This document shows, piece after piece, positions 1 through 64,000 of a DNA stretch of 64,000 nucleotides; positions within the stretch are counted from its first letter, which is position 1, and each line of letters starts with the position of its first letter. Position numbers and translations under genes: made by a program. The notes below the pieces were generated by a model that saw nothing but the letters and a program-made list of their open reading frames with translations, did no database searches and was not told the DNA's origin. The DNA is from Labrys monachus (GTDB lineage: Bacteria; Pseudomonadota; Alphaproteobacteria; Rhizobiales; Labraceae). The stretch lies in NCBI RefSeq assembly GCF_030814655.1, contig NZ_JAUSVK010000001.1:2561501-2625500 (forward strand), written 5' to 3'.

Positions 1-195
1 GGTGATCTCGAACTCGCGATAGCTCTTGCCGCTCTCCTTCTTCCAGCGCTCGGCTCCGTGGAAGGCGCCCTCGTTGAAGGACTTGTCGAATTTGCCGCCC
101 AGATCGTAGATAATGGCCGGCCCGGGCTTGCCGGCGGCAAGGGCTGCCGCGCACACGCCCATCGACAGGGCCAGACCGAGAAGGGTCGATTTCAT
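1..195 (-). CDS. BMP-family ABC transporter solute-binding protein (N-terminal part only)
   Basis: The first 65 codons of a gene that runs off the left edge. The start ATG at 195 is followed by a lysine and a hydrophobic stretch ending in AAALA, a typical Sec signal peptide. The mature protein then opens with AIIYDLGGKFDKSFNEGAFHG. This pattern (I-Y-D-x-GG-K-F-D-x-S-F-N) is characteristic of the Bmp/PnrA family, periplasmic binding proteins of ABC importers, often for nucleosides. The substrate cannot be judged from this fragment. It is divergent from mgsA with a 208-bp gap. Confidence 0.82.
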   Translation of the reverse strand, partial: MKSTLLGLALSMGVCAAALAAGKPGPAIIYDLGGKFDKSFNEGAFHGAERWKKESGKSYREFEIT

Positions 196-403
196 CACGC
201 TCTCCCGCGCTTGTTCCGGACTCTTGGATGCGGGGGCGCTGCCGAAGGAAGCCGGAACCGGCGAACGAGCGGCAGCGCTCCTCGTCGCGAGCATGGCATG
301 GCGGTCGAGCTATTGAGAAGAGGCGTTGTGCGTTTCATATCGCTTTTCATATCAAACGCCGTCGAAGCCGGCGCTCTCTCGCGGACCGGCAGGGGAAACA
401 GCC

Positions 404-787
404 ATGAAACTCGTCCGTCGCAGCCTGGCGCTCGTCGCCCATGACCTCAAGAAGGACGAGATGGTCTCGTTCGCGCAGGCCCACCGGGCGATTCTCGTCC
501 GATACGACCTGGTGGCGACGGGAACGACGGGCGGGCGGGTGCTGGCGGCCTGCCCGGAACTGTCGCTCACCACCGTCAAGAGCGGGCCGCTCGGCGGCGA
601 CCAGCAGATCGGCGCCCTCATCGCCGAGGGACAGGTGCAGGGCCTGTTCTTCTTTGTCGATCCCCTGTCCCCGATGCCGCATGATGTCGACGTCAAGGCG
701 CTCACCCGCCTGGCGCTCGTTTACGACATCCCTATGGCGCTCAACGCCGCGACAGCCCATATGATCGTAGGGCAGATGCTCGATTGA
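404..787 (+). CDS. mgsA: Methylglyoxal synthase
   Basis: A 127-residue protein that converts dihydroxyacetone phosphate to methylglyoxal plus phosphate, a cytosolic glycolytic bypass used when phosphate is limiting. Visible family motifs: ALVAHDxxK near residue 12, ATGTTGGR (phosphate loop), [11 protein letters not shown] with the catalytic aspartate, [19 protein letters not shown] containing the His-Asp pair, and a C-terminal NAATAHM (usually NxATAD). Length is normal for MgsA. The ATG at 404 was chosen because the family begins directly with this hydrophobic strand. It lies about 200 bp upstream of dnaK with the heat-shock promoter in between, so it is probably a separate unit. Confidence 0.93.
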
Positions 788-830
788 GTGTCCGCCCACA
801 AATTCCTGTCTGTACAGGGCGGCCAAGTGC

Positions 831-859
831 CTTGCGGCCCCTGAATGCCCCCCTTATAT
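831..859 (+). promoter_or_regulatory. RpoH (sigma-32) type heat-shock promoter of dnaKJ
   Basis: CTTG at 831-834 and CTTATAT at 853-859 are separated by 18 bp. This fits the alphaproteobacterial RpoH consensus (CTTG, 17-18 bp, CYTATNT). It sits about 125 bp upstream of dnaK, in the expected position. The match is read directly; the function is inferred from the consensus and the downstream gene. Confidence 0.75.
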
Positions 860-984
860 ACCCGCCGAACCCGCGAGTTTTGTGGGGTTTCCGATAGGGA
901 CCGGCCGGGTTCCTGAGGGCTCTCCCGGCCTAGGCGCTGCTGCTTCGGGGCGCGTCGGTCTGCTGAAAAGGAAGGATGAGATCT

Positions 985-2877
<1,893 letters not shown>

Positions 2878-2894
2878 GTCGCGTAGCCGGGTGT

Positions 2895-2949
2895 GAAGGC
2901 CCTCGCCAGGATCGGATCTCCTCTTCGATCTGAGACGGCGGGGGCTTTC
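2895..2949 (+). terminator. Hairpin between dnaK and dnaJ (attenuator or partial terminator)
   Basis: A 13-nt arm at 2895-2907 (GAAGGCCCTCGCC) pairs with 2937-2949 (GGCGGGGGCTTTC) with two G-U pairs. The loop holds an inner GATCG/CGATC stem. TTTCTCGTATTCT follows. The U-tract is weak, so it may lower read-through from dnaK to dnaJ or stabilise the upstream mRNA instead of ending transcription. Confidence 0.5.
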
Positions 2950-3088
2950 TCGTATTCTGTGAGGCATCGTCGTCACCGGGACCTGACCCGGCGGCGGCGA
3001 TCCGGGTTTGCGTGTCGAAGACGATCGCAGGCTGTCTGGGACCGCTGCAGGCGGCGGATGGTCCTGCTTGGATGCTCTGAGCGGTTCA

Positions 3089-4234
3089 ATGGCCAAGCGT
3101 GACTATTACGAAATACTGGAAGTTACCCGCGAGGTAACCGAGGTCGAGCTGAAGGCTGCTTTCCGCAAGCAGGCGATGAAGCATCACCCCGACCGCAATC
3201 CCGGCAACACGGACGCCGAGGCCAAGTTCAAGGAAGTGAACGAGGCCTATGAGGCGCTCAAGGACCCGCAGAAGCGCGCGGCCTATGACCGCTTCGGCCA
3301 TGCGGCCTTCGAGCAGGGCGGCATGGGCGGTGCCGGGGCCGGCTTCGCCGGCGGAGGCTTCGGGTCCTTCTCCGACATCTTCAACGACATCTTCGAGGAT
3401 CTTGCCGGCCGCGGCCGTGGCCGCGGGGGTGGTGGTTCCGGCGGCCGGGAGCGCGGAGCGGATCTGCGCTACAACATGGAGATCGAGCTGGAGGATGCCT
3501 TCAACGGCAAGACCGCCACGATCAAGATCCCGACATCCGTGACCTGCGAGGCCTGCTCGGGGACCGGCGCCAAGGCCGGCTCCAAGCCGAAGGCCTGCCC
3601 GACCTGCGCCGGCCATGGCCGCGTGCGCTCGACGCAGGGCTTCTTTTCCATCGAGCGGACCTGCCCGACCTGCCAGGGCCGCGGCGAGGTGATCGAGAAT
3701 CCCTGTCCCTCCTGCGGCGGCGCCGGCCGGACGACGCGCGAGCGCACCCTTTCGGTCAACATTCCCGCCGGCGTCGAGGACGGCACTCGCATCCGCCTCG
3801 CCAATGAAGGCGAGGCCGGCACCCGCGGCGGCCCGGCCGGCGACCTCTACATCTTCCTGTCGATCCGGCCGCACGAATTCTTCCAGCGCGACGGCGCGGA
3901 TCTGCATTGCCGCGTGCCGATCTCGATGGTGACGGCGGCGATCGGCGGCGAATTCCAGGTGCCGACCATCGACGGCGACAAGGCCAAGGTCGCGGTGCCC
4001 GAGGGCACGCAGACCGGGCGGCAGGTGCGCCTGCGCGGCAAGGGCATGCCGGTGCTGCGCTCGCGCGACCATGGCGACATGTATGTCCAGCTCTTCGTCG
4101 AGACGCCGAAGAACCTCACGCGCCGCCAGCGTGAATTGCTGGCCGAATTCGACGAGGAATCCTCGAAGGAAACCCAGCCCGAGAGCGCCGGCTTCTTCGC
4201 CAAGGTGCGTGATTTCTTCGACGGCTTGAGCTGA
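3089..4234 (+). CDS. dnaJ: Chaperone protein DnaJ (Hsp40)
   Basis: A 381-residue co-chaperone that delivers substrates to DnaK and stimulates its ATPase. Domain order: J domain (residues 1-70, HPD at 33-35), Gly/Phe-rich linker (about 75-130, many GGxGxGF runs), a zinc-binding domain from about residue 153 with four CxxCxGxG repeats ([32 protein letters not shown]), then the C-terminal substrate-binding domains. The ATG at 3089 gives the canonical [10 protein letters not shown] start; the frame is open further upstream but that part is not conserved sequence. It follows dnaK in the usual order. Confidence 0.97.
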
Positions 4235-4249
4235 GCGCGGGTCCGGAGC

Positions 4250-4310
4250 GCGGACATCCTGTCCGCACCGGCGCGCTATTGGCAAGAAAGAGAAGCGGAC
4301 AGATGTCCGC
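4250..4310. repeat. Two short perfect palindromes (GCGGACA...TGTCCGC)
   Basis: GCGGACA-TCC-TGTCCGC at 4250-4266 and GCGGACA-GA-TGTCCGC at 4295-4310 are two perfect 7-bp-arm palindromes flanking the dnaJ-epimerase junction. A variant, GCGGACG-GGA-CGTCCGC, occurs at 17014-17030 between dapD and dapE. They look like small REP-type intergenic hairpins. The first may also act as the dnaJ 3' end. Confidence 0.6.
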
Positions 4311-4329
4311 TCCCGGTGGTGGGTGCCTC

Positions 4330-5199
4330 ATGCGTCTTCTGGTCTTCGGCCTCGGCTACAGCGCGTCCCACTTCATCCGGCTCCATGGCGGGAGATTCGC
4401 GTCCGTCGCCGGCACGTTCCGCTCGCCGGAGCCGGTCGCCGGCATCGCCTCGCTCGCCGGTGTCGAGAGGCTCCCCTTCGATGGCCGCACGCCGACCGGC
4501 GCGATCGAGGGCGCGATCCGCACCGCCACCCATGTGCTGACGTCGATCGCCCCCGACGAGGCGCAGGATCCGGTCCTGCAGCTGTTCGGCGAGGCGTTGC
4601 GCCGGTCGCCCGCGCTCAGATGGGTCGGCTATCTCTCGACGGTGGGGGTCTATGGCGATGCGGGCGGCGCCTGGATCGACGAGACGGCCCCGGTCCGGCC
4701 GACCCTGGCGCGCAATGCCGTCCGGGCCGAGGTGGAAAGCCGCTGGCTCGATCTCGGCCGCGAAGGCGGCGTGGACGTGCAGGTTTTCCGCCTGTCGGGG
4801 ATCTACGGTCCCGGCCGCAACGCGGTCGTCAATCTCAAGCGCGGCACGGCGCGGCGCGTCGTCAAGCCGGGGCAGGTGTTCAACCGCGTCCATGTCGCCG
4901 ACATCGCCGGCGCGGTGATGGCCGGCATCGGCCGCCCGAAGGCCGGCCCCTTCTTCAACGTCACCGACAACGAGCCGGCGCCCCCGCAGGACGTCGTCAC
5001 CTATGCCGCGGCGCTGATGGGTATCGAGCCGCCGCCCGAAATCCCCTATGACGATGCACGGATGTCGCCGATGGCCCGCTCCTTCTACGGCGAGAACAAG
5101 CGCGTCTCGAACCGCCTGATGCGGGAAACCCTCGGCCACGTGCCACTCTATCCGACCTATCGCGACGGTATCAGGGCCTGTCTCGATGCGGACGGGTAG
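4330..5199 (+). CDS. NAD(P)-dependent epimerase/dehydratase-like SDR (YeeZ-type)
   Basis: A 289-residue Rossmann-fold protein. It begins MRLLVFGLGYSAS, with an early GxGxxA-type nucleotide-binding turn (FGLGYSA) after the first strand. It contains YLSTVGVYGD and the segment RLSGIYGPGRNAV, which is typical of extended SDRs of the YeeZ type. The reaction is unknown. The start at 4330 is chosen because the strand-turn-helix begins there; the 17 codons before it overlap the palindromic repeats. Closest by sense to 'SDR family oxidoreductase' proteins common in rhizobia. It is probably an independent unit downstream of dnaJ. Confidence 0.8.
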   Translation: MRLLVFGLGYSASHFIRLHGGRFASVAGTFRSPEPVAGIASLAGVERLPFDGRTPTGAIEGAIRTATHVLTSIAPDEAQDPVLQLFGEALRRSPALRWVGYLSTVGVYGDAGGAWIDETAPVRPTLARNAVRAEVESRWLDLGREGGVDVQVFRLSGIYGPGRNAVVNLKRGTARRVVKPGQVFNRVHVADIAGAVMAGIGRPKAGPFFNVTDNEPAPPQDVVTYAAALMGIEPPPEIPYDDARMSPMARSFYGENKRVSNRLMRETLGHVPLYPTYRDGIRACLDADG

Positions 5200-5223
5200 G
5201 GCTGGAGCGACGAGGGGGCGTGA

Positions 5224-5643
5224 TCAATGCCGATCTTTGAAGACGACCACCCGGCTCAGGATGAAGCTCGCGACGGGATAGGTGACGGCAATGCCTGCTG
5301 CGGCATATCGGTAGCCGATATGGAGGAGGTCGGTGAGAACATGGGTGCCGAGCGCTGCGGCTAGCGACAGGATCACCGAAATGACCAGGAAACGGGGCAG
5401 ATAGAAGCTGTGCTCGCCGGTCTTGGTAAAAGTGAAGCTGTGGTGGCCGAGATAGGAAACCAGGACGGAGACGACGGAAGCCACGAGGGAAGCGGCCGAA
5501 GGGCGGATGACGAACGAGGATGCGGGGGGCAGCCATATCGCAATGAGAAAGTAGATCGCGGTGGCGACGATGCCGACGACCCCGAAGCGCATGAGTTGGC
5601 GGAGCGACGCGGTCTTGGCGAAGGATCCCGATCGGAGCGTCAT
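5224..5643 (-). CDS. GtrA-family membrane protein (polyprenyl-linked sugar flippase-like)
   Basis: A 139-residue protein with four predicted membrane helices (around residues 12-32, 40-60, 75-95, 100-122) and the GtrA motifs LMRFGVVGIVAT near the N-terminus and HHSFTF after the second helix. GtrA proteins are thought to flip undecaprenyl-phosphate-linked sugars across the inner membrane. The ATG at 5643 overlaps the TGA of the upstream methyltransferase gene by four bases (ATGA), so the two are translationally coupled. It is the last gene of a three-gene operon with a DPM/GtrB-type glycosyltransferase, the usual partner. Confidence 0.85.
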   Translation of the reverse strand: MTLRSGSFAKTASLRQLMRFGVVGIVATAIYFLIAIWLPPASSFVIRPSAASLVASVVSVLVSYLGHHSFTFTKTGEHSFYLPRFLVISVILSLAAALGTHVLTDLLHIGYRYAAAGIAVTYPVASFILSRVVVFKDRH

Positions 5644-6371
5644 TGCCTTTTCCAGACCATGACGATCGTCTTGCCGAAGAGTTGGCCCAGGCCTCTGTCC
5701 AGTATCCGGGAGATCGGCACCAGGCAGCGGTCCCAAAACAGCACTTGCTTGGCCGACGGCGTCGAGGTCCTCAAAAAGAGACGGTTTGCGAGGGCGGCCA
5801 CGAAGCCCATGCAGTCGAGATAGAAAATCTGCTCGACCACGAGCCCGTCCGGCGTGAGGCGGCCGGCATCGGATTTGCGATAGCGCCTGAAATGCCCGAC
5901 GGCCCGATCGAAGTTGCTGAATATGACGTTGAAGGCGGGAGAGAGAACCACAATCCGGCCGCCCGGTTCGAGGTAAGCCATCGCCTTGCGGATTTCTCCT
6001 TCATCGTCCTCGATATGTTCGAGAACGTCGATATAGAAGATGGTATCGACCTTGGCGCCTGCATCGAGATCGCTCAGGACGCCGCATGCCGCTTTGCAAA
6101 ACGGTGGTAGTGTCCCTGCCGATATCAGCGAACGAAGATGTTCCGCATGTTTCGGATCGGGATCGAGGCATAGCCAGGCGGAGTGGCTTCCGCCACATAG
6201 GTATTTGGTCGAGCCGCCGATGCCCGCTCCGACCTCGATGACCTTGTCGCCCGCCAGCGGCCTCAATTTACTCGACCAGTAACTCTTCCAGTTATCCGCC
6301 TGTGCGAAAGCGTCGAGTTCGTCGCCCTGATAAGCGAACTGCGTCAGATCGGGGCTCTGCGTCGCGGTCAT
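5640..6371 (-). CDS. Class I SAM-dependent methyltransferase
   Basis: A 243-residue methyltransferase with SAM motif I VIEVGAGIGGST at about residues 44-55, the acidic LCLDPD at the end of strand 2, and FYIDVLEHIEDD as motif IV. It resembles the small methyltransferases that sit between GtrB-like glycosyltransferases and GtrA proteins. The substrate is unknown; a lipid-linked sugar or its headgroup is an inference from position. It overlaps both neighbours by ATGA, so the three proteins are made as one coupled unit. Confidence 0.85.
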   Translation of the reverse strand: MTATQSPDLTQFAYQGDELDAFAQADNWKSYWSSKLRPLAGDKVIEVGAGIGGSTKYLCGGSHSAWLCLDPDPKHAEHLRSLISAGTLPPFCKAACGVLSDLDAGAKVDTIFYIDVLEHIEDDEGEIRKAMAYLEPGGRIVVLSPAFNVIFSNFDRAVGHFRRYRKSDAGRLTPDGLVVEQIFYLDCMGFVAALANRLFLRTSTPSAKQVLFWDRCLVPISRILDRGLGQLFGKTIVMVWKRQ

Positions 6372-7405
6372 GGCGTGTCACTCGTCGCGTGAGGAAGGCG
6401 ATGATCGTCCTTCTCGCCGACGACGAAGATCGTCGCATCGACGGCTGGTATGAAGGCCTTGAGAATACGGGTGTTGAGCAGTTGAAACACGGAGATTGCT
6501 CCGAGGACGAGAGCTTGCAGAAAAATCACGGCCAGCGACGCCATCACATAGGAAGCCCAGCCGGGAACGGCCAGATCCGTGCCGAGCCGGACGGCGACGA
6601 CCACAAGGCCGGCTGCGAGCGTAATCCCGCAGATGATGCAGGCAAAGACGATCATGCGCACGAGCGCCACCTCGGCATAGACGGAGATGGCGCTGATGCC
6701 GTGGAGCGCCAGGCTGACGAAATTCATATGCGACCGACCGGCAAGACGTCTGCCGCGATCCAATTGCAGCCGGACATACGGAATGCGGGAACGGGAGATC
6801 GCTGCAGCGAGGTTGTTCCAGATCGCCGAGTTGTGGGTCAGGGCTACGACTGCGCGCCGGGGCAGCAGGCTGAAATTGCCAAAATTGATTGTCTGGCCGG
6901 TCAGCAGCTTGAAGGCGAGCTTGTAGGCGGCATAGAAAGCCCTGAACATCAGGCTTTCCTGACGAAGGCCCCGCTGGGCGACGACGATGGAATCGGGCTG
7001 CTTGCGCCATGCCGAAATGAGCTTCGGGACGTCGTTGGGCAGGTCCTCCCCATCGGAGTCCATCACGACGACCGCCTCCATGTCGGGAACCTGCAGGGCG
7101 GCGACGAGACCGACCGCGATGGCCCTTTGGTGGCCCAGATTGCAGGCCAGACGGAGAATCTTAAGGCCCCTGATCGTGTTCGAGATGGAGTCCGCGAGAT
7201 TCCGCTGCGCCCGTTGTGATGACCCGTCGTCGACAGCGATGATCTCGACGCCGTAGGGCTCCAGCCCTCCGATCGCCCCGAGCTGGACCAGCACCTGCTC
7301 AAAAGCCGACCAGTCGTTGAAAACGGGCGTTACAATAACGATACTTCCTCGCTTGAGCGCTTGGGGTTCCGAATCGAGTTCCAACTTACGTTCCTCCCGA
7401 GACAC
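6368..7405 (-). CDS. Glycosyltransferase family 2 (DPM1/GtrB-like)
   Basis: A 345-residue membrane-anchored glycosyltransferase. The GT-A domain (about residues 18-240) starts IVIVTPVFNDW and contains IIAVDDGSS and the metal-binding DSDGEDLP. The C-terminal third has two long hydrophobic helices (about 250-275 and 285-310) as in bactoprenol glucosyl transferases. It probably moves an activated sugar onto undecaprenyl phosphate, for flipping by the GtrA protein encoded downstream. It is the first intact gene of the coupled operon; a gene fragment (7522-7779) on the same strand lies upstream and may be a lost first member. Confidence 0.85.
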   Translation of the reverse strand: MSREERKLELDSEPQALKRGSIVIVTPVFNDWSAFEQVLVQLGAIGGLEPYGVEIIAVDDGSSQRAQRNLADSISNTIRGLKILRLACNLGHQRAIAVGLVAALQVPDMEAVVVMDSDGEDLPNDVPKLISAWRKQPDSIVVAQRGLRQESLMFRAFYAAYKLAFKLLTGQTINFGNFSLLPRRAVVALTHNSAIWNNLAAAISRSRIPYVRLQLDRGRRLAGRSHMNFVSLALHGISAISVYAEVALVRMIVFACIICGITLAAGLVVVAVRLGTDLAVPGWASYVMASLAVIFLQALVLGAISVFQLLNTRILKAFIPAVDATIFVVGEKDDHRLPHATSDTP

Positions 7406-7422
7406 TGCGCCGTTCTTTGCCT

Positions 7423-7528
7423 AGAGCGTTCTTCAGAAGCTTTTGCAAACTCCTCGATCAGTAAAGTTTGTAAAAACAATAAGTTAGAAAGAAATTTCGG
7501 TTCGATGGAAGCGCAATTTGCCTAGTGC
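7423..7528 (+). repeat. Copy 1 of a structured dispersed intergenic repeat
   Basis: A 66-nt core (7423-7488) aligns without gaps to the reverse complement of 27391-27456; counting by eye gives 45 identical positions. Shared blocks are AGAGC, TTCAGAA/TCCAGAA, TCGAT-AG, AAAACAAT and GTTAGA. Similarity continues with small gaps to about 7528, where GCGCAATTTGCCT matches GCGCGATTTTCCT of the other copy. The AGAGC end points toward the start of the glycosyltransferase gene, 17 bp away. It resembles the palindromic AGAGCATTTTCC elements scattered through rhizobial genomes. Confidence 0.6.
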
Positions 7529-7779
7529 CTGACGCCTCCCGTCCGTCGCCAGATGCCGTAGGCATCGTTGAACCATGTCAACTCGAAGCCCATGCCGGCG
7601 AGGTCCTCAGCCTGAATCATGTCTTGAAACCAGCTTTTCGCATCGGCCGCGATTGAGTCCTGCGTTCTTTTGGCCCACCCGGTGCTGTCGAGTTCAGCAT
7701 ATAGCGATCTCGTCACCACCCCCTTGGCGCGGAGAATGATGGCTGGACTCTCCGAAGAGTAGACTGCGTCGCCGAGGGT
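7522..7779 (-). pseudogene. C-terminal remnant of a truncated gene
   Basis: An open frame of 85 codons ending with TAG at 7522-7524. It reads TLGDAVYSSESPAIILRAKG, then a Trp/Asp-rich tail ending NDAYGIWRR. The frame is blocked by an in-frame TAG at 7780-7782, exactly where base composition switches from GC-rich to AT-rich. It therefore looks like the 3' end of a longer gene cut by insertion or deletion. A GTG at 7719 could in principle restart a 65-residue peptide. I do not recognise the family. It lies upstream of, and on the same strand as, the glycosyltransferase operon. Confidence 0.5.
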
Positions 7780-8352
7780 CTATATGTATAAATAGATTAT
7801 ATTCCATCTCTTTTGATGTATATATTGCTTTACCGTGTGTAATTTTCACGTATATATTTAATGTATTCATTTACAAAGACCTCGTGACATTCGTTCGGAA
7901 GAAGGGAGAATTCTCTAAAATAGGAAATAAAGTCACTTTCCGTCGAGGCCGATTCGTCAGGATCCATAGCCGAATCTAGCACGTCTTAAATAATTAAATC
8001 AAATATGATCCAGCGAGGAGTTTTTATAGAAAATAACGATCTGTGCCATAGTCAGTATATAATGCTTTATGCGAGAGGTAATTATAGAAATATTTTGAAT
8101 AGAGAAAATTTATTGCAACGAAAGATAGTTTTTTTAGTTTATATAATTTTACACTACAAATAATAGATAAGTAGAAGTCGTTCCCTGGCAGTAACATGTA
8201 TCTTCCGCACAGGAGCGTGATCATGAGAGGCATATCGTGTTGTCGCCGAGCCGTCGGGATTTTCCATAATCCCATGTCGCTTCACGGCGCGAATGTCTCT
8301 CGGTGCTCCAGTGCATGAAGAGACGGCCCGCGAACGACATTGGCGCGTCTTA
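7780..8352. other. AT-rich gene-free stretch, probably foreign
   Basis: About 570 bp in which runs such as TATATGTATAAATAGATTATAT and ATTTAATGTATTC contrast sharply with the GC-rich surroundings. No open frame has the codon use of the neighbours; the longest (about 83 codons on the minus strand) is Tyr/Lys/Leu-rich and ordinary for AT-rich noise. It is bounded on the left by the truncated gene and on the right by the insertion sequence. No tRNA, CRISPR or recognisable RNA was seen. Confidence 0.6.
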
Positions 8353-9191
8353 GGTCGTCGACTCATAAATCCTTGAGCCAGATGCGGACGGAGACGAGCT
8401 TGAGAGCGGCGAGATAGTTGTCATCGAGCTTGTCGTATCGTGTAGCGATGCGCCGATAGTGCTTGATCTTGTTGAAGAAGCGTTCGACCAGATTTCTCTG
8501 GCGATATAGGTATTTGCTGAAGCAGATCGGGTCTTTGCGATTGGCCTTGGGCGGAATGTTGGCCCAGGCTCCCTGTTCGTTGACGCTCTGGCGCAGAGCA
8601 TTGGCATCATAGCCCTTGTCGGCCAGAAGCATTGCTCCCTTCGGCAGATCACCGATCAGCTCTTGCGCCCGGGCGATGTCGCTTTCCTGGCCGGCGCCGA
8701 GGAGGAGGCGGATGGGGCGGCCTTTTTTGTCGACGAGGGCGTGGATCTTGGTGGTGAGGCCACCTCGGGAACGACCCACACATCGATCTCGATCCCCCTT
8801 TTTGCCGCCGCACCGTGCTGGTGGACGCGAACGATGGAGCTATCGATCATCTGGACCTGGCCGTCATGGGCCGCGACGATGGCGTCCATCAGTCGGTCCC
8901 AGATGCCGGCTTTGCGCCAACGCTGGAAGCGATTGTAGATCGTGGTCACCGGACCGTAGCGTTCGGGCAGATCCGACCAGCGCGCTCCCGAGCGCAGAAT
9001 CCAGAAGATGCCGTTCAACACACGCCGATCGTCAACACGAGCAACACCCCGCACTTTATTGGGAAGGTGAGGCTTGATCGCCTCCCATTCCTTGTCCGTC
9101 AGATCGAAGCGACCCATGCTCAAACTCCAAAAGGAGCTTGAATCACACTGAAATCAGATTGAAAACCCTCAAATTTTATGAGTTTTCAACC
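8353..9191 (-). mobile_element. IS5-family insertion sequence (IS427 group)
   Basis: An 839-bp element. The terminal inverted repeats are GGTCGTCGACTCATAAA at 8353-8369 and, reading inward from the right, GGTTGAAAACTCATAAA at 9191-9175; 13 of 17 positions match. Each end is flanked by TA (8351-8352 and 9192-9193), the usual two-base target duplication of this group. It encodes one transposase read through a -1 frameshift. Both ends, both frames and the DDE residues look intact, so it may be active. Confidence 0.85.
8363..9117 (-). CDS. IS5-family transposase, expressed by -1 frameshift
   Basis: Two overlapping frames make one DDE transposase of about 251 residues. The first frame (ATG 9117, ending at 8656) gives MGRFDLTDKEWEAIKPHLP, the DUF4096-type N-terminus, through MIDSSIVRVHQH with the first catalytic Asp. 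The second frame (within 8363-8779) gives GRSRGGLTTKIHAL, LADKGYDA (second Asp) and LVERFFNKIKHYRR with the catalytic Glu. They are joined at AAAAAGGGGG (8803-8794, minus strand). Slipping back one base there turns AKRGIE into AKKGDRDRCVGRSRGG, the continuous family sequence. Programmed frameshifting at A/G runs is known for this group, so this is probably not a decayed gene. Confidence 0.85.
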
Positions 9192-9341
9192 TAGCCGGCC
9201 CGCCGTGAGCATGAGGTCAACCTGACCAGGCCACATGCCGACCCGGAAGGCTTGCCCGCATTAGAAGAAAGGCCCCGCGATGTTCTTCGTTTTGCTCTCC
9301 TGACGGGTACCCCTGCGGTCGTTGGGGCCCATGCGCCACGC

Positions 9342-10076
9342 CTATGCCGCGAGCGCTTCGGCCAGCCTGTCCACGAAAGCCGGCAGATCGTCGGTGACGT
9401 AGTCGACATGCGGCTCGTAGCGGCCCTGCAGTTCCCAGTCTTCGCGCAGGATGTCGCCGGGCGCGTGCGGTACGACGAGGATGGTGCGCATGCCGCGGGC
9501 ATGCGGCACGATCAGGTTGCGGGACAGATCCTCGAACATGGCGGCGCGGGAGGGGTCGACGCCGTGCTGGCCGAAGAAGCGGTCATAGGTCTCGACGGCG
9601 GGCTTGGGCAGGTAGTCCGCCGCGACGATGTCGAAGACATCCCCGAAATGCTCGGTGATCTCCAGCTTGCGCACGATGTTCAGCGCGTGGTTCACGGTGC
9701 CCGAGGTGAAGATCAGCTTGCGGCCGGGCAGCGCCCGCAATGCGGTGCCGAGCAGGGGATCGGCCTCGATCCGGGAATGGTCGATATCATGGGCGAAGTC
9801 GAGGAATCCGGCCGGGTCCAGCCCTTCATCCACCATCAGCCCGCGCAGCGACGTGCCGTAGCGCTGGTAGTAGTATTTCTGCAGGGCCCGCGCCGTGAGG
9901 CCGTCGACGCCGTAGTAATCGGCGATCCAGGTGGTGATGCGGTTGTCGACCTGTTCCCACAGATTGGCATGATGCGGATAGAGGGTGTTGTCGAGGTCGA
10001 ACACCCAGGTGTCGACCGCGCCGAAATCGGCGGCCAGCTTCTCTCTCGTCGAAAACAGGATCTGGTCCATCGCCAT
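9342..10076 (-). CDS. Pyrimidine 5'-nucleotidase (HAD superfamily IA)
   Basis: A 244-residue HAD hydrolase. Motif I is WVFDLDNTLYP (nucleophile and acid/base Asp near residues 26-28), motif II is IFTSGT and motif III/IV is around LPKPAVETYDRF and AAMFEDLSRNL. This DLDNTLYP form matches the Sdt1/PpnN-like pyrimidine 5'-nucleotidases, which dephosphorylate UMP/CMP and some damaged nucleotides. An alternative start two codons in (10070) is possible. It is separated from argB by about 100 bp on the same strand, a common arrangement in rhizobia. Confidence 0.85.
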   Translation of the reverse strand: MAMDQILFSTREKLAADFGAVDTWVFDLDNTLYPHHANLWEQVDNRITTWIADYYGVDGLTARALQKYYYQRYGTSLRGLMVDEGLDPAGFLDFAHDIDHSRIEADPLLGTALRALPGRKLIFTSGTVNHALNIVRKLEITEHFGDVFDIVAADYLPKPAVETYDRFFGQHGVDPSRAAMFEDLSRNLIVPHARGMRTILVVPHAPGDILREDWELQGRYEPHVDYVTDDLPAFVDRLAEALAA

Positions 10077-10182
10077 TCTCTACCACGGCATGGGCAATAT
10101 CGAACCGCAATCTTAAGAATGTGTCATTCCGGATGCGATGCGGCCCGCCGCGGCGGGCCGCATCGGCGCGCGGGCGGGACGG

Positions 10183-11073
10183 TCAGCGCCGGATGAGCGT
10201 GCCCGCGCCGTGATTGGTCATCAGTTCCAGCAGCACCGCATGGGGGACCTTGCCGTCCATGATGACCACCGCCTCGACGCCCCGCTCCAGGGCGTAGATG
10301 CAGGTCTCCACCTTCGGGATCATGCCGCCCGTGATGGTGCCGTCGGCGATCAGCCGGCGGATGCCCTCCACGTCGATCTCCGTGATGAGGTTCTTGTCCT
10401 TGTCGAGGATGCCCGGCACATCCGTCAGCAGCAGGAGGCGTGTCGCGCCCAGGGCGCCGGCGATCGCCCCGGCGAAGGTATCGGCGTTGACGTTGAACGT
10501 CCCGCCGTCGGCCGATGCCGCCACCGGCGCCAGCACAGGGATGATGTCCGAGCGGATGATCTGGTCGAGCACGGTGGTATCGACCTTGTCGGGCTCGCCG
10601 ACGAAGCCGAGATCGATCACCTTCTCGATCGCCGAATCCGGGTCGTGGATCGTGCGCGTCGCCTTCTTGGCGATGACCATGCGGCCGTCCTTGCCGGACA
10701 GGCCGACGGCGCGCCCGCCCTCGGCGTTGATGAAGCCGACGAGCTGCTTGTTGATCGATCCCGCCAGCACCATCTCCACCACTTCGACGCTGGCCGCGTC
10801 GGTGATGCGGTAGCCGGCGGCGAATTCGGACTTGATGCCGAGCCGCTGGAGCATTTCCGAGATCTGAGGCCCGCCGCCGTGCACCACCACCGGATTGATG
10901 CCGGCCTGCTCGAGCAGCACGATATCGCGGGCGAAATCGCGCGCGACCTGCTCGTCGCCCATGGCGTGGCCGCCATATTTGATCACGATGATGGAGTCGT
11001 CGTGCTGCTGCATGTAGGGCAGCGCTTCGGAAAGGATCGCGGCCTTGTCGTGGACGCTGAGATTGGGGCTCAT
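10183..11073 (-). CDS. argB: Acetylglutamate kinase
   Basis: A 296-residue cytosolic enzyme that phosphorylates N-acetyl-L-glutamate in the second step of arginine biosynthesis. Motifs: [11 protein letters not shown] (phosphate-binding glycine loop near residue 30), [14 protein letters not shown], and the ATP-site segments [12 protein letters not shown] and GMIPKVE. The ATG at 11073 gives the usual [11 protein letters not shown] start; an in-frame start at 11124 would add 17 residues unlike the family. No other arg genes are adjacent. Confidence 0.96.
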
Positions 11074-11167
11074 GGGCTTCGGCTTCCGGAAAAGGGACGG
11101 ACGGGGTTCTACAGCAGTCTGCACGGATGAAAAGAGCTGATTGACGGAGGGTTCTACCCCGGGTGCG

Positions 11168-12658
11168 TTATTCCAGCGCGACCGGGGCAGCGCCGATCCT
11201 GGTCCGCAACGGGCGCTCCTCCATCATGACCAGGCTGTAGAGCGTGACGAGGATGCCCGCCGTCGCGCTGATGAACACCCAGCGGAAGACCATGCCGATG
11301 TCGAAGCCGCCCGCCGCCAGCACCGGCGCGAGCGTATCCATGGTCACCGTCGCCGCCTTGTCGGCGGGAACGCTGCCCATGACGATGGCGCCGAAGCCGG
11401 CGACGATGATCGCCCCGCCGAGCGAGCGGAAGAAGTTCATGGCGCCCGTCGCCGTGCCCATCTGGTGCGGCATCACCGCGTTCTGGATGGCGACGGTGGT
11501 GACGGGCAGCAGCGTGCCGATGCCGGTGCTGGCGGCGGCGAGCAGGATTTCGAAGACGACGAGCGGCAGGCCCTGCGGGACGGCGGCGACGGTGGCGAGG
11601 GTGATCGCCGCGACGGACAGGCCGATCGTGGGCGTGCGCTTGTAATGGATCATCCGGGCCATGAGGCGCCCTGAGAACGTCGCGCCTGCCACCGTGCCGA
11701 CCATCAGCGGGATCAGCGCGAGACCGGACTGGCTGGCCGTGAGGCCATAGACGCCCTGGAGGTAGATCGGCGTGTAGATGGTGAGGCCGATGAAGACTCC
11801 CATGCCGAAACAGGCGGCGGCGGTGCCCATCGAGACGACGGGATTGGCGAGCACCTCGGCGGGGATCAGCGGCTCGGGCGCCTTCATCAGGCGGACGACG
11901 AAGGCGATCCAGAACAGGATGGAGAAGCCGATGAGGCCGAGGATCGGCGCGGACGTCCAGGCGTAGCGCGGACCGCCGAGGCTCAGGGCCAGCAGCAGGG
12001 CGACGGTGGCGAGGATCATCAGGAAAGCGCCGAGGAAATCGAGCCTGTGCGGGCGCTCGTGGCGGGGCAGCTTCTTCAGCAGGGAATTGGTCATGGCGAA
12101 GGCGAGCAGGCCGAGCGGCAGGTTGATCCAGAAGATCGCCGACCAGTGCAGCTTTTCCGCCATGAAGCCGCCGAGGATCGGCCCGGCGATGCTGGAGGTG
12201 ACGAAGACGCCGGCGATGTAGCCTTGGTAGCGCGGCCGGTCCCGGGGCGAGACGATGTCGGCGATGATGGTCTGTGCCAGCGAGATCAGCCCGCCGCCGC
12301 CGAGCCCCTGCACGGCGCGCGCCAGGATCAGCACCAGCATGCTCGGGGCGAGCGCGCAGGCGGCCGAACCGATCACGAAGATGGCGATCGCGACCAGCAG
12401 GGTGACGCGCCGGCCGGCGATGTCGGACATCTTGCCGTAGAGGGGCGTCACCGCCGTCGAGGTGAGGAGATAGGTCGTGACGATCCAGGGCAGGTTGGCG
12501 AAATCGCCGAGTTCCCGCCCGATCGTCGGCATGGCCGTTGCGACGATGGTCTGGTCCAGGGCGGCGAGCAGCATCGCGACGAGCACGCCGACGATGATCG
12601 AGCGCACTTCATGAGGGCTCAATGGAGCCTTGCCCGGCGCCGATTCTGGTGGGGTCAT
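11168..12658 (-). CDS. DHA2-family MFS drug exporter (14 TMS, EmrB/QacA type)
   Basis: A 496-residue inner-membrane transporter. Motif A is [10 protein letters not shown] after the second helix, motif C is in the [19 protein letters not shown] region, and [17 protein letters not shown] in helix 1 is the DHA2 motif D1. About 14 hydrophobic segments are visible. Such proteins export drugs or toxic compounds using the proton gradient. No HlyD/EmrA-type adaptor gene is adjacent, so it probably acts alone. The ATG at 12658 places [10 protein letters not shown] directly before helix 1; the longer frame starting at 12826 has a non-membrane extension not seen in the family. Confidence 0.9.
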
Positions 12659-13019
12659 CAGGCTTGTCCGAAAGGAATGTAAAGGCCGAAGCCCGGGAAA
12701 GTCGAATGCGGCAGCGGAACGGACGTGAATGATTGTCCCATTCAAAGGCGAGGATGGCCTGGGTCGTCCCCGTGAGCCGCAAGGGAAGCGGCGGAATCCG
12801 GGATGCGAGGCGACGTCCCGGCCCATGGATCCCCGCCTGACCGCTGCGCGGCTCGCAGGGGAGGCGGGACACGTCCCAGATTCCCGGCCGATAGGGAGGT
12901 CCGTCCCTTCGTTCAGAGCGATAGAGAACGGGCGGCGGCGCGTCCGCCACCGGCTCCATGCGAAACCCAGCCGCGCCAGGCAGTCTCCACGAAAATGTGG
13001 CGCGGTGCGGGCGGCAGGC
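12659..13019. other. Intergenic region between cfa and the MFS exporter gene
   Basis: A 361-bp GC-rich gap between two minus-strand genes. It has no convincing gene. It holds several short GGGAC/GTCCC-type inverted repeats around 12805-12880 and presumably the exporter promoter. Confidence 0.5.
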
Positions 13020-14276
13020 TCACTCCGCGGCTTGTCGGGCCGGGGCCGGCACGGGCGTGAGATCGAGGGGGAGCCTGCGCTCGGCCTCGCCGATATAGTC
13101 GCGCGTCAGGGGCACCGTACCCAGCGATTTCGCCACCTGGATCTGGAAGACCATGTGGCCGCCCCAGCGGAAGGTCGCTTCCGAGGAGGCGAGATAGAGC
13201 TCCCACATGCGGCAGAACCTGTCGTCATAGAGGGCGCGGATCTGGTCGCGATTGTTGTTGAAGCGCTCGCGCCAATGCCTGAGCGTCTCGGCATAATGCA
13301 GGCGCAGGATCTCGACGTCGGTGACGATCAGGCCGGCGCGCTCGATCGCCGGCAGCACCTCCGACAAGGCCGGCGAATAGCCGCCGGGGAAGATATATTT
13401 CTGGATCCAAGGATTGGTGGCGCCCGGCCCGTCGGACCGTCCGATGGCGTGGATGAGCGCCACGCCCTTTTCCGTCAGCATGTCCGCGATCTTGCGGAAA
13501 TAGGCGTCGAAATGATTGACGCCGACATGCTCGAACATGCCCACGGAGACGATACGGTCGTAGCGGCGGCTTTCGTGGCGATAGTCGACCAGTTCGAAGC
13601 GGACCCGGTCGGCGATGCCGGCCGCCCGGGCGCGGGCGTTGGAAACCTTGTGCTGCTCTTCCGACAGCGTGATGCCCGTGACGTTCGCCTTGGTGACGTT
13701 GGCGATGTACAGGCCCATGCCGCCCCAGCCCGAGCCGATGTCGAGCACCGTGACGCCCGGCTCCAGCAGGAGCTTGGCCGCGATATGGCGCTTCTTGTAG
13801 GCCTGGGCCTCCTCGAGGGTGACATCCAGGTCGGGGAAATACGCGCAGCTATATTGCCGGTCGCTGTCGAGGAAGAGGTCGAACAGTTCGTCCTTCAGGT
13901 CGTAATGATGGGCGACGTTGTTCTTCGACTTGCCGGCAGGATTGTATTGAGCCAGGCGGCGACTCAGCTTGCGTCCGAACGCGGCGAAGCGGCTGAGCGG
14001 CCCGATATCCGTCGACCACCCGATATTCTGCATGAAGAGGGCGACCATGTCGTAGACATCGCCGCTCTCGATCGCGACGCGTCCGTCCATGAAGGCTTCG
14101 CCGACCTCCAGCTCCGGATTGGTGAGGAGCTTCCACGCCGTCGCCTTGTCCTTGATCCGGATCGCGCTGACGAAGCCCCCGCCCGGCCCATAGGCATGCG
14201 TCCTGCCGTCGGGATCAATGATGGTCAGCGCACCCTTCTTGATCAGGCGCTTCAACATCGTATCGAGAATAAACAT
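13020..14276 (-). CDS. cfa: Cyclopropane-fatty-acyl-phospholipid synthase
   Basis: A 418-residue SAM-dependent enzyme that adds a methylene bridge to unsaturated acyl chains of membrane phospholipids. The N-terminal lipid-binding domain (residues 1-110) is followed by NNVAHHYDLKDELFDLFLD and YSCAYF, hallmark CFA segments. SAM motif I is VLDIGSGWGGMG near residue 179, followed by GITLSEEQ and SVGMFEHVG. All expected residues are present. It is well separated from both neighbours. In rhizobia such genes are often induced in stationary phase or acid, but nothing in the upstream sequence proves that here. Confidence 0.94.
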   Translation of the reverse strand: MFILDTMLKRLIKKGALTIIDPDGRTHAYGPGGGFVSAIRIKDKATAWKLLTNPELEVGEAFMDGRVAIESGDVYDMVALFMQNIGWSTDIGPLSRFAAFGRKLSRRLAQYNPAGKSKNNVAHHYDLKDELFDLFLDSDRQYSCAYFPDLDVTLEEAQAYKKRHIAAKLLLEPGVTVLDIGSGWGGMGLYIANVTKANVTGITLSEEQHKVSNARARAAGIADRVRFELVDYRHESRRYDRIVSVGMFEHVGVNHFDAYFRKIADMLTEKGVALIHAIGRSDGPGATNPWIQKYIFPGGYSPALSEVLPAIERAGLIVTDVEILRLHYAETLRHWRERFNNNRDQIRALYDDRFCRMWELYLASSEATFRWGGHMVFQIQVAKSLGTVPLTRDYIGEAERRLPLDLTPVPAPARQAAE

Positions 14277-14718
14277 CTGTAAAACCCTGAAAGACCCGTA
14301 ATGCTGGAGCCTGTTCCGCCGCTTTCATCGCGCTCTGTCACGCACGCGCTGGGACGGCAGTTGGTTGCGGGCTGGCAGATTCGACACGGTCCGTTCCCAA
14401 ATTGAACGCAATTTTGCCTGCAATGCAACGTCTTTTCCGCATGGGACAGATAAAACGGCTCGTGCACGGGGCGCGGCGACGCCGAATACATGGCGCCCAT
14501 GCGATAGCTCCGCTCCGGCTGCTGTTCCTTTGCGCGGACCACCATGGCGTCACGGAACTCGCATATTCCATAACTTGATGACAACTCGCCGGATGGCGGG
14601 CTGTTCGAGCATCCGATTGTTGACGAATGATGGCGGCCGAGGCCATCACGAAGGCGTGGTTTGCCGTTGCGCCACGCCGAATGCCTTCTATGATGTCGCC
14701 GCAATAATTGTCTGAGGA
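14277..14718. other. Divergent intergenic region between cfa and the GguC/AraD1 gene
   Basis: 442 bp between two divergent genes. No open frame has a coding signature matching the neighbours. It must carry both promoters; no recognisable operator or riboswitch was identified by eye. Confidence 0.5.
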
Positions 14719-15723
14719 ATGTTCAAGGTGTCCGCTCCGTTTCGTCTCGCCCAGATCCGCCGTGAGGACGGCCGCGCTGTCGTGGCCACGATCGACAATA
14801 TCTGCCGCCTCGTGCGCGGCGTGACGACCGTGCTCGAACTGGCCCAGGCGGCCATCGCCGCCGGCAGGACGCTGCGGGAGGAGGTCGAAGCCCGCGGCTT
14901 CGATGCGCCGGTCGATCTCGGGGCCATCCTGGCTGCCGGCAACGTGCTCTCGCCGATCGATCATCCCGATCCGAGCCATGTCATGGTCGCGGGGACCGGC
15001 CTCACCCATCTCGGCAGCGCCGAAGGGCGCGACAAGATGCACAAGGATCTCGCCGATCTCTCGAAGCTCACCGATTCCATGAAGATGTTCCGGCTCGGCC
15101 TCGAAAGCGGCCGTCCGGCGCCGGGCGAGGAGGGCGTCGCACCGGAATGGTTCTACAAGGGCGATGGGGCGACCCTCGTGCCGCCGCAGGGCGTGCTGCC
15201 GTCGCCCTCCTTCGCGCTCGATGCGGGCGAGGAGCCTGAATTGGCCGGCATCTACGTCAACGGTCCCGACGGGCAGCCCTGGCGCCTCGGCTTCGCGCTC
15301 GGCAACGAATTCTCCGACCACGTCACGGAGCGGCAGAACTATCTCTATCTCGCCCATTCGAAGCTGCGGGTGTCGGCGATCGGCCCGGAACTGCTGGTCG
15401 GCGACCTGCCCGCCGATGTCCGCGGCACCTCGCGCATCCTGCGCGACGGTACGGTCATCTGGGAAAAGCCCTTCCTCACCGGCGAGGCCAACATGTCCCA
15501 CACCATCGCCAATCTGGAGGGGCATCACTTCAAATACGGCCTCTTCCGCCGCCCGGGAGACGTCAACGTCCATTATTTCGGCACGGCGACGCTGAGCGTC
15601 TCCGACGGCATCGTCACGCGCGAAGGCGACACTTTCGAGATTTCATCCGAGCCCTTCGGCCTGCCGCTCGTCAACAGCATCGGCCGCGCCGCCGCACCCT
15701 GGCCCGTGGTGAAGGCGTTGTAG
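14719..15723 (+). CDS. GguC/AraD1-family protein (fumarylacetoacetate hydrolase fold)
   Basis: A 334-residue protein. The central VAGTGLTHLGSAEGRDKMH, EWFYKGDG and the acidic metal-site region GNEFSDHVTERQNYLYLAHSK match GguC/AraD1 proteins. Members act as L-2-keto-3-deoxyarabonate (or related sugar acid) dehydratases, and in Agrobacterium GguC lies beside the ChvE sugar importer. No sugar transporter or dehydrogenase is adjacent here, so the substrate is open. The ATG at 14719 follows GAGGA at the usual spacing. Confidence 0.72.
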   Translation: MFKVSAPFRLAQIRREDGRAVVATIDNICRLVRGVTTVLELAQAAIAAGRTLREEVEARGFDAPVDLGAILAAGNVLSPIDHPDPSHVMVAGTGLTHLGSAEGRDKMHKDLADLSKLTDSMKMFRLGLESGRPAPGEEGVAPEWFYKGDGATLVPPQGVLPSPSFALDAGEEPELAGIYVNGPDGQPWRLGFALGNEFSDHVTERQNYLYLAHSKLRVSAIGPELLVGDLPADVRGTSRILRDGTVIWEKPFLTGEANMSHTIANLEGHHFKYGLFRRPGDVNVHYFGTATLSVSDGIVTREGDTFEISSEPFGLPLVNSIGRAAAPWPVVKAL

Positions 15724-15725
15724 TC

Positions 15726-15779
15726 TTCCCGGGACCGCGGGCTTCCAGCCTGCCTCTTTCTGGAAGCCCGGTCCCGGAA
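15726..15779. terminator. Large hairpin between convergent GguC/AraD1 gene and dapE
   Basis: The left arm at 15726-15748 (core GGGCTTCCAG) and the right arm at 15760-15779 (core CTGGAAGCCC) pair over about 20 bp with small bulges around an 11-nt loop. It fills the 57-bp gap between converging genes, so it is likely a bidirectional terminator, although neither side has a long U-tract. Confidence 0.6.
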
Positions 15780-15780
15780 T

Positions 15781-16950
15781 TCACGAAAAATACTGCTCCA
15801 GCAGGCGCTGATAGATGCGCGCCAGGCTTTCCAGCTCGATGATCGCCACCCTCTCGTCGACCTGGTGCATGGTCTTGCCGACGAGGCCGAATTCCACCAC
15901 CGGGCAGACGTCCTTGATGAAGCGCGCGTCCGAGGTGCCGCCGGATGTGGACAGCGCCGGCCGCCTGCCTGTCTCCGCCTCGATCGAGCGGACGATGGCG
16001 TCGACGAAGGGGCCGGGCTCGGTCAGGAAGGCCTCCGACGCGCTCCGCTCGAAGGCGAGCGAATAGGAAACGAGGTTGCCCGCCGCGGCGTCGAGCCGCG
16101 AGCGGATATGCTCCTCGAGGCTGGCGCGATTCCACAAATCGTTGAAGCGGATATTGAAGGTCGCCCGGATCTCGGCGGGGATGACGTTGAAGGCCTTGTT
16201 GCCGGTGTCGATCGATATGATTTCGAGGTTCGAGGCGTCGAAATGGGCGGTGCCCCGGTCGAGCTCGCCCTCCGTCAGGGCCGCGAGCAGGCGCACCATC
16301 TGCGGCACCGGATTGTTGGCGAGGTGCGGATAGGCCACATGGCCCTGCTTGCCGTGCACCACCAGCGTGCCCGACAGCGAGCCGCGCCGGCCGATCTTCA
16401 CCATGTCGCCGAGCTGGGCCGGATTGGTCGGCTCGCCCAGGATGCAATGGCCGATGCGATCCCCCTTCGCGACGGCCCAGTCGAGCAGCTTGACCGTGCC
16501 GTTGATGGCCGGCCCTTCCTCGTCGCCGGTGATCAGGAAGGCGATCGGGTCGTCGGGATGGGCAGCCAGATGACGCAGGCTGGCGGCAACCGAGGCGGCG
16601 ACGCCGCCCTTCATGTCGACGGCGCCGCGTCCGAACAACTCGCCGTCGACGATGGCGCCGGAAAACGGCCCCTGGCTCCAGCGGCCTTCGTCGCCGGGGG
16701 GCACCACGTCGGTGTGTCCGGCGAACATCAGCGCGGGCCGGTCGGCGGCGCCGATGCGCGCATAGAGGTTGGCGACGTCGGGGGTGCCCTCGTCGCTGAA
16801 GGTGACGAGATGGGTCTCGAAGCCGGCCTGCCGCAGCACCTCGGCGAGGAGATGCAGCGCTCCGCCTTCCGCAGGGGTAACCGAGGGGCAGCGAATCAGG
16901 GCCTGGGTGAGGGCGACGGGATCGTGGGGATCGAAGGCAAGCTCGGTCAT
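15781..16950 (-). CDS. dapE: Succinyl-diaminopimelate desuccinylase
   Basis: A 389-residue M20 metallohydrolase that removes succinate from N-succinyl-LL-diaminopimelate in the lysine and peptidoglycan precursor pathway. Two-zinc motifs are clear: MFAGHTDVVPPGDE (His and bridging Asp region near residue 74), DMKGG, and ITGDEEGPA with the catalytic glutamates. The dimerisation domain follows, and GGTSDARF plus the C-terminal GKTMHQVDE supply late ligands. dapD lies just upstream on the same strand, so the two form a lysine-pathway pair. Confidence 0.95.
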   Translation of the reverse strand: MTELAFDPHDPVALTQALIRCPSVTPAEGGALHLLAEVLRQAGFETHLVTFSDEGTPDVANLYARIGAADRPALMFAGHTDVVPPGDEGRWSQGPFSGAIVDGELFGRGAVDMKGGVAASVAASLRHLAAHPDDPIAFLITGDEEGPAINGTVKLLDWAVAKGDRIGHCILGEPTNPAQLGDMVKIGRRGSLSGTLVVHGKQGHVAYPHLANNPVPQMVRLLAALTEGELDRGTAHFDASNLEIISIDTGNKAFNVIPAEIRATFNIRFNDLWNRASLEEHIRSRLDAAAGNLVSYSLAFERSASEAFLTEPGPFVDAIVRSIEAETGRRPALSTSGGTSDARFIKDVCPVVEFGLVGKTMHQVDERVAIIELESLARIYQRLLEQYFS

Positions 16951-17013
16951 GTCGCCGTCCTGGACTGCGGGCGCCGGCCCGCTCGTGGAACGCGTCGCTT
17001 TCGACGCAGGGAG

Positions 17014-17030
17014 GCGGACGGGACGTCCGC
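17014..17030. repeat. Short perfect palindrome in the dapD-dapE gap
   Basis: GCGGACG-GGA-CGTCCGC is a 7-bp-arm hairpin with a 3-nt loop. It is a sequence variant of the palindromes at 4250-4266 and 4295-4310, suggesting a small dispersed family. Confidence 0.5.
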
Positions 17031-17043
17031 GGTCCCAGCGATC

Positions 17044-17901
17044 TCAGTCGCGGAGCAATTCGTTGATGCTGGTCTTGGAACGGGTCTGGGCGTCGACCGT
17101 CTTGACGATGACGGCGCAATAGAGCGAGGGCCCCGGGCGCCCGTCCGGCAGCGGCTTGCCGGGCAGGGTGCCGGGCACGACCACCGAGAACGGCGGCACA
17201 TAGCCCTTGTGCGTCGCGCCGGTGTTGCGGTCGATGATCGTGGTGGAGGCGCTGATGAACACGCCCATCGACAGCACCGAGCCGCGCCCGATGACGACGC
17301 CTTCGACCACTTCGGAACGGGCCCCGATGAAGCAGTCGTCCTCGATGATGACCGGATTGGCCTGCAGCGGCTCGAGCACGCCGCCGATGCCGACCCCGCC
17401 CGACAGATGGACGTTGCGGCCGATCTGGGCGCAGGAGCCCACCGTCACCCAGGTATCGACCATGGAACCCGAAGCGACATGGGCGCCGAGATTGACGAAA
17501 GAAGGCATCAGCACCACGCCTGGCGCGATATAGGCCGAATGGCGCACGATGCAGTTGGGCACGGCGCGGAAGCCGGCATGGCGGAACTCGGTGGTGCTCC
17601 AGTCGTCGAACTTCGAGGGCACCTTGTCCCACCAGAAGGTGCCGCCCGGGCCGCCGGGGATGGTCGTCATGTCGTTGAGGCGGAAGGAAAGCAGGATCGC
17701 CTTCTTCAGCCATTGATGCGTGATCCACTTGTCCTTGCCCGTGGCGTCCTCGAGCGGTTCGGCGACGCGCAGCTTGCCCTCGTCGAGCAGGCCGAGCGAG
17801 AAATTCACCGCGGCCCGGATTTCGCCCTTGGTCTCGAAATTGCACTGGGCGCGGTCTTCCCAGGCGGCGTCGATGACGGTCTGCAGGCGGGCGATGTCCA
17901 T
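17044..17901 (-). CDS. dapD: 2,3,4,5-tetrahydropyridine-2,6-dicarboxylate N-succinyltransferase
   Basis: A 285-residue left-handed beta-helix enzyme that transfers succinyl from succinyl-CoA to tetrahydrodipicolinate in DAP/lysine synthesis. The N-terminal helical domain contains [11 protein letters not shown]; hexapeptide turns start near residue 105 ([24 protein letters not shown]) and include [25 protein letters not shown]. The C-terminal tail [10 protein letters not shown] is typical. Length is normal. It is 93 bp upstream of dapE and probably cotranscribed. Confidence 0.96.
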
Positions 17902-18086
17902 GATGCGTCCTCAAGATGATCCGGCCGCACATGCCGCGCGGGCCGCATCCTGTCAAGCACCACGCGCATCCGGAGCTTGACGGCGCACGCGCCGCCCCCT
18001 AATAGGCCGCCATCGTAAGCGTTCACGTCAATCAACGCGCCACACGGGTTGTCCTCGCGGCAGCCCTTTGATCCTATGGCGCTTCC

Positions 18087-19289
18087 ATGACTGAACTCGA
18101 CAAACCCGTCATTGCGGCTCCCGCGTCCAATCCGGTGACGGCGCTCGTCCCGCTCATCGCCATCGTCTTCTTCGGCTTCCTGGCCATCGGCATCCCGCTG
18201 CCGGTCATTCCGGTCGAGGTGCATGACGTCCTCGGCTTCAGCCCGGTCACGGCCGGCTGGGCCGTCGGCATCCAGTCCCTCGCGACGGTGCTCACGCGCC
18301 AGGCCGCGGGCCGGATCTGCGACATGTCCGGGCCGCGGACCGCCGTGCTGGCCGGCTTGCCGCTCGCCTCGCTGGCGGGGGTCTTCTATCTCGTCGCCGC
18401 AGCCTTCGCCGACCCTCTCGTCCATCTCGCCTTCCTCTTCGTCGGCCGGCTCGTCCTGGGCGTGGCCGAAAGCCTGTTCCTCACCGGTGCGATGGCGTGG
18501 GGCATCGTGCGAGTCGGGCCGGCCCATACCGGCAAGGTCATGGCCTGGCAGGGTATCGCCATCTATGCCGCGGTGGGGATCGGCGCTCCCCTCGGCATCG
18601 AGGCGATGGTACGCTGGCAGTTCGCCGGCGCCGCGCTGTCGACCGTGCTGCTGCCCCTGGCAGGCGTGCTCGTCGCCCTGGCCTTGCCGAGGCCGGCCCT
18701 GCTGCACCATTCCGCGGAGCGCGTGCCGTTCTACCGGGTGGTCGGGCTGATCTGGCGGCACGGCCTCGCCATGTCGCTGGCCACCGCGCCCTTCGCGGCC
18801 CTGGCCGCCTTCGTCGCCCTCTATTATGCCTCGCGCGGCTGGACAGGGGCGGGCTACCCGGTCATGGGCTTCGGCGCCGGCTACATCGTCATGCGCCTGT
18901 TCTTCGCCGGCCTGCCCGACCGCATGGGGGGAGCCCGTGTCGCCGCGATGTCCCTGCCGCTCGAATGCGTCGGCCAGCTCGTGCTCTTCGCGGCGCCGGG
19001 AAGCTTCGTGGCGTTTCTCGGTGCCGTCCTCACCGGCGTCGGCTTCTCGCTGGTCTTCCCCGCCATGGGCGTCGAGGCTGTCCGCCGGGTGCCGGCCCAC
19101 AGCCGCGGCCTCGCCGTCGGCGGCTTCGTCGCCTTCTTCGACGTCGCGCTCGGCCTCACCGGCCCGGCGGCGGGGCTGCTGGCGAGCGGCTTCGGCTACA
19201 GGGCGATCTTCCTCGGCGGCGCGCTGTGCTCGGCACTGGCCTTGGCGATGGCCTGCGCCTTCGCCCTGCCGGCCCGACAAAAGGCTTGA
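18087..19289 (+). CDS. MFS transporter (YhhS/arabinose-efflux type, 12 TMS)
   Basis: A 400-residue inner-membrane protein with about 12 hydrophobic helices. Motif A-like RQAAGRICDMSGPR follows helix 2 and a diverged copy, FFAGLPDRMGGAR, follows helix 8. The first helix FFGFLAIGIPLPVIPVEVHDVLGFS and a long hydrophobic C-terminus match YhhS/YcaD-type exporters. The substrate is unknown. It is divergent from dapD with a 185-bp gap and does not look part of the lysine pathway. Confidence 0.85.
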   Translation: MTELDKPVIAAPASNPVTALVPLIAIVFFGFLAIGIPLPVIPVEVHDVLGFSPVTAGWAVGIQSLATVLTRQAAGRICDMSGPRTAVLAGLPLASLAGVFYLVAAAFADPLVHLAFLFVGRLVLGVAESLFLTGAMAWGIVRVGPAHTGKVMAWQGIAIYAAVGIGAPLGIEAMVRWQFAGAALSTVLLPLAGVLVALALPRPALLHHSAERVPFYRVVGLIWRHGLAMSLATAPFAALAAFVALYYASRGWTGAGYPVMGFGAGYIVMRLFFAGLPDRMGGARVAAMSLPLECVGQLVLFAAPGSFVAFLGAVLTGVGFSLVFPAMGVEAVRRVPAHSRGLAVGGFVAFFDVALGLTGPAAGLLASGFGYRAIFLGGALCSALALAMACAFALPARQKA

Positions 19290-19347
19290 CGGCCCGGCCC
19301 ATCATTGATGCTGTGCGCCCGTCGTTTCAGCCGATTTGAGGTCTTCA

Positions 19348-20589
19348 ATGTCCAGTTCCAGCCAGCGCCACGCCGAGCGCCTCGATAAATTCGCGCAGGT
19401 GGCCGTCAAGGTCGGCCTCGGGCTCGTTCCCGGGCAGGAACTGGTGATGACCGCCTCCGTCGAGGCGCTGCCGCTGGTGCGCCGCATCACCGAGCATGCC
19501 TACAAGGCGGGCGCCAGCCTCGTCACCACGCTGTTCTCGGACGAGGAATCGACCCTCGCCCGCTACCGCTTCGCGCCCGACGGCAGTTTCGACACCGCCT
19601 CGGCCTGGCTGTACGAGGGCATGGCGACGGCGTTCCGCAACGGCGCCGCCCGCCTCGCCATCGCCGGCGAGGATCCCTCGCTGCTCGCCGGGCAGGACCC
19701 GGCCAAGGTCTCGCGCGCCAACCGCGCCCGCTCGGCCGCCTATCAGCCGGCCCTCAAGCTGATCGCCGGCTTCGACATCAACTGGAACATCGTGTCCTTC
19801 GCTTCGCCCGCCTGGGCCAAGGCGGTGTTCCCCGGCGAGCCGGAAGAGGTCGCCGTCGCGAAATTGTGGGACGCGATCTTCGCCGCCTCGCGCATCGACG
19901 AGGACGATCCCGTCGCCGCCTGGGCCCGCCACAATGACGATCTCCACGCCCGTGCCGCCCATCTCAACGCCAAGCGCTACGCCTCGCTGCGCTTCACGGG
20001 CCCGGGCACCGACCTCACCGTCGGCCTCGCCGACGACCATGAGTGGCACGGCGGCTCCTCCCGCGCCAAGAACGGCATCGTCTGCAACCCGAACATCCCG
20101 ACCGAGGAGGTCTTCACCACGCCGCATCGCGACCGCGTCAGCGGCCATGTCGCCGCCACCAAGCCGCTGTCCTATCAGGGCACGCTGATCGACCGCATCT
20201 CCGTGCGCTTCGAGGGCGGCAGGATCGTCGAGGCAGACGCCGCCAGTGGCAAGGACGTGCTCGCCAAGGTGCTCGAGACCGACGAGGGCGCCCGTCATCT
20301 CGGCGAGGTGGCGCTGGTGCCCTATTCCTCCCCGATCTCGAAGAGCGGGCTGCTGTTCTACAACACCCTGTTCGACGAGAACGCCGCCTGCCACATCGCG
20401 CTCGGGCAATCCTACAGCCAGTGCTTCCTCAATGGCGGCTCGCTGACGCCGGAGGAACTGGCTGCCCGCGGTGCCAACAACAGCCTCATCCATATCGACT
20501 GGATGATCGGCTCCAACCAGATCGACATCGACGGCCTCGCCGCCGACGGCAGCGCCGAGCCGGTGATGCGCAAGGGCGAGTGGGTGTGA
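19348..20589 (+). CDS. Aminopeptidase, M29 family
   Basis: A 413-residue metallopeptidase of the AmpS/PepS/aminopeptidase T type, which releases N-terminal residues from peptides in the cytosol using two metal ions. Characteristic segments: an N-terminal domain with VGLGLVPGQELVMTAS, FTGPGTDLTVGL, NIPTEEVFTTPHRDRVSGH with the metal-binding Glu pair, and LALG-type ALGQSYSQC near the C-terminus with His/Glu ligands around. The ATG at 19348 is preferred over the TTG four codons earlier. It stands alone between the MFS gene and convergent SNF2 gene. Confidence 0.9.
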   Translation: MSSSSQRHAERLDKFAQVAVKVGLGLVPGQELVMTASVEALPLVRRITEHAYKAGASLVTTLFSDEESTLARYRFAPDGSFDTASAWLYEGMATAFRNGAARLAIAGEDPSLLAGQDPAKVSRANRARSAAYQPALKLIAGFDINWNIVSFASPAWAKAVFPGEPEEVAVAKLWDAIFAASRIDEDDPVAAWARHNDDLHARAAHLNAKRYASLRFTGPGTDLTVGLADDHEWHGGSSRAKNGIVCNPNIPTEEVFTTPHRDRVSGHVAATKPLSYQGTLIDRISVRFEGGRIVEADAASGKDVLAKVLETDEGARHLGEVALVPYSSPISKSGLLFYNTLFDENAACHIALGQSYSQCFLNGGSLTPEELAARGANNSLIHIDWMIGSNQIDIDGLAADGSAEPVMRKGEWV

Positions 20590-20610
20590 GCTTTCCCTCC
20601 GGGGCGTGAC

Positions 20611-20679
20611 GGCGAAAGGGGCGATCGGTGACCGCCCCTTCGCATGGCGGCGGATCGGCGTGTCGATCACCGATCGACA
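20611..20679. terminator. Two adjacent hairpins between convergent aminopeptidase and SNF2 genes
   Basis: The first hairpin, 20612-20643, pairs GCGAAAGGGGCG with CGCCCCTTCGC. The second, 20661-20679, is TGTCGATC-ACC-GATCGACA, perfect 8-bp arms. The second shares the core GATCACCGATC with the hairpin at 54400-54424. They lie in the 111-bp convergent gap and likely serve as transcript ends. Confidence 0.6.
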
Positions 20680-20700
20680 GGGGCCGCGGCGATCGCCCTC

Positions 20701-23700
20701 CTATCCGAACAGCGCGTCGATATCGGCTTCCGTGAGGTCCAGCGCGGTGCCGCCGCTGGGATCGAGGATGCCGCTGGCGAGCGCGGCCTTGCGCGTCTTG
20801 AGGATCTCGATCTTTTCCTCGACCGTATTCTCGGCGATCAGCTTGTGCACGAACACCGTCTTGGTCTGGCCGATGCGATGGGCGCGGTCGGTCGCCTGCG
20901 CCTCGACGGCCGGATTCCACCAGGGGTCGTAGTGGATGACGGTGTCGGCGGCCGTCAGGTTGAGGCCGCTGCCGCCCGCCTTCAGGCTGATGAGGAAGAG
21001 CGGGACCTTGCCTTTCTGGAACTGGTCGATCGGCCCCCGGCGGTCGCGGGTGTCGCCGGTCAGCAGGACATAGGGGATCTCGGCTTTCGCCAGCTCGGCT
21101 TCGATCAGCGCCAGCATCGAGGTGAACTGCGAGAACAAAAGGATCCGGCGCCCGGCATCGATGAGGGTGGGCAGCATCTCGACGAGGCGGTCGAGCTTGG
21201 CCGAGCGGGCTTTTCCGGCGGGCGCCTTCGCCATCTTCACCAGGCGCGGATCGCAGCAGACCTGCCGCAATTTGAGAAGCGCGTCGAGGATGATGATGGT
21301 CGAGCGCTTCAGTCCCTGGGTGGCGATCGCCTCGCGCACGCGCTCATGCATCGCCAGGCGGACGCTTTCGTAGAGCGTGCGCTGCGGGCCTTCGAAGGTG
21401 ACGATCTCCGGCATCTCGTTCTTCGGCGGGAGATCGGCGGCCACCTCCGCCTTCGTGCGGCGCAGCATGAAGGGCTTGATGCGGCGGGTCAGCTCGGCCA
21501 GGCGCGCGGTATCGCCCTTTTTCTCGATGGGTGTGCGGTAGGCGCGGGTGAACCCCGTCTTGTCGCCGAGATAGCCGGGCGCCAGCACGTTGAAGAGCGA
21601 CCACAATTCGCCCAGATGATTCTCGATCGGCGTGCCGGTCAGGGCGATCTTCTGGCCTGCACCGAGGCTCGCGACGAGCTTGGTCGTCACCGCCTCCGGG
21701 TTCTTGATCATCTGCGCTTCGTCGAAGACGATCAGCGACCAGTCGACGGCTTTCAGGGTTTCGTGGTCGCGCGAGATCAGCGGATAGGTCGACAGCACCA
21801 GATCGGATGCGCCGATGCGTTCGAAATTCTTGGCCCGGTCGAGGCCGTGCAGGGAGAGGAGGCGCAGGGACGGCGCGAAATGGGCGGCCTCGCGCTCCCA
21901 ATTGCCGACGACGCTGGTCGGGCAGACCAGGAGGGCCGGGCGGCTCAGCCTGCCGGCGGCCTTCTCGTGCAGCAGGTGCGCCAGGGTCTGGACGGTCTTG
22001 CCCAGGCCCATGTCGTCGGCGAGGAGGCCGCCGAATCCGGACCGGGCGAGGAACTGCAGCCAGTCGACGCCGCGCGCCTGATAGGGGCGCAAGGTCGCTT
22101 GCAGCGCCGGCGGCGGGGGAAGAGCCGGAATCCGGCCGAATTCCCGCAGGCTGCGGCCCATGATGCGCAGGGCCTCGCCGCCTTTCCACACGAGGCTGGC
22201 GCCGGCGGCGGCTTCGAGCGCGGAGAGATCGGCCAGGTCGTAGCGGCCCAGCCGCAGCTTCCCGTCGGCCGGGTCGTAGCGGCCGGCGCCGAACAGCGCC
22301 GCGAGATTTTCAAGGACGGGCCGGATCGTGGCGATCGGGATCGGCAGGTAGCGCGTCTCGTCGAGCCGGAGTATCAACGAAGCGTCCGCCGACATCTCGT
22401 CGAAGCTCGCGAGCGCCCCTCCGCCGATCAGTCGGGCGATCACGGGCACGAGGTCGAGGCGCTCGTCGCCGACGAGGGTTCCGAGCCTCAGCTCGATCCA
22501 GTCGATGCCGCTGCCTTCCTCGATGTCGGCGAAGAGGGCGCCGGAATGGGGGAGGAGCTGGAAGGGGAAGGTGTCGGAGACATCGACAAGCCAGCCTTCG
22601 GCGCGCAACTCGGGCACGATCCGGTTCATGACGTCCAGCCAGTCGTCGTCGGTCTGGCAGGCCAGCGCCTGGGCATGGTCGCCCGAGATCGGACGAAAGC
22701 CGCGCTCCGACAGCGGCCGGAGCGGGGTCTGGCGACGGATTCTTTCGAGGACCTTGGTTTCGCGCTCCCGCTTGCGGCGCAGGACATGCAGGACGCCGTC
22801 GATCGTCGTGACGATCTCGGTGCGCGCATCGCCGGGTGTCACGTCGACCGGGCCGTAGCGAAACGAGATCTGGGCCATCGCGAGCTCGACGGCCGCGAGG
22901 TGGGACGCCTCCCAATAGTGGAAGCCCGGCTTGGCAGAAGCCTTGAACAGGCGGAGCGCCGGCTGCAGCTTGGCCTCGAGCGCCCGCGGCGGCGTCAGCA
23001 GGCGCGGGGCCGGGAGAGGAATGGCGCGCGGGCGCTGGTCGAGCTGGCTCGAGACGAGCCGTGCCTGCCTGAAATCGAGCGGGGGCGCATCGAGGAACGT
23101 CTCGATCAGCGCGGCGCTGTCGATCCCCGCCACGCCGACCGGATGGAAGGTTCCGGCAGCCGGATCGATCAGGACGGGAGGGGCGAGCTTGGCCAGCCAC
23201 ACGGCCTCGTCCGCCGCCTCCGGCTTGAGCAGGACGGGATACTGGTCGCCCTGCGGGGAGATCTCCCAGGCGAGGCGGGATTCGACCTGCGGCCCCTCGC
23301 GCAGCACGGGCCCGTTCACCTCGTCGAGGCGCAGGCGTCCCGTCTGTGCCGCCATGCGCAGGATGTCGAAGCCGGCAGGGCCCGAGAGCCGCACCGTATT
23401 GCTGCCGCGATCCAGGTCGCCGGCGTGCCGCAGACGCCTCAGCACTTCATGGTCGACGGTCCTCAGATAGCGGGGGGCATTGACGGGCGAAACGTCGAGA
23501 TTGGCCTTGGCGACCTTGGCCGAGAAGCTGCCATCGGCCTTGAGCATGGTGACGGAGGGTATGATGCCGATCTGCGGCATGCCGACGGATCGGACCGGCG
23601 GCGCCGCCTGCAGCACATAGATCAGCCGATGCTTGACGCCTTCGTCATAGATTTCGGAGCCGGTCGACTGCGCCCGGTCGAGCTGGGTGAGCCATTGCGC

Positions 23701-24126
23701 GATGGCGGGCGTGATCTCGACGGAAGGTGCCCTCGCATGCGGCGCGGCCTTCTCCGCCATGCGCGGCGACGGCTGGGCCGCTGCCGCGGGGGCCTGCGCG
23801 GGCCCCTCCTTGCGCTGCTCCAGGATGTGGAGCAGCGTCGCCCCGACATGCTTGCAATTGTAGCTCATCGGGCAGGTGCAGTGGCCCGCGATCTTGGGCT
23901 CGCCGCCGCCGGCCTTGGCGACGAAGCCGATCCTCACGCCGTAGGGTTGTGGTGCCGTACCCCTGACCCGGGCGGTGAACAGGCCCTTGTCGCCGAGCCA
24001 GGCGACATCGCTGACCACCTTCAGGCGCAGGAGACCCTCGGCCTTGGCGAGCGTCGCTCGCGACAGCGACTGCTCGACGGCTCTCCGCGTGAAGGGAAGC
24101 TGTTCCGGCCAATCTGCAGAGGTCAT
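20701..24126 (-). CDS. SWIM zinc-finger SNF2-family helicase
   Basis: A 1141-residue protein. The N-terminus has a SWIM zinc finger CTCPMSYNCKH (Cys83, Cys85, Cys91, His93), presumed to bind DNA or protein. A long middle region of unclear fold follows. The SNF2 ATPase occupies the last ~450 residues: DDMGLGKTVQT (Walker A, about 700), DEAQ (about 800), ALTGTPIENHLGELWSLF, and helicase C motifs ILLFSQFTSML, SLKAGGSGLNLTAAD and DRAHRIGQTK. Such proteins remodel nucleoprotein, for example stalled RNA polymerase (RapA-like), but the bacterial SWIM-SNF2 role is not settled. The 23-bp gap to upp suggests cotranscription. Confidence 0.9.
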   Translation of the reverse strand: MTSADWPEQLPFTRRAVEQSLSRATLAKAEGLLRLKVVSDVAWLGDKGLFTARVRGTAPQPYGVRIGFVAKAGGGEPKIAGHCTCPMSYNCKHVGATLLHILEQRKEGPAQAPAAAAQPSPRMAEKAAPHARAPSVEITPAIAQWLTQLDRAQSTGSEIYDEGVKHRLIYVLQAAPPVRSVGMPQIGIIPSVTMLKADGSFSAKVAKANLDVSPVNAPRYLRTVDHEVLRRLRHAGDLDRGSNTVRLSGPAGFDILRMAAQTGRLRLDEVNGPVLREGPQVESRLAWEISPQGDQYPVLLKPEAADEAVWLAKLAPPVLIDPAAGTFHPVGVAGIDSAALIETFLDAPPLDFRQARLVSSQLDQRPRAIPLPAPRLLTPPRALEAKLQPALRLFKASAKPGFHYWEASHLAAVELAMAQISFRYGPVDVTPGDARTEIVTTIDGVLHVLRRKRERETKVLERIRRQTPLRPLSERGFRPISGDHAQALACQTDDDWLDVMNRIVPELRAEGWLVDVSDTFPFQLLPHSGALFADIEEGSGIDWIELRLGTLVGDERLDLVPVIARLIGGGALASFDEMSADASLILRLDETRYLPIPIATIRPVLENLAALFGAGRYDPADGKLRLGRYDLADLSALEAAAGASLVWKGGEALRIMGRSLREFGRIPALPPPPALQATLRPYQARGVDWLQFLARSGFGGLLADDMGLGKTVQTLAHLLHEKAAGRLSRPALLVCPTSVVGNWEREAAHFAPSLRLLSLHGLDRAKNFERIGASDLVLSTYPLISRDHETLKAVDWSLIVFDEAQMIKNPEAVTTKLVASLGAGQKIALTGTPIENHLGELWSLFNVLAPGYLGDKTGFTRAYRTPIEKKGDTARLAELTRRIKPFMLRRTKAEVAADLPPKNEMPEIVTFEGPQRTLYESVRLAMHERVREAIATQGLKRSTIIILDALLKLRQVCCDPRLVKMAKAPAGKARSAKLDRLVEMLPTLIDAGRRILLFSQFTSMLALIEAELAKAEIPYVLLTGDTRDRRGPIDQFQKGKVPLFLISLKAGGSGLNLTAADTVIHYDPWWNPAVEAQATDRAHRIGQTKTVFVHKLIAENTVEEKIEILKTRKAALASGILDPSGGTALDLTEADIDALFG

Positions 24127-24149
24127 TATCTTCGGCGACGCAGCCGTTC

Positions 24150-24794
24150 CTATTTCGTGCCGTAGATGCGGTCGCCGGCATCGCCGAGCCCCGGTACGAT
24201 ATAGCCGTGCTCGTTGAGGTGGCTGTCGATCGCCGCGGTCCAGATCGCAACGTCCGGATGGGACTTGCGCAGGCGTTCGATCCCCTCCGGCGCGGCCAGA
24301 AGGCAGACGAAGCGGATGTCCTTCACCCCCCGCGCCTTGAGGTGATCGATGGCGGCGACCGCAGAATTGGCGGTCGCCAGCATGGGATCCAGCACGATGA
24401 CGAGGCGATCGGCGACATCCGGGGGCGCCTTGAAGTAATATTCCACCGCCTTGAGCGTCTCGGGGTCGCGATAGATGCCGATATGGGCAACGCGCGCGGA
24501 CGGTACGAGGTCCAGCATGCCTTCCAGAAAGCCTTCGCCGGCACGCAGGATCGGCGCGAGCACCAGCTTCTTGCCGGCGACGCGCGGCGCCATCATGGTG
24601 GTGAGCGGTGTCTCGATCTCGACCATCTCCAAAGGCAGGTCGCGGGTGACCTCGTAGCAGAGCAGCCGGCCGACTTCGTTGAGCAGTTGACGAAAGCCCT
24701 TCGTCGAGCGCTTCTTGTCACGCATCAGCGTGAGCTTGTGCTGCACCAGCGGGTGGTCGACGACGGTGACGCCTTCCATCGGGATCTCCTTCAC
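24150..24794 (-). CDS. upp: Uracil phosphoribosyltransferase
   Basis: A 214-residue pyrimidine-salvage enzyme that makes UMP from uracil and PRPP. Motifs: [30 protein letters not shown], the PRPP loop [14 protein letters not shown] (DPMLATG-type), and the C-terminal uracil-binding region [17 protein letters not shown]. An alternative start at 24779 ([12 protein letters not shown]) is closer to most homologues. It is followed on the same strand by the SNF2 gene and is divergent from rpoN. Confidence 0.95.
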
Positions 24795-25016
24795 GATTGC
24801 CCCTCCTTCCTAGACGATTTCCGGCGCCCGGTAAGGCGTCAAACCAAAACCGTCCACGCCTTTGTCTCCGCGTCCGGGAGATCGGAGCGGCGCGGCGGCG
24901 GAATATGCGACATTTTGCGCCACGCGAGATAAAAAGATGGCGTGAAACTTGCTTTGGCCGGCCGCCCATGCAGGATGCTGGCAATGATGTTTAGACCATC
25001 CTGAACTGGCTTCCGT

Positions 25017-26549
25017 ATGGCGTTGTCGCAAAGGCTCGAGTTCCGCCAGACGCAATCCCTGGTGATGACGCCGCAGTTGATGCAGGCGATCAAGCTTCTC
25101 CAGCTTTCCAATCTCGATCTGACGACCTATGTCGAGGCGGAACTCGAGCGCAACCCCGTGCTCGATCGCGCCGACAGCGATGGGGTTGCCGCCGATGAAC
25201 CCCCCGCCGCTCTTTCGGCCGATCCCGCCGAGGGGGACTGGCTGCGCGAGGACATGGCGCCGTCGCGCCAGGCGCTGGAGGAAGGGCTCGGCACCGATCT
25301 CGACAACGTCTTTCCCGACGAGCGGCCGCCGGAACGGGTGGAGGCGCCGGCGGCGATCGAGCAGGCGGCCGGCAGCGATCCCTATGTGTCGTCCTGGTCG
25401 AATATCGGCGCCGGCGGACATGGCGGCGAGGACGACGTCAATTTCGAGGGACTGACGGCGGCCGAGACGTCGCTGGCGGATCACCTGGAAACCCAGCTGA
25501 TGCTGGCGGTCGAGGACCCGCGGCTCCGCATGATCGGCCATTTCATCATCGATATGATCGACGAAACCGGCTATTTCGCCGGCAACCTCGACGAGATCGC
25601 CGAGCGCCTGGACGCCGAGCCGGCCGATGTCGAGGCCGTGCTCGCCGTCGTGCAGGGCTTCGATCCTTCCGGCGTCGGCGCGCGCTCGCTGAAGGAATGC
25701 CTGGCGATCCAGCTTGGCGAACGCGACAGGCTGGACCCGGCGATGGCCGCGCTGCTGGAGCATCTCGATCTGGTGGCCAAGCGCAACATTCCCGCCTTGC
25801 GCCGGGTGTGCGGCGTCGACGAGGAGGACGTCGCCGAGATGATCGCCGAGTTGCGGGCGCTGACGCCCAAGCCCGGCCTTGCCTTCGGCTCCGCGCCGAT
25901 CCAGCCCGTGGTGCCCGACGTCCTGCTGCGGTCGGCTCCCGACGGAACCTGGCTCGTCGAGCTCAATGCGGACACCCTGCCGCGCGTGCTCGTCAACCAG
26001 GCCTATTACGCCCGGGTCGCCCGCAATGTCCGCAACGACGCCGACAAGGTCTTCCTCGCCGAGGCCTTGCAGACGGCCAACTGGCTGACGCGCAGCCTCG
26101 AGCAGCGCGCGCGGACCATCCTGAAGGTCGCCACCGAGATCGTGCGCCAGCAGGACGCCTTCTTCGCCCTCGGCATCCAATATCTGCGCCCGCTCAATCT
26201 CAAGATCGTCGCGGACGCGATCGGCATGCACGAATCGACCGTCTCGCGCGTGACCGCCAACAAATTCATCGCCTCGGCGCGCGGGTTGTTCGAGCTCAAA
26301 TATTTCTTCACCGCCTCGATCGGCAGCTCCGACCGGGGCGGGGAAGCCCATTCGGCGGAAGCGGTGCGCCATCGCATCCGCCAGATGATCGATGCGGAGG
26401 CGCCGAACGACATCCTCTCCGACGACACCATCGTCAAGCTCCTGCGCGAGGCCGGCGTCGACATCGCCCGGCGCACGGTGGCCAAATATCGCGAATCCAT
26501 GCGCATCGCCTCCTCGGTCGAAAGGCGGCGCGAGAAAGCGCGGCGATGA
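25017..26549 (+). CDS. rpoN: RNA polymerase sigma-54 factor
   Basis: A 510-residue sigma factor that needs AAA+ activators to open -24/-12 promoters, controlling nitrogen and other functions. Region I begins LEFRQTQSLVMTPQLMQAIKLLQLSN; an acidic region II follows (about 55-125); the core-binding domain is 130-300; the helix-turn-helix MHESTVSRVTANKF is near residue 405; and the RpoN box ARRTVAKYRE is near 485. All regions are present. Odd point: in many rhizobia rpoN follows lptB and precedes hpf/ptsN, but here it sits between upp and mmcB. Confidence 0.96.
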   Translation: MALSQRLEFRQTQSLVMTPQLMQAIKLLQLSNLDLTTYVEAELERNPVLDRADSDGVAADEPPAALSADPAEGDWLREDMAPSRQALEEGLGTDLDNVFPDERPPERVEAPAAIEQAAGSDPYVSSWSNIGAGGHGGEDDVNFEGLTAAETSLADHLETQLMLAVEDPRLRMIGHFIIDMIDETGYFAGNLDEIAERLDAEPADVEAVLAVVQGFDPSGVGARSLKECLAIQLGERDRLDPAMAALLEHLDLVAKRNIPALRRVCGVDEEDVAEMIAELRALTPKPGLAFGSAPIQPVVPDVLLRSAPDGTWLVELNADTLPRVLVNQAYYARVARNVRNDADKVFLAEALQTANWLTRSLEQRARTILKVATEIVRQQDAFFALGIQYLRPLNLKIVADAIGMHESTVSRVTANKFIASARGLFELKYFFTASIGSSDRGGEAHSAEAVRHRIRQMIDAEAPNDILSDDTIVKLLREAGVDIARRTVAKYRESMRIASSVERRREKARR

Positions 26550-26609
26550 AGACGGTGGCCGGCGTCGTGGATCGGCGCCCTCCGCCGCCGGTCCGTTCGG
26601 AGTGAGGCC

Positions 26610-27089
26610 ATGGCTCTGCCGGTTCTTCCCGTCGACGGCCGCCAGTCCGCCGCAGCCCTCGCCATCCAGCGCGGCACGGGCCGGCTGCTGCGCCAATATG
26701 GCGTGGCGCCGATACCCGAGGTGACGCTGCCCAATGGGCGCCGGGCCGATCTCCTCGCCATCGGCCGCAAGGGCGAGATCTGGATCGTCGAGATCAAGTC
26801 CTCCGTCGCCGATTTCCAGGTCGACCGCAAATGGCCGGACTACCTGGCCTGCTGCGACAGGCTCTTCTTCGCCGTCGGCCCCGATTTCCCGCTCGATCTC
26901 CTGCCGCAGGAAGCTGGATGGATCGTGGCGGACGCCTATGGCGGCACCATGCTCCGCGAGGCGCCCGAACAGCGCCTGGCGGCTCCGATGCGCAAGGCGA
27001 TGACGCTGCTGATCGCCCGTCTGGCCGCCGGGAGGCTGCACCAGGCGATGGATCCCGACGGGGCGCTGGGCTTCGACTTCGAGGCGTGA
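26610..27089 (+). CDS. mmcB: MmcB-family DNA repair protein
   Basis: A 159-residue protein with a PD-(D/E)xK-like nuclease core: NGRRADLLAIGRKGEIWIVEIKSS (Asp, then Glu-x-Lys) near residues 40-65, then the conserved DFQVDRKWPDYLACCDRLFFAV. In Caulobacter MmcB is an SOS-induced factor for repair of mitomycin C damage. No LexA box (GAAC-N7-GAAC or GTTC-N7-GTTC) is visible in the 60 bp upstream, so it may be read from rpoN or be regulated differently here. Confidence 0.88.
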   Translation: MALPVLPVDGRQSAAALAIQRGTGRLLRQYGVAPIPEVTLPNGRRADLLAIGRKGEIWIVEIKSSVADFQVDRKWPDYLACCDRLFFAVGPDFPLDLLPQEAGWIVADAYGGTMLREAPEQRLAAPMRKAMTLLIARLAAGRLHQAMDPDGALGFDFEA

Positions 27090-27508
27090 GCCGCAAGCCG
27101 ACGGAGAGAGTGATCACCCAGGCTCATCACATATCTAATTTCTCAAGGAGTCTTGCCCTGGGGCTGCTGGAAATGGTCTAAAAGGCTGTTTGAAGTTGCC
27201 CGGTCATTCCCCGGTGGGTGCGGCGCGGGAAGGGCTCCCGTGCCGCGGGGCGCGTCCCGGCCTCGGGATTGGGGCCTTCGCGGCTCGCCGGCGATGGCGG
27301 AAGCTTGGATGGCTGCGGTTTTCAAACAGACTGTAAGATGATAGGCGGACATTAGAGGAAAATCGCGCTTTCCTGGAATCGCAATTTTCCTCTAACCCAT
27401 TGTTTTAACGCATTTTCCTAATCGAAAAGTCTAGCCACTTTTCTGGAAAATGCTCTAGAGTGCGCCCGACCGCCGGCCGAGGCATGCGGGGCAGGAGGAT
27501 ATGCTTCC
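27090..27508. other. Intergenic region carrying dispersed repeat copy 2
   Basis: 419 bp between mmcB and the CoxG-like gene. The first ~250 bp contain no gene-like frame. The rest is the structured repeat annotated separately. The promoter of the CoxG-like gene should lie near or within the repeat. Confidence 0.5.
27348..27456 (-). repeat. Copy 2 of a structured dispersed intergenic repeat
   Basis: Reverse-complement partner of 7423-7528. It contains two strong stem-loops. The first has 16-nt arms at 27352-27367 and 27380-27395 (TTAGAGGAAAAT...ATTTTCCTCTAA, one mismatch). The second has outer arms GCATTTTCC/GGAAAATGC at 27410-27418 and 27445-27453, and inner arms AAAAGT/ACTTTT at 27425-27430 and 27437-27442. 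The AGAGC end faces the following gene, 52 bp away, as in copy 1. Its AT-rich arms stand out in GC-rich surroundings. Confidence 0.65.
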
Positions 27509-28018
27509 ATGGATATGAGTGGCTCGCAGCGCATTGAGGCGCCGCGTGAAAAGGTGTGGGAAGGCCTGAACGATCCCGAGATTCTCAAGCAGTGCATTCC
27601 CGGCTGCGAAGCGATCGAGATGACGTCGCCGACGGAGATGACCGCCAAGGCCGTTCTCAAGATCGGCCCGGTCAAGGCGACGTTCGCGGGGAAGGTGACG
27701 CTTTCGGATCTCGATCCGCCCAACGGCTATACCATCACCGGTGAGGGGCAGGGCGGCGTCGCCGGCTTCGCCAAGGGCAGCGCGTCGGTGCGCCTGGAAG
27801 CGGACGGCGACGAGGCGACCATTCTGCATTATGCCGCCAAGGCCGATGTCGGCGGCAAGATCGCCCAATTGGGCGCGCGCCTGATCGACGGCACGGCGAA
27901 GAAGCTGGCCGGCGATTTCTTCGAGAAGTTCGGCCAGGCCGTCGCGCCGAAGCCCGTCGACGAGAATGCCCCGCCCGAGCCCGAGAAGAAGGGCTGGTTC
28001 GGCCTCAAGAAGAGCTGA
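27509..28018 (+). CDS. CoxG-like SRPBCC-domain protein (CO dehydrogenase subunit G family)
   Basis: A 169-residue protein, nearly all one SRPBCC (START-like) fold. It has the N-terminal SGSQRIEAPREKVWEGLNDPE and CIPGCEAIE, hallmarks of CoxG/CoxG-like proteins, then GPVKATFAGKV and GEGQGGVAGFAKGSASV, and a charged C-terminus ending PEKKGWFGLKKS. In carboxydotrophs CoxG helps anchor Mo-containing CO dehydrogenase to the membrane. No cox structural genes are nearby, so a CO role is not supported here. Confidence 0.85.
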   Translation: MDMSGSQRIEAPREKVWEGLNDPEILKQCIPGCEAIEMTSPTEMTAKAVLKIGPVKATFAGKVTLSDLDPPNGYTITGEGQGGVAGFAKGSASVRLEADGDEATILHYAAKADVGGKIAQLGARLIDGTAKKLAGDFFEKFGQAVAPKPVDENAPPEPEKKGWFGLKKS

Positions 28019-28079
28019 TAGCTCGGGCGCGGACGTCCTTCCGGTCCCTGGATCGGGCACCGATGGCGGCCCGCGCCCG

Positions 28080-28808
28080 TCATACCCGCCTGAAGGTGAA
28101 ATAGGCGCCGCGCCGGCCCTCCCGCAGCGCCTTGGCCTCGTAGCGCGTCGAGCGCCAGCCCTCCCACGGCGTCAGCCAGTCGGCCTGGCGCTCGGCGGTC
28201 CACACGAAATCGGCGGAGCGCGCCACGCGCGCGAGCGCATAGGCGGCGTAGTCGTCGATGTCTGTGGCAAAGCGCAGTTCCGCGCCGGGCTTGAGGATGC
28301 GGGCGAGCCGCGCCAGCATCTCCTCGCCGAGGAAGCGGCGCTTGCGGTGGCGGCGCTTGGGCCAGGGATCGGGATAGAGCAGATAGAGCCGGTCGATCGA
28401 GGCCGGCGGCAGCCATTCGACCACGCGCTTGGCGTCCTCGTCCCACAGCCGCACATTGGCGAGGCCGTTCTGCTCGATCTGTGCCAGCATTTTGGCGGTG
28501 CCGTTGACATAGGCCTCGCAGCCGATGAAGCCGACATCCGGGTTCTCGCCGGCGCGCTGCGTCAGGTGCTCGCCGCCGCCGAAGCCGATCTCGAGCCAGA
28601 CCTGGCGGATGTCGACAGGAAACAGCGCATGCAGGTCGGCAGGCGCCGGCCTGTCGAGATCCAGCCGCAGATCCGGCAGGGAAGCCGCCATCAGCCCGGC
28701 ATGGCCGGGGCGCAGGGTCTTGCCTTTGCGGCGGCCGAAAAAGGCGCCGTGACCCCGTGGCGGTGCTCCTTCGCGGTCCGCCTTCTCGTCTTCATTCTCG
28801 CCGGTCAC
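28080..28808 (-). CDS. trmB: tRNA (guanine-N7)-methyltransferase
   Basis: A 242-residue SAM-dependent enzyme that methylates G46 of tRNA. It carries LEIGFGGGEHLTQRA (SAM motif I), FIGCEAYVNGTAKML, and the defining PDPWPKRRHRKRRFL motif. The start is a GTG at 28808; the preceding frame hits a stop immediately. It is downstream of the metK terminator, so expression from metK read-through should be limited. A GC-rich inverted repeat (28025-28032 with 28071-28078) lies between its end and the converging CoxG-like gene. Confidence 0.94.
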   Translation of the reverse strand: MTGENEDEKADREGAPPRGHGAFFGRRKGKTLRPGHAGLMAASLPDLRLDLDRPAPADLHALFPVDIRQVWLEIGFGGGEHLTQRAGENPDVGFIGCEAYVNGTAKMLAQIEQNGLANVRLWDEDAKRVVEWLPPASIDRLYLLYPDPWPKRRHRKRRFLGEEMLARLARILKPGAELRFATDIDDYAAYALARVARSADFVWTAERQADWLTPWEGWRSTRYEAKALREGRRGAYFTFRRV

Positions 28809-28821
28809 GAGAGCTCCATAG

Positions 28822-28853
28822 AAAAAGCCTTTCCCGGAGGCGGGAAAGGCTTC
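28822..28853 (-). terminator. Intrinsic terminator of metK
   Basis: On the minus strand AGCCTTTCCCG pairs perfectly with CGGGAAAGGCT (28851-28841 and 28836-28826) around a 4-nt loop, followed by TTTTT. It begins 27 bp after the metK stop, in the 69-bp gap before trmB. Confidence 0.88.
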
Positions 28854-28877
28854 TGATCGCAGGAAACGGAGAAAAAG

Positions 28878-30074
28878 TTAAGCGCGCACGGCCTTCCTGA
28901 TGGCATCGGCGAGATCCGTCTTCTCCCAGGAGAAGCCGCCGTCGCGGGCCGACTTGCGGCCGAAATGACCATAGGCCGAGGTGCGCGCATAGATCGGCTT
29001 GTTGAGGTTGAGATGCTCGCGGATGCCGCGCGGCGTCAGGCTCATCACCCCCCGCAGCGCTTCCTCGACCTTGGTCTCGTCGACCGTGCCGGTGCCGTGC
29101 AGGTCGACATAGATGGCGAGCGGCTCGGAAACGCCGATGGCGTAGGCGAGCTGGATGGTGCAGCGGTCGGCGATCTTAGCGGCGACGACGTTCTTGGCGA
29201 GGTAGCGGGCGGCATAGGCGGCCGAGCGGTCGACCTTGGTCGGGTCCTTGCCGGAGAAGGCGCCGCCGCCATGCGGCGCGGCGCCGCCATAGGTGTCGAC
29301 GATGATCTTGCGGCCGGTGAGGCCGCAGTCGCCGTCCGGCCCGCCGATGACGAACTTGCCGGTCGGATTGACGTGCCAGACCGTCTCCTCCGTGACCCAG
29401 CCCTCGGGCAGCGTCTTGCGGATATAGGGCTCGACCAGCTTGCGGATGTCGCCGGAGGTCAGCGTTTCGTCGAGATGCTGGGTCGACAGCACGATCTGGG
29501 TGACGCCGACGGGCTTGCCGCCTTCATATTTCACGGTCACCTGGCTCTTGGCATCGGGGCCGAGCATGCCGAGTTCGCCGGACTTGCGGGCCTTGGTGAT
29601 GTCTTCGAGGATCTTGTGGGCGTAGTAGATCGGCGCAGGCATCAATTCCGGCGTCTCGCGGCAGGCATAGCCGAACATGATGCCCTGGTCGCCGGCGCCT
29701 TCGTCCTTGTTGCCGGAGATGTCGACGCCCTGCGCGATATCCGCCGACTGGGCGTGCAGCAGCACCTCGACCTTGGCCTTCTTCCAGTGAAAGCCTTCCT
29801 GCTCATAGCCGATGGCCTTGATGGCGCGGCGCGCAGCGCTCTTGACCTTGCCCTTGGTGATGGAGGCGGGGCCGCGGGTCTCGCCGGCGATCACCACGCG
29901 ATTGGTGGTCGCCAGCGTCTCGCAGGCCACGCGAACCTGGCTCGGATCCATACCCGCCTTCGCGGCTTCGCGGTAGAACAGGTCGACGATCTCGTCGGAA
30001 ATGCGATCGCACACCTTGTCGGGATGGCCTTCAGCGACGGACTCGCTGGTGAAAAGGTAATCGGAACGAGACAC
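28878..30074 (-). CDS. metK: S-adenosylmethionine synthetase
   Basis: A 398-residue cytosolic enzyme that makes SAM from methionine and ATP. Motifs: [18 protein letters not shown] at residues 9-26 (ATP/Mg site), [12 protein letters not shown] near 120, and the P-loop-like [19 protein letters not shown] near 270. The start is GTG at 30074, with GGAG at 30086-30083 as ribosome-binding site. Its leader has nested inverted repeats that reach the start codon (annotated separately). It lies downstream of a phrR-like regulator, and ends at a strong terminator. Confidence 0.97.
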
Positions 30075-30118
30075 GAAGGATTCTCCACGGCATAACGAAA
30101 GCTTGATATGCCTTCGTT
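30074..30118 (-). promoter_or_regulatory. Structured metK leader overlapping the ribosome-binding site
   Basis: Three mutually overlapping inverted repeats on the minus strand: AACGAA/TTCGTT, GGCATA/TATGCC (30112-30107 with 30094-30089), and CGAAGG/CCTTCG (30116-30111 with 30079-30074). The last includes the first base of the GTG start and spans the GGAG. Competing pairings over a start site suggest translational control. It has the layout of short SAM-sensing leaders of metK, but the sequence does not match a riboswitch consensus I can recall. Confidence 0.35.
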
Positions 30119-30163
30119 TTGGCGAGGGGATGCTCCGCCGTCAAGCGGCAAATCGTACGTTTT

Positions 30164-30179
30164 GTTCGTTTAAAGGAAC
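30164..30179. promoter_or_regulatory. 16-bp palindrome upstream of metK
   Basis: GTTCGTTTAAAGGAAC reads nearly the same on both strands (one central-arm mismatch pair). It sits in the 193-bp gap between the phrR-like regulator gene and metK. It could be an operator of that regulator or part of the metK promoter region. It is not a canonical alphaproteobacterial LexA box, which needs direct GTTC repeats. Confidence 0.35.
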
Positions 30180-30267
30180 GCCGTGGCGGTTTGGCGCGGG
30201 TCGCGGAGGCATGCTGCGCCCGCGGCGGGGGCAGCATGCCTGGTCTCGCTCGGCTGGCGCGAACCGC

Positions 30268-30675
30268 TCAGGCCGCATCCTCGTGGCTGAGGGTCGATAC
30301 GAGGTCGACGACCCGGCGGCGCACCTTCGGATCCTTGATCCGCGCGAAGGCCTTGTTGAGCTGCAGGCCTTCGGTGGTCGAAAGGAACTCGATCACCTGG
30401 GAGGTGTCGCCCTCGTCGGACGCCCCTATGCGCCCGGCCGCTTCCGCCGGAAGTCCCTCGAAGAAGAAGGAAATCGCCACGCCCAGGATCGAGGCGATCT
30501 GCTGCAGGCGGCTGGCGCCGATACGGTTGGTGCCCTTCTCGTATTTCTGTACCTGCTGGAACGTCAGGCCGAGCGCTTCGCCCAGCTTTTCCTGGCTCAT
30601 GCCGGTCAAAACGCGGCGAATACGAACCCGGCCTCCGACATGCTGATCAATGGGGTTAGGTACTTTTTTGATCAT
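30268..30675 (-). CDS. XRE-family helix-turn-helix regulator (PhrR-like)
   Basis: A 135-residue DNA-binding protein. The HTH_3 domain spans about residues 10-70: GGRVRIRRVLTGMSQEKLGEALGLTFQQVQKYEKGTNRI contains both helices; the C-terminal half, with FFFEGLP and KAFARIKDPKVRRRVVDLV, is typical of this rhizobial family. A homologue, phrR, lies beside actA (an lnt gene) in Sinorhizobium and is induced by low pH. The same neighbourhood (lnt, regulator, metK, trmB) is seen here. The ATG at 30675 is chosen because homologues start MIKKxPNPID; a possible 45-nt upstream extension is unconserved. Confidence 0.85.
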   Translation of the reverse strand: MIKKVPNPIDQHVGGRVRIRRVLTGMSQEKLGEALGLTFQQVQKYEKGTNRIGASRLQQIASILGVAISFFFEGLPAEAAGRIGASDEGDTSQVIEFLSTTEGLQLNKAFARIKDPKVRRRVVDLVSTLSHEDAA

Positions 30676-30715
30676 AAAATGTACTCCCGTCCACGTCCAA
30701 GTTATTGAAAAATAT

Positions 30716-30728
30716 GACAACTATTGTC
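30716..30728. promoter_or_regulatory. Palindrome upstream of the phrR-like gene (possible operator)
   Basis: GACAA-CTA-TTGTC is a perfect 5-bp-arm inverted repeat located 41 bp upstream of the regulator's start codon. Autoregulation at such a site is common for XRE proteins. This is inference from position and symmetry only. Confidence 0.4.
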
Positions 30729-30906
30729 GAAACCAACCATGTCCAAAAAGTGGCGGAATCACGACAGTGCAAACACACAATTGTGAAGCCATGGTCTTGC
30801 TCGCGAGGACGCCGTTTGCGCGTTTTATTGCTGAAATGCGCGTCAAAATAGAATCTTGTAACGCCTCACGATACGGCGGCACCATAATCAATCCAGACGT
30901 GTGCTT

Positions 30907-32529
30907 TCAAGCCTCGGTTTGCGGGGCGCGGCGAAAACACACAGCGCAGATTGTGGCGATCAGAAACAGTATAGCAATAATTGTATTGCCGGCTTTGGCG
31001 AAGGCCGTCGGCGCCAGCGCGGCGGGCAGGCGCGAATCGAGGACGCCGCTGGTGCCGAGGGGCAGGCGAGCCAACACGCGGCCGACGGGGTCGATCACGG
31101 CCGAGATGCCGTCATTGCCGGCTCGCACCAGCGGCAGTCCTTCCTCGACGGCGCGCGCCCGGGCCTGGACGAAATGCTGATAGGGGCCCGGCGTGAGGCC
31201 GAACCAGCCATCGTTGGTGACGTTGAGCAGCCAGCCCGGGCGGTGGGCGGCATCGATCGCCGCATCGGGAAAGATCGCCTCGTAGCAGACGAGGACCCCG
31301 ACGGGCGGCGCATTGGGGATGTCGAGCGTGCGCAGGCCGGGACCGGGCGTGAAGCCGCCGCGCTGCTCGGTCAGCTGCCGCAGGCCGATCGATTCGAGAA
31401 ACGACTGGAACGGCAGATATTCGCCGAACGGAACGAGGTGGACCTTGTCGTAATTGCCGATGATGGTGCCGGTGGCATCGATGACGTGGAGGGAATTGTA
31501 ATACAGCACCGGCCCGTCGTCGGTGGTGGGCTGTTCGGCCCGGCCCGCGCCGGTCAGCAGGACGGCATTCGGCTTGAGCAGGTCGCCCAGCACCGCGAGC
31601 GCGTCCGGGTCGCTCGACAACAGGAAGGGAAAGGCGGATTCCGGCCAGATCAGGTCGGTGACCTTCGCCATGCCGTCGGCGCCGTCGGCGGTCGGCTGGC
31701 GCGACAGCGCGAGATATTGCGTGAGGATCTGGTTGCGCAGGCTCGGGTTGAACTTGTCGTTCTGCGGCACGTTCGGCTGCATGATCCTGAGCTGCACCTT
31801 GTCGACGAAGCTTGTCGGCGTCCCGGCGAGGCGCCAGGCGCCGAAGCCCGCCATGGCGAGGAGCAGGGCGAGGGCCAGGGCCGGCCAGCGCCAGCCGCCG
31901 CGCCCGGCCATCAGCGCCGGGCTGGCGAACAGGAGGAGGGTGATCAGCGTCAGGCCGTAGATGCCGACGAGGGAAAGGCTCTGGGCGAGATGGATCTCGC
32001 TCGCCAGCGCATAGCCGAACAGGTTCCAGGGAAAGCCGGTGAGGACATGGCCCCGGAGCCATTCGGCGCCGGCGAGCGCCACGGCGAAGGCGGCGATGCG
32101 CCCCGGCCCGGGCGACCACAGCAGGCGCGCCAGCGCGAAGGCGAGGGCCGTGAACAAGGCGAGGCCAGCCGGCAGCATCACCACGGCGAAAGGCATCAGC
32201 CAGGCGAACTGGTCGGCGTCGACGAGGAAGGCACTGCCGATCCACCACAGGCCCGCGAGGAAATAGCCCAAGCCGAACAGCCAGCCGAGCCCGGCCGCCG
32301 CGGCGGCGTCCCGCAGCGCGAAGCCCCGCGTCCGGCCTGTCGCGTCCGGCGGCCCGTCGAGAGCCAGCCCGTCGAGAAGCCATACCGCCACCGGCAGGCT
32401 GATCGCCAGCACCGGGAAGAGGTCGAACGGCGCCATCGCCAGCGCTGCCAGCGCGCCGGCGGCGAAGGCCAGCCCGGCCCGGCGCCAGCCGCGCAGCGTC
32501 GCGACGCCGGTCGAGAGCCGTGTGATCAC
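30907..32529 (-). CDS. lnt: Apolipoprotein N-acyltransferase
   Basis: A 540-residue inner-membrane enzyme that adds the third acyl chain to lipoproteins. Six to eight N-terminal hydrophobic helices precede a periplasmic nitrilase domain (about residues 240-500). The catalytic Glu is in LIWPESAFPF, Lys in YDKVHLVPFGEYLPF, and Cys in VLVCYEAIFPD. Sinorhizobium actA, needed for acid tolerance, encodes this enzyme. The start is GTG at 32529 and overlaps the upstream gene's TGA by four bases (GTGA), indicating translational coupling. Confidence 0.95.
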   Translation of the reverse strand: MITRLSTGVATLRGWRRAGLAFAAGALAALAMAPFDLFPVLAISLPVAVWLLDGLALDGPPDATGRTRGFALRDAAAAAGLGWLFGLGYFLAGLWWIGSAFLVDADQFAWLMPFAVVMLPAGLALFTALAFALARLLWSPGPGRIAAFAVALAGAEWLRGHVLTGFPWNLFGYALASEIHLAQSLSLVGIYGLTLITLLLFASPALMAGRGGWRWPALALALLLAMAGFGAWRLAGTPTSFVDKVQLRIMQPNVPQNDKFNPSLRNQILTQYLALSRQPTADGADGMAKVTDLIWPESAFPFLLSSDPDALAVLGDLLKPNAVLLTGAGRAEQPTTDDGPVLYYNSLHVIDATGTIIGNYDKVHLVPFGEYLPFQSFLESIGLRQLTEQRGGFTPGPGLRTLDIPNAPPVGVLVCYEAIFPDAAIDAAHRPGWLLNVTNDGWFGLTPGPYQHFVQARARAVEEGLPLVRAGNDGISAVIDPVGRVLARLPLGTSGVLDSRLPAALAPTAFAKAGNTIIAILFLIATICAVCFRRAPQTEA

Positions 32530-33713
32530 GTCGCCCCGTCGGTGCCGGTCCGGCCGGGGCGCAGGGCGTCGTCCAGCGGGAGATCGCCCGGGGCCGCCGC
32601 CGCCGCCTCGGGCGCGTCGTCGCGGGAGACGGCGGCGGGCCGCGTGCCGTCCTCGGCTTCCCGGGGCGCGGGGAGGAGGAGGACGGCGTTGTTCGCAAGC
32701 CGGCGGTCTTCCCGCATCCTCGGCGCGCTGTTGCCGGTCGTATGGATGCGGACCCGCTTCACCCTGCGCGGATCGGCGTCGAGGATCTCGAATTCGAGCG
32801 CGCCCGGGCCCTGCATGATCTCGCCGCGGACCGGCACGCGGCCGGCCATCGTGACCAGCAAGCCGCCGAGCGTATCCACATCCGCCTCGATGTCCTCGAT
32901 ATGCATGTCGACGCCGATGGTGCGGGCGATATCGTCGAGGTCGGCCCGGGCATCGGCGGTGAAGGTGCCGTCGCCCGAGGCGACGATCATGTCGGCCTCG
33001 TCCTCGTCATGCTCGTCCTCGATGTCGCCGATCACGATCTCGACGATGTCCTCCATCGAGACCAGCCCGTCGGTGCCGCCATATTCATCGATGACCAAGG
33101 CAAGCTGCGTGCGCATCGTCTGCATCTTGGCGAGAAGATCGATGGCGGGCATGGAGGGCGGCACGAACAGCACGTCCCGTATCAGCGATTTGACGGAACT
33201 GAGCGGCGTCGTCAGCGTGATGTTGCCGAGCGCCAGGGGCGGCACGTCCTTCGCCGCCTCGCCGTTGCGGCCCTTGCGGCTCCGGCGGGCTGCGATGGCG
33301 GCCCGGGAGGCGAGCCACGCCACGAAGTCGCGGATATGCACCATGCCGCGCGGGTCGTCGAGCGTCTCGTTGTAGACCGGCAGGCGCGAATGGCCGGCGG
33401 TCTGGAACACCTTGAGCAACTCGGCGAGGGAGATGTCCAGCGGCACCGCCACGATGTCGGCGCGCGGCACCATCACGTCGTCGACCCTCTTGCCGCGCAG
33501 GCTGAGGATGTTCTTCAGCATCGCCCGCTCCTCGGGCGAAAAGCCGGAATCCTCGTTGGCGCGCGAATCCTCCAGCGCGTCGGCGAGGTCTTCGCGGATG
33601 GAGGGATGGGACTTGATGCCCAGCGCCAGCTTGATGCGCTCGAACAGCCCCTCGCCGTGGTTTTCCTGGAGGGCGGCCGAGCCGCCCGGACTTCGATCGT
33701 TGTTGTCGGACAT
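32526..33713 (-). CDS. CorC/HlyC-family CBS-domain protein
   Basis: A 395-residue soluble protein. It has a paired CBS domain (about residues 80-215, with VDDVMVPRADIVAVPLD and the second repeat around LIRDVLFVPPSMPAIDLL), VIDEYGGTDGLVSMEDIVEIVIGDI linking to a C-terminal CorC/HlyC transporter-associated domain (about 260-340), and an Ala/Pro-rich tail. Homologues affect magnesium/cobalt handling and are often fused to membrane domains; this one lacks the DUF21 membrane part. The ATG at 33713 is chosen because MSDNN is the conserved start. Confidence 0.9.
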   Translation of the reverse strand: MSDNNDRSPGGSAALQENHGEGLFERIKLALGIKSHPSIREDLADALEDSRANEDSGFSPEERAMLKNILSLRGKRVDDVMVPRADIVAVPLDISLAELLKVFQTAGHSRLPVYNETLDDPRGMVHIRDFVAWLASRAAIAARRSRKGRNGEAAKDVPPLALGNITLTTPLSSVKSLIRDVLFVPPSMPAIDLLAKMQTMRTQLALVIDEYGGTDGLVSMEDIVEIVIGDIEDEHDEDEADMIVASGDGTFTADARADLDDIARTIGVDMHIEDIEADVDTLGGLLVTMAGRVPVRGEIMQGPGALEFEILDADPRRVKRVRIHTTGNSAPRMREDRRLANNAVLLLPAPREAEDGTRPAAVSRDDAPEAAAAAPGDLPLDDALRPGRTGTDGAT

Positions 33714-33723
33714 GGCCTTCGGG

Positions 33724-34230
33724 TCAGCTCGCTTCGCGCAGAAGGGGCGCGCCGGCATAGGGATTTTCGATGCCGAGCGTCGCGAGGATGCGGATTTCGA
33801 GGGCCTCCATCGCTTCGGCTTCGGCATCGGTCAGATGGTCGTAGCCGAAGATGTGGAGCAGCCCGTGCACGACGAGATGGGTGAGGTGGTCGGCGAAGGG
33901 CCGTTCGGCTTCCTCCGCCTCGCGCTCGATCGTCTCATAGGCGAGGATGATGTCGCCGAGCATCGGCGTCCTCGCGATCGCCTTGCCTTCCGCCTGGGGG
34001 AAGGAAAGGACGTTGGTCGGCTTGTCGAGGCTGCGCCACTGCGCGTTGATGGCCCGGATCGCCTCGTCGTCCGTCAGCACGACGGAAAGCTCGGCGCCCG
34101 GCGCATGCCTCAGCGCGGCGACGGCCACGCTTGCCGTCACGGCGCGCCGCACCCTTTCTTCCATGTCATCGAAACGCTGCCAGAGATCGCTCTCCTCGGC
34201 GATGTCGATGGCGATCTCGTGCCTGCTCAT
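33724..34230 (-). CDS. ybeY: Endoribonuclease YbeY (rRNA maturation)
   Basis: A 168-residue zinc-dependent RNase involved in 16S rRNA 3'-end processing and ribosome quality control. The UPF0054 zinc motif HGLLHIFGYDH is at about residues 120-130, and NVLSFPQAEG is the family's central strand. Its ATG overlaps the phoH stop by four bases; the next gene (CorC/HlyC) starts 10 bp after its end. The order phoH-ybeY-corC-lnt is highly conserved in bacteria. Confidence 0.96.
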   Translation of the reverse strand: MSRHEIAIDIAEESDLWQRFDDMEERVRRAVTASVAVAALRHAPGAELSVVLTDDEAIRAINAQWRSLDKPTNVLSFPQAEGKAIARTPMLGDIILAYETIEREAEEAERPFADHLTHLVVHGLLHIFGYDHLTDAEAEAMEALEIRILATLGIENPYAGAPLLREAS

Positions 34231-35260
34231 GGCACCCTTTCGCCCTTCGCTTCATAGGCGCGCACGATCTTCGCGACCAGTTCATGGCGCACGACGTCGC
34301 CGGCGTTGAACCGGCAGATGGCGATCTCCGGAATGTCTTTCAACAGATCGACCGCTTCGATCAGGCCCGATTTCTGTCCGGGCGGCAAATCGACCTGGGT
34401 CGGGTCACCGGTGATGATCATGCGCGAGCCCTCGCCGAGGCGGGTGAGGAACATCTTCATCTGCATCGCCGTGCAGTTCTGCGCCTCGTCGAGCAGCACG
34501 ACCGAATTGGCGAGCGTGCGTCCGCGCATGAAGGCGAGGGGCGCGACTTCGATCATGCCCGAGGTCAGTCCGCGCTCGACGCGCTCCGGCGGCATCATGT
34601 CGTAGAGCGCGTCGTAGAGCGGGCGTAGATAGGGATCGACCTTTTCGCGCATGTCGCCGGGCAGGAAGCCCAGCCGCTCGCCGGCCTCCACCGCCGGCCG
34701 CGAGAGGATCAGCCGGTCCGCCTCGCCCTTCTCGATCAGGGCGGCAGCGTGGGCGACGGCCAGATAGGTCTTGCCGGTGCCGGCCGGGCCGGTGGCGAAG
34801 ACGAGCTCATATTTCTGCAGGGCACGGATATAGGCGTCCTGGGCGGGCGTCCGCGCGGCGATGGTCTTCTTGCGGGTTCCGACCGACGCGGCGCCGCCGG
34901 AGGCCGGCACCGCCTTCGGGGCGCCTTCCGGGCTGAACAGCACGCCCTGGGAGGCCGCCATGCGGAGTGCGCCGTCGACGTCGCCCAGCGTGATCTGCTG
35001 GCCGGCGCGCAGGCGCTGATAGAGGCTTTCGAGCAGCCGCTTGGCCTGCTCGACGCTGTCGCGCGCGCCGCGCAGGGCAACGTGATTGCCGCGCGCCGTC
35101 ACCTCGACGCCGAGCTTGCGTTCGATGAAGGCGAGATTCTGGTCGTGCTGGCCGAAGAGCAGCGTGGCGAGGCGATTGTCCTCGAACGCCACCACGACCT
35201 CGGCCGGCGGTTCGGGCCGGGGCTGCGGGGGCATCCGGTTCCGCCGTTCTTCATCCACCT

Positions 35261-35264
<4 letters not shown>
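34227..35264 (-). CDS. PhoH-family ATPase
   Basis: A 345-residue predicted ATPase. An N-terminal KH-like segment (about 25-85) precedes the PhoH P-loop domain (about 130-335) with [16 protein letters not shown] (Walker A) and [40 protein letters not shown] (Walker B and sensor). PhoH is linked to RNA metabolism and works alongside YbeY. The start is GTG at 35264, which overlaps the miaB TGA by four bases (GTGA); this coupling decides the start over an internal ATG at 35234. Confidence 0.92.
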
Positions 35265-36679
<1,415 letters not shown>

Positions 36680-36935
36680 GAATCTCGTCAAGGCCGATAC
36701 GGCCGCCAGTTGGATATGAAGAGATAGCCGCTTTCGCCGTCGATGAGAAGGGCGCGCGCGAGTTTCGCGGGACTCGCGCACCGGATTCGATGGCTATCCG
36801 CCGGCGGGGGGCCTGCCCGGCGCCGCGGCGCCGGGTCCGATCGTCGCGGCGACCATCGGCCGCCGCGCATCTTGCTTGCCAGGGGCGGCCTGGTGCCTGC
36901 ACTGTGCGGCTTCCGGCAACGCGATATCCCGATTC

Positions 36936-37883
36936 ATGCCATCCGTCGATCCCGCCCTGTTCCGGCCCGAGGCCGTCGCCCCCGAGACCTCCGCGATGAA
37001 CGCCGACATCGTCGCCAAGATGTCGAGCCTGCCGGACATATGGGCCTTTCCGGCGGAGATGATCCGCGAGGTGCGCCGCCAGGGCAAGGGGCTGTTCCCG
37101 GCGCAGGCCAAGAGCCCGCGTGCGCGAACGGAGATCATCGAGGGCCCGAACGGGCGGGTGCCTGTCCGCATCATCGCCCCGCATGCTTCCAGCGGCGTCT
37201 ACCTGCATATTCACGGCGGCGGCTGGATGCTCAACCAGGCGGACTTCCAGGACGAGACGCTGGAGAGGATCGTCGAGGCGACCGGCCTGGCCTGCATCTC
37301 CGTGGAATACCGGCTCGCCCCCGAGCATCCCTATCCGGCGGGGCCGGACGATTGCGAGACCGTCGCGCTGTGGCTGGCGGGCGCCGCGGCCGGGCGTTTC
37401 GGCACCGACCGCCTGTTCATCGGCGGGGAGAGCGCCGGGGCGACCCTCTCGGCCGTGACGCTGCTGCGCCTGCGCGACAGGCATGGCCTGACCCCTTTCC
37501 GCGGCGCCAACCTCGTCGCCGGATGCTACGATCTCGGCATGACGCCCAGCGCGCGCCGGTTCGGCCTGGAGAAGCTGGTCCTCACCTCGCGCGACATCGA
37601 GCTCTTCGTCCGCGCCTATGTGCCGGCGGGCCAGAGCCTGCGTTCGCCGGATGTGTCGCCGCTCTATGCCGATCTCGCCGGCATGCCGCCCGCGCTGTTC
37701 TCGATCGGCACGCGCGATGCGCTCGTCGACGATACGCTGTTCATGGCGACGCGCTGGGAGGTCGCCGGCGGCTCCGCCGCGCTCAGGATCTGGCCGGGCG
37801 GCTGCCATGTCTTCCGGGGCTTCGACTTTCCGATGGCCGAGGCGGCCTTCGCCGAGGAGATCGCCTTCTTGCGCTCGCATTGA
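36936..37883 (+). CDS. Alpha/beta hydrolase, HSL (esterase/lipase) family
   Basis: A 315-residue hydrolase of the hormone-sensitive-lipase family. The oxyanion-hole motif is YLHIHGGGWML (HGGGW, about residue 95), the nucleophile elbow is GGESAGA (Ser near 165), and the acid and base are probably in IGTRDALVDD and GGCHVFRGF. The substrate is unknown, likely a short acyl ester. The ATG at 36936 begins MPSVDPALFRPE; an upstream ATG at 36876 would add an unlikely Cys/Ala-rich leader. Transcribed away from miaB. Confidence 0.88.
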   Translation: MPSVDPALFRPEAVAPETSAMNADIVAKMSSLPDIWAFPAEMIREVRRQGKGLFPAQAKSPRARTEIIEGPNGRVPVRIIAPHASSGVYLHIHGGGWMLNQADFQDETLERIVEATGLACISVEYRLAPEHPYPAGPDDCETVALWLAGAAAGRFGTDRLFIGGESAGATLSAVTLLRLRDRHGLTPFRGANLVAGCYDLGMTPSARRFGLEKLVLTSRDIELFVRAYVPAGQSLRSPDVSPLYADLAGMPPALFSIGTRDALVDDTLFMATRWEVAGGSAALRIWPGGCHVFRGFDFPMAEAAFAEEIAFLRSH

Positions 37884-37959
37884 AGCGGGCGATCCACGTG
37901 GGAGAAGGCGCCCCTCCCGCGAGGCAGGGCCGCGCTGCCGCAGCCTCCCCCGGAGGGGC

Positions 37960-38583
37960 TCAGACCGCCGGCCTGTAGGGCGCCCGGCCGCTGCACAGGG
38001 CGTCGTCGAGCAGTTCGAGCCGGTCCTGGCCCCAGAACACCTCGCCGCCGAGCACATAGGACGGCGAGCCGAAGACATCCGACGACAAGGCGTCGGCGCG
38101 GTTGCGCTCATAGGCCTGCGCGGCCGCCTCCGACCGTGCCAGGGGCAGAAGGGCCTCGCCGTCGAGGCCCGCCTCGCGCGCCAGCTCCAGAAGGACGGCC
38201 TCATCCGCGAGATCGCGTTCCTGCTCCCACACGGCTGGAAAGGCTCGCGCGAGGAAGGCGCCGGTGTCGGCGCCGCCGGCCTCGACGGCGATGACGAAGC
38301 GGTCGGCGAGGGCGACGTCGAAAGGCCAGTATTTCGGCTGGAGGTGGAAATCGAGACCGAGCCTGGCGCGCCAGCGCTGCAGTTCGAGCGACCGGTAGCG
38401 CTGGCGGACGGGATGGCGCCGGGCGAGGGGCAGGCCGCCCGTCTCGGCGAAGACCTCGCCGAGCTGGACCGGCTTGCAGGAGATGGCGAGCCCGTGCCGG
38501 CCGGCGATCTCCATCAGCCGGGCATGGCCGATATAGGCCCAGGGGCTCGAAAGCGAGAAATAATAATCGAGATGCTGAGTCAT
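37960..38583 (-). CDS. 2-hydroxychromene-2-carboxylate isomerase-like (DsbA/GST-kappa family)
   Basis: A 207-residue thioredoxin-fold protein. It starts MTQHLDYYFSLSSPWAYIGHARL, the active-site region of HCCA isomerases with SSPWAY in place of a CxxC pair, and ends with VFGSPSYVLGGEVFWGQDRLELL, the family's GVFGxPxFxxxxExFWGxDRL motif. It probably isomerises an aromatic ring-cleavage product using glutathione, or acts as a GST. No aromatic catabolic genes are adjacent. The ATG at 38583 is fixed by the family start. Confidence 0.88.
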   Translation of the reverse strand: MTQHLDYYFSLSSPWAYIGHARLMEIAGRHGLAISCKPVQLGEVFAETGGLPLARRHPVRQRYRSLELQRWRARLGLDFHLQPKYWPFDVALADRFVIAVEAGGADTGAFLARAFPAVWEQERDLADEAVLLELAREAGLDGEALLPLARSEAAAQAYERNRADALSSDVFGSPSYVLGGEVFWGQDRLELLDDALCSGRAPYRPAV

Positions 38584-38675
38584 CGCCCTATCGGCATGGC
38601 ACGCCCGGCCCTCGGCCTGAGAGGATGCGGGCGCCCCGGCATCCAGGCCGGCTGAGACGGCGACGGTCGCGGTTT

Positions 38676-39218
38676 TCAGGCTCGCGCGAGGCGGCGCTCC
38701 TTGTCGCGATCGCGGCGGCGATCCATGATCGGCTGGTAGGCGATCGCAGCGTGATGGCTGCAGTAGGGGCCCTGCACGCCGACGCGGCTGCCGCAGAAGC
38801 GGAAATCCTCGCGGCCCGGATCGCCGAGCGGCCAGCGGCACATATGCTCGCGCAATTCCATGATGGTCACGCGCTCTGACATGGGAACAACGACATCTTC
38901 TACCGGACGCAATTTAGGTTCCGCCTGTTCTTCGACTGCGGCGAGCGGCGTTAGCTGCGGGGCGAGTGCCGTATTGCCGCGTATGACTGGGGTAGGCGCC
39001 TGCGGGCGCAGCGGATGCGAAGGAGTCCTCGTCGGCTTGGCGCGACGCTGCGGCGCCGGCGCCGGAGTCTTGGCGCGGCCCGACAGGCCGAGCCGGTGGA
39101 CCTTGCCGATGACGGCATTGCGCGTGACACCGCCAAGTTCTGTGGCAATGGCGCTAGCAGAAAGACCTTCTGACCACAGTTTCTTCAGAAGTTCTACCCG
39201 CTCGTCTGTCCAGTGCAT
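38676..39218 (-). CDS. gcrA: Cell-cycle regulator GcrA
   Basis: A 180-residue regulator that binds GANTC-methylated promoters with sigma-70 to drive S-phase genes. The N-terminal GcrA helix-turn-helix MHWTDERVELLKKLWSEGLS and GGVTRNAVIGKVHRLGLSGR (residues 1-47) is near-invariant in the family. A Pro/Ala-rich linker follows, then the sigma-interacting C-terminal domain with CRWPLGDPGREDFRFCG and PYCSHHAAIAYQP. Four GANTC sites lie in its upstream region, consistent with CcrM-dependent control. Confidence 0.97.
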   Translation of the reverse strand: MHWTDERVELLKKLWSEGLSASAIATELGGVTRNAVIGKVHRLGLSGRAKTPAPAPQRRAKPTRTPSHPLRPQAPTPVIRGNTALAPQLTPLAAVEEQAEPKLRPVEDVVVPMSERVTIMELREHMCRWPLGDPGREDFRFCGSRVGVQGPYCSHHAAIAYQPIMDRRRDRDKERRLARA

Positions 39219-39265
39219 CAGCCTCTCCTGCGTTCCGCCTTGTTTTCGCCCGAATGCACGTCGCC

Positions 39266-39457
39266 GAATCCCTCTCCATCAGCCGCGACGTCGATTGAAC
39301 ATCGCTGCATCTGCACGCCATGAACTGAGTGGATTTACGAAACGCCGCACGACATATCGCGCTTAACGAAGCCTTAACTACAATAGGCACTGACTCGGGC
39401 GCAAGAGTCCTGCCGGGGTGGCGCGCGTTTTCCCCAGCTTCGGCGGTGTTGTGAGTC
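39266..39457. promoter_or_regulatory. Cluster of four GANTC (CcrM) sites upstream of gcrA
   Basis: GAATC at 39266, GACTC at 39392, GAGTC at 39405 and GAGTC at 39453 lie in the 283-bp region upstream of gcrA. At this base composition fewer than one would be expected. In Caulobacter, GANTC methylation status in the gcrA promoter affects its transcription; the same is inferred here. Confidence 0.6.
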
Positions 39458-39501
39458 ATTTTGGCAACATTTCAGGCGGTAAAAACCACCGTGGCGGCCC
39501 T

Positions 39502-40428
39502 TCACGGGCGCTGGGCGAAGGGATCGACCGGAAACCAGCGGCGTATGAGGTCGGCATAGACGCCTTGTTCCCAGATCTGGAAGAGCGCGAAATCGATGGC
39601 CTGGCGCAGGGCGGTGTCGTCCCGGCGCAGGGCCATGCCGATGCCGTCGCCGAAGAAGTGGCTGTCGAGATAGGGCGAGCCGGCGAAGACGCAGCACCCG
39701 GCCGAGCTCGACCCGTTGAGCCACAGCGACAGGCCGATGCCGTCGCCGAAGGCGAGACCGACGGCGCCTTGCTGCAGCGCCGCCCGCAGCGCTTCCTCCG
39801 ACGCATACGGCACCAGGCTGGCCCGGGCGAAATAGGCCCTGGCATAGGCCTCGTGCGCGGTGCCCGCCACGACGCCGAGGCGGCGTCCCGCCAGGCCTGC
39901 CGCCGTCAGGGTCGGCGAGGCTGCGGCGCCGCGCATGACGAAACGGGCGGGCCTGACATAATAGGGCATGGAGAATTGCAGCCGCGCGCGCGCCTGCGCC
40001 GTCGGGACCAGCGAGGCTGCGATGACGTCGGCCTGGCCGGCTTCCAGGGCGGCGACGATCGTATCCCAGCGCCGGGCCTGGATGGTGCAGGAAACCTGCA
40101 GCTGATGGCATATCGCCCGCGCGATATCGACGTTGAAGCCTTCGAGCGCGCCGCTGGACCCCTGGAAATCGAAGGGCGGAAAATCGTCCTCCGTCAGGAA
40201 GCGGATCTGGCGGATCGTCCTGAGATCCGGCTTTTCCGGTCGCCGGTGCGGATCCCACAACCCGTAGGGGCCGGTGGCCGCGAGGTCGGCGGCAGGGGCG
40301 GGCGGGCCCTGCAGCGCGAGCCAGGCCACGGCGGCCGCGAGCACCGCGAGCCGGCGTCCGGCAGTCCTGCGGGGAGAAGGGCGCCCCGCCCGGCCGCCGG
40401 CGTGCATGGCGCCGCCGAGCCTCCTCAC
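39502..40428 (-). CDS. Periplasmic substrate-binding protein (SBP_bac_3 type)
   Basis: A 308-residue protein with an N-terminal hydrophobic segment ending PPAPAADLAA, likely a signal peptide. The mature part fits family-3 binding proteins: FLTEDDFPPFDFQGSSGALEGFNVDIA, ADVIAASLVPTAQARARLQFSMPYY and GTAHEAYARAYF. These bind amino acids or small polar ligands. No permease or ATPase gene is adjacent, so the ligand and partner are unknown. A second start at 40407 is possible. It follows the SCO gene on the same strand by 31 bp and is probably cotranscribed with it. Confidence 0.82.
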   Translation of the reverse strand: MRRLGGAMHAGGRAGRPSPRRTAGRRLAVLAAAVAWLALQGPPAPAADLAATGPYGLWDPHRRPEKPDLRTIRQIRFLTEDDFPPFDFQGSSGALEGFNVDIARAICHQLQVSCTIQARRWDTIVAALEAGQADVIAASLVPTAQARARLQFSMPYYVRPARFVMRGAAASPTLTAAGLAGRRLGVVAGTAHEAYARAYFARASLVPYASEEALRAALQQGAVGLAFGDGIGLSLWLNGSSSAGCCVFAGSPYLDSHFFGDGIGMALRRDDTALRQAIDFALFQIWEQGVYADLIRRWFPVDPFAQRP

Positions 40429-40459
40429 GGCAGCCGCGACGGGGTTCGGGACGCCATCG

Positions 40460-41053
40460 TCAACGGCGTGACGCCAATACGTCCCGCACCAGGGCCACCG
40501 CGTCGTCGGGCGCTTCGTGCATGTCGAAGCTCGTCGCGAACCGCGCGTTGCGGTCGAGCACGAAGACGGTGCTGGTATGATTCATGTTGTAGTTGTCGCT
40601 GGTCGTCGGCACGACCATGGCGCTCACGCCGTAGACCTCCCAGGCGACGGCGAGATGCGCCCGGTCGCCGGTCAATCCGCGCAGATGCGGGTCGAAGGCG
40701 GCGAGATAGGATTTCATCTGTGCCGGCGTGTCGCGATCGGGGTCGACGGTGATGAACAGGGCATTGATCCGGTCCGCGTCCGGGCCGAGCCGGCTCAGAA
40801 CCTCGGACAGCTGGAACAATGTCGTCGGGCAGATGTCGGGGCAGCGGGTGAAGCCGAAATAGACCAGGCTCGGCTTGCCGAGCAGGTCGCGGAACGTGAA
40901 GGGCAGGCCGTCATCGTCGACCAGTGCGAACGGGCCGCCGACCGGCCCCGCCGGCGCGGCTTCCTGCGGCCAGAAATGCCAGACGCCAGCCATCGCTATG
41001 GCGAGGACGCCCCCGGCGGCCGCGAGCCACTCCCTGCGTGTGAATGAGGGCAC
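40460..41053 (-). CDS. SCO family copper-binding protein
   Basis: A 197-residue thioredoxin-fold protein anchored or exported through an N-terminal segment (FTRREWLAAAGGVLAIAMAG; the RR pair is Tat-like). Copper ligands are CPDICPTT (CxxxC) near residue 70 and His in MNHTSTV near 160. SCO proteins load the CuA site of cytochrome oxidase or act as thiol reductases. No oxidase genes are adjacent, so it may be one of several paralogues. Confidence 0.9.
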   Translation of the reverse strand: MPSFTRREWLAAAGGVLAIAMAGVWHFWPQEAAPAGPVGGPFALVDDDGLPFTFRDLLGKPSLVYFGFTRCPDICPTTLFQLSEVLSRLGPDADRINALFITVDPDRDTPAQMKSYLAAFDPHLRGLTGDRAHLAVAWEVYGVSAMVVPTTSDNYNMNHTSTVFVLDRNARFATSFDMHEAPDDAVALVRDVLASRR

Positions 41054-41159
41054 AAAGATCCGTTGTCAGCGTGTCTGGAGCTGGAAAGGTCCAAATGGCC
41101 TTAGGCGAGAACCGTCGCCCGGTCAATATGACACTCTGTGCCCGGGCCGCCGGGCGCTT

Positions 41160-41612
41160 CTAGCGGGGAAGGGTGTTGGCCAGGCTCTCGTAGCTGCGAC
41201 GCAGCTCCACCAGGGCCTCGTCGATCTCGCGACGCTGGCGCTCCAGATGTTCGATCTGCTCGCGGACCGTGTCCGCGCTGATGTCGAGGCTCGCGGATTT
41301 TCCCTCGCCGTGATGGGCGATCATCTCCCCGATCTCGACCAGGGTGAAGCCGAGCCGCTTGCCTTTCAGGATGAGCTGGAGATGCTCCCGGTCACGGGCG
41401 CTGTACAGTCGCGTCAGATTGTCGCGGGTTGGATTCAAGAGACCTTTGTCTTCATAAAACCGCAGCGTCCGCAAGGTGACACCGAATTCCCGCGCCAGAT
41501 CGCCGATCGTATAGGTCGCGGCATTCACCGCCGCATCGTCCGTATCCGCCATGAATACGGTGACGGCCTCGCCTTTTGCGTCTGATGCCGATGTGGGGTC
41601 CGACTTCGACAT
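41160..41612 (-). CDS. MerR-family transcriptional regulator
   Basis: A 150-residue regulator. After a ~30-residue acidic leader, the MerR HTH reads YTIGDLAREFGVTLRTLRFYEDKGLLNPTRDNLTRLYSARD, followed by a helix-rich dimerisation segment (DTVREQIEHLERQRREID). No metal-binding cysteines are seen, so it is not a classic MerR/CueR sensor; it resembles the LiuR/'MerR family DNA-binding' regulators near lipid or acyl-CoA genes. No obvious target is adjacent. Confidence 0.85.
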   Translation of the reverse strand: MSKSDPTSASDAKGEAVTVFMADTDDAAVNAATYTIGDLAREFGVTLRTLRFYEDKGLLNPTRDNLTRLYSARDREHLQLILKGKRLGFTLVEIGEMIAHHGEGKSASLDISADTVREQIEHLERQRREIDEALVELRRSYESLANTLPR

Positions 41613-42079
41613 GGTCTCTCTCTCGTGCCCGGAAGGGGGCTGGCTGCGCAATTATCCAATTTAGCGGCGGGGGTGGTATCCCAGCTTGGCGCGCGTCCGG
41701 CAAATATAGTACCAAACGTGCGTGTGAATCTCTAGCGCAAAGACGCGGCCTCTGCCACTATCTCGTAAGGCTCCCATGCAAAAATATGTTTTGCCTGACC
41801 GGAAGGAAAAGCCTTTCGGGTGAAGAAGTCGTGTTTCGCTGCCTCAATACGCTACCGCCCAGGCTATTGCAGTTTCCGGTTGACAACCGCAGCGAGTCAT
41901 ACCGTCAAGAGAATCATAAAAAGCGCTTTGGAACGGACTCACAACTCTTCCGGATACAACGGCGCCGGAGCAGGACGGTTAACTCGAAATTTACCCTATC
42001 CGGCGAAAGCTCGCTGTGCGAACGACGGTATTGCGTCGTACCTCGCCGATGCGGCCAAGCGTTGATCACGGGAATTTGA
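41613..42079. other. Intergenic region upstream of the PodJ-like gene
   Basis: 467 bp between divergent merR-like and podJ-like genes. No convincing gene. It is less GC-rich than the flanks and contains three GANTC sites between 41894 and 41940, annotated separately, plus one more at 41726. Confidence 0.5.
41894..41940. promoter_or_regulatory. Three clustered GANTC sites upstream of the podJ-like gene
   Basis: GAGTC at 41894, GAATC at 41911 and GACTC at 41936 lie within 47 bp, about 140-185 bp upstream of the start. In Caulobacter podJ is controlled by GcrA and CcrM methylation, so a similar input is inferred. Confidence 0.55.
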
Positions 42080-44530
42080 ATGAAGCAGAGCGTGCCATGG
42101 AGCGTCAAGGGGGTCGGCCCCGATGCGCGCGAGGCCGCGAAGGAGCTGGCACGCCGGTCCGGCATGACGCTCGGCCAATGGCTGAACGCGATGATCGCTG
42201 GGCAGGACGGCGGCCAGGCCGTCAAGGAAAGGCCGCCGGCTTCCGAATCCCCCCTGGCCGCGATCGCGCGGCGGCTGGAGGCCATGAAGTCCGAGGGCCA
42301 CCACCCCGGCACGCTTCGCAGCGCCATCGCGAGCGGGGTGAGCGAAGCGGTCGTCGCGCAGCATATCCGCGCCAGCGAAGCGCGCACGGCCGATCTCTTC
42401 GACCGGCTGATGCGCCGCCAGGAGGAAAGCGAGGCCCACATCGCCAGCCTCATCGGCGGCATCGTGGACAGGCTCGCCGACCCCGAGGCGATGGAGGCGG
42501 TGCCGGCCGCGGAGACGCGGCAGGAGCACCATGAGTATGGCGATGCCGGGCCTGTCGGCCGGGTGCTCGGCGATCTCGCCGCCCGCCTCAATGCGGGCCG
42601 GGACGAAGACGTCGACATCGTTGCGGCCGACCTCGAACGGCGCCTCGCCGCGATGGGGCGGGATCTCGATGCGGATTCGGCCGCCTCCCATGGCGGGGGG
42701 CCTGCCGGCGTGGCGACGGCGGACCGGAGCGGGGCGCCGGGCGAGACGGGCCTCGCCGCATTGCGGGGCGATATCGCAGACCTCGAGCGCAAGCTCGGCG
42801 AGCGCCTCGCGCAGGCAGGCGCCCCGGGCCCCATCGCCGCGATCGACCGCAAGCTCGACCTGCTCGTCCGCCAGGTGCAGGATCCCACGGTTCTGGCGAC
42901 GATCCAGAGAGACGTCGCCGACATCCGCGAGCGCAGCCGCGGCCCCGACCTTTCCCAGGTGATCGGCCGCCTCGACCACCTCCTCGCCCGTTTCCAGCCG
43001 ATCGAAGCCGCGCTCGAGGATCTGACGGCGCAGGCGCCGCGTGCCCTGGAGAAGATCGGGCGCCGGCTCGAGATCCTGCAATCGACGGTCGAGAGCGGCC
43101 AAGCCGCCGCCAGCGCCTCCCTCGCCGGGCTGATGGCCGAGCTCGACGCCCGGCTCGAGGCCCTGCAGCGCGGCAATGCCGACAGGCAGGGCGGGCGCGG
43201 CGACGATGCCGCCCTCGTGGCCCTGGAACGCCAGGTCCGGCAGATGGCGGAGGAACTCGAGGCGCTGAGGGCGTTTCGTCCCGACGCGAGCGGTCTCGCC
43301 CCGGTGCTGCACGAAGCTCTCGGCGGCATGGCGCTCCAGTCCCTGCCGGAGGAATTGCGCCGGCTCTTCGGCGAGCTGCGCGCCTTCCAGGACAACGAGG
43401 CCCGCGGCACCAGGAGGACGATGGAAGCCCTGCAGCGGACCCTGCGCGAACTGGCCGATCGCCTCGCCGCGGTCGAGGATATGGCGCGCACGCGTGCCGG
43501 TCCGGCCATTCCGGAGCATCTGCCCGACCTCGGCGAGGGGGCGGCGCTGTTCGGCCGCGACCGGCCGGACGACATCGTCTGGTCCGACGAACTTCCCCGC
43601 GCGCTCGCCGGCGATGCCGGCCCGACGGCGCGAAACGGCGAAAAGCCGGCCGAATTGCCGGTCCCCCATGTGCGGGGCCGGCCGAGCCAGGTGTCCGTGC
43701 TCGGCAGCGAGGCCCGCAGTTCCTTCATCGCCGCGGCGCGCCGGGCGGTGCGGGCGGCGGCCGAAGCCGACGGCAGTTTGACGCGGGAGGCAAAAAATAC
43801 TGGAAATTCGGAGGTTGAGCCTTTTTATCAGCGACACAAGCGTTCTATTCTTCTCGGCCTCGCCGCAGTCACCATGATGATGGGTGCGCTGCAGGGCGGG
43901 CGTGTTCATGTCTTGCCGGGAGAAGCACGCAATATGTCCACCGGTCCTTCCGTGGATGCCGAGCGATCGCCTGTTTCGCCTGCCCTGACGGCCGCTAGAA
44001 ACGAAGCGAAATCATTCTACGAGGAGGCCTGCAACCTCGATCAGCCGGATGCGTCCACGCTGGATCTCGTCAGGGCCTGCGGCCTCTACCGCCAGGCCGC
44101 CCTGCGCGGCTATGTGCCGGCCTTCTTCCGTCTCGGCCTTGCCTATGACCGGGGCCGCGGCGTGGGCCATGACGCCGTGCTGGCGGGCGTCTGGTATCAG
44201 CGTGCGGCCGATCACGGCTCGGTCAAGGCGATGCATAATCTCGCCGTGCTCTATGCCACGGGCGCGGTCACCGACGGCCCCGACTACCGGCAGACGGCAC
44301 GCTGGTTCCGCCAGGCGGCCGAGCGGGGGCATGCGCCGAGCCAGTACAATTACGCTCTGCTCGCGGCGCAGGGCCTCGGCACCCCGCGCGACCTCGGCGT
44401 CGCCTATCGCTTTCTCTCGCTCGCCGCCGAGCAGGGCGATGCGGAAGCGGTGGCCAAGCGGAACGAGATCGGCACGCGCCTGACGCCGAGCGAGAAGGCC
44501 GCCATCGACGGGGAAATGACGAGGAGCTGA
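42080..44530 (+). CDS. PodJ-like polar organelle protein with SEL1 repeats
   Basis: An 816-residue protein. The N-terminus KQSVPWSVKGVGPDAREAAKELARRSGM is the conserved start of rhizobial PodJ-like proteins. Residues about 60-520 are long, charged, coiled-coil-prone helices. One membrane helix (about 588-606, SILLGLAAVTMMMGAL) is followed by a periplasmic tail with about four SEL1 repeats (AAxRGYVPAFFRLGLAYDRGRGV and three more, about 675-800). Such proteins organise the growing or new pole in Caulobacter and Agrobacterium. Orientation: cytoplasmic N-terminus, periplasmic C-terminus. GANTC sites lie upstream. Confidence 0.88.
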   Translation: MKQSVPWSVKGVGPDAREAAKELARRSGMTLGQWLNAMIAGQDGGQAVKERPPASESPLAAIARRLEAMKSEGHHPGTLRSAIASGVSEAVVAQHIRASEARTADLFDRLMRRQEESEAHIASLIGGIVDRLADPEAMEAVPAAETRQEHHEYGDAGPVGRVLGDLAARLNAGRDEDVDIVAADLERRLAAMGRDLDADSAASHGGGPAGVATADRSGAPGETGLAALRGDIADLERKLGERLAQAGAPGPIAAIDRKLDLLVRQVQDPTVLATIQRDVADIRERSRGPDLSQVIGRLDHLLARFQPIEAALEDLTAQAPRALEKIGRRLEILQSTVESGQAAASASLAGLMAELDARLEALQRGNADRQGGRGDDAALVALERQVRQMAEELEALRAFRPDASGLAPVLHEALGGMALQSLPEELRRLFGELRAFQDNEARGTRRTMEALQRTLRELADRLAAVEDMARTRAGPAIPEHLPDLGEGAALFGRDRPDDIVWSDELPRALAGDAGPTARNGEKPAELPVPHVRGRPSQVSVLGSEARSSFIAAARRAVRAAAEADGSLTREAKNTGNSEVEPFYQRHKRSILLGLAAVTMMMGALQGGRVHVLPGEARNMSTGPSVDAERSPVSPALTAARNEAKSFYEEACNLDQPDASTLDLVRACGLYRQAALRGYVPAFFRLGLAYDRGRGVGHDAVLAGVWYQRAADHGSVKAMHNLAVLYATGAVTDGPDYRQTARWFRQAAERGHAPSQYNYALLAAQGLGTPRDLGVAYRFLSLAAEQGDAEAVAKRNEIGTRLTPSEKAAIDGEMTRS

Positions 44531-44549
44531 CGCTCCCCGCCGCGGGCCG

Positions 44550-45269
44550 CTATCCGCCCAGGCAGCGGGCGCGCGGGAAGGCGAAGACCCGCCGGTCACC
44601 CATCAGATGGGCCGTGAAGCCGTTGGGGAACAGCGGCGCGAAGGCCTCGTCGCGCACGTTGAGGCCGCCGGCATAGGCGCCGAAGGCGGGCAGGATCGCC
44701 CGAAGCCCGTCGCCGGCAAAGCAGCGCCGCCGCACCGAGCGCCCCCGCGCCGCGACGCGCGCCACCGGGTGGAGGTGCCCCGCGATCTCGCCGGGCTGCG
44801 CATCGGCCGAGGGCTCGTGACGGAACAGGACGGAGCCGATGGCGAGCGTCGCCGTCGCGGTGCCGCCGAAGCCCACGGGCGGATCGGGGTCGTGGTTGCC
44901 GGCGATCCAGAACACGTCGCGGCCGGCGAGGCAGCGGGTCAGCGTCTCCCGGTCGCCCGCAGCGATCCGCCCGCCGGCCCGGCGGTCGTGGAAGGAATCG
45001 CCGAGGAAGACCAGGCGCCTCGGCGCGAAGCGGGCGAGGAAGCGCGCCAGCCGCGCCAAGGTCTCGGCGGTGTCGTAGGGCGGCAGCAGCGTCCGCCGCT
45101 CGGCGAAGGACGAGCCCTTCTCCAGATGCAGGTCCGACACGACGGCCAGGCTCTCCTCCGGCCAGAACAGGGCCCCGTCGGTGGTGGCCAGGAAGTCGGT
45201 GCCGGCCACGCGAAGCACGGCTTCGTCGCGCCGGATCATCTCAGCCTGCTCCTCCGCCGTCCGCTCCAT
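44550..45269 (-). CDS. pdeM: Ligase-associated DNA damage response phosphoesterase PdeM
   Basis: A 239-residue calcineurin-like metallophosphoesterase. Metal motifs: VVSDLHLEKGS (DxH), FLGDSFHDRRA (GDxxHD), WIAGNHDPDPP (GNHD), FRHEP and GHLHPVARV. It is a predicted nuclease/phosphatase of the bacterial Lhr-ligase-MBL-phosphoesterase repair cluster, all other members of which are adjacent here. Its start overlaps the end of the helicase gene by 29 bp, indicating one operon. Confidence 0.9.
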   Translation of the reverse strand: MERTAEEQAEMIRRDEAVLRVAGTDFLATTDGALFWPEESLAVVSDLHLEKGSSFAERRTLLPPYDTAETLARLARFLARFAPRRLVFLGDSFHDRRAGGRIAAGDRETLTRCLAGRDVFWIAGNHDPDPPVGFGGTATATLAIGSVLFRHEPSADAQPGEIAGHLHPVARVAARGRSVRRRCFAGDGLRAILPAFGAYAGGLNVRDEAFAPLFPNGFTAHLMGDRRVFAFPRARCLGG

Positions 45270-47865
45270 GCATCGCCTCTGCCATCAGGTCGTCCGCCGC
45301 CTCGGCGAGGACGATGTCGGTCGCCTCGCCATAGACCGCTTCGCGGCCGATCTCCAGCATGATCGGCACCGCCAGCGGCGAGACGCGGTCGAGATCCTTA
45401 TGGATGATTCGGCCCCTGATGCGCGAGAGCATGTTGGAAAGGCGGGCGATGTCGAGCAAGCCGGTGGCCGCGTCGTTCTGCGCCGCACGCAGCAGGATGT
45501 GGTGCGGCTCGTGCCGGCGCAGCACGTCATAGACGAGATCGGTCGACATCGTGACCTGCCGCCCGGTCTTCTCCTTGCCCGGCGCGCGGCGCTCGATCAG
45601 CCCGGAGATGATGGCGCAGGTGCGGAAGGTGCGCTTCATCAGGGCGGATTCGGCGAGCCATTCCTCCAGATCGTCGCCGAGCATGTCCTGCGCGAAGAGC
45701 TGGTCCATCGCCGCGCGGCTCATGTCCGACAGGCCCCAGACGGCGAGGGCGTAGTCGTTGGCGACGAAGCCGAGCGGCTTCAGCTTCGCCCGTTCCAGGC
45801 GGCGCGTCAGCAGCATGCCGAGGGTCTGGTGGGCGAGGCGCCCCTCGAAGGGATAGCAGACGAGATAGGAGCGCGAACCGCGCGGAAAGGTCTCGATCAG
45901 CAGGTCGCCGGCCGGCGGCAGCTCGGAATTGTCGCGCTGCAGCCGGAGCCAGTCGCCGACCTGCTCGGGCAGGCTGTTCCAGTGCCGCGGATCGGCCAGG
46001 ATGGCGCGCACGCGGGCCGCCAGATGGGTCGAGAGCGGGAATTTGCCGCCGGCATAGGACGGAATCTTCGGATCCAGTCCCGGGCCGGCGCGCGTGACCA
46101 GCACATTCTCCTCGGCGATGCCCTCGAAGCGCAGGATCTCGCCCGCGAACAGGAAGGTGTCGCCGAGGGTCAGCGTCTCCGCGAAATATTCCTCGACCTC
46201 GCCGAGCACCCTGCCGCCGAAGCTGCGCCGCAGGGGAGCCTCGCCCTGCGCACGCTTCGGCGGGCCGCTCGCCTTCGGATCCATGAACCAGGGCAGATAG
46301 GGCGTCGGCACCGAGGCGGCCATGCGCTGGGGCTCGCGCGCGCCGCGATGGCTGAGCCGCACCTTCAGCATGGCGGCCTCGACGATGGTGCCGACATTGA
46401 GCCGGTAGGCCTGGGCGATCGCGGGGTTGGAGACGCGCCACAGCCCGTCCTTGCCCTGGCGGATCTTGGCGAAGCGGTCATAGCTGCGCAGCGCATAGCC
46501 GCCGGTGGCGACGAAGGCGACGACGTCGTCGAAGGTCTTGCGGTCGAGCCCGGCATAGGGCTCGGCCGAAACCACCTCGGCATGGAGGTCCTCGCTGCGG
46601 AAGGGCATGCCGCAGGCGGCGCCGAGCACATGCTGGGCCAGCACGTCGAGGGCGCCGGTACGGGCGACCGGCGTGTCCTGCTCGCCGGCATGGGCCGCGT
46701 CGACGGCCGCCAGGCATTCCAGCACCTCGAAGCGGTTGGTCGGCACCAGCACCGCCTGGGAGGCCTCGTCCAGCCGGTGGTTGGCGCGCCCGATGCGCTG
46801 CATCAGGCGCGAGGCGCCCTTGGGCGCGCCGACATTGATGACGAGGTCGACGTCGCCCCAGTCGATGCCGAGATCGAGGGTCGAGGTGCAGACCACCGCC
46901 CTCAGCCGGCTCGCCGCCATCGCCTCCTCGACCTTGCGGCGCTGGGCGACGTCGAGCGAGCCGTGGTGCAGGGCGATGGCGAGGTTCTCCTCATTGTGGC
47001 GCCAGAGTTCCTGGAACACGAACTCGGCCTGCATCCTCGTGTTCACGAACACCAGCGTCGTCCTGTGCGCGAGGATGAGGCCGTAGATCTCGGGCATGGC
47101 GTGGCGCGCCGTGTGCCCGGCCCAGGGCAGGCGCTCGGCCGATTCCAGGATGTCGAGCTGCGGCGCGGCACCGCCCTCGGCCACCACCAGGTCGGCCATG
47201 GCCGACATGCCGGCGGCCTGCGGCACGATCCAGCGCCGCAATTCGTCGGGGTCGCGGACCGTGGCCGAAAGCCCGACGACCTGCAGGTCCGGCGCGAAGC
47301 GGCGCAGCCGCGCCAGGCCGAGCGCGAGGAGATCGCCGCGCTTGGAGGTGACGATCGAATGGAGTTCGTCGAGCACCACGCGCTTCAGGCCGCCGAAGAG
47401 TTCTGCGGCCTCGCGGCTGGCAAGCAGCAGGGCGAGCTGTTCGGGTGTGGTGAGCAGGATGTCGGGCGGATCGCGCTTCTGGCGCTGGCGCTTGGCCTGC
47501 GGCGTGTCGCCGGTGCGGGTTTCGATACGCACCGGCAGACCCATGTCGGCGGCCGGCCGCTCGAGATTGCGCGCGACGTCGACGGCGAGCGCCTTCAGCG
47601 GCGAGATATAGAGCGTGTGGAGGCCCGCCGGCGCACCGGGCGGCCGGGCGGCGAGGTCGACGAGGCTCGGGAGGAAGCCGGCCAGCGTCTTGCCGGCGCC
47701 GGTCGGCGCGATCAGCAGGGCGGACCGGCCGCTCCGCGCCTTCTCGACCAGCTGGAGCTGGTGGGGACGCGGCGTCCAGCCGCGTGCGGCGAACCAGTCC
47801 GCGAAGACAGGGGGGAGGGTGGGGGGATGCCTGGCCGGAAAGACCTCGCCCGCTGGGTGCTTCAT
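45241..47865 (-). CDS. Ligase-associated DNA damage response DEXH-box helicase (Lhr-like)
   Basis: An 874-residue superfamily 2 helicase. LLIAPTGAGKTLAGFLPSL is Walker A (about residue 45), RVVLDELHS is the DEXH box, TTLVFVNTRMQAEFVF and QRIGRANHRLDE are motifs IV-VI; the C-terminal ~450 residues form the Lhr-core extension (winged helix and beta-barrel). It is expected to unwind damaged DNA or RNA-DNA hybrids for the associated ligase. The ATG at 47865 is chosen over an upstream frame that would overlap the methyltransferase gene. Confidence 0.93.
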   Translation of the reverse strand: MKHPAGEVFPARHPPTLPPVFADWFAARGWTPRPHQLQLVEKARSGRSALLIAPTGAGKTLAGFLPSLVDLAARPPGAPAGLHTLYISPLKALAVDVARNLERPAADMGLPVRIETRTGDTPQAKRQRQKRDPPDILLTTPEQLALLLASREAAELFGGLKRVVLDELHSIVTSKRGDLLALGLARLRRFAPDLQVVGLSATVRDPDELRRWIVPQAAGMSAMADLVVAEGGAAPQLDILESAERLPWAGHTARHAMPEIYGLILAHRTTLVFVNTRMQAEFVFQELWRHNEENLAIALHHGSLDVAQRRKVEEAMAASRLRAVVCTSTLDLGIDWGDVDLVINVGAPKGASRLMQRIGRANHRLDEASQAVLVPTNRFEVLECLAAVDAAHAGEQDTPVARTGALDVLAQHVLGAACGMPFRSEDLHAEVVSAEPYAGLDRKTFDDVVAFVATGGYALRSYDRFAKIRQGKDGLWRVSNPAIAQAYRLNVGTIVEAAMLKVRLSHRGAREPQRMAASVPTPYLPWFMDPKASGPPKRAQGEAPLRRSFGGRVLGEVEEYFAETLTLGDTFLFAGEILRFEGIAEENVLVTRAGPGLDPKIPSYAGGKFPLSTHLAARVRAILADPRHWNSLPEQVGDWLRLQRDNSELPPAGDLLIETFPRGSRSYLVCYPFEGRLAHQTLGMLLTRRLERAKLKPLGFVANDYALAVWGLSDMSRAAMDQLFAQDMLGDDLEEWLAESALMKRTFRTCAIISGLIERRAPGKEKTGRQVTMSTDLVYDVLRRHEPHHILLRAAQNDAATGLLDIARLSNMLSRIRGRIIHKDLDRVSPLAVPIMLEIGREAVYGEATDIVLAEAADDLMAEAMHGADGGGAG

Positions 47866-47927
47866 GCCGCTTTCGCCGGTTGAGCCAGCGATATCGGCAT
47901 CGGCAGGCCAAAAGTCCAGTCCGTGCG

Positions 47928-48842
47928 TCAGGAGCGTTCCAGCACCGCGACCATGCCTGGCACCGGTTGGCCGCGGTCCCTTCGGGCCCATTCGTCGTTG
48001 CGGCAGGCGATCGCCAGACCGGCGGCCCCGGCCCAGGCCGCGATGGCGGCATGCGAATGGGCATAGCGCATGTCGTGGTTGAGGATGAAGGCCTCCGGAC
48101 CGTCCCAGCGCTGGGCGGAGAAGGCGAAGAGGCCGCCGGGCGCCAGGACGCGGGCCGCCTGCCTGAAGATCGCTTCGAGATTGCCGAGATAGACGAAGAC
48201 GTCGGCGGCGAGCAGGAGGTCGGCGCTCTGCGCCGGGCGGCCTTCGAGGAAGGTGGCGACGTCGCCTTGCTCCAGCCGGTCATAGAGGCCCTTGCGCCGC
48301 GCCAGGGACAGCATGGCCGCGGAAAGGTCGACGCCCTCGATCGAGGCGCAGGAGGCGCGGAAGGCTTCGCCGGCCAGGCCCGTGCCGCAGCCGAGATCGA
48401 GGGCATGCCCGAAGCGGAACGGCTTGCGGAGCGGTTCCAGCGCCGCCAGCAGCAGAGCGGGGCCGCGATAGCCGAGGCCGTTGACGAGGGAGGCCTCGAA
48501 ACGATCGGCATAATCGTCGAACAGGGCGGCGACATGCGCCGGCGCCATGGCCCCGTCGGCCTCGATCGCGCCGAGCCGGGCGAGGCGCGCGCCGGCCCCG
48601 GCCTCGTCCACGGCGTCGATGTCGAGACATCGGCGGTAGGCCGCGATCGCCGCCTCTCGCCGCCCGGCGCTTTCGAGGAGATCGCCGAGCGCGAACCACC
48701 CCGTGGCCCAGCCGGGAACGGAGGCGAGCGCCTGCTCGACGAGCTCCGCTGCGGCCTGGAGGTCACCCTCGGCCTTGTAGCTCATCGCATAGGCGAAACG
48801 GCGGTCGGCGATGATGTCGCCGGAAGAACGGGGATATGACAT
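47928..48842 (-). CDS. TPR-containing class I SAM-dependent methyltransferase
   Basis: A 304-residue protein. The first ~95 residues form about two TPR-like helices (FAYAMSYKAEGDLQAAAELVEQALASVP and the next repeat). The methyltransferase domain follows: HALDLGCGTGLAGEAF (motif I, about residue 145), SIEGVDLSAAML, and LLLAADVFVYLG (motif IV). The target is unknown. It precedes the repair helicase by 62 bp on the same strand, so it may be cotranscribed with helicase and pdeM. The ATG at 48842 (MSYPRSSGD) is preferred over a longer Arg-rich frame. Confidence 0.82.
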   Translation of the reverse strand: MSYPRSSGDIIADRRFAYAMSYKAEGDLQAAAELVEQALASVPGWATGWFALGDLLESAGRREAAIAAYRRCLDIDAVDEAGAGARLARLGAIEADGAMAPAHVAALFDDYADRFEASLVNGLGYRGPALLLAALEPLRKPFRFGHALDLGCGTGLAGEAFRASCASIEGVDLSAAMLSLARRKGLYDRLEQGDVATFLEGRPAQSADLLLAADVFVYLGNLEAIFRQAARVLAPGGLFAFSAQRWDGPEAFILNHDMRYAHSHAAIAAWAGAAGLAIACRNDEWARRDRGQPVPGMVAVLERS

Positions 48843-49014
48843 GGCGGCGGGAGCATAAGGACGGATCCGCATCGAGGGAAACGCTTTCCTGCGTCGCCGG
48901 CTTCGACCAAGCGCCGGCGATCCGCCTGAAAACGGCGGCCGTCGAGGCCGCGTGAACCCGCGAGCCGCGGGCGCCGCCATTGGCGCCGCCGCGGCGCATG
49001 CCTATCTCTGCAGG

Positions 49015-50025
49015 ATGAGGCCTTCCGACCTGCTGATCCCGACACCCGCCGGGCTTCATTGCCCGCTCGCCGATGTCCATGTCGATCCCGTGCGTCCCGT
49101 CGAGAGGGCGCTGATCACCCATGCCCATTCCGATCACGCCCGTGCCGGCCATGGCAGCGTCCTCGCCACGGCCGAGACGCTGGCCATCATGGCGGCGCGC
49201 TACGGCGAGGATTTCTGCCGCACGCGGCAGATCGCGGTGCCGGGCGAGGCCATCGGCCTCGGCGGCGTCGAGGTCCGGTTCCACCCGGCGGGCCATGTCC
49301 TCGGTTCGGCGCAGATCGCCTTCGAGGCCAAGGGCCTGCGCATCGTCGCCTCCGGCGACTACAAGCGCCAGCCCGATCCGACCTGTGCGCCGTTCGAGGT
49401 GGTGCCCTGCGACGTCTTCATTTCCGAGGCGACCTTCGCCCTGCCGGTGTTCCGTCATCCCGATCCCGCGCACGAGATCGGCAAGCTCCTCGACTCCCTC
49501 GCGCTCTTTCCCGAACGGACCCATCTCGTCGGCGCCTATTCGCTCGGCAAGGCGCAGCGGGTGATCGCCCTGGCGCGGCAGGCGGGCCATGATGCCCCGA
49601 TCTATCTGCATGGCGCGATGGAGCGGATCACCCGGCTCTACGAAGGCCTGGGCATCGCGCTCGGCGATCTGCGCCTGGTGCGGGAGACGCCGGCGAGCGA
49701 TCTCGCCGGCGCCCTCGTGCTGTGCCCCCCCGGCGCCCTGCATGATTTGTGGGCCCGCAAGATGCCGGACGCGCTCACCGCCTATGCCTCGGGCTGGATG
49801 CGCATCCGCGCCAGGGCGCGCCAGAGCGGCGCCGAACTCCCGCTCGTCATTTCCGACCATGCCGACTGGCCGGACCTGCAGCGCACGATCCTGGAGACCG
49901 GCTGCTCCGAGCTCTGGGTCACCCACGGCCAGGAGGATGCGCTGGTGCATTGGGCGGCGGGCGCGGGCCTCAAGGCCCGGCCTCTCCACATGGTCGGCTA
50001 TGGCGACGAGGAGGGCGAGGGATGA
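49015..50025 (+). CDS. Ligase-associated DNA damage response exonuclease (MBL/beta-CASP fold)
   Basis: A 336-residue metallo-beta-lactamase-fold nuclease related to CPSF-73/SNM1. Metal motif HAHSDHARAG (HxHxDH, about residues 35-42), FHPAGHVLGSAQI, ASGDYKRQPDP and ISEATFALPVF are conserved. It probably trims DNA ends for the ATP-dependent ligase encoded next; the two genes overlap by ATGA. It is divergent from the methyltransferase-helicase-pdeM operon across a 172-bp gap. The start at 49015 (MRPSDLL) matches family starts. Confidence 0.92.
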   Translation: MRPSDLLIPTPAGLHCPLADVHVDPVRPVERALITHAHSDHARAGHGSVLATAETLAIMAARYGEDFCRTRQIAVPGEAIGLGGVEVRFHPAGHVLGSAQIAFEAKGLRIVASGDYKRQPDPTCAPFEVVPCDVFISEATFALPVFRHPDPAHEIGKLLDSLALFPERTHLVGAYSLGKAQRVIALARQAGHDAPIYLHGAMERITRLYEGLGIALGDLRLVRETPASDLAGALVLCPPGALHDLWARKMPDALTAYASGWMRIRARARQSGAELPLVISDHADWPDLQRTILETGCSELWVTHGQEDALVHWAAGAGLKARPLHMVGYGDEEGEG

Positions 50026-51677
50026 ACCGCTTCGCCGAACTGCTCGACCGCCTCGCCTATGAGCCCGGCCGCAACGCCAAGCTTCGCCTGATCACCGACT
50101 ATTTCCGCGCCACGCCCGATCCCGATCGCGGCTATGCGCTGGCCGCGATGACCGGGGCGCTGTCGTTCCGCAACGCCAAGCCTGCTCTGCTGCGCGCGCT
50201 GATCGCGGAGCGCACCGATCCGCAGCTCTTCGCGCTCTCCTACGACTATGTCGGCGATCTCTCCGAGACCATCGCGCTGATGTGGCCGGCCGAGCCGGGC
50301 GCCAACCATTCGCCGACGCTGAGCGAGGTGGTCGAGGCGATCACGCAGGCCGGCAAGGCGGCGATGCCGGGCCTGATCGCCCGCCATCTCGACGCGCTCG
50401 ACGAGGTCGGCCGCTGGGCCTTCCTCAAGCTGATCACTGGCGCGCTGCGCATCGGCGCCTCGGCCCGCCTCGCCAAGAGCGCGGTCGCGGCGCTGGGGAC
50501 GCTGGCGCCCGACGACATCGAACTCGCCTGGCACGGTCTCGCGCCGCCTTACGAGGGCCTGTTCGCCTGGGCCGAGGGCCGGGGACCGAAGCCGGAGACC
50601 GGCGATCCGACGCCGTTCCGGCCGGTGATGCTCGCGCATGCGCTGGAGGAGAGCGACCTCGCCGCCATCTCGCCCGAGACCCACGCCGCCGAGTGGAAGT
50701 GGGACGGCATCCGCGTGCAGGCCGTCGGCGCGACCGTAGACGGCCTGCCGGTGCTGCGCCTCTATTCGCGCACCGGCGAGGACATCGCCGCCGCCTTCCC
50801 CGATCTCGTCGAAGCCCTGCATTTCGAAGGGGCCGTCGACGGTGAATTGCTGGTGCGGCGGGAGGGCAGCATCGAGAATTTCAACGCCCTGCAGCAGCGC
50901 CTCAACCGCAAGAGCGTGACGCCGAAGCTCGTCGCCGACTATCCCGCCCATATCCGCGCCTACGACATCCTCGCCGACGGCGAGGAGGACCTCAGGCACC
51001 TGCCCTTCGGCGAGCGGCGGCGGCGCCTGCAGGAATTCGTGGCGCGCGTCGGCTCGCCGCGTCTCGACCTGTCGCCGATCGTCGCCTTCGCCTCGGGCGA
51101 GGACCTCGCCGCCGCCCGCGCCGACCCGGCCGCCGGCGGGGCCGGCGCCGATGCCGACGCCGTCGAAGGCCTCATGCTCAAGCGGCACGACAGCCCTTAC
51201 GTCCCCGGCCGCCCGAAGGGGCTGTGGTACAAATGGAAGCGCGAGCCGTTCCGCATCGACGCGGTGCTGATGTATGCCCAGCGCGGGCACGGCAAGCGTT
51301 CCTCCTTCTATTCCGACTATACGTTCGGGGTGTGGAGCGGCGACGAGCTCGTGCCGGTCGGCAAGGCCTATTTCGGCTTCACAGACGAGGAATTGAAGGA
51401 TATCGACCGCTTCGTGCGCAACAACACCGTCAACCGCTTCGGTCCGGTGCGCGAAGTGGTGCACGGCGCCGATGCCGGCCTGGTGGTCGAGGTCGCCTTC
51501 GAGGGGCTCGCGCGGTCGACCCGGCACAAATCGGGCGTCGCCATGCGCTTTCCGCGGCTGGCGCGGCTGCGCTGGGACAAGCCGCCGCGTGAGGCGGACC
51601 GCATCGAAACTTTGCGCGCCATGCTTGACCGCGCCGCCGCCACGCCTGAAATAGAGACGGCTTTGCCGGGAGATTGA
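50022..51677 (+). CDS. ATP-dependent DNA ligase (repair-cluster type)
   Basis: A 551-residue ligase. The N-terminal DNA-binding domain (about 1-200) precedes the nucleotidyltransferase domain with the active-site lysine in AEWKWDGIRVQ (KxDG, Lys near residue 225), GAVDGELLVRR, and EGLMLKRHDSPYVPGRPKGLWYKWKR (motifs IV-V). An OB-fold follows (about 410-530). It seals nicks, probably in SOS or break repair, together with the adjacent exonuclease, helicase and PdeM. The start at 50022 overlaps the exonuclease TGA. Confidence 0.94.
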   Translation: MNRFAELLDRLAYEPGRNAKLRLITDYFRATPDPDRGYALAAMTGALSFRNAKPALLRALIAERTDPQLFALSYDYVGDLSETIALMWPAEPGANHSPTLSEVVEAITQAGKAAMPGLIARHLDALDEVGRWAFLKLITGALRIGASARLAKSAVAALGTLAPDDIELAWHGLAPPYEGLFAWAEGRGPKPETGDPTPFRPVMLAHALEESDLAAISPETHAAEWKWDGIRVQAVGATVDGLPVLRLYSRTGEDIAAAFPDLVEALHFEGAVDGELLVRREGSIENFNALQQRLNRKSVTPKLVADYPAHIRAYDILADGEEDLRHLPFGERRRRLQEFVARVGSPRLDLSPIVAFASGEDLAAARADPAAGGAGADADAVEGLMLKRHDSPYVPGRPKGLWYKWKREPFRIDAVLMYAQRGHGKRSSFYSDYTFGVWSGDELVPVGKAYFGFTDEELKDIDRFVRNNTVNRFGPVREVVHGADAGLVVEVAFEGLARSTRHKSGVAMRFPRLARLRWDKPPREADRIETLRAMLDRAAATPEIETALPGD

Positions 51678-51680
51678 AGC

Positions 51681-51956
51681 ATGTCGGCGCTTGAACGGTT
51701 CATGGGCGGCTCGGTGCTGAGCACGCTCCTCAAACTCGTCGTGATCTCGATCGCGGTCGGCCTGGTCCTCGCCTGGCTCAATCTCACGCCCTGGGACGTG
51801 ATCGCCAATCTGCGCCGGTCGTTCGAACATCTGTTCGCGCGCAGCGCTTCCATCCTGCACGACCTCGTCAGCTATTTCCTGGTCGGCGCGGTGATCGTGA
51901 TCCCCGTATGGATCATCATCCGCCTGCTGAAATCGGCGCCGTCGGGAAGGCGGTAG
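51681..51956 (+). CDS. DUF6460 small membrane protein
   Basis: A 91-residue protein with two hydrophobic helices (about residues 12-32 and 62-84) flanking an amphipathic loop with WDVIANLRRSFEHLF. The FMGGSVLSTLLKLVVISIAVG start and FLVGAVIVIPVWIIIRLLKS end match DUF6460 proteins of rhizobia. Function unknown. It starts 4 bp after the ligase stop and is probably cotranscribed with it. Confidence 0.8.
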   Translation: MSALERFMGGSVLSTLLKLVVISIAVGLVLAWLNLTPWDVIANLRRSFEHLFARSASILHDLVSYFLVGAVIVIPVWIIIRLLKSAPSGRR

Positions 51957-52123
51957 GGAGGGTACCGGCGCCTGGATGACGTGACCGCTCCGGCAATCGC
52001 CGTCGCCTCCTTGCTTCCCGCCGAATTAGCGCTTGCAAGCAGCGGCCTTGCCGTCGGATAGAGCGTTCCCCTTTTGGCCTCGGTGCGCCGCGCCGTCGAT
52101 CGGCCGGGGCGAAATGGACCGCC

Positions 52124-53458
52124 ATGAACTATTCACCCGCCGTTGCCGTCCGGCCCGTCGCCGTCAGCCATCGCATCGTCCTGGGCATCGCCGCGCCGAT
52201 GACGCTGGCGCATCTGTCGACGCCGCTCCTCGGCCTGGCCGACACCACCGTCATCGGCCAGATCGGCGACGCCTCGCTGATCGGGGCGGTGGCGCTGTCG
52301 GCGGTGCTGTTCGATTTCCTGTTCTGGGGCTTCGGCTTCCTGCGCATGGGCACGGCGGGGCTGACGGCGCAGGCGCTCGGCGCCGGCGACGGGCTCGAGC
52401 AGCGCGCGGTGTTCCTGCGCGCGCTCGTCATGGCGGCGGTGCTGGGCCTGGTCATCGTCGGCCTGCAGGGTGCGATCGCCGCCGTCGCCTTTCCGCTGCT
52501 CGGCGGCTCGCCGGCGGTCATGAGCGCCGCCAGGCTCTATTTCCATATCCGCATATGGTCGGCGCCCTTCACCTTCGCCAACTATGCCGTGCTCGGCTGG
52601 CTGATCGGCATGGGGCGCACCACCACCGGTCTCTTCCTCCAGATCGGCATCAACATCGCCAACATCCTACTCTGCATCGTGCTGGCGCTGGGGCTGGGCT
52701 GGGGCGTGACCGGCACCGCCGTGGCGACGAGCGCGTCGGAAATCTGCGGCGCGGCGGTCGGCCTCGTCGTGGTCGCCGCGCATTTCGGCGGACGGTTCGG
52801 CATACCGGCGGCCGTCGTCTTCGACCGGCCGAAGTTCGTCCGCATGATCGCGATCAACCGCGACATCATGCTGCGGACCCTGCTGCTGCTCGCGGCCTGG
52901 CTGTTCTTCGCCCGCCAGGGCGCGCAGGCCGGCGACGTGACGCTGGCGGCCAACGCCATCCTCAACAATTTCTTCCTGCTCGGCGGCTATTTCCTCGACG
53001 GCGTCTCCACGGCGGCCGAGCAGCTCTGCGGCCGGTCGATCGGTGCCAACAACCGGCCGGCGTTCGAGGCCTCCGTGCGCTATTCGCTCCTCTGGAGCCT
53101 CTTCCTCGCCGTCACCATGTCGGCGCTCCTCTTCCTCGCCGGCGGCACCTTCATCGACTTCATGACCAAGAGCACTCCGGTGCGCGAGGAGGCGCGGCAT
53201 TTCCTTGCCTATGCCGCGATGACGCCGATCGCCGGCGCGCTCGCCTTCACCTTCGACGGCATCTATATCGGCGCGACCTGGAACGCCGCCATGCGAAACC
53301 TGATGATCGTCGCCCTGGCCTGCTATTTCATGCTGTGGTGGCTGCTCCAGCCTTTCGGCAATCACGGCCTCTGGCTGGCCCTGATCGGCTTCCTCGTGGC
53401 CCGCGGCGCCGGCCAGGGCCTCGCCTATGGCAGGCTGCTGCCGCGCGCCTTCCCCTGA
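52124..53458 (+). CDS. MATE-family efflux transporter (DinF-like)
   Basis: A 444-residue inner-membrane exporter with 12 predicted helices in two related halves (starting GIAAPMTLAHLSTPLLGLADTTVIGQI and MIAINRDIMLRTLLLLAAWLFF). MATE proteins expel drugs or organic cations using H+ or Na+. The AAPMTLAHLSTPLLGLADT pattern and FLRMGTAGLTAQA are typical of the DinF branch. In E. coli dinF follows lexA, but here no LexA box was seen upstream. It is 167 bp after the DUF6460 gene. Confidence 0.9.
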   Translation: MNYSPAVAVRPVAVSHRIVLGIAAPMTLAHLSTPLLGLADTTVIGQIGDASLIGAVALSAVLFDFLFWGFGFLRMGTAGLTAQALGAGDGLEQRAVFLRALVMAAVLGLVIVGLQGAIAAVAFPLLGGSPAVMSAARLYFHIRIWSAPFTFANYAVLGWLIGMGRTTTGLFLQIGINIANILLCIVLALGLGWGVTGTAVATSASEICGAAVGLVVVAAHFGGRFGIPAAVVFDRPKFVRMIAINRDIMLRTLLLLAAWLFFARQGAQAGDVTLAANAILNNFFLLGGYFLDGVSTAAEQLCGRSIGANNRPAFEASVRYSLLWSLFLAVTMSALLFLAGGTFIDFMTKSTPVREEARHFLAYAAMTPIAGALAFTFDGIYIGATWNAAMRNLMIVALACYFMLWWLLQPFGNHGLWLALIGFLVARGAGQGLAYGRLLPRAFP

Positions 53459-53636
53459 GGCGTTCGGCCGACGATCCCGTGCTTGAACCCGTCGCGGCGA
53501 GCCTTTATCAACCGTTCGACCACACCGCCTCCGGCGTCCTGCGCGAGGTTGTGGCGGAGCGATCACATCGTCGCCGCGCCGCGCTTCCCATCCGCCTCAC
53601 GATCCGTTCGATCCACAAAACACAGGGATGGAGACA

Positions 53637-54386
53637 ATGACGACAATCATTCGCTATGAGGGCCGCGGCGCGATCGTCACGGGCGGCGCCTCGGGCATCG
53701 GCCTGAAGACGGCCGAGCGCATCATCGCCGAAGGCGGCTCGGTCAGCATCTGGGACGTCGACGCCGGCCGCATCGACGCGGCGCGCCAGTCGCTCGGCGA
53801 ACGGGCGCATGGCGTCACGCTCAACATCGCCGATCCCGACGCCGTGGCGGCAGCCGCGCTCGAAGCCGAAAGCCAGCTCGGCCGCGTCGACGTGCTCGTC
53901 TGCTCGGCCGGCGTCGCCGGCAAGAACGAGGTGGTGGTCAACTACCCGATCGACGAGTGGAAGCGCGTCTTCGACATCAATGTGAACGGGCTGTTCTACT
54001 GCAACCGCTTCGTCGCACCCTTGATGCAGAAGCATGGCTATGGCCGCATCGTCAACGTCTCCTCCATCGCGGGCAAGGAAGGCAATCCGACGGCTTCGGC
54101 CTATTCCGCCTCGAAGGCCGCGGTGATCGGCTTCACCAAGTCGCTCGGCAAGGAATTGTGCAAGGACGGCATCACGGTGAACGCCATCACCCCGGCGACC
54201 GTGGACACGCCCATCCTCGCCCAGGTCAGCCAGGCCCATATCGACTATATGCGCTCGAAGATCCCGATGGGCCGCTTCGGCACGGTCGAGGAGCTCGCCT
54301 CGATCATCACCTGGCTCGCCAGCGAGGAATGCTCCTTCACCACCGGCGCCGTGTTCGACATCTCGGGCGGCCGCGCCACCTATTGA
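53637..54386 (+). CDS. Short-chain dehydrogenase/reductase
   Basis: A 249-residue classical SDR. Cofactor motif VTGGASGIG (TGxxxGxG) at residues 14-22, Asp at the end of strand 2 (IWDVDAG, suggesting NAD preference), CSAG in place of NNAG, catalytic Ser in NVSSIAG and YSASK (Tyr-x-x-x-Lys) near 152-156. Likely oxidises a secondary alcohol or reduces a 3-ketoacyl/ sugar substrate. The ATG at 53637 is favoured over 53628 by the AGGGATGGAG spacing. Confidence 0.88.
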   Translation: MTTIIRYEGRGAIVTGGASGIGLKTAERIIAEGGSVSIWDVDAGRIDAARQSLGERAHGVTLNIADPDAVAAAALEAESQLGRVDVLVCSAGVAGKNEVVVNYPIDEWKRVFDINVNGLFYCNRFVAPLMQKHGYGRIVNVSSIAGKEGNPTASAYSASKAAVIGFTKSLGKELCKDGITVNAITPATVDTPILAQVSQAHIDYMRSKIPMGRFGTVEELASIITWLASEECSFTTGAVFDISGGRATY

Positions 54387-54399
54387 GGGCGACGCGATG

Positions 54400-54424
54400 G
54401 AAGGGCGATCACCGATCGCCCTTC
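54400..54424. repeat. Perfect hairpin after the SDR gene (GAAGGGCGATC-ACC-GATCGCCCTTC)
   Basis: 11-bp perfect arms at 54400-54410 and 54414-54424 with a 3-nt loop ACC, 13 bp downstream of the SDR stop. It shares the core GATCACCGATC with 20661-20679. It probably serves as a transcript end and belongs to a REP-like family. Confidence 0.65.
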
Positions 54425-54485
54425 TCGGAAACGCCGCGCCTGGCGCGAGAGGGAAGGTCGATCGGCGATCGGCACTCCCCTCGTT

Positions 54486-55481
54486 TCAGGCGATCATCGC
54501 CCTCGCCGCCGCCCCGGCCTCGGCGAGGGCCTGGCGGGCGTCGGCGAGCATGCCCGTCATCTGCAGGAAGCCATGCGTGGCGCCCGTCGCGAGGTGCACC
54601 CGCTCGGGCCGCCCGAGCGAGGCGAGGCGCGCGCCGAGATTGAGGGTGTCGGAGAGGATCGGGTCGATCTCCGCCGCCATCAGGTGCAGCGGCGGCAAGG
54701 CGCGGAGCGCCGCGTCGCTCGCATGCAGGGGCGAGGCGAGCGGATTGCGCCGGGCGGCCTCGTCGGCGACATACCAGTCCCAGTAGCGCCGCATCTTGCC
54801 GGTGGTGAGCCCGGGCCCGTCACGAAAGCGCCGATAGGACGGCGTGTCGAAATCCGCGTCATAGGCCCCGTAGAAGAGCAAGGCGCCGGCCGGCAGCGGG
54901 CGCCCGGCCTGCTGCTCGTGCAGCATGGCGGCGAGCGCGAGATTGGCCCCCGCCGAATCGCCCGAGACGATGAGCGGCCCCGGCCGCACGCCGGCCTGCG
55001 CCGCGGCTTCGAACGCGGCGCGCAGGCAGGCGACGATGTCGGTGAGGCCGGCCGGAAAGGGGTGCTCGGGCGAGAGGCGATAGTCCGGCGACAGCACGGG
55101 CAGTCCCGCCTCGATCGCCAGCACGCGGGCGCAGCGTTCATGCGTCTGCGGGTTGCCGAAGGCGAAGCCGCCGCCATGGATGAAGATCAGGGCACCCGCG
55201 CCGGCATTGGGCGGCACCAGGACCTGCACGGCGCAATCGGCGGAGCCGAGCGTCGCGTCGGCGGGAACCGTCACGTCGGCGGTCGACGCCATGGCGGGGA
55301 GGTCCCGGTTCCAGCGCTGGTTGATCCGTGCCACGACATGGCGGCCCTCCGCCGGCGGCATCAGGGTGGTGTCGGGCTGAGGTCCCGCTTCGGCTTCGAC
55401 CGCCGCCAGCAGCGCGGCGAGATCCGGCGTCAGGCGCCCTGGCAGGGTTTCGACGGTGAGAGCCGTCCCGGTCTTGTTCAT
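54486..55481 (-). CDS. Alpha/beta hydrolase, HSL (esterase) family
   Basis: A 331-residue esterase-like protein. The oxyanion-hole motif is IFIHGGGFAFGN (about residue 110), the nucleophile elbow is SGDSAGANLA (GDSAG, about 180), and late residues AAEIDPILSD and ATHGFLQM supply the probable Asp and His. It is a paralogue by fold of the hydrolase at 36936-37883 but of low sequence similarity. The start at 55481 (MNKTG) is preferred over the 17-residue longer frame. Convergent with the SDR gene. Confidence 0.9.
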   Translation of the reverse strand: MNKTGTALTVETLPGRLTPDLAALLAAVEAEAGPQPDTTLMPPAEGRHVVARINQRWNRDLPAMASTADVTVPADATLGSADCAVQVLVPPNAGAGALIFIHGGGFAFGNPQTHERCARVLAIEAGLPVLSPDYRLSPEHPFPAGLTDIVACLRAAFEAAAQAGVRPGPLIVSGDSAGANLALAAMLHEQQAGRPLPAGALLFYGAYDADFDTPSYRRFRDGPGLTTGKMRRYWDWYVADEAARRNPLASPLHASDAALRALPPLHLMAAEIDPILSDTLNLGARLASLGRPERVHLATGATHGFLQMTGMLADARQALAEAGAAARAMIA

Positions 55482-55666
55482 TGTCCTATTCCCAAAAAGC
55501 GCGGGCCGGCATCGGCGGCCGGTCCCCATCACGGTTCGGCATTGCGGCCGCTCCGCCTGCAGGATAATCGAAGGGGCGGGGCCTTTGTCACCATCGAAGC
55601 GGCGGCGTTGCGGCCGATGGCCGCCGGCAGGCCGCCGCTCCTGTCGCCTTCCTTGGGGGATGCCGC

Positions 55667-56680
55667 ATGAAATTCGTCTTCAGCGAAAGCCAGAAGAGCC
55701 ACGATCCCCGCTTCTTCCTCAGCAGCGGCGCCCAGCGTCCCAACCCCGAAGTGCCGCGCCGGGCCGACATCCTGCGCCGGGCGGCCCTGGATCTCGGCCT
55801 GGAGGAGGTCGCGCCCGCGGAGGCCGGGCTGGCGCCGGTCGCGGCGGTGCATACGCCCGAATACATCCATTTTCTCCGCCACATCCATGCGCGCTGGCAG
55901 CGGATCGAAGGCGCGTCGGAGGAGGTCATCCCCAACATCCACCCGGACCGGAGGGGCGGCGCCTATCCGGCCTCCGCCGTCGGGCAGGCCGGCTACCACA
56001 TGGCCGACACCTCCTGCCCGATCTCGGCGCAGACCTTCGACGCGGCGCTGGCGAGCGCCCATACCGCCTTCCATGCCGCGGGGCTCGTCCTCGGCGGCGA
56101 ACGCGCGGCCTACGCTCTGTGCCGCCCGCCCGGGCACCACGCCTTTGCCGATCTCGCCGGCGGCTTCTGCTATTTCAACAATGCCGGCGTGGCGGCGCAG
56201 GCGCTGCGCAGCCGGCATGACCGGGTCGCCATCCTCGACGTCGACCTCCACCACGGCAACGGCACCCAGGGCCTGTTCTACCGCCGCCGCGATGTGTTCA
56301 CCGTATCGATCCATGCCGATCCCGTGCGTTTCTATCCCTTCTTCTGGGGCCATGCCGATGAACGGGGCGAAGGCGAGGGGCTCGGCTGCAACCTCAATTT
56401 GCCGCTTCCGCGCAAGACCGGGGATGACGGCTTCATGGCCGCGCTGGAGCAGGCGCTCGCCCGCATCGATGCCTTTGCGCCCGGCGCGCTGGTGATCGCG
56501 CTCGGCCTCGACGCCTTCGAGGGCGATCCTTTCGGCGGCCTGTCGGTGACGACGCCGGGCTTTGCGCGCATGGCCGGCGGCATTGCGCAACTCGGCCTGC
56601 CCGCCGTCATCGTGCAGGAAGGCGGCTATGTCTGCGACGAACTCGGCGCCAATCTCGCCAGCTTCCTCGGGGCGGTCTGA
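55667..56680 (+). CDS. Histone deacetylase-family protein (acetylpolyamine amidohydrolase-like)
   Basis: A 337-residue zinc hydrolase. Motifs: the N-terminal FVFSESQKSHDPRFFLSSG, catalytic CRPPGHHAF (His pair, about residue 150), FCYFNNAGVAA, zinc ligands in ILDVDLHHGNGTQ (Asp and His, about 190) and the late ALGLDAFEGDPFGG. The SQxxHxP start and SHD loop place it with bacterial acetylpolyamine amidohydrolases, which remove acetyl groups from polyamines or other amines. No polyamine genes are adjacent. Confidence 0.9.
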   Translation: MKFVFSESQKSHDPRFFLSSGAQRPNPEVPRRADILRRAALDLGLEEVAPAEAGLAPVAAVHTPEYIHFLRHIHARWQRIEGASEEVIPNIHPDRRGGAYPASAVGQAGYHMADTSCPISAQTFDAALASAHTAFHAAGLVLGGERAAYALCRPPGHHAFADLAGGFCYFNNAGVAAQALRSRHDRVAILDVDLHHGNGTQGLFYRRRDVFTVSIHADPVRFYPFFWGHADERGEGEGLGCNLNLPLPRKTGDDGFMAALEQALARIDAFAPGALVIALGLDAFEGDPFGGLSVTTPGFARMAGGIAQLGLPAVIVQEGGYVCDELGANLASFLGAV

Positions 56681-56719
56681 GGGCGACGACGGGCATCGGC
56701 CGTGGTTTGGTGTCATTAG

Positions 56720-56734
56720 GAACAAAGAGAGAAC
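56720..56734 (+). promoter_or_regulatory. LexA (SOS) box upstream of a two-gene small-protein operon
   Basis: GAAC-AAAGAGA-GAAC is a perfect direct repeat with 7-bp spacing, the alphaproteobacterial LexA consensus (GAACN7GAAC). It is 62 bp upstream of the start at 56797. Three GANTC sites follow (GACTC 56743, GAATC 56753, GATTC 56780), and a hairpin (CGAATCCG/CGGATTCG, 56752-56759 with 56778-56785, with inner CCGT/ACGG) abuts the GAGGAG ribosome-binding site. No second LexA box was found in the window. Confidence 0.75.
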
Positions 56735-56796
56735 AAAAGCTCGACTCTCTGCGAATCCGCCCGTATTTTACGGCTTTCGGATTCGAGGAGCGAGGC

Positions 56797-57045
56797 ATGA
56801 TCGACAAGAGAATTATGGAGATGGCGCTTGCCTTCAAACACCATGCCCTGGAGGCTGAAAAGAATGCGGACGATCTGATCCGCAGCGCCGACGGCGACGC
56901 GCGCATGGCGCTCGTCGGCATGATCCGCGCCGCCGGGCTCTTCAAGCTGGAGGCGGAGATGTATCGCGCCAACGTCATGACGCCGGCATTCGCCGAACTC
57001 CTTGCCGAATTGCGTGGAGAGGCCAATGCCCCTGTCCTGCACTGA
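56797..57045 (+). CDS. Conserved hypothetical small protein, SOS-box operon gene 1
   Basis: An 82-residue, probably cytosolic and all-helical protein, MIDKRIMEMALAFKHHALEA..., with repeated heptad-like charge patterns and no signal or membrane segment. Start decided by GAGGAG (56785-56790) 6 bp upstream; a longer frame from 56707 would run through the LexA box and is rejected. I do not recognise a named domain. It overlaps the next gene by 20 bp. The upstream LexA box suggests DNA-damage induction. It may be a division inhibitor-like or repair accessory small protein, but nothing shows which. Confidence 0.75.
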   Translation: MIDKRIMEMALAFKHHALEAEKNADDLIRSADGDARMALVGMIRAAGLFKLEAEMYRANVMTPAFAELLAELRGEANAPVLH

Positions 57046-57283
57046 CGCAGCGTTGCCGTCCGGCCTGGATGGGGAGGTCGAGCAGGTCATCGCCGCGTGC
57101 GGCGGCGATCCCAAGGAGGCGGTCAGGGCGCTGGTGGTTTCCAACGCCCATCTTCAGGCCGAACTGGCATCGCTCGATGCCGAGATGGCGCAGTTGCTCG
57201 CGGATGTCTCGCGCGGCTATGCCCGGGGCCATTGGGACTGGCTTCTGGAGCGGGCCGACGTCCCGATTCCCTATCTGCGCTGA
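57026..57283 (+). CDS. Conserved hypothetical small protein, SOS-box operon gene 2
   Basis: An 85-residue soluble protein. After a short variable start it has ACGGDPKEAVRALVVSNAHL, a coiled-coil-like AELASLDAEMAQLLADVS, and RGYARGHWDWLLE near the C-terminus; the GDPxEAVxAL...YARG pattern recalls small unknown proteins of rhizobia. No function is recognised. The ATG at 57026 follows GGAGAGG (57016-57022). It overlaps gene 1 by 20 bp in another frame, so the two are translationally linked. Confidence 0.75.
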   Translation: MPLSCTDAALPSGLDGEVEQVIAACGGDPKEAVRALVVSNAHLQAELASLDAEMAQLLADVSRGYARGHWDWLLERADVPIPYLR

Positions 57284-57337
57284 GCCGCGCTCCTCTCCCT
57301 CTGGAGCGCGCGGGGCCTGTCGCCGGCCGGCATCATG

Positions 57338-57368
57338 AAAAAGCCGTCGCTCCAGCGGGCGACGGCTT
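57338..57368 (-). terminator. Intrinsic terminator of the outer-membrane protein gene
   Basis: On the minus strand AAGCCGTCGC pairs perfectly with GCGACGGCTT (57368-57359 and 57350-57341) around an 8-nt loop and is followed by a T-run (AAAAA at 57338-57342 on the plus strand). It is 27 bp past the stop of the gene at 57395. It could also stop the converging small-protein operon. Confidence 0.88.
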
Positions 57369-57394
57369 CCTGCAGTGGCGGTTCGTCCCGGCGA

Positions 57395-58075
57395 TCAGAA
57401 CTTGTAGGAGACGCCGATCAGGGTCGAGACTTCGTTGAAGCGGATCTTCACCCGGTCGCCGAAGAAGTTGGAGTTCTGCTTGCCGAAATCGGTGTAGCGG
57501 ACCTCGCCGCGCAGCAGCCAGTGATCGTCGATGGCATATTCGACGCCGCCGCCGACCGTCCAGCCGACACGGGTCTTGCTGCTCGAAGCGCTGCCGATGT
57601 CCGGGATGTACACGCTGAGCTTCTGGTCGCCGAAGGCGACGCCGGCGGTCACATAGGGCAGGAACCGGTCGAAGGCGTAGCCGAGGCGGGCGCGGACCGA
57701 ACCCTGCCAGTCGCTCTTGAACTTGGCCGAGCCGAAGGTGCCGTCGACGGTCTGAGAGGTCGTCTTCGACAGGCTGGTGTAGTCGATGTCGCCTTCGAGG
57801 CCGATCACGACATTGTTGTCGAATTCCTCATTGTAGCCGACATGGCCGCCGCCGATGAAGCCGGTGTTGTTGAACTTGGCGCGGATGCCGAATTCCGAGT
57901 CGGTGGCCTTGGCGTCGCTGAAGACGGCGCCGAGGTGGACACCGGCGTAGAAGCCCGTCCAGCTGAACGGCAATTCGACGGGCGCAGCCGGTTCAACCGG
58001 CTGGGGCGCGAGATCGGCGGCAAAAGCCGCGGTCGACGTCATAAGGAGAGCGAAGGCGGCGATGCATGTTTTCAT
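57395..58075 (-). CDS. Outer-membrane beta-barrel protein (Omp25/Omp31/RopB-like)
   Basis: A 226-residue porin-like protein. The signal peptide MKTCIAAFALLMTSTAAFAAD is cleaved after AFA. The mature protein starts with a Pro-rich stretch and FSWTGFYAGVHLGAVF, the standard first strand of rhizobial Omp25/31 proteins, continues with alternating strand patterns (GGGHVGYNEEFDNNVVIGLEGDIDY), and ends with the outer-membrane C-terminal phenylalanine in LIGVSYKF. Two in-frame starts further upstream (58084 and 58090) are less likely. It is flanked by a strong terminator. Confidence 0.9.
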   Translation of the reverse strand: MKTCIAAFALLMTSTAAFAADLAPQPVEPAAPVELPFSWTGFYAGVHLGAVFSDAKATDSEFGIRAKFNNTGFIGGGHVGYNEEFDNNVVIGLEGDIDYTSLSKTTSQTVDGTFGSAKFKSDWQGSVRARLGYAFDRFLPYVTAGVAFGDQKLSVYIPDIGSASSSKTRVGWTVGGGVEYAIDDHWLLRGEVRYTDFGKQNSNFFGDRVKIRFNEVSTLIGVSYKF

Positions 58076-58353
58076 GAGACTCATCCACAATGTTCAGATG
58101 GCTTTAATTAGCATCTTTTCTGCCCGAAATCTGTAGTAAAAAAGCCGTGATCAAGCGGGTTTCGACATAATTACCTTATTCCGGCCCGCGCCGCTGCCGC
58201 GATCACGGCATCCGGCGCTCCTGCCGTTGCGGCATATCGCAGCCCCGCCTTGCGGGCTGCCGTTGACGCACCGATCCTTTTTGGGATTCACGCTCCGGTC
58301 CGGCAGTGGTAGGAAGGCCCCGCCGAACTAACGAGATCGACGGAGAACATGCA

Positions 58354-58749
58354 TTGAATGCGGCAAAATCACTCATCGGTGCATTGGCGCTGGTCTGTCT
58401 CGCTTCTCCGGGCGAAGCCCTCGACGGGGACACGAGGCGGCAGCTGATGGAACTCGCGCCCCAGGCCCGTCTGGAGCAGGCCTATGATACCGAAGCGATG
58501 CGCCACATCAACAAGGATAAGAATCCGTACACGGCCGACAAGGTGATCGCCTACACCTTCGAGGATCCGGTGTTGCATCACGATGCGATCATCGCGCCGG
58601 GCGCCGTCTTCCGCAGCAAGGGCGACTGGTATCATCTGTCCTATCAATGCAGCACAGGCCCGCGGCATGTCGAGGTCCAGTCCCTGAACTATAAGATCGG
58701 CGACAAGATCCCCCGCGCCGCCTGGGAGAAGTACAACCTTTACAATTGA
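58354..58749 (+). CDS. DUF930 secreted protein
   Basis: A 131-residue protein with a signal peptide (MNAAKSLIGALALVCLASPGEAL) and a single DUF930 domain, seen in QRQLMELAPQARLEQAYDTEAM and the C-terminal CSTGPRHVEVQSLNYKIGDKIPR. The start is TTG at 58354, supported by GGAG at 58342-58345 with 8-bp spacing; other in-frame starts lie before the signal and lack a ribosome-binding site. Function unknown; periplasmic by prediction. It follows the divergent outer-membrane protein gene. Confidence 0.8.
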   Translation: MNAAKSLIGALALVCLASPGEALDGDTRRQLMELAPQARLEQAYDTEAMRHINKDKNPYTADKVIAYTFEDPVLHHDAIIAPGAVFRSKGDWYHLSYQCSTGPRHVEVQSLNYKIGDKIPRAAWEKYNLYN

Positions 58750-58921
58750 CGGCGCATGCCGCCGCCGATCGCATCCGTTCGGCCCCCGCCTTCGTGCAGG
58801 AAAGGACAAAGTCCGGCCTTGTCCGCGGCTGATGGGACGGGGGCGAGGCCGCGGCGGCAATAGCGGCTTCGGCCGATGCCGAGCCCCGCCGCAAGCACCC
58901 CATGCCGCCACCGGCTCCTGG

Positions 58922-59245
58922 TCAAAATCGGTATGTGATGAAGTGGTGGTGGTTCCTGCCCGTCTCCACATCGTCGAAATACAGCCAGATTGCCTTGACG
59001 GCGCCGTCTTCCCGCATCTGGGGATGGACATCGGTCAATCGAACGCGGGGCTCGTTGCGGGCGAGATGGATCTTCACGGCTTCGGCCACTTCACTTGCGG
59101 TGAGGCCGGTCTTCGACCGCGAGCGCCCTTCCAGGAGCGCGAAGCATCTCTCCGGATGATGCGGCAATTCTCCAGGCGACGTCCTGAGCAGCTGCCCCAT
59201 GCGGATCTTGAGCGCATCCAGCCTGTCTGCGGGCGTTGTGGACAT
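58922..59245 (-). CDS. Hypothetical protein
   Basis: A 107-residue protein starting MSTTPADRLDALKIRMGQLL and ending GRNHHHFITYRF. Charged, probably soluble; no signal peptide, membrane segment or named motif is visible. Codon use is like its neighbours. A longer frame from 59320 has a Cys/Trp-containing leader and is less likely. No operon partner. I do not recognise the family. Confidence 0.5.
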   Translation of the reverse strand: MSTTPADRLDALKIRMGQLLRTSPGELPHHPERCFALLEGRSRSKTGLTASEVAEAVKIHLARNEPRVRLTDVHPQMREDGAVKAIWLYFDDVETGRNHHHFITYRF

Positions 59246-59471
59246 AGTGCCGATATCCGTCGCGAGCCGCCATGTCTGCGCTCCGACGATCCGATAGCAT
59301 CGATGTGGCCCGCGGGCCACGCCTTTCGCCTTTCGCCATCCCCGGCCGGAACCTTCGCCGCCACCGCAGATTTCATGATCGGAAAGCCTGCACGCGGCAG
59401 CAGCTTCCCTTACGTATTGTCAGGTCCTAGAAGTTTCCCCCCCTTTCGCCCAGCGCGTCGGAGAAAAGTCG

Positions 59472-60119
59472 TTGCCTAAAGTCGCCCGTCTCGTCGGAGC
59501 TGTCCTGACGCAGTTGCGTGTCCTCTGTCTCAGGGCCGCCGGTCATGACATCCGGGTCGCTTTCGGATCCACGATCCACCGTTCCGCGACAGTCAGCGCC
59601 CGAAAGGGAAGGATTCGCATCGGCGCCAGGACGCATCTCCTGCCGGGGAGTTCCATCACCTGCGCACGAGGTTCGTTCAGCGCCGGCGAGAACATGTTGC
59701 TGGGCACGGGTGCCCTGATCGGAACCGGCAACGGCAAGATGACGGTCGGCTCCGACATCTTCATCGGTCCCTACTGCGTCATCGGGGGCGGAGGGGACCT
59801 CTCGATCGGAAGCGACGTCATGATCGCCTCGCATTCGCGCATCATGTCGTCCGAGCACATCATCGACGACAGCGCGCAATCCATATGGGCCGTCACCACC
59901 AGGGGGGTGAGAATCGGATCGGGCGTCTGGCTGGGAGCCGGCGTGACGGTCCTGGACGGCTCGGATCTTGCAGACGGGACGGTGGTGGGCGCCGGCGCCG
60001 TGATCAGGGCGAAGACGGATGCCAATTCCATCTATGTCGGCATTCCCGCCAGGAAGCTCCGGGAGCGCCGCCTGACCCCGCACGAGCCGATGCCGGAAGG
60101 ACCGCGCCCGCAGGATTGA
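59472..60119 (+). CDS. Left-handed beta-helix acyltransferase (hexapeptide family)
   Basis: A 215-residue protein. After a hydrophobic start, residues ~35-190 are hexapeptide-repeat turns (for example IRIGARTHLLPGSSITCARGSFSAGENMLLGTGALIGTG, SDIFIGPYCVIGG, VRIGSGVWLGAGVTVLDG), ending NSIYVGIPARKLRE, the standard cap of sugar O-acetyltransferases. The start is TTG at 59472 with GGAG at 59460-59463. It probably acetylates a surface polysaccharide sugar, but no other polysaccharide gene is adjacent. A histidine usually found in the active site is in SSEHIIDDS. Confidence 0.85.
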   Translation: MPKVARLVGAVLTQLRVLCLRAAGHDIRVAFGSTIHRSATVSARKGRIRIGARTHLLPGSSITCARGSFSAGENMLLGTGALIGTGNGKMTVGSDIFIGPYCVIGGGGDLSIGSDVMIASHSRIMSSEHIIDDSAQSIWAVTTRGVRIGSGVWLGAGVTVLDGSDLADGTVVGAGAVIRAKTDANSIYVGIPARKLRERRLTPHEPMPEGPRPQD

Positions 60120-60162
60120 GCCGGACTTCCCCGCCTCTCCGGCCGGTCGGAGAGGCCAACCT

Positions 60163-60600
60163 CTACGTCGTGCCGCCGAGCTTCTTGGGCAGGATCTTCT
60201 TGCGTTTCTGGCCGAGCCCCATCTGCTTGGCGAGTTCCGAGCGCGATTTGGCATAATTGGGCGCGACCATCGGATAATCGGGCGGCAGCCCCCATTTGGC
60301 GCGGTATTCGTCCGGCGTAATGCCGTATTGGGACTTCAGGTGCCGCTTCAGAGACTTGTACTTCTGACCGTCCTCCAGGCTGATGATGTAGTCTGGAGTA
60401 ATGGACTTCTTGATCGGCACCGCCGGCGTCAGTTTGGAATCGGCCGGCTCGTCCAGCTCTTCGCCTTTCGCCAGCCTGATCAGGGCGGCGTGGACATCCG
60501 CGATGACCTTGGGAAGGTCGGCGAGGGCTACGCTGTTGTTCGATACATAAGCCGATACAATATCTGCGGTAATCCCGATATCGACGTCATCCACTTCCAC
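60163..60600 (-). CDS. MucR/Ros-family regulator lacking two zinc ligands
   Basis: A 145-residue regulator that in rhizobia controls polysaccharide and virulence genes. The Ros/MucR DNA-binding domain is clear: SLEDGQKYKSLKRHLKSQYGITPDEYRAKWGLPPDYPMVAPNYAK. In Ros the zinc site is Cys-x2-Asp-x9-His-x4-His; here the Cys is Ser (IISLEDG) and the last His is Gln (RHLKSQYG), leaving Asp and one His. Similar zinc-less family members are known in Mesorhizobium and still fold. Family assignment is certain; zinc loss is read directly. Confidence 0.92.
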   Translation of the reverse strand: MEVDDVDIGITADIVSAYVSNNSVALADLPKVIADVHAALIRLAKGEELDEPADSKLTPAVPIKKSITPDYIISLEDGQKYKSLKRHLKSQYGITPDEYRAKWGLPPDYPMVAPNYAKSRSELAKQMGLGQKRKKILPKKLGGTT

Positions 60601-60908
60601 TTCTCCAAGGCGACTTTGTCAACAAGGGATGCATAGATATTTTGCACTGCTCCGGCAAGATGAATCGATGATCACGACGTGCTGCGCCGAGCCGGCGAAG
60701 GCCACCCGCCCGCAGAGCGTTGCTTGGCGGGAACAAAAAGATCAAGTATTTGACAAAAAAGGCGCTTGCGGGAAACTCGGCAGGGCGCATCCGGCTGCGG
60801 CCGGCCCCGGGAGGATAGTTCGTATCTACTTTGTTCCGACCGGAGCGAACAAGAAATTTATACTTTTTCGGCCCTTCCGGTCATCGGCTCCCCCATGCCG
60901 GCGCGGCC
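60601..60908. other. Intergenic region between mucR-like and L,D-transpeptidase genes
   Basis: 308 bp without a convincing gene. It contains A/T-rich tracts (expected at MucR-bound DNA), a TTGACA at 60750-60755, and an imperfect hairpin TTGTTC/GAACAA (60831-60836 with 60847-60852) that may be a weak transcript end for the transpeptidase gene. Confidence 0.45.
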
Positions 60909-62162
60909 TCAACCCGGCATGTCGTTGGAAACGACGGCGAGCGAGGCATAGCCATCCTTGTTGTAGATGTCGTCACGGAACTGGATGATGCCCTCCGGCG
61001 TCGCCCAGGCGGTGACATAGGTCCAGAACACCGGCACCTTCTGCAGCGGCGCCGCCGTGACATGGTCACCGGAGCGGATCACCTCGTCGATGCGCTCGCG
61101 GGTATAGTCCGTGCCCTGGAGGATCCAGGCGCAGAGGTCGCGCACGTCCTGCACGCGGGCGCAGCCGGAGGAATCGAAGTGATATTCGGAGCCGAAAAGC
61201 GATTTTTCCGGCGTGTCGTGCATATAGACGCCATAGGCGTTGGCGATGTTGATGCGGACCTGCCCGAGTGAATTGTCGAAGCCCGGATCCTGCGTGAACC
61301 GCATGCGGGTGGCCTCGTCGGTGTTCCAGTCGATCTGATCGGCCCGGATCTCCTGTCCCTGCGGATCGTAGATGCGGATATGATGGTCGGCCAGGTAGTC
61401 CGGCTCCTTCTGCATCATCGGGATCAGGTCCTTCTTGATGATGGAGAGCGGCACCGTCCAGAACGGGTTGAAGTTGACGTTCTGCACTTGCGTCGACATC
61501 ACCGGCGAAGGACGGTCGGGCCTGCCGACGATGGTGTTGTGGCGCTGCTCGACCGTGCCGTTGTTGACGGCCTCCGCCTCCGTGGCGGGTATGTTCATCA
61601 TGATGTAGCGGCCGCCGAGATTGCCATCCATCGCGCGCAGGCGCACGAGGTTGATCTGCAGCTGGTTGACCCGCACGTCGATCGGGATGGCGAGAGCCGC
61701 GCGCGAGGTGTCGCCGACGACGCCGCTGGCGAGGATGCCGTGGCGGGCCTGGAAGCGCCTGACGGATCCCTCCAGATAGGAATCGAAGACGTCGGAATCG
61801 GCCAGGGACGGCGCGAGGTCGCCGGAGACGACGAGGCGGCGGCGCAGCGACACGACGTCCGCGTTCCGGTCGCCGAGCTGAAGGCGTTCCTTGCCGCCGA
61901 CCCGCGGCCAGCCGCCCCGGCCGGCGATCTCGGTATATTTCCGCAAGGCGTTCTCGGTCGCCTGCAGCGTATAGGGCGAGAACAAAGGCGAGGCGCTGGC
62001 GTCGACGTCGACCGGGCTGGCGATGGAGTCGTAGTCCTCCTTCATTTCCATCTGGCCGAGGTCGAGATTGTTGGCCCGCGCGGCCCGCGCCAGGAGGGAT
62101 GCCGCGATGCCCGAGGTGAAAGCCGTCAGCAGATGTCGGCGTGAAATCGAGGGCATGGTCAT
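60909..62162 (-). CDS. L,D-transpeptidase (YcbB-like) with Tat-type signal
   Basis: A 417-residue periplasmic enzyme that makes 3-3 peptidoglycan cross-links or anchors. The N-terminus SISRRHLLTAFTSGIAASLLARAARA has a twin-arginine SRRxLL signal. A PGRP-like/peptidoglycan-binding helix domain follows (about 80-150, LGDRNADVVSLRRRLVVSGDL), then the YkuD catalytic domain (about 170-390) with GVYMHDTPEKSLFG and the active HFDSSGCARVQDV (His and Cys of HxxSxGCxR). The start at 62162 is one of two close ATGs. In rhizobia such enzymes shape polar growth and barrel anchoring. Confidence 0.88.
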   Translation of the reverse strand: MTMPSISRRHLLTAFTSGIAASLLARAARANNLDLGQMEMKEDYDSIASPVDVDASASPLFSPYTLQATENALRKYTEIAGRGGWPRVGGKERLQLGDRNADVVSLRRRLVVSGDLAPSLADSDVFDSYLEGSVRRFQARHGILASGVVGDTSRAALAIPIDVRVNQLQINLVRLRAMDGNLGGRYIMMNIPATEAEAVNNGTVEQRHNTIVGRPDRPSPVMSTQVQNVNFNPFWTVPLSIIKKDLIPMMQKEPDYLADHHIRIYDPQGQEIRADQIDWNTDEATRMRFTQDPGFDNSLGQVRINIANAYGVYMHDTPEKSLFGSEYHFDSSGCARVQDVRDLCAWILQGTDYTRERIDEVIRSGDHVTAAPLQKVPVFWTYVTAWATPEGIIQFRDDIYNKDGYASLAVVSNDMPG

Positions 62163-62328
62163 GATCCGCCTTTTGAGGACATCCCGACAAAGCGGCGGAC
62201 CAGATGACACCTCGATCGGCGCATGCCGGCCGCCCGCCGGACAAGCCATCATTGCTCGCGGCGAAAAGCGGCGAAATCACGCAGGCTCGGCAGGATGGAC
62301 AGGCTCCTCACCGGGAATTGAAGCCGTG

Positions 62329-62592
62329 TCATCGGATGTGAGGATGAGCCGGGCGAGACGGGCAAGCCCGCGACGAGTTCGATGGAATCGGGCCGGGGAT
62401 CTTCGACAGGTCGAGGGGGCCGAACTCTTCTTCGAACTTGGAGCGCCAGTCTTCTTCCGACATCACGCCGGCCGTGGCCCAGACATCAAGCGCGTCCACC
62501 GACACCCAAGGCCCGTTGGGCTTCAACATGGCGAACGCCGAGGAAGTGTTGAACAACACCGCCGGCCGCCAATCCCAATCGCAGAATGTCAT
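62329..62592 (-). CDS. Small conserved hypothetical protein
   Basis: An 87-residue protein starting MTFCDWDWRPAVLFNTSSAF and continuing LKPNGPWVSVDALDVWATAGVMSEEDW and FEEEFGPLDLSKIPG. It is Trp/Asp-rich, soluble and without signal or membrane segment. The compact, motif-like sequence looks like a real conserved protein, but I do not recognise the family. An upstream ATG at 62622 would add ten residues. No operon partner; between the L,D-transpeptidase and tRNA-Gly. Confidence 0.55.
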   Translation of the reverse strand: MTFCDWDWRPAVLFNTSSAFAMLKPNGPWVSVDALDVWATAGVMSEEDWRSKFEEEFGPLDLSKIPGPIPSNSSRACPSRPAHPHIR

Positions 62593-62758
62593 CGAAGGCA
62601 CCTCCAGCCAAAATGGAAGCAATGGTCGCCCGAATAGAAATTCTTCAGCGCGAGCTATAGTGGCATATCTAGCCGCAGCCCGTGGCGACTCGTAAATCGT
62701 GATCTCGCCGCCGCGTACGCCGCGTCCCGTATAAGCTACTGAAAAGTAATCGTATTTT

Positions 62759-62833
62759 TGGAGCGGGCGATGGGAATCGAACCCACGACATTCAGCTTGG
62801 GAAGCTGACGTTCTACCTCTGAACTACGCCCGC
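62759..62833 (-). tRNA. tRNA-Gly (anticodon CCC)
   Basis: A complete cloverleaf on the minus strand: acceptor GCGGGCG/CGCCCGC, D-arm GTTC...GAAC, anticodon arm TCAGC-TTCCCAA-GCTGA giving CCC at the anticodon, T-arm GTGGG-TTCGATT-CCCAT, and an encoded 3' TCCA. All stems pair. It reads GGG glycine codons. Confidence 0.95.
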
Positions 62834-62948
62834 GCGAGGCCTCGGCCCGCAACCATGCTTCCTGGCATCGTCCAGGAAAGACGGTCCCTCCTTCTATCTT
62901 ATTTGTTCGGGCGCAATCAAGGCCGTCCGCGGGGCGGCGGGACATTTC

Positions 62949-64000
62949 CTATGAGCCGGTCTCGCGCAGGGGCGCGAGCGGGCCGGGGGCGGCCGGGCGG
63001 GAGGAGACCAGCTTGGGGCCGGGGGAAGGGCCCGTCATGCCGGGACGGGCCGGCAAGGCGCGGTGGCGCGCGTCGACGAGCGCCTGGAAATGGGCCAGCA
63101 GCGTGCGGTAGAGCGCTTCGCCCACCGCCGCGTCCTCGAGGCCGATGTCGATGTTCGGATTGTCGTTGATCTCGATGACGACGACGCCGGACCGCGTCTG
63201 CTTGAGATCGACGCCATAGAGGCCGTTGCCGATCAGGCGCGCGGCCCGCACCGCGGGGCCGATCACCTCGGCGGGCACCTCTTCCACCGCGACGGCTTGC
63301 GTCCTGCCCTCCACATGCCCGCCGGCCCCGTCGTGCTGGATGATCTGCCAGTGGCCCTCGCTCATGTGATATTTGGCCGCGAAGATCACCTCGCCCGCCA
63401 GGACGCCGATGCGCCAGTCGAACGGCGTATAGATGAATTCCTGCACGAGGATGATTTCCGAATGCTTCAGCATCATCCGCGCCATGTGCTCGAATTCAGC
63501 CCAGCTCTCCGCCTTTTTGACGCCGAGGCTGAAGGCGCCGTCGGGCACCTTGAGCACCACGGGATAGGCCAGGCCGCCCTCGAAGCGCGCCAGCGTCCGC
63601 CTGGTCACGAACAGCGTCTTCGGCGTGGCGACCTGGTTGCCGAGGAGGATTTCGGACAGGAAGGCCTTGTTGGTGCAGCGCAGGATCGAATCGGGGTCGT
63701 CGATCACCGGCATGCCTTCGTTCGCCGCCTTCCTGGCGAAGCGGAACGTATGATGGGCGATCGCCGTGGTCTCGCGGATGAACAGCGCGTCGAACTGGGT
63801 GAGACGCGAGAAGTCCTTCTTCTCGATGAGCTCGACGGCGATGTCCATGCCCTGGCCGATGCGGCCGATCGCCTGCAGCGTCTGCAGGTTCGACGGCGGC
63901 ATCGGGTCCGCGGGATCGTGCAGGATGGCGAGGTCCATGCGCGGGCCGCTGGCGGCCGGCGTCGCCCGCCAGGGCCGGCGCGAGAACCTGCCGAGGCCGT
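62949..64000 (-). CDS. RimK-type ATP-grasp ligase (5' end beyond the window)
   Basis: At least 350 residues; the frame continues past position 64000 (GLGRFSRRPWRATPAAS... precedes the ATG at 63938), so the true start is outside. The ATP-grasp fold is visible: CTNKAFLSEILLG, YPVVLKVPDGAFSLGVKKAE (ATP lysine), ILVQEFIYTPFDWRIGVLAG, and GVVVIEINDNPNIDIGLED with the metal-binding Glu/Asn. The closest class is RimK family alpha-L-glutamate ligase-like proteins, which add amino acids to a protein or small-molecule acceptor. The C-terminal ~45 residues are Pro-rich and variable. Substrate unknown. Confidence 0.85.
   Translation of the reverse strand, partial: GLGRFSRRPWRATPAASGPRMDLAILHDPADPMPPSNLQTLQAIGRIGQGMDIAVELIEKKDFSRLTQFDALFIRETTAIAHHTFRFARKAANEGMPVIDDPDSILRCTNKAFLSEILLGNQVATPKTLFVTRRTLARFEGGLAYPVVLKVPDGAFSLGVKKAESWAEFEHMARMMLKHSEIILVQEFIYTPFDWRIGVLAGEVIFAAKYHMSEGHWQIIQHDGAGGHVEGRTQAVAVEEVPAEVIGPAVRAARLIGNGLYGVDLKQTRSGVVVIEINDNPNIDIGLEDAAVGEALYRTLLAHFQALVDARHRALPARPGMTGPSPGPKLVSSRPAAPGPLAPLRETGS

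Follow-up and report, generated by a model that had tools for sequence, protein, structure and literature searches.

Two overlapping small genes behind a LexA-type box in Labrys monachus are probably unstudied parts of the DNA damage response

The 6.92-Mb single-contig genome of Labrys monachus contains, within the 64000-nt stretch analyzed here (positions 2561501 to 2625500, the window), two overlapping genes for very short proteins preceded by a LexA-type box. The locus raises the question of whether these genes are controlled by LexA and, if so, what their products might do after DNA damage. The features that an earlier, sequence-only reading had listed between positions 56720 and 57283 were all present when we checked the sequence, and they are given here as we now describe them.

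56720–56734, + strand: predicted LexA (SOS) box GAACAAAGAGAGAAC, an exact GAAC-N7-GAAC, 62 bp before the ATG at 56797
56740–56794, + strand: leader hairpin predicted by RNA folding (−32.8 kcal/mol, z −2.0), core 56752–56785 (34 nt)
56743, 56753 and 56780 (56743–56784), no strand: three GANTC sites spanning 42 bp, not conserved in the family
56785–56790, + strand: ribosome-binding site GAGGAG, recognized by sequence, 6 nt 5′ of the ATG at 56797
56797–57045, + strand: ORF1 (P0001), 82 amino acids, start ATG 56797, a probable divergent member of the ORF2 family
57026–57283, + strand: ORF2 (P0002), 85 amino acids, with a helix, a GGD turn, a long helix and SRGYARG, a conserved family member

ORF1 and ORF2 overlap by 20 bp and, judged by their sequence, form one unit behind the LexA-type box. 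Their neighbors in the window, both named by eye, are an HDAC-like gene upstream and, on the opposite strand downstream, a gene for an outer-membrane protein.

The sequence GAAC-N7-GAAC is the operator of the alphaproteobacterial LexA (SOS) regulon. The box at 56720 was, as had been claimed, the only exact one in the window; yet 1.16 are expected there by chance and 66 of 100 shuffled windows contained at least one, so that the box becomes meaningful only through its conservation. For this comparison loci were picked by protein similarity alone. A perfect box was found at 73 of 86 loci between 700 bp upstream of the match and 60 bp into it, and at 53 of 65 loci when similar proteins were removed; control patterns with spacings of 3–6 or 8–12 were found at 0 to 5 of the 86 loci, and those with altered letter order at no more than 3 of 46 and 5 of 40. 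At 37 of 46 loci from public contigs, a perfect box lay no more than 800 bp upstream and pointed the same way as the gene; at four it pointed the opposite way, about 100–130 bp upstream, and five (L089, L090, L095, L104, and L121) had none, against an expectation of 0.02 boxes per locus calculated for these 46 from boxes elsewhere in the same DNA. The other 40 loci were weaker order-level matches, drawn among the matches listed of a search with an 11-member profile; since the peptide pattern by which the 46 were retrieved is absent from all of them, the two sets represent different places. Within 900 bp and in either orientation 34 of these 40 had a box, at least one of which (L150, 784 bp away) may be there by chance, and six had none. 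Within the genus, where the 17 loci overlap partly with the 46, the box was perfect at 15 and had one mismatch at the other two. Its usual form is GAACAAA-N4-GAACA, which includes the box in the window. Thus the question of whether the box is conserved upstream of homologues, raised by the sequence-only reading, was answered positively; the boxless homologues that it would have counted against itself do exist (5/46 and 6/40), yet most homologues are boxed. Three plasmid loci of Rhizobium and Sinorhizobium were also read: two (L199 and L200) lacked a nearby box, and at the third (L201) a box lay 16 bp before a two-gene unit whose genes overlap by 4 nt.

Over the whole genome there were 129 perfect matches to the box, twofold more than the 63 matches to a reversed control pattern. 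Seventeen boxes outside the family were chosen by their A+T-rich spacers among the matches listed, and four of the proteins encoded behind them were scanned; four of the 17 boxes precede lexA, recA, ssb, and a DNA polymerase III alpha-type gene (L191), and the remaining 13 lie before phage-like or other frames. The genome encodes LexA (TIGR00498, 184.6 bits; cut-off 110.95), and its lexA gene has a box of its own, GAACACAGTATGAAC, upstream. The second ORF2-family copy in this genome also has a box, from which a small gene of another type reads away. SOS control of ORF1 and ORF2, as originally proposed, is strongly supported by the conservation of the box in the family together with the comparable boxes in front of lexA, recA and ssb; sequence alone could hardly make a stronger case, and we consider it very probable that LexA controls the ORF1–ORF2 unit.

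Several other features of boxed loci were observed. Behind lexA, and on the same strand, lies a frame that by eye resembles pentapeptide repeats (L190:1028–1771, +). At two places in the genome, L188 (3261608–3263408) and L196 (5272015–5273815), the same box, GAACAAATAGAGAAC, stands before a large frame that is the same in both over the portion compared; this frame is phage-like by eye, and the arrangement suggests a duplicated element under LexA. In a survey of leaders at 98 family loci, 69 of which had a box no more than 260 bp from the start assigned to the gene, the box of 18 leaders, all from Bradyrhizobium, ended merely 5–9 nt before the mechanically chosen start, an arrangement that suggests a leaderless transcript with the operator lying over the promoter. 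Short box-to-start distances occur at L091–L105, L112–L114, L117, L120, and L049, and the start used for L049 matches the annotation.

To what family, then, do the proteins belong? ORF2 gave 17 matches in the five genomes of the genus that were searched, two of them in its own genome, and its closest named relatives are in Labrys okinawensis, Labrys sp. KNU-23 and Labrys sp. WJW. Within the order, the 11-member profile matched 58 of 397 genomes; a 53-member profile matched 82 of the 397 (18 of 141 genera), and a single genome held as many as nine matches. When genomes were sampled evenly across the class, 6 of 385 were matched, four of them from the same order and the other two, from outside it, weakly (E 2.1e-4 and 6.7e-4). 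Within the reach of the 53-member profile, practically all members lie in the order Hyphomicrobiales. Its named holders are Labrys, Bradyrhizobium, Afipia, Ancylobacter and Xanthobacteraceae, plus one metagenome-assembled genome placed only to class. One Rhizobiaceae-type member matched 125 plasmid records, from Rhizobium, Sinorhizobium, Agrobacterium and a few other genera; tblastn searches of plasmids found nothing with either a Labrys member or an f20-type member as query, nor with ORF1. Where annotated, the family genes are called hypothetical, and 11 of the 12 plasmid places listed carry no feature in the gene table, which is incomplete. In the family alignment G27 is conserved in 52 of 53 rows and D28 in 51, and the motif [ST]xG[YFMI]xR occurs in 40 of the 53 members. 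ORF2 has both the GD turn and the SxG[YFMI]xR-type motif; ORF1 has GD alone. Differences between ORF2 and its closest relatives were commonest at third codon positions (22/17/37 for L083), a pattern as for a translated gene under selection. By these comparisons ORF2 belongs to a multi-copy family of small proteins of Hyphomicrobiales, whose genes lie mostly behind a LexA-type box.

The relation of ORF1 to this family was less direct. The 53-member ORF2-type profile, built without ORF1, found ORF1 among 3318 sequences with E 7.6e-5 (20.6 bits); BLASTP of ORF1 against ORF2 produced no alignment, and hhalign produced a weak one (probability 16, E 0.0016). With ORF1 as a single query, the 397 genomes of the order yielded six further matches at E 0.01, few above chance. 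Two of these (E 0.005 and 0.007) were ORF2-type genes, at the places of L132 and L136. A third, at L040 in another Labrys, was 33% identical (E 0.0026), was barely found by the family profile (E 2.1), and lies directly upstream of an ORF2-type gene. The L040 row runs along one strand from a box at 936 through a 68-residue family-like frame (E 0.0023 with the family profile), the ORF1 relative, the ORF2 relative and a short frame to a gene identified as SRAP by protein similarity, which begins 2 nt after the stop of the short frame. A separate ORF1 relative beside an ORF2-type gene was seen in this one other genome. We conclude that ORF1 and ORF2 probably share a common ancestor, with ORF1 as a divergent paralogue. 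Constant company of the two proteins, a point on which the sequence-only reading had asked for a test, was not what we found: ORF1 has six further matches, as against ORF2-type genes in 82 of the 397 genomes. The partners of ORF2-type genes differ between lineages, and other small partners are common.

Structure prediction for ORF2 (AlphaFold; pLDDT 85, pTM 0.56) yielded a short helix joined by a GGD turn to a single long one, and for ORF1 three helices (pLDDT 80, pTM 0.53, from just five sequences). The median pI of the family proteins was 5.1, with 43 of 53 below 6. The maximum 19-residue hydropathy of ORF1 was 1.03, and a membrane-like stretch (at least 1.6) was present in 2 of 53 ORF2-type proteins. 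Thus, the proteins look soluble, acidic, and helical. Scans against Pfam and NCBIfam gave no convincing match for ORF1, ORF2, or the 53 members, only scattered weak ones, the commonest in Pfam being AAA_assoc_2, in 15 of the 53 (best E 8.7e-4). At the start of a helix the family shares a local GD(A/P)xxA pattern with the AAA+ lid (AAA_assoc_2, replication factor C). Weak matches also included a replication factor C chain (E 2.6) and, by Foldseek, a UBA domain (E 8.4); in contrast to AAA+ lid and UBA-like helices, the family match is short and local, is not joined to an ATPase domain, and has no fold match at E 0.001. Foldseek with the ORF2 model found no fold relative in the PDB at that threshold, and we rejected relatives among the solved structures, as there was none by sequence or fold. 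Membership in a named Pfam, NCBIfam, PADLOC, or PHROG family was rejected as well for want of a convincing match; with PADLOC 0 of the 53 members matched at E 0.01. Phage records held no match to ORF2 at E 0.01, the PHROG search was negative, and the two family loci on viral contigs both have the box like the others; we rejected a phage origin on these grounds. None of the titles and abstracts searched describes the family, which is weak evidence of absence since most subscription papers lie outside that coverage.

To describe gene neighbors, we used direct protein searches at 60 loci, which represent 58 distinct places because two Labrys places entered from both sources; neighbor clustering had given 13 SRAP and 19 Ku loci with overlapping frames mixed in. 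As the flanks vary in length, all neighbor counts are lower bounds. Ku was present at at least 20 of the 60 loci, all in Bradyrhizobium and in every case on the other strand, where it either lay upstream or overlapped; some were in pieces. SRAP was present at at least 9 loci with one query and at least 10 with another, in several arrangements, and an SNase nuclease at at least 4 (three places); one example each of Ku, SRAP, and the nuclease was confirmed by Pfam. A partner family of 80–90 residues was present at at least 28 of the 60 loci, and at 26 of these 28 a perfect box lies upstream of the ORF2-family gene. The partner family is of the VTYYVALPF type (about 80–90 amino acids, for example L183:1381–1635, −) and adjoins or faces the family genes; three small partner types, one of them this type, matched nothing in Pfam at E 0.01. 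ORF1 and ORF2 themselves have no repair gene as an immediate neighbor in the window, and this genome's two SRAP genes lie a long way from either family copy.

The leader of ORF1 also drew attention, since cell-cycle gating through its GANTC sites had been proposed. Three GANTC sites do lie within 42 bp between box and start, but two of the three form the arms of the hairpin, so that the three cannot be counted as separate events. Elsewhere in the window there are two more groups of three sites, spanning 47 bp, and GANTC as a whole is depleted in the window (101 against 343 expected). Strong depletion would fit a genome with CcrM, although this is a hint only. The 34-nt hairpin at the ribosome-binding site was likewise present, and its minimum-energy fold extends further, so that GAGGAG itself is predicted to be paired; 6 of 200 shuffles folded at least as well as the ORF1 leader. 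The ribosome-binding site was predicted to be paired in both copies of this genome (z −2.4 and −2.6, with 3 of 200 shuffles each); in another fold run the leader of the second copy gave z −3.7. In the 69 boxed leaders, which exclude that of the window because its box lies farther from ORF2, 51 had no GANTC, 18 had one, and none had more. Thirty-seven family leaders gave a mean folding z of −0.42. We rejected the hairpin and the GANTC sites as family features on these two results, and the proposed cell-cycle gating is unsupported as such a feature. Since the ribosome-binding site is predicted to be paired in both copies, translational gating by the leader hairpin is possible in this species.

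How might these proteins act? We favor, with modest confidence in the explanation as a whole, the view that ORF1 and ORF2 are SOS-induced accessory proteins of DNA repair. LexA would repress the unit, and DNA damage, through the known pathway of RecA-stimulated LexA cleavage, would release it; the two soluble, acidic, helical proteins might then bind each other, or relatives, by way of their long helices and might assist repair at double-strand-break ends, abasic sites, or RecA filaments, much as DinI adjusts RecA, rather than block division. The repair-accessory function, for which the neighbors, the predicted solubility, and the copy number speak, is put forward tentatively, and the Ku and SRAP genes may merely share a damage promoter with the family. 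A bolder version, in which helical paralogues form heteromeric scaffolds that steer the repair of broken ends and abasic sites (Ku/LigD, SRAP) and the GD helix start imitates an AAA+ lid helix to dock on RarA or the clamp loader, is decidedly unlikely. DinI of Escherichia coli, a RecA modulator, is a small, acidic, LexA-controlled protein with an alpha/beta fold; the family proteins are also small and acidic but are predicted to be all-helical. DinI was not among the Pfam matches of ORF1 and ORF2 (E up to 1), nor among 25 of the 26 Pfam families listed for the 53 relatives (E up to 0.1).

The sequence-only reading had likened the pair to SidA and DidA of Caulobacter, which would make it an SOS-induced division checkpoint that halts septation while DNA is mended. 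SidA and DidA are described as small membrane proteins that stop FtsW/I/N, with sidA under LexA control (PMC4211646). The analogy holds in that both groups are short proteins of the damage response, known in their case and predicted in that of the family, and it is in keeping with the conserved box, the small size, and the Caulobacter precedent. It is weakened by the missing membrane stretch, in ORF1 as in 51 of the 53 ORF2-type proteins: the family proteins appear soluble, helical, and multi-copy, and are often beside repair genes. Up to nine copies per genome would be odd for a division brake. As the membrane helix is missing, a division role becomes less likely; we judge it very unlikely, and a role in repair fits the neighbors better. 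Overlapping small genes, variable partners, many copies, plasmid spread, and the paired ribosome-binding sites in both copies of this genome would all suit a selfish or conflict module under SOS control, either toxin-antitoxin-like or anti-phage, that has spread on plasmids and diversified. This we consider unlikely, as the PADLOC and phage-record searches were negative, merely two loci were on viral contigs, and there is no constant pair: partners vary by lineage, and here both genes are seemingly of one family. If CcrM methylation of the three GANTC sites set the cell-cycle time of LexA-free transcription, their clustering despite depletion in the window and the single GANTC in the leader of the second copy (L041) would be explained, but most family leaders have no site, none has more than one, and two of the three sites here are hairpin arms, which makes this highly improbable. 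We rejected the idea that the GAAC-N7-GAAC arose by accident in front of two frames that are unrelated to each other or spurious. The chance expectation in the window leaves room for it; it is contradicted by the box at 73 of 86 family loci with spacing and letter-order controls near zero, and by the codon-position pattern of ORF2, so that its probability is close to nil.

The preferred reading, accessory proteins of repair under LexA, places ORF1 and ORF2 within the alphaproteobacterial LexA regulon by the same operator that here precedes lexA, recA, and ssb; the two proteins themselves have no convincing Pfam or NCBIfam match. SRAP has been described together with Ku and an ATP-dependent ligase in SOS-linked neighborhoods (PMC3765255); no such small family is named at 12 of the 31 places listed for that article. 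ORF1 and ORF2 are probably unstudied parts of the DNA damage response, and probably both belong to a family of short helical proteins that has no name yet. Lists of LexA targets are generally compiled from annotations, in which the genes of this family, where annotated, figure as hypothetical; at most of the plasmid places listed they have no feature at all. Because the box is conserved, the hypothesis can be tested quickly. A family that is so often boxed in Bradyrhizobium, Labrys, and their relatives, with Ku or SRAP as frequent neighbors, gives direct access to the differences between the SOS response in soil and symbiotic bacteria and that in E. coli and Caulobacter.
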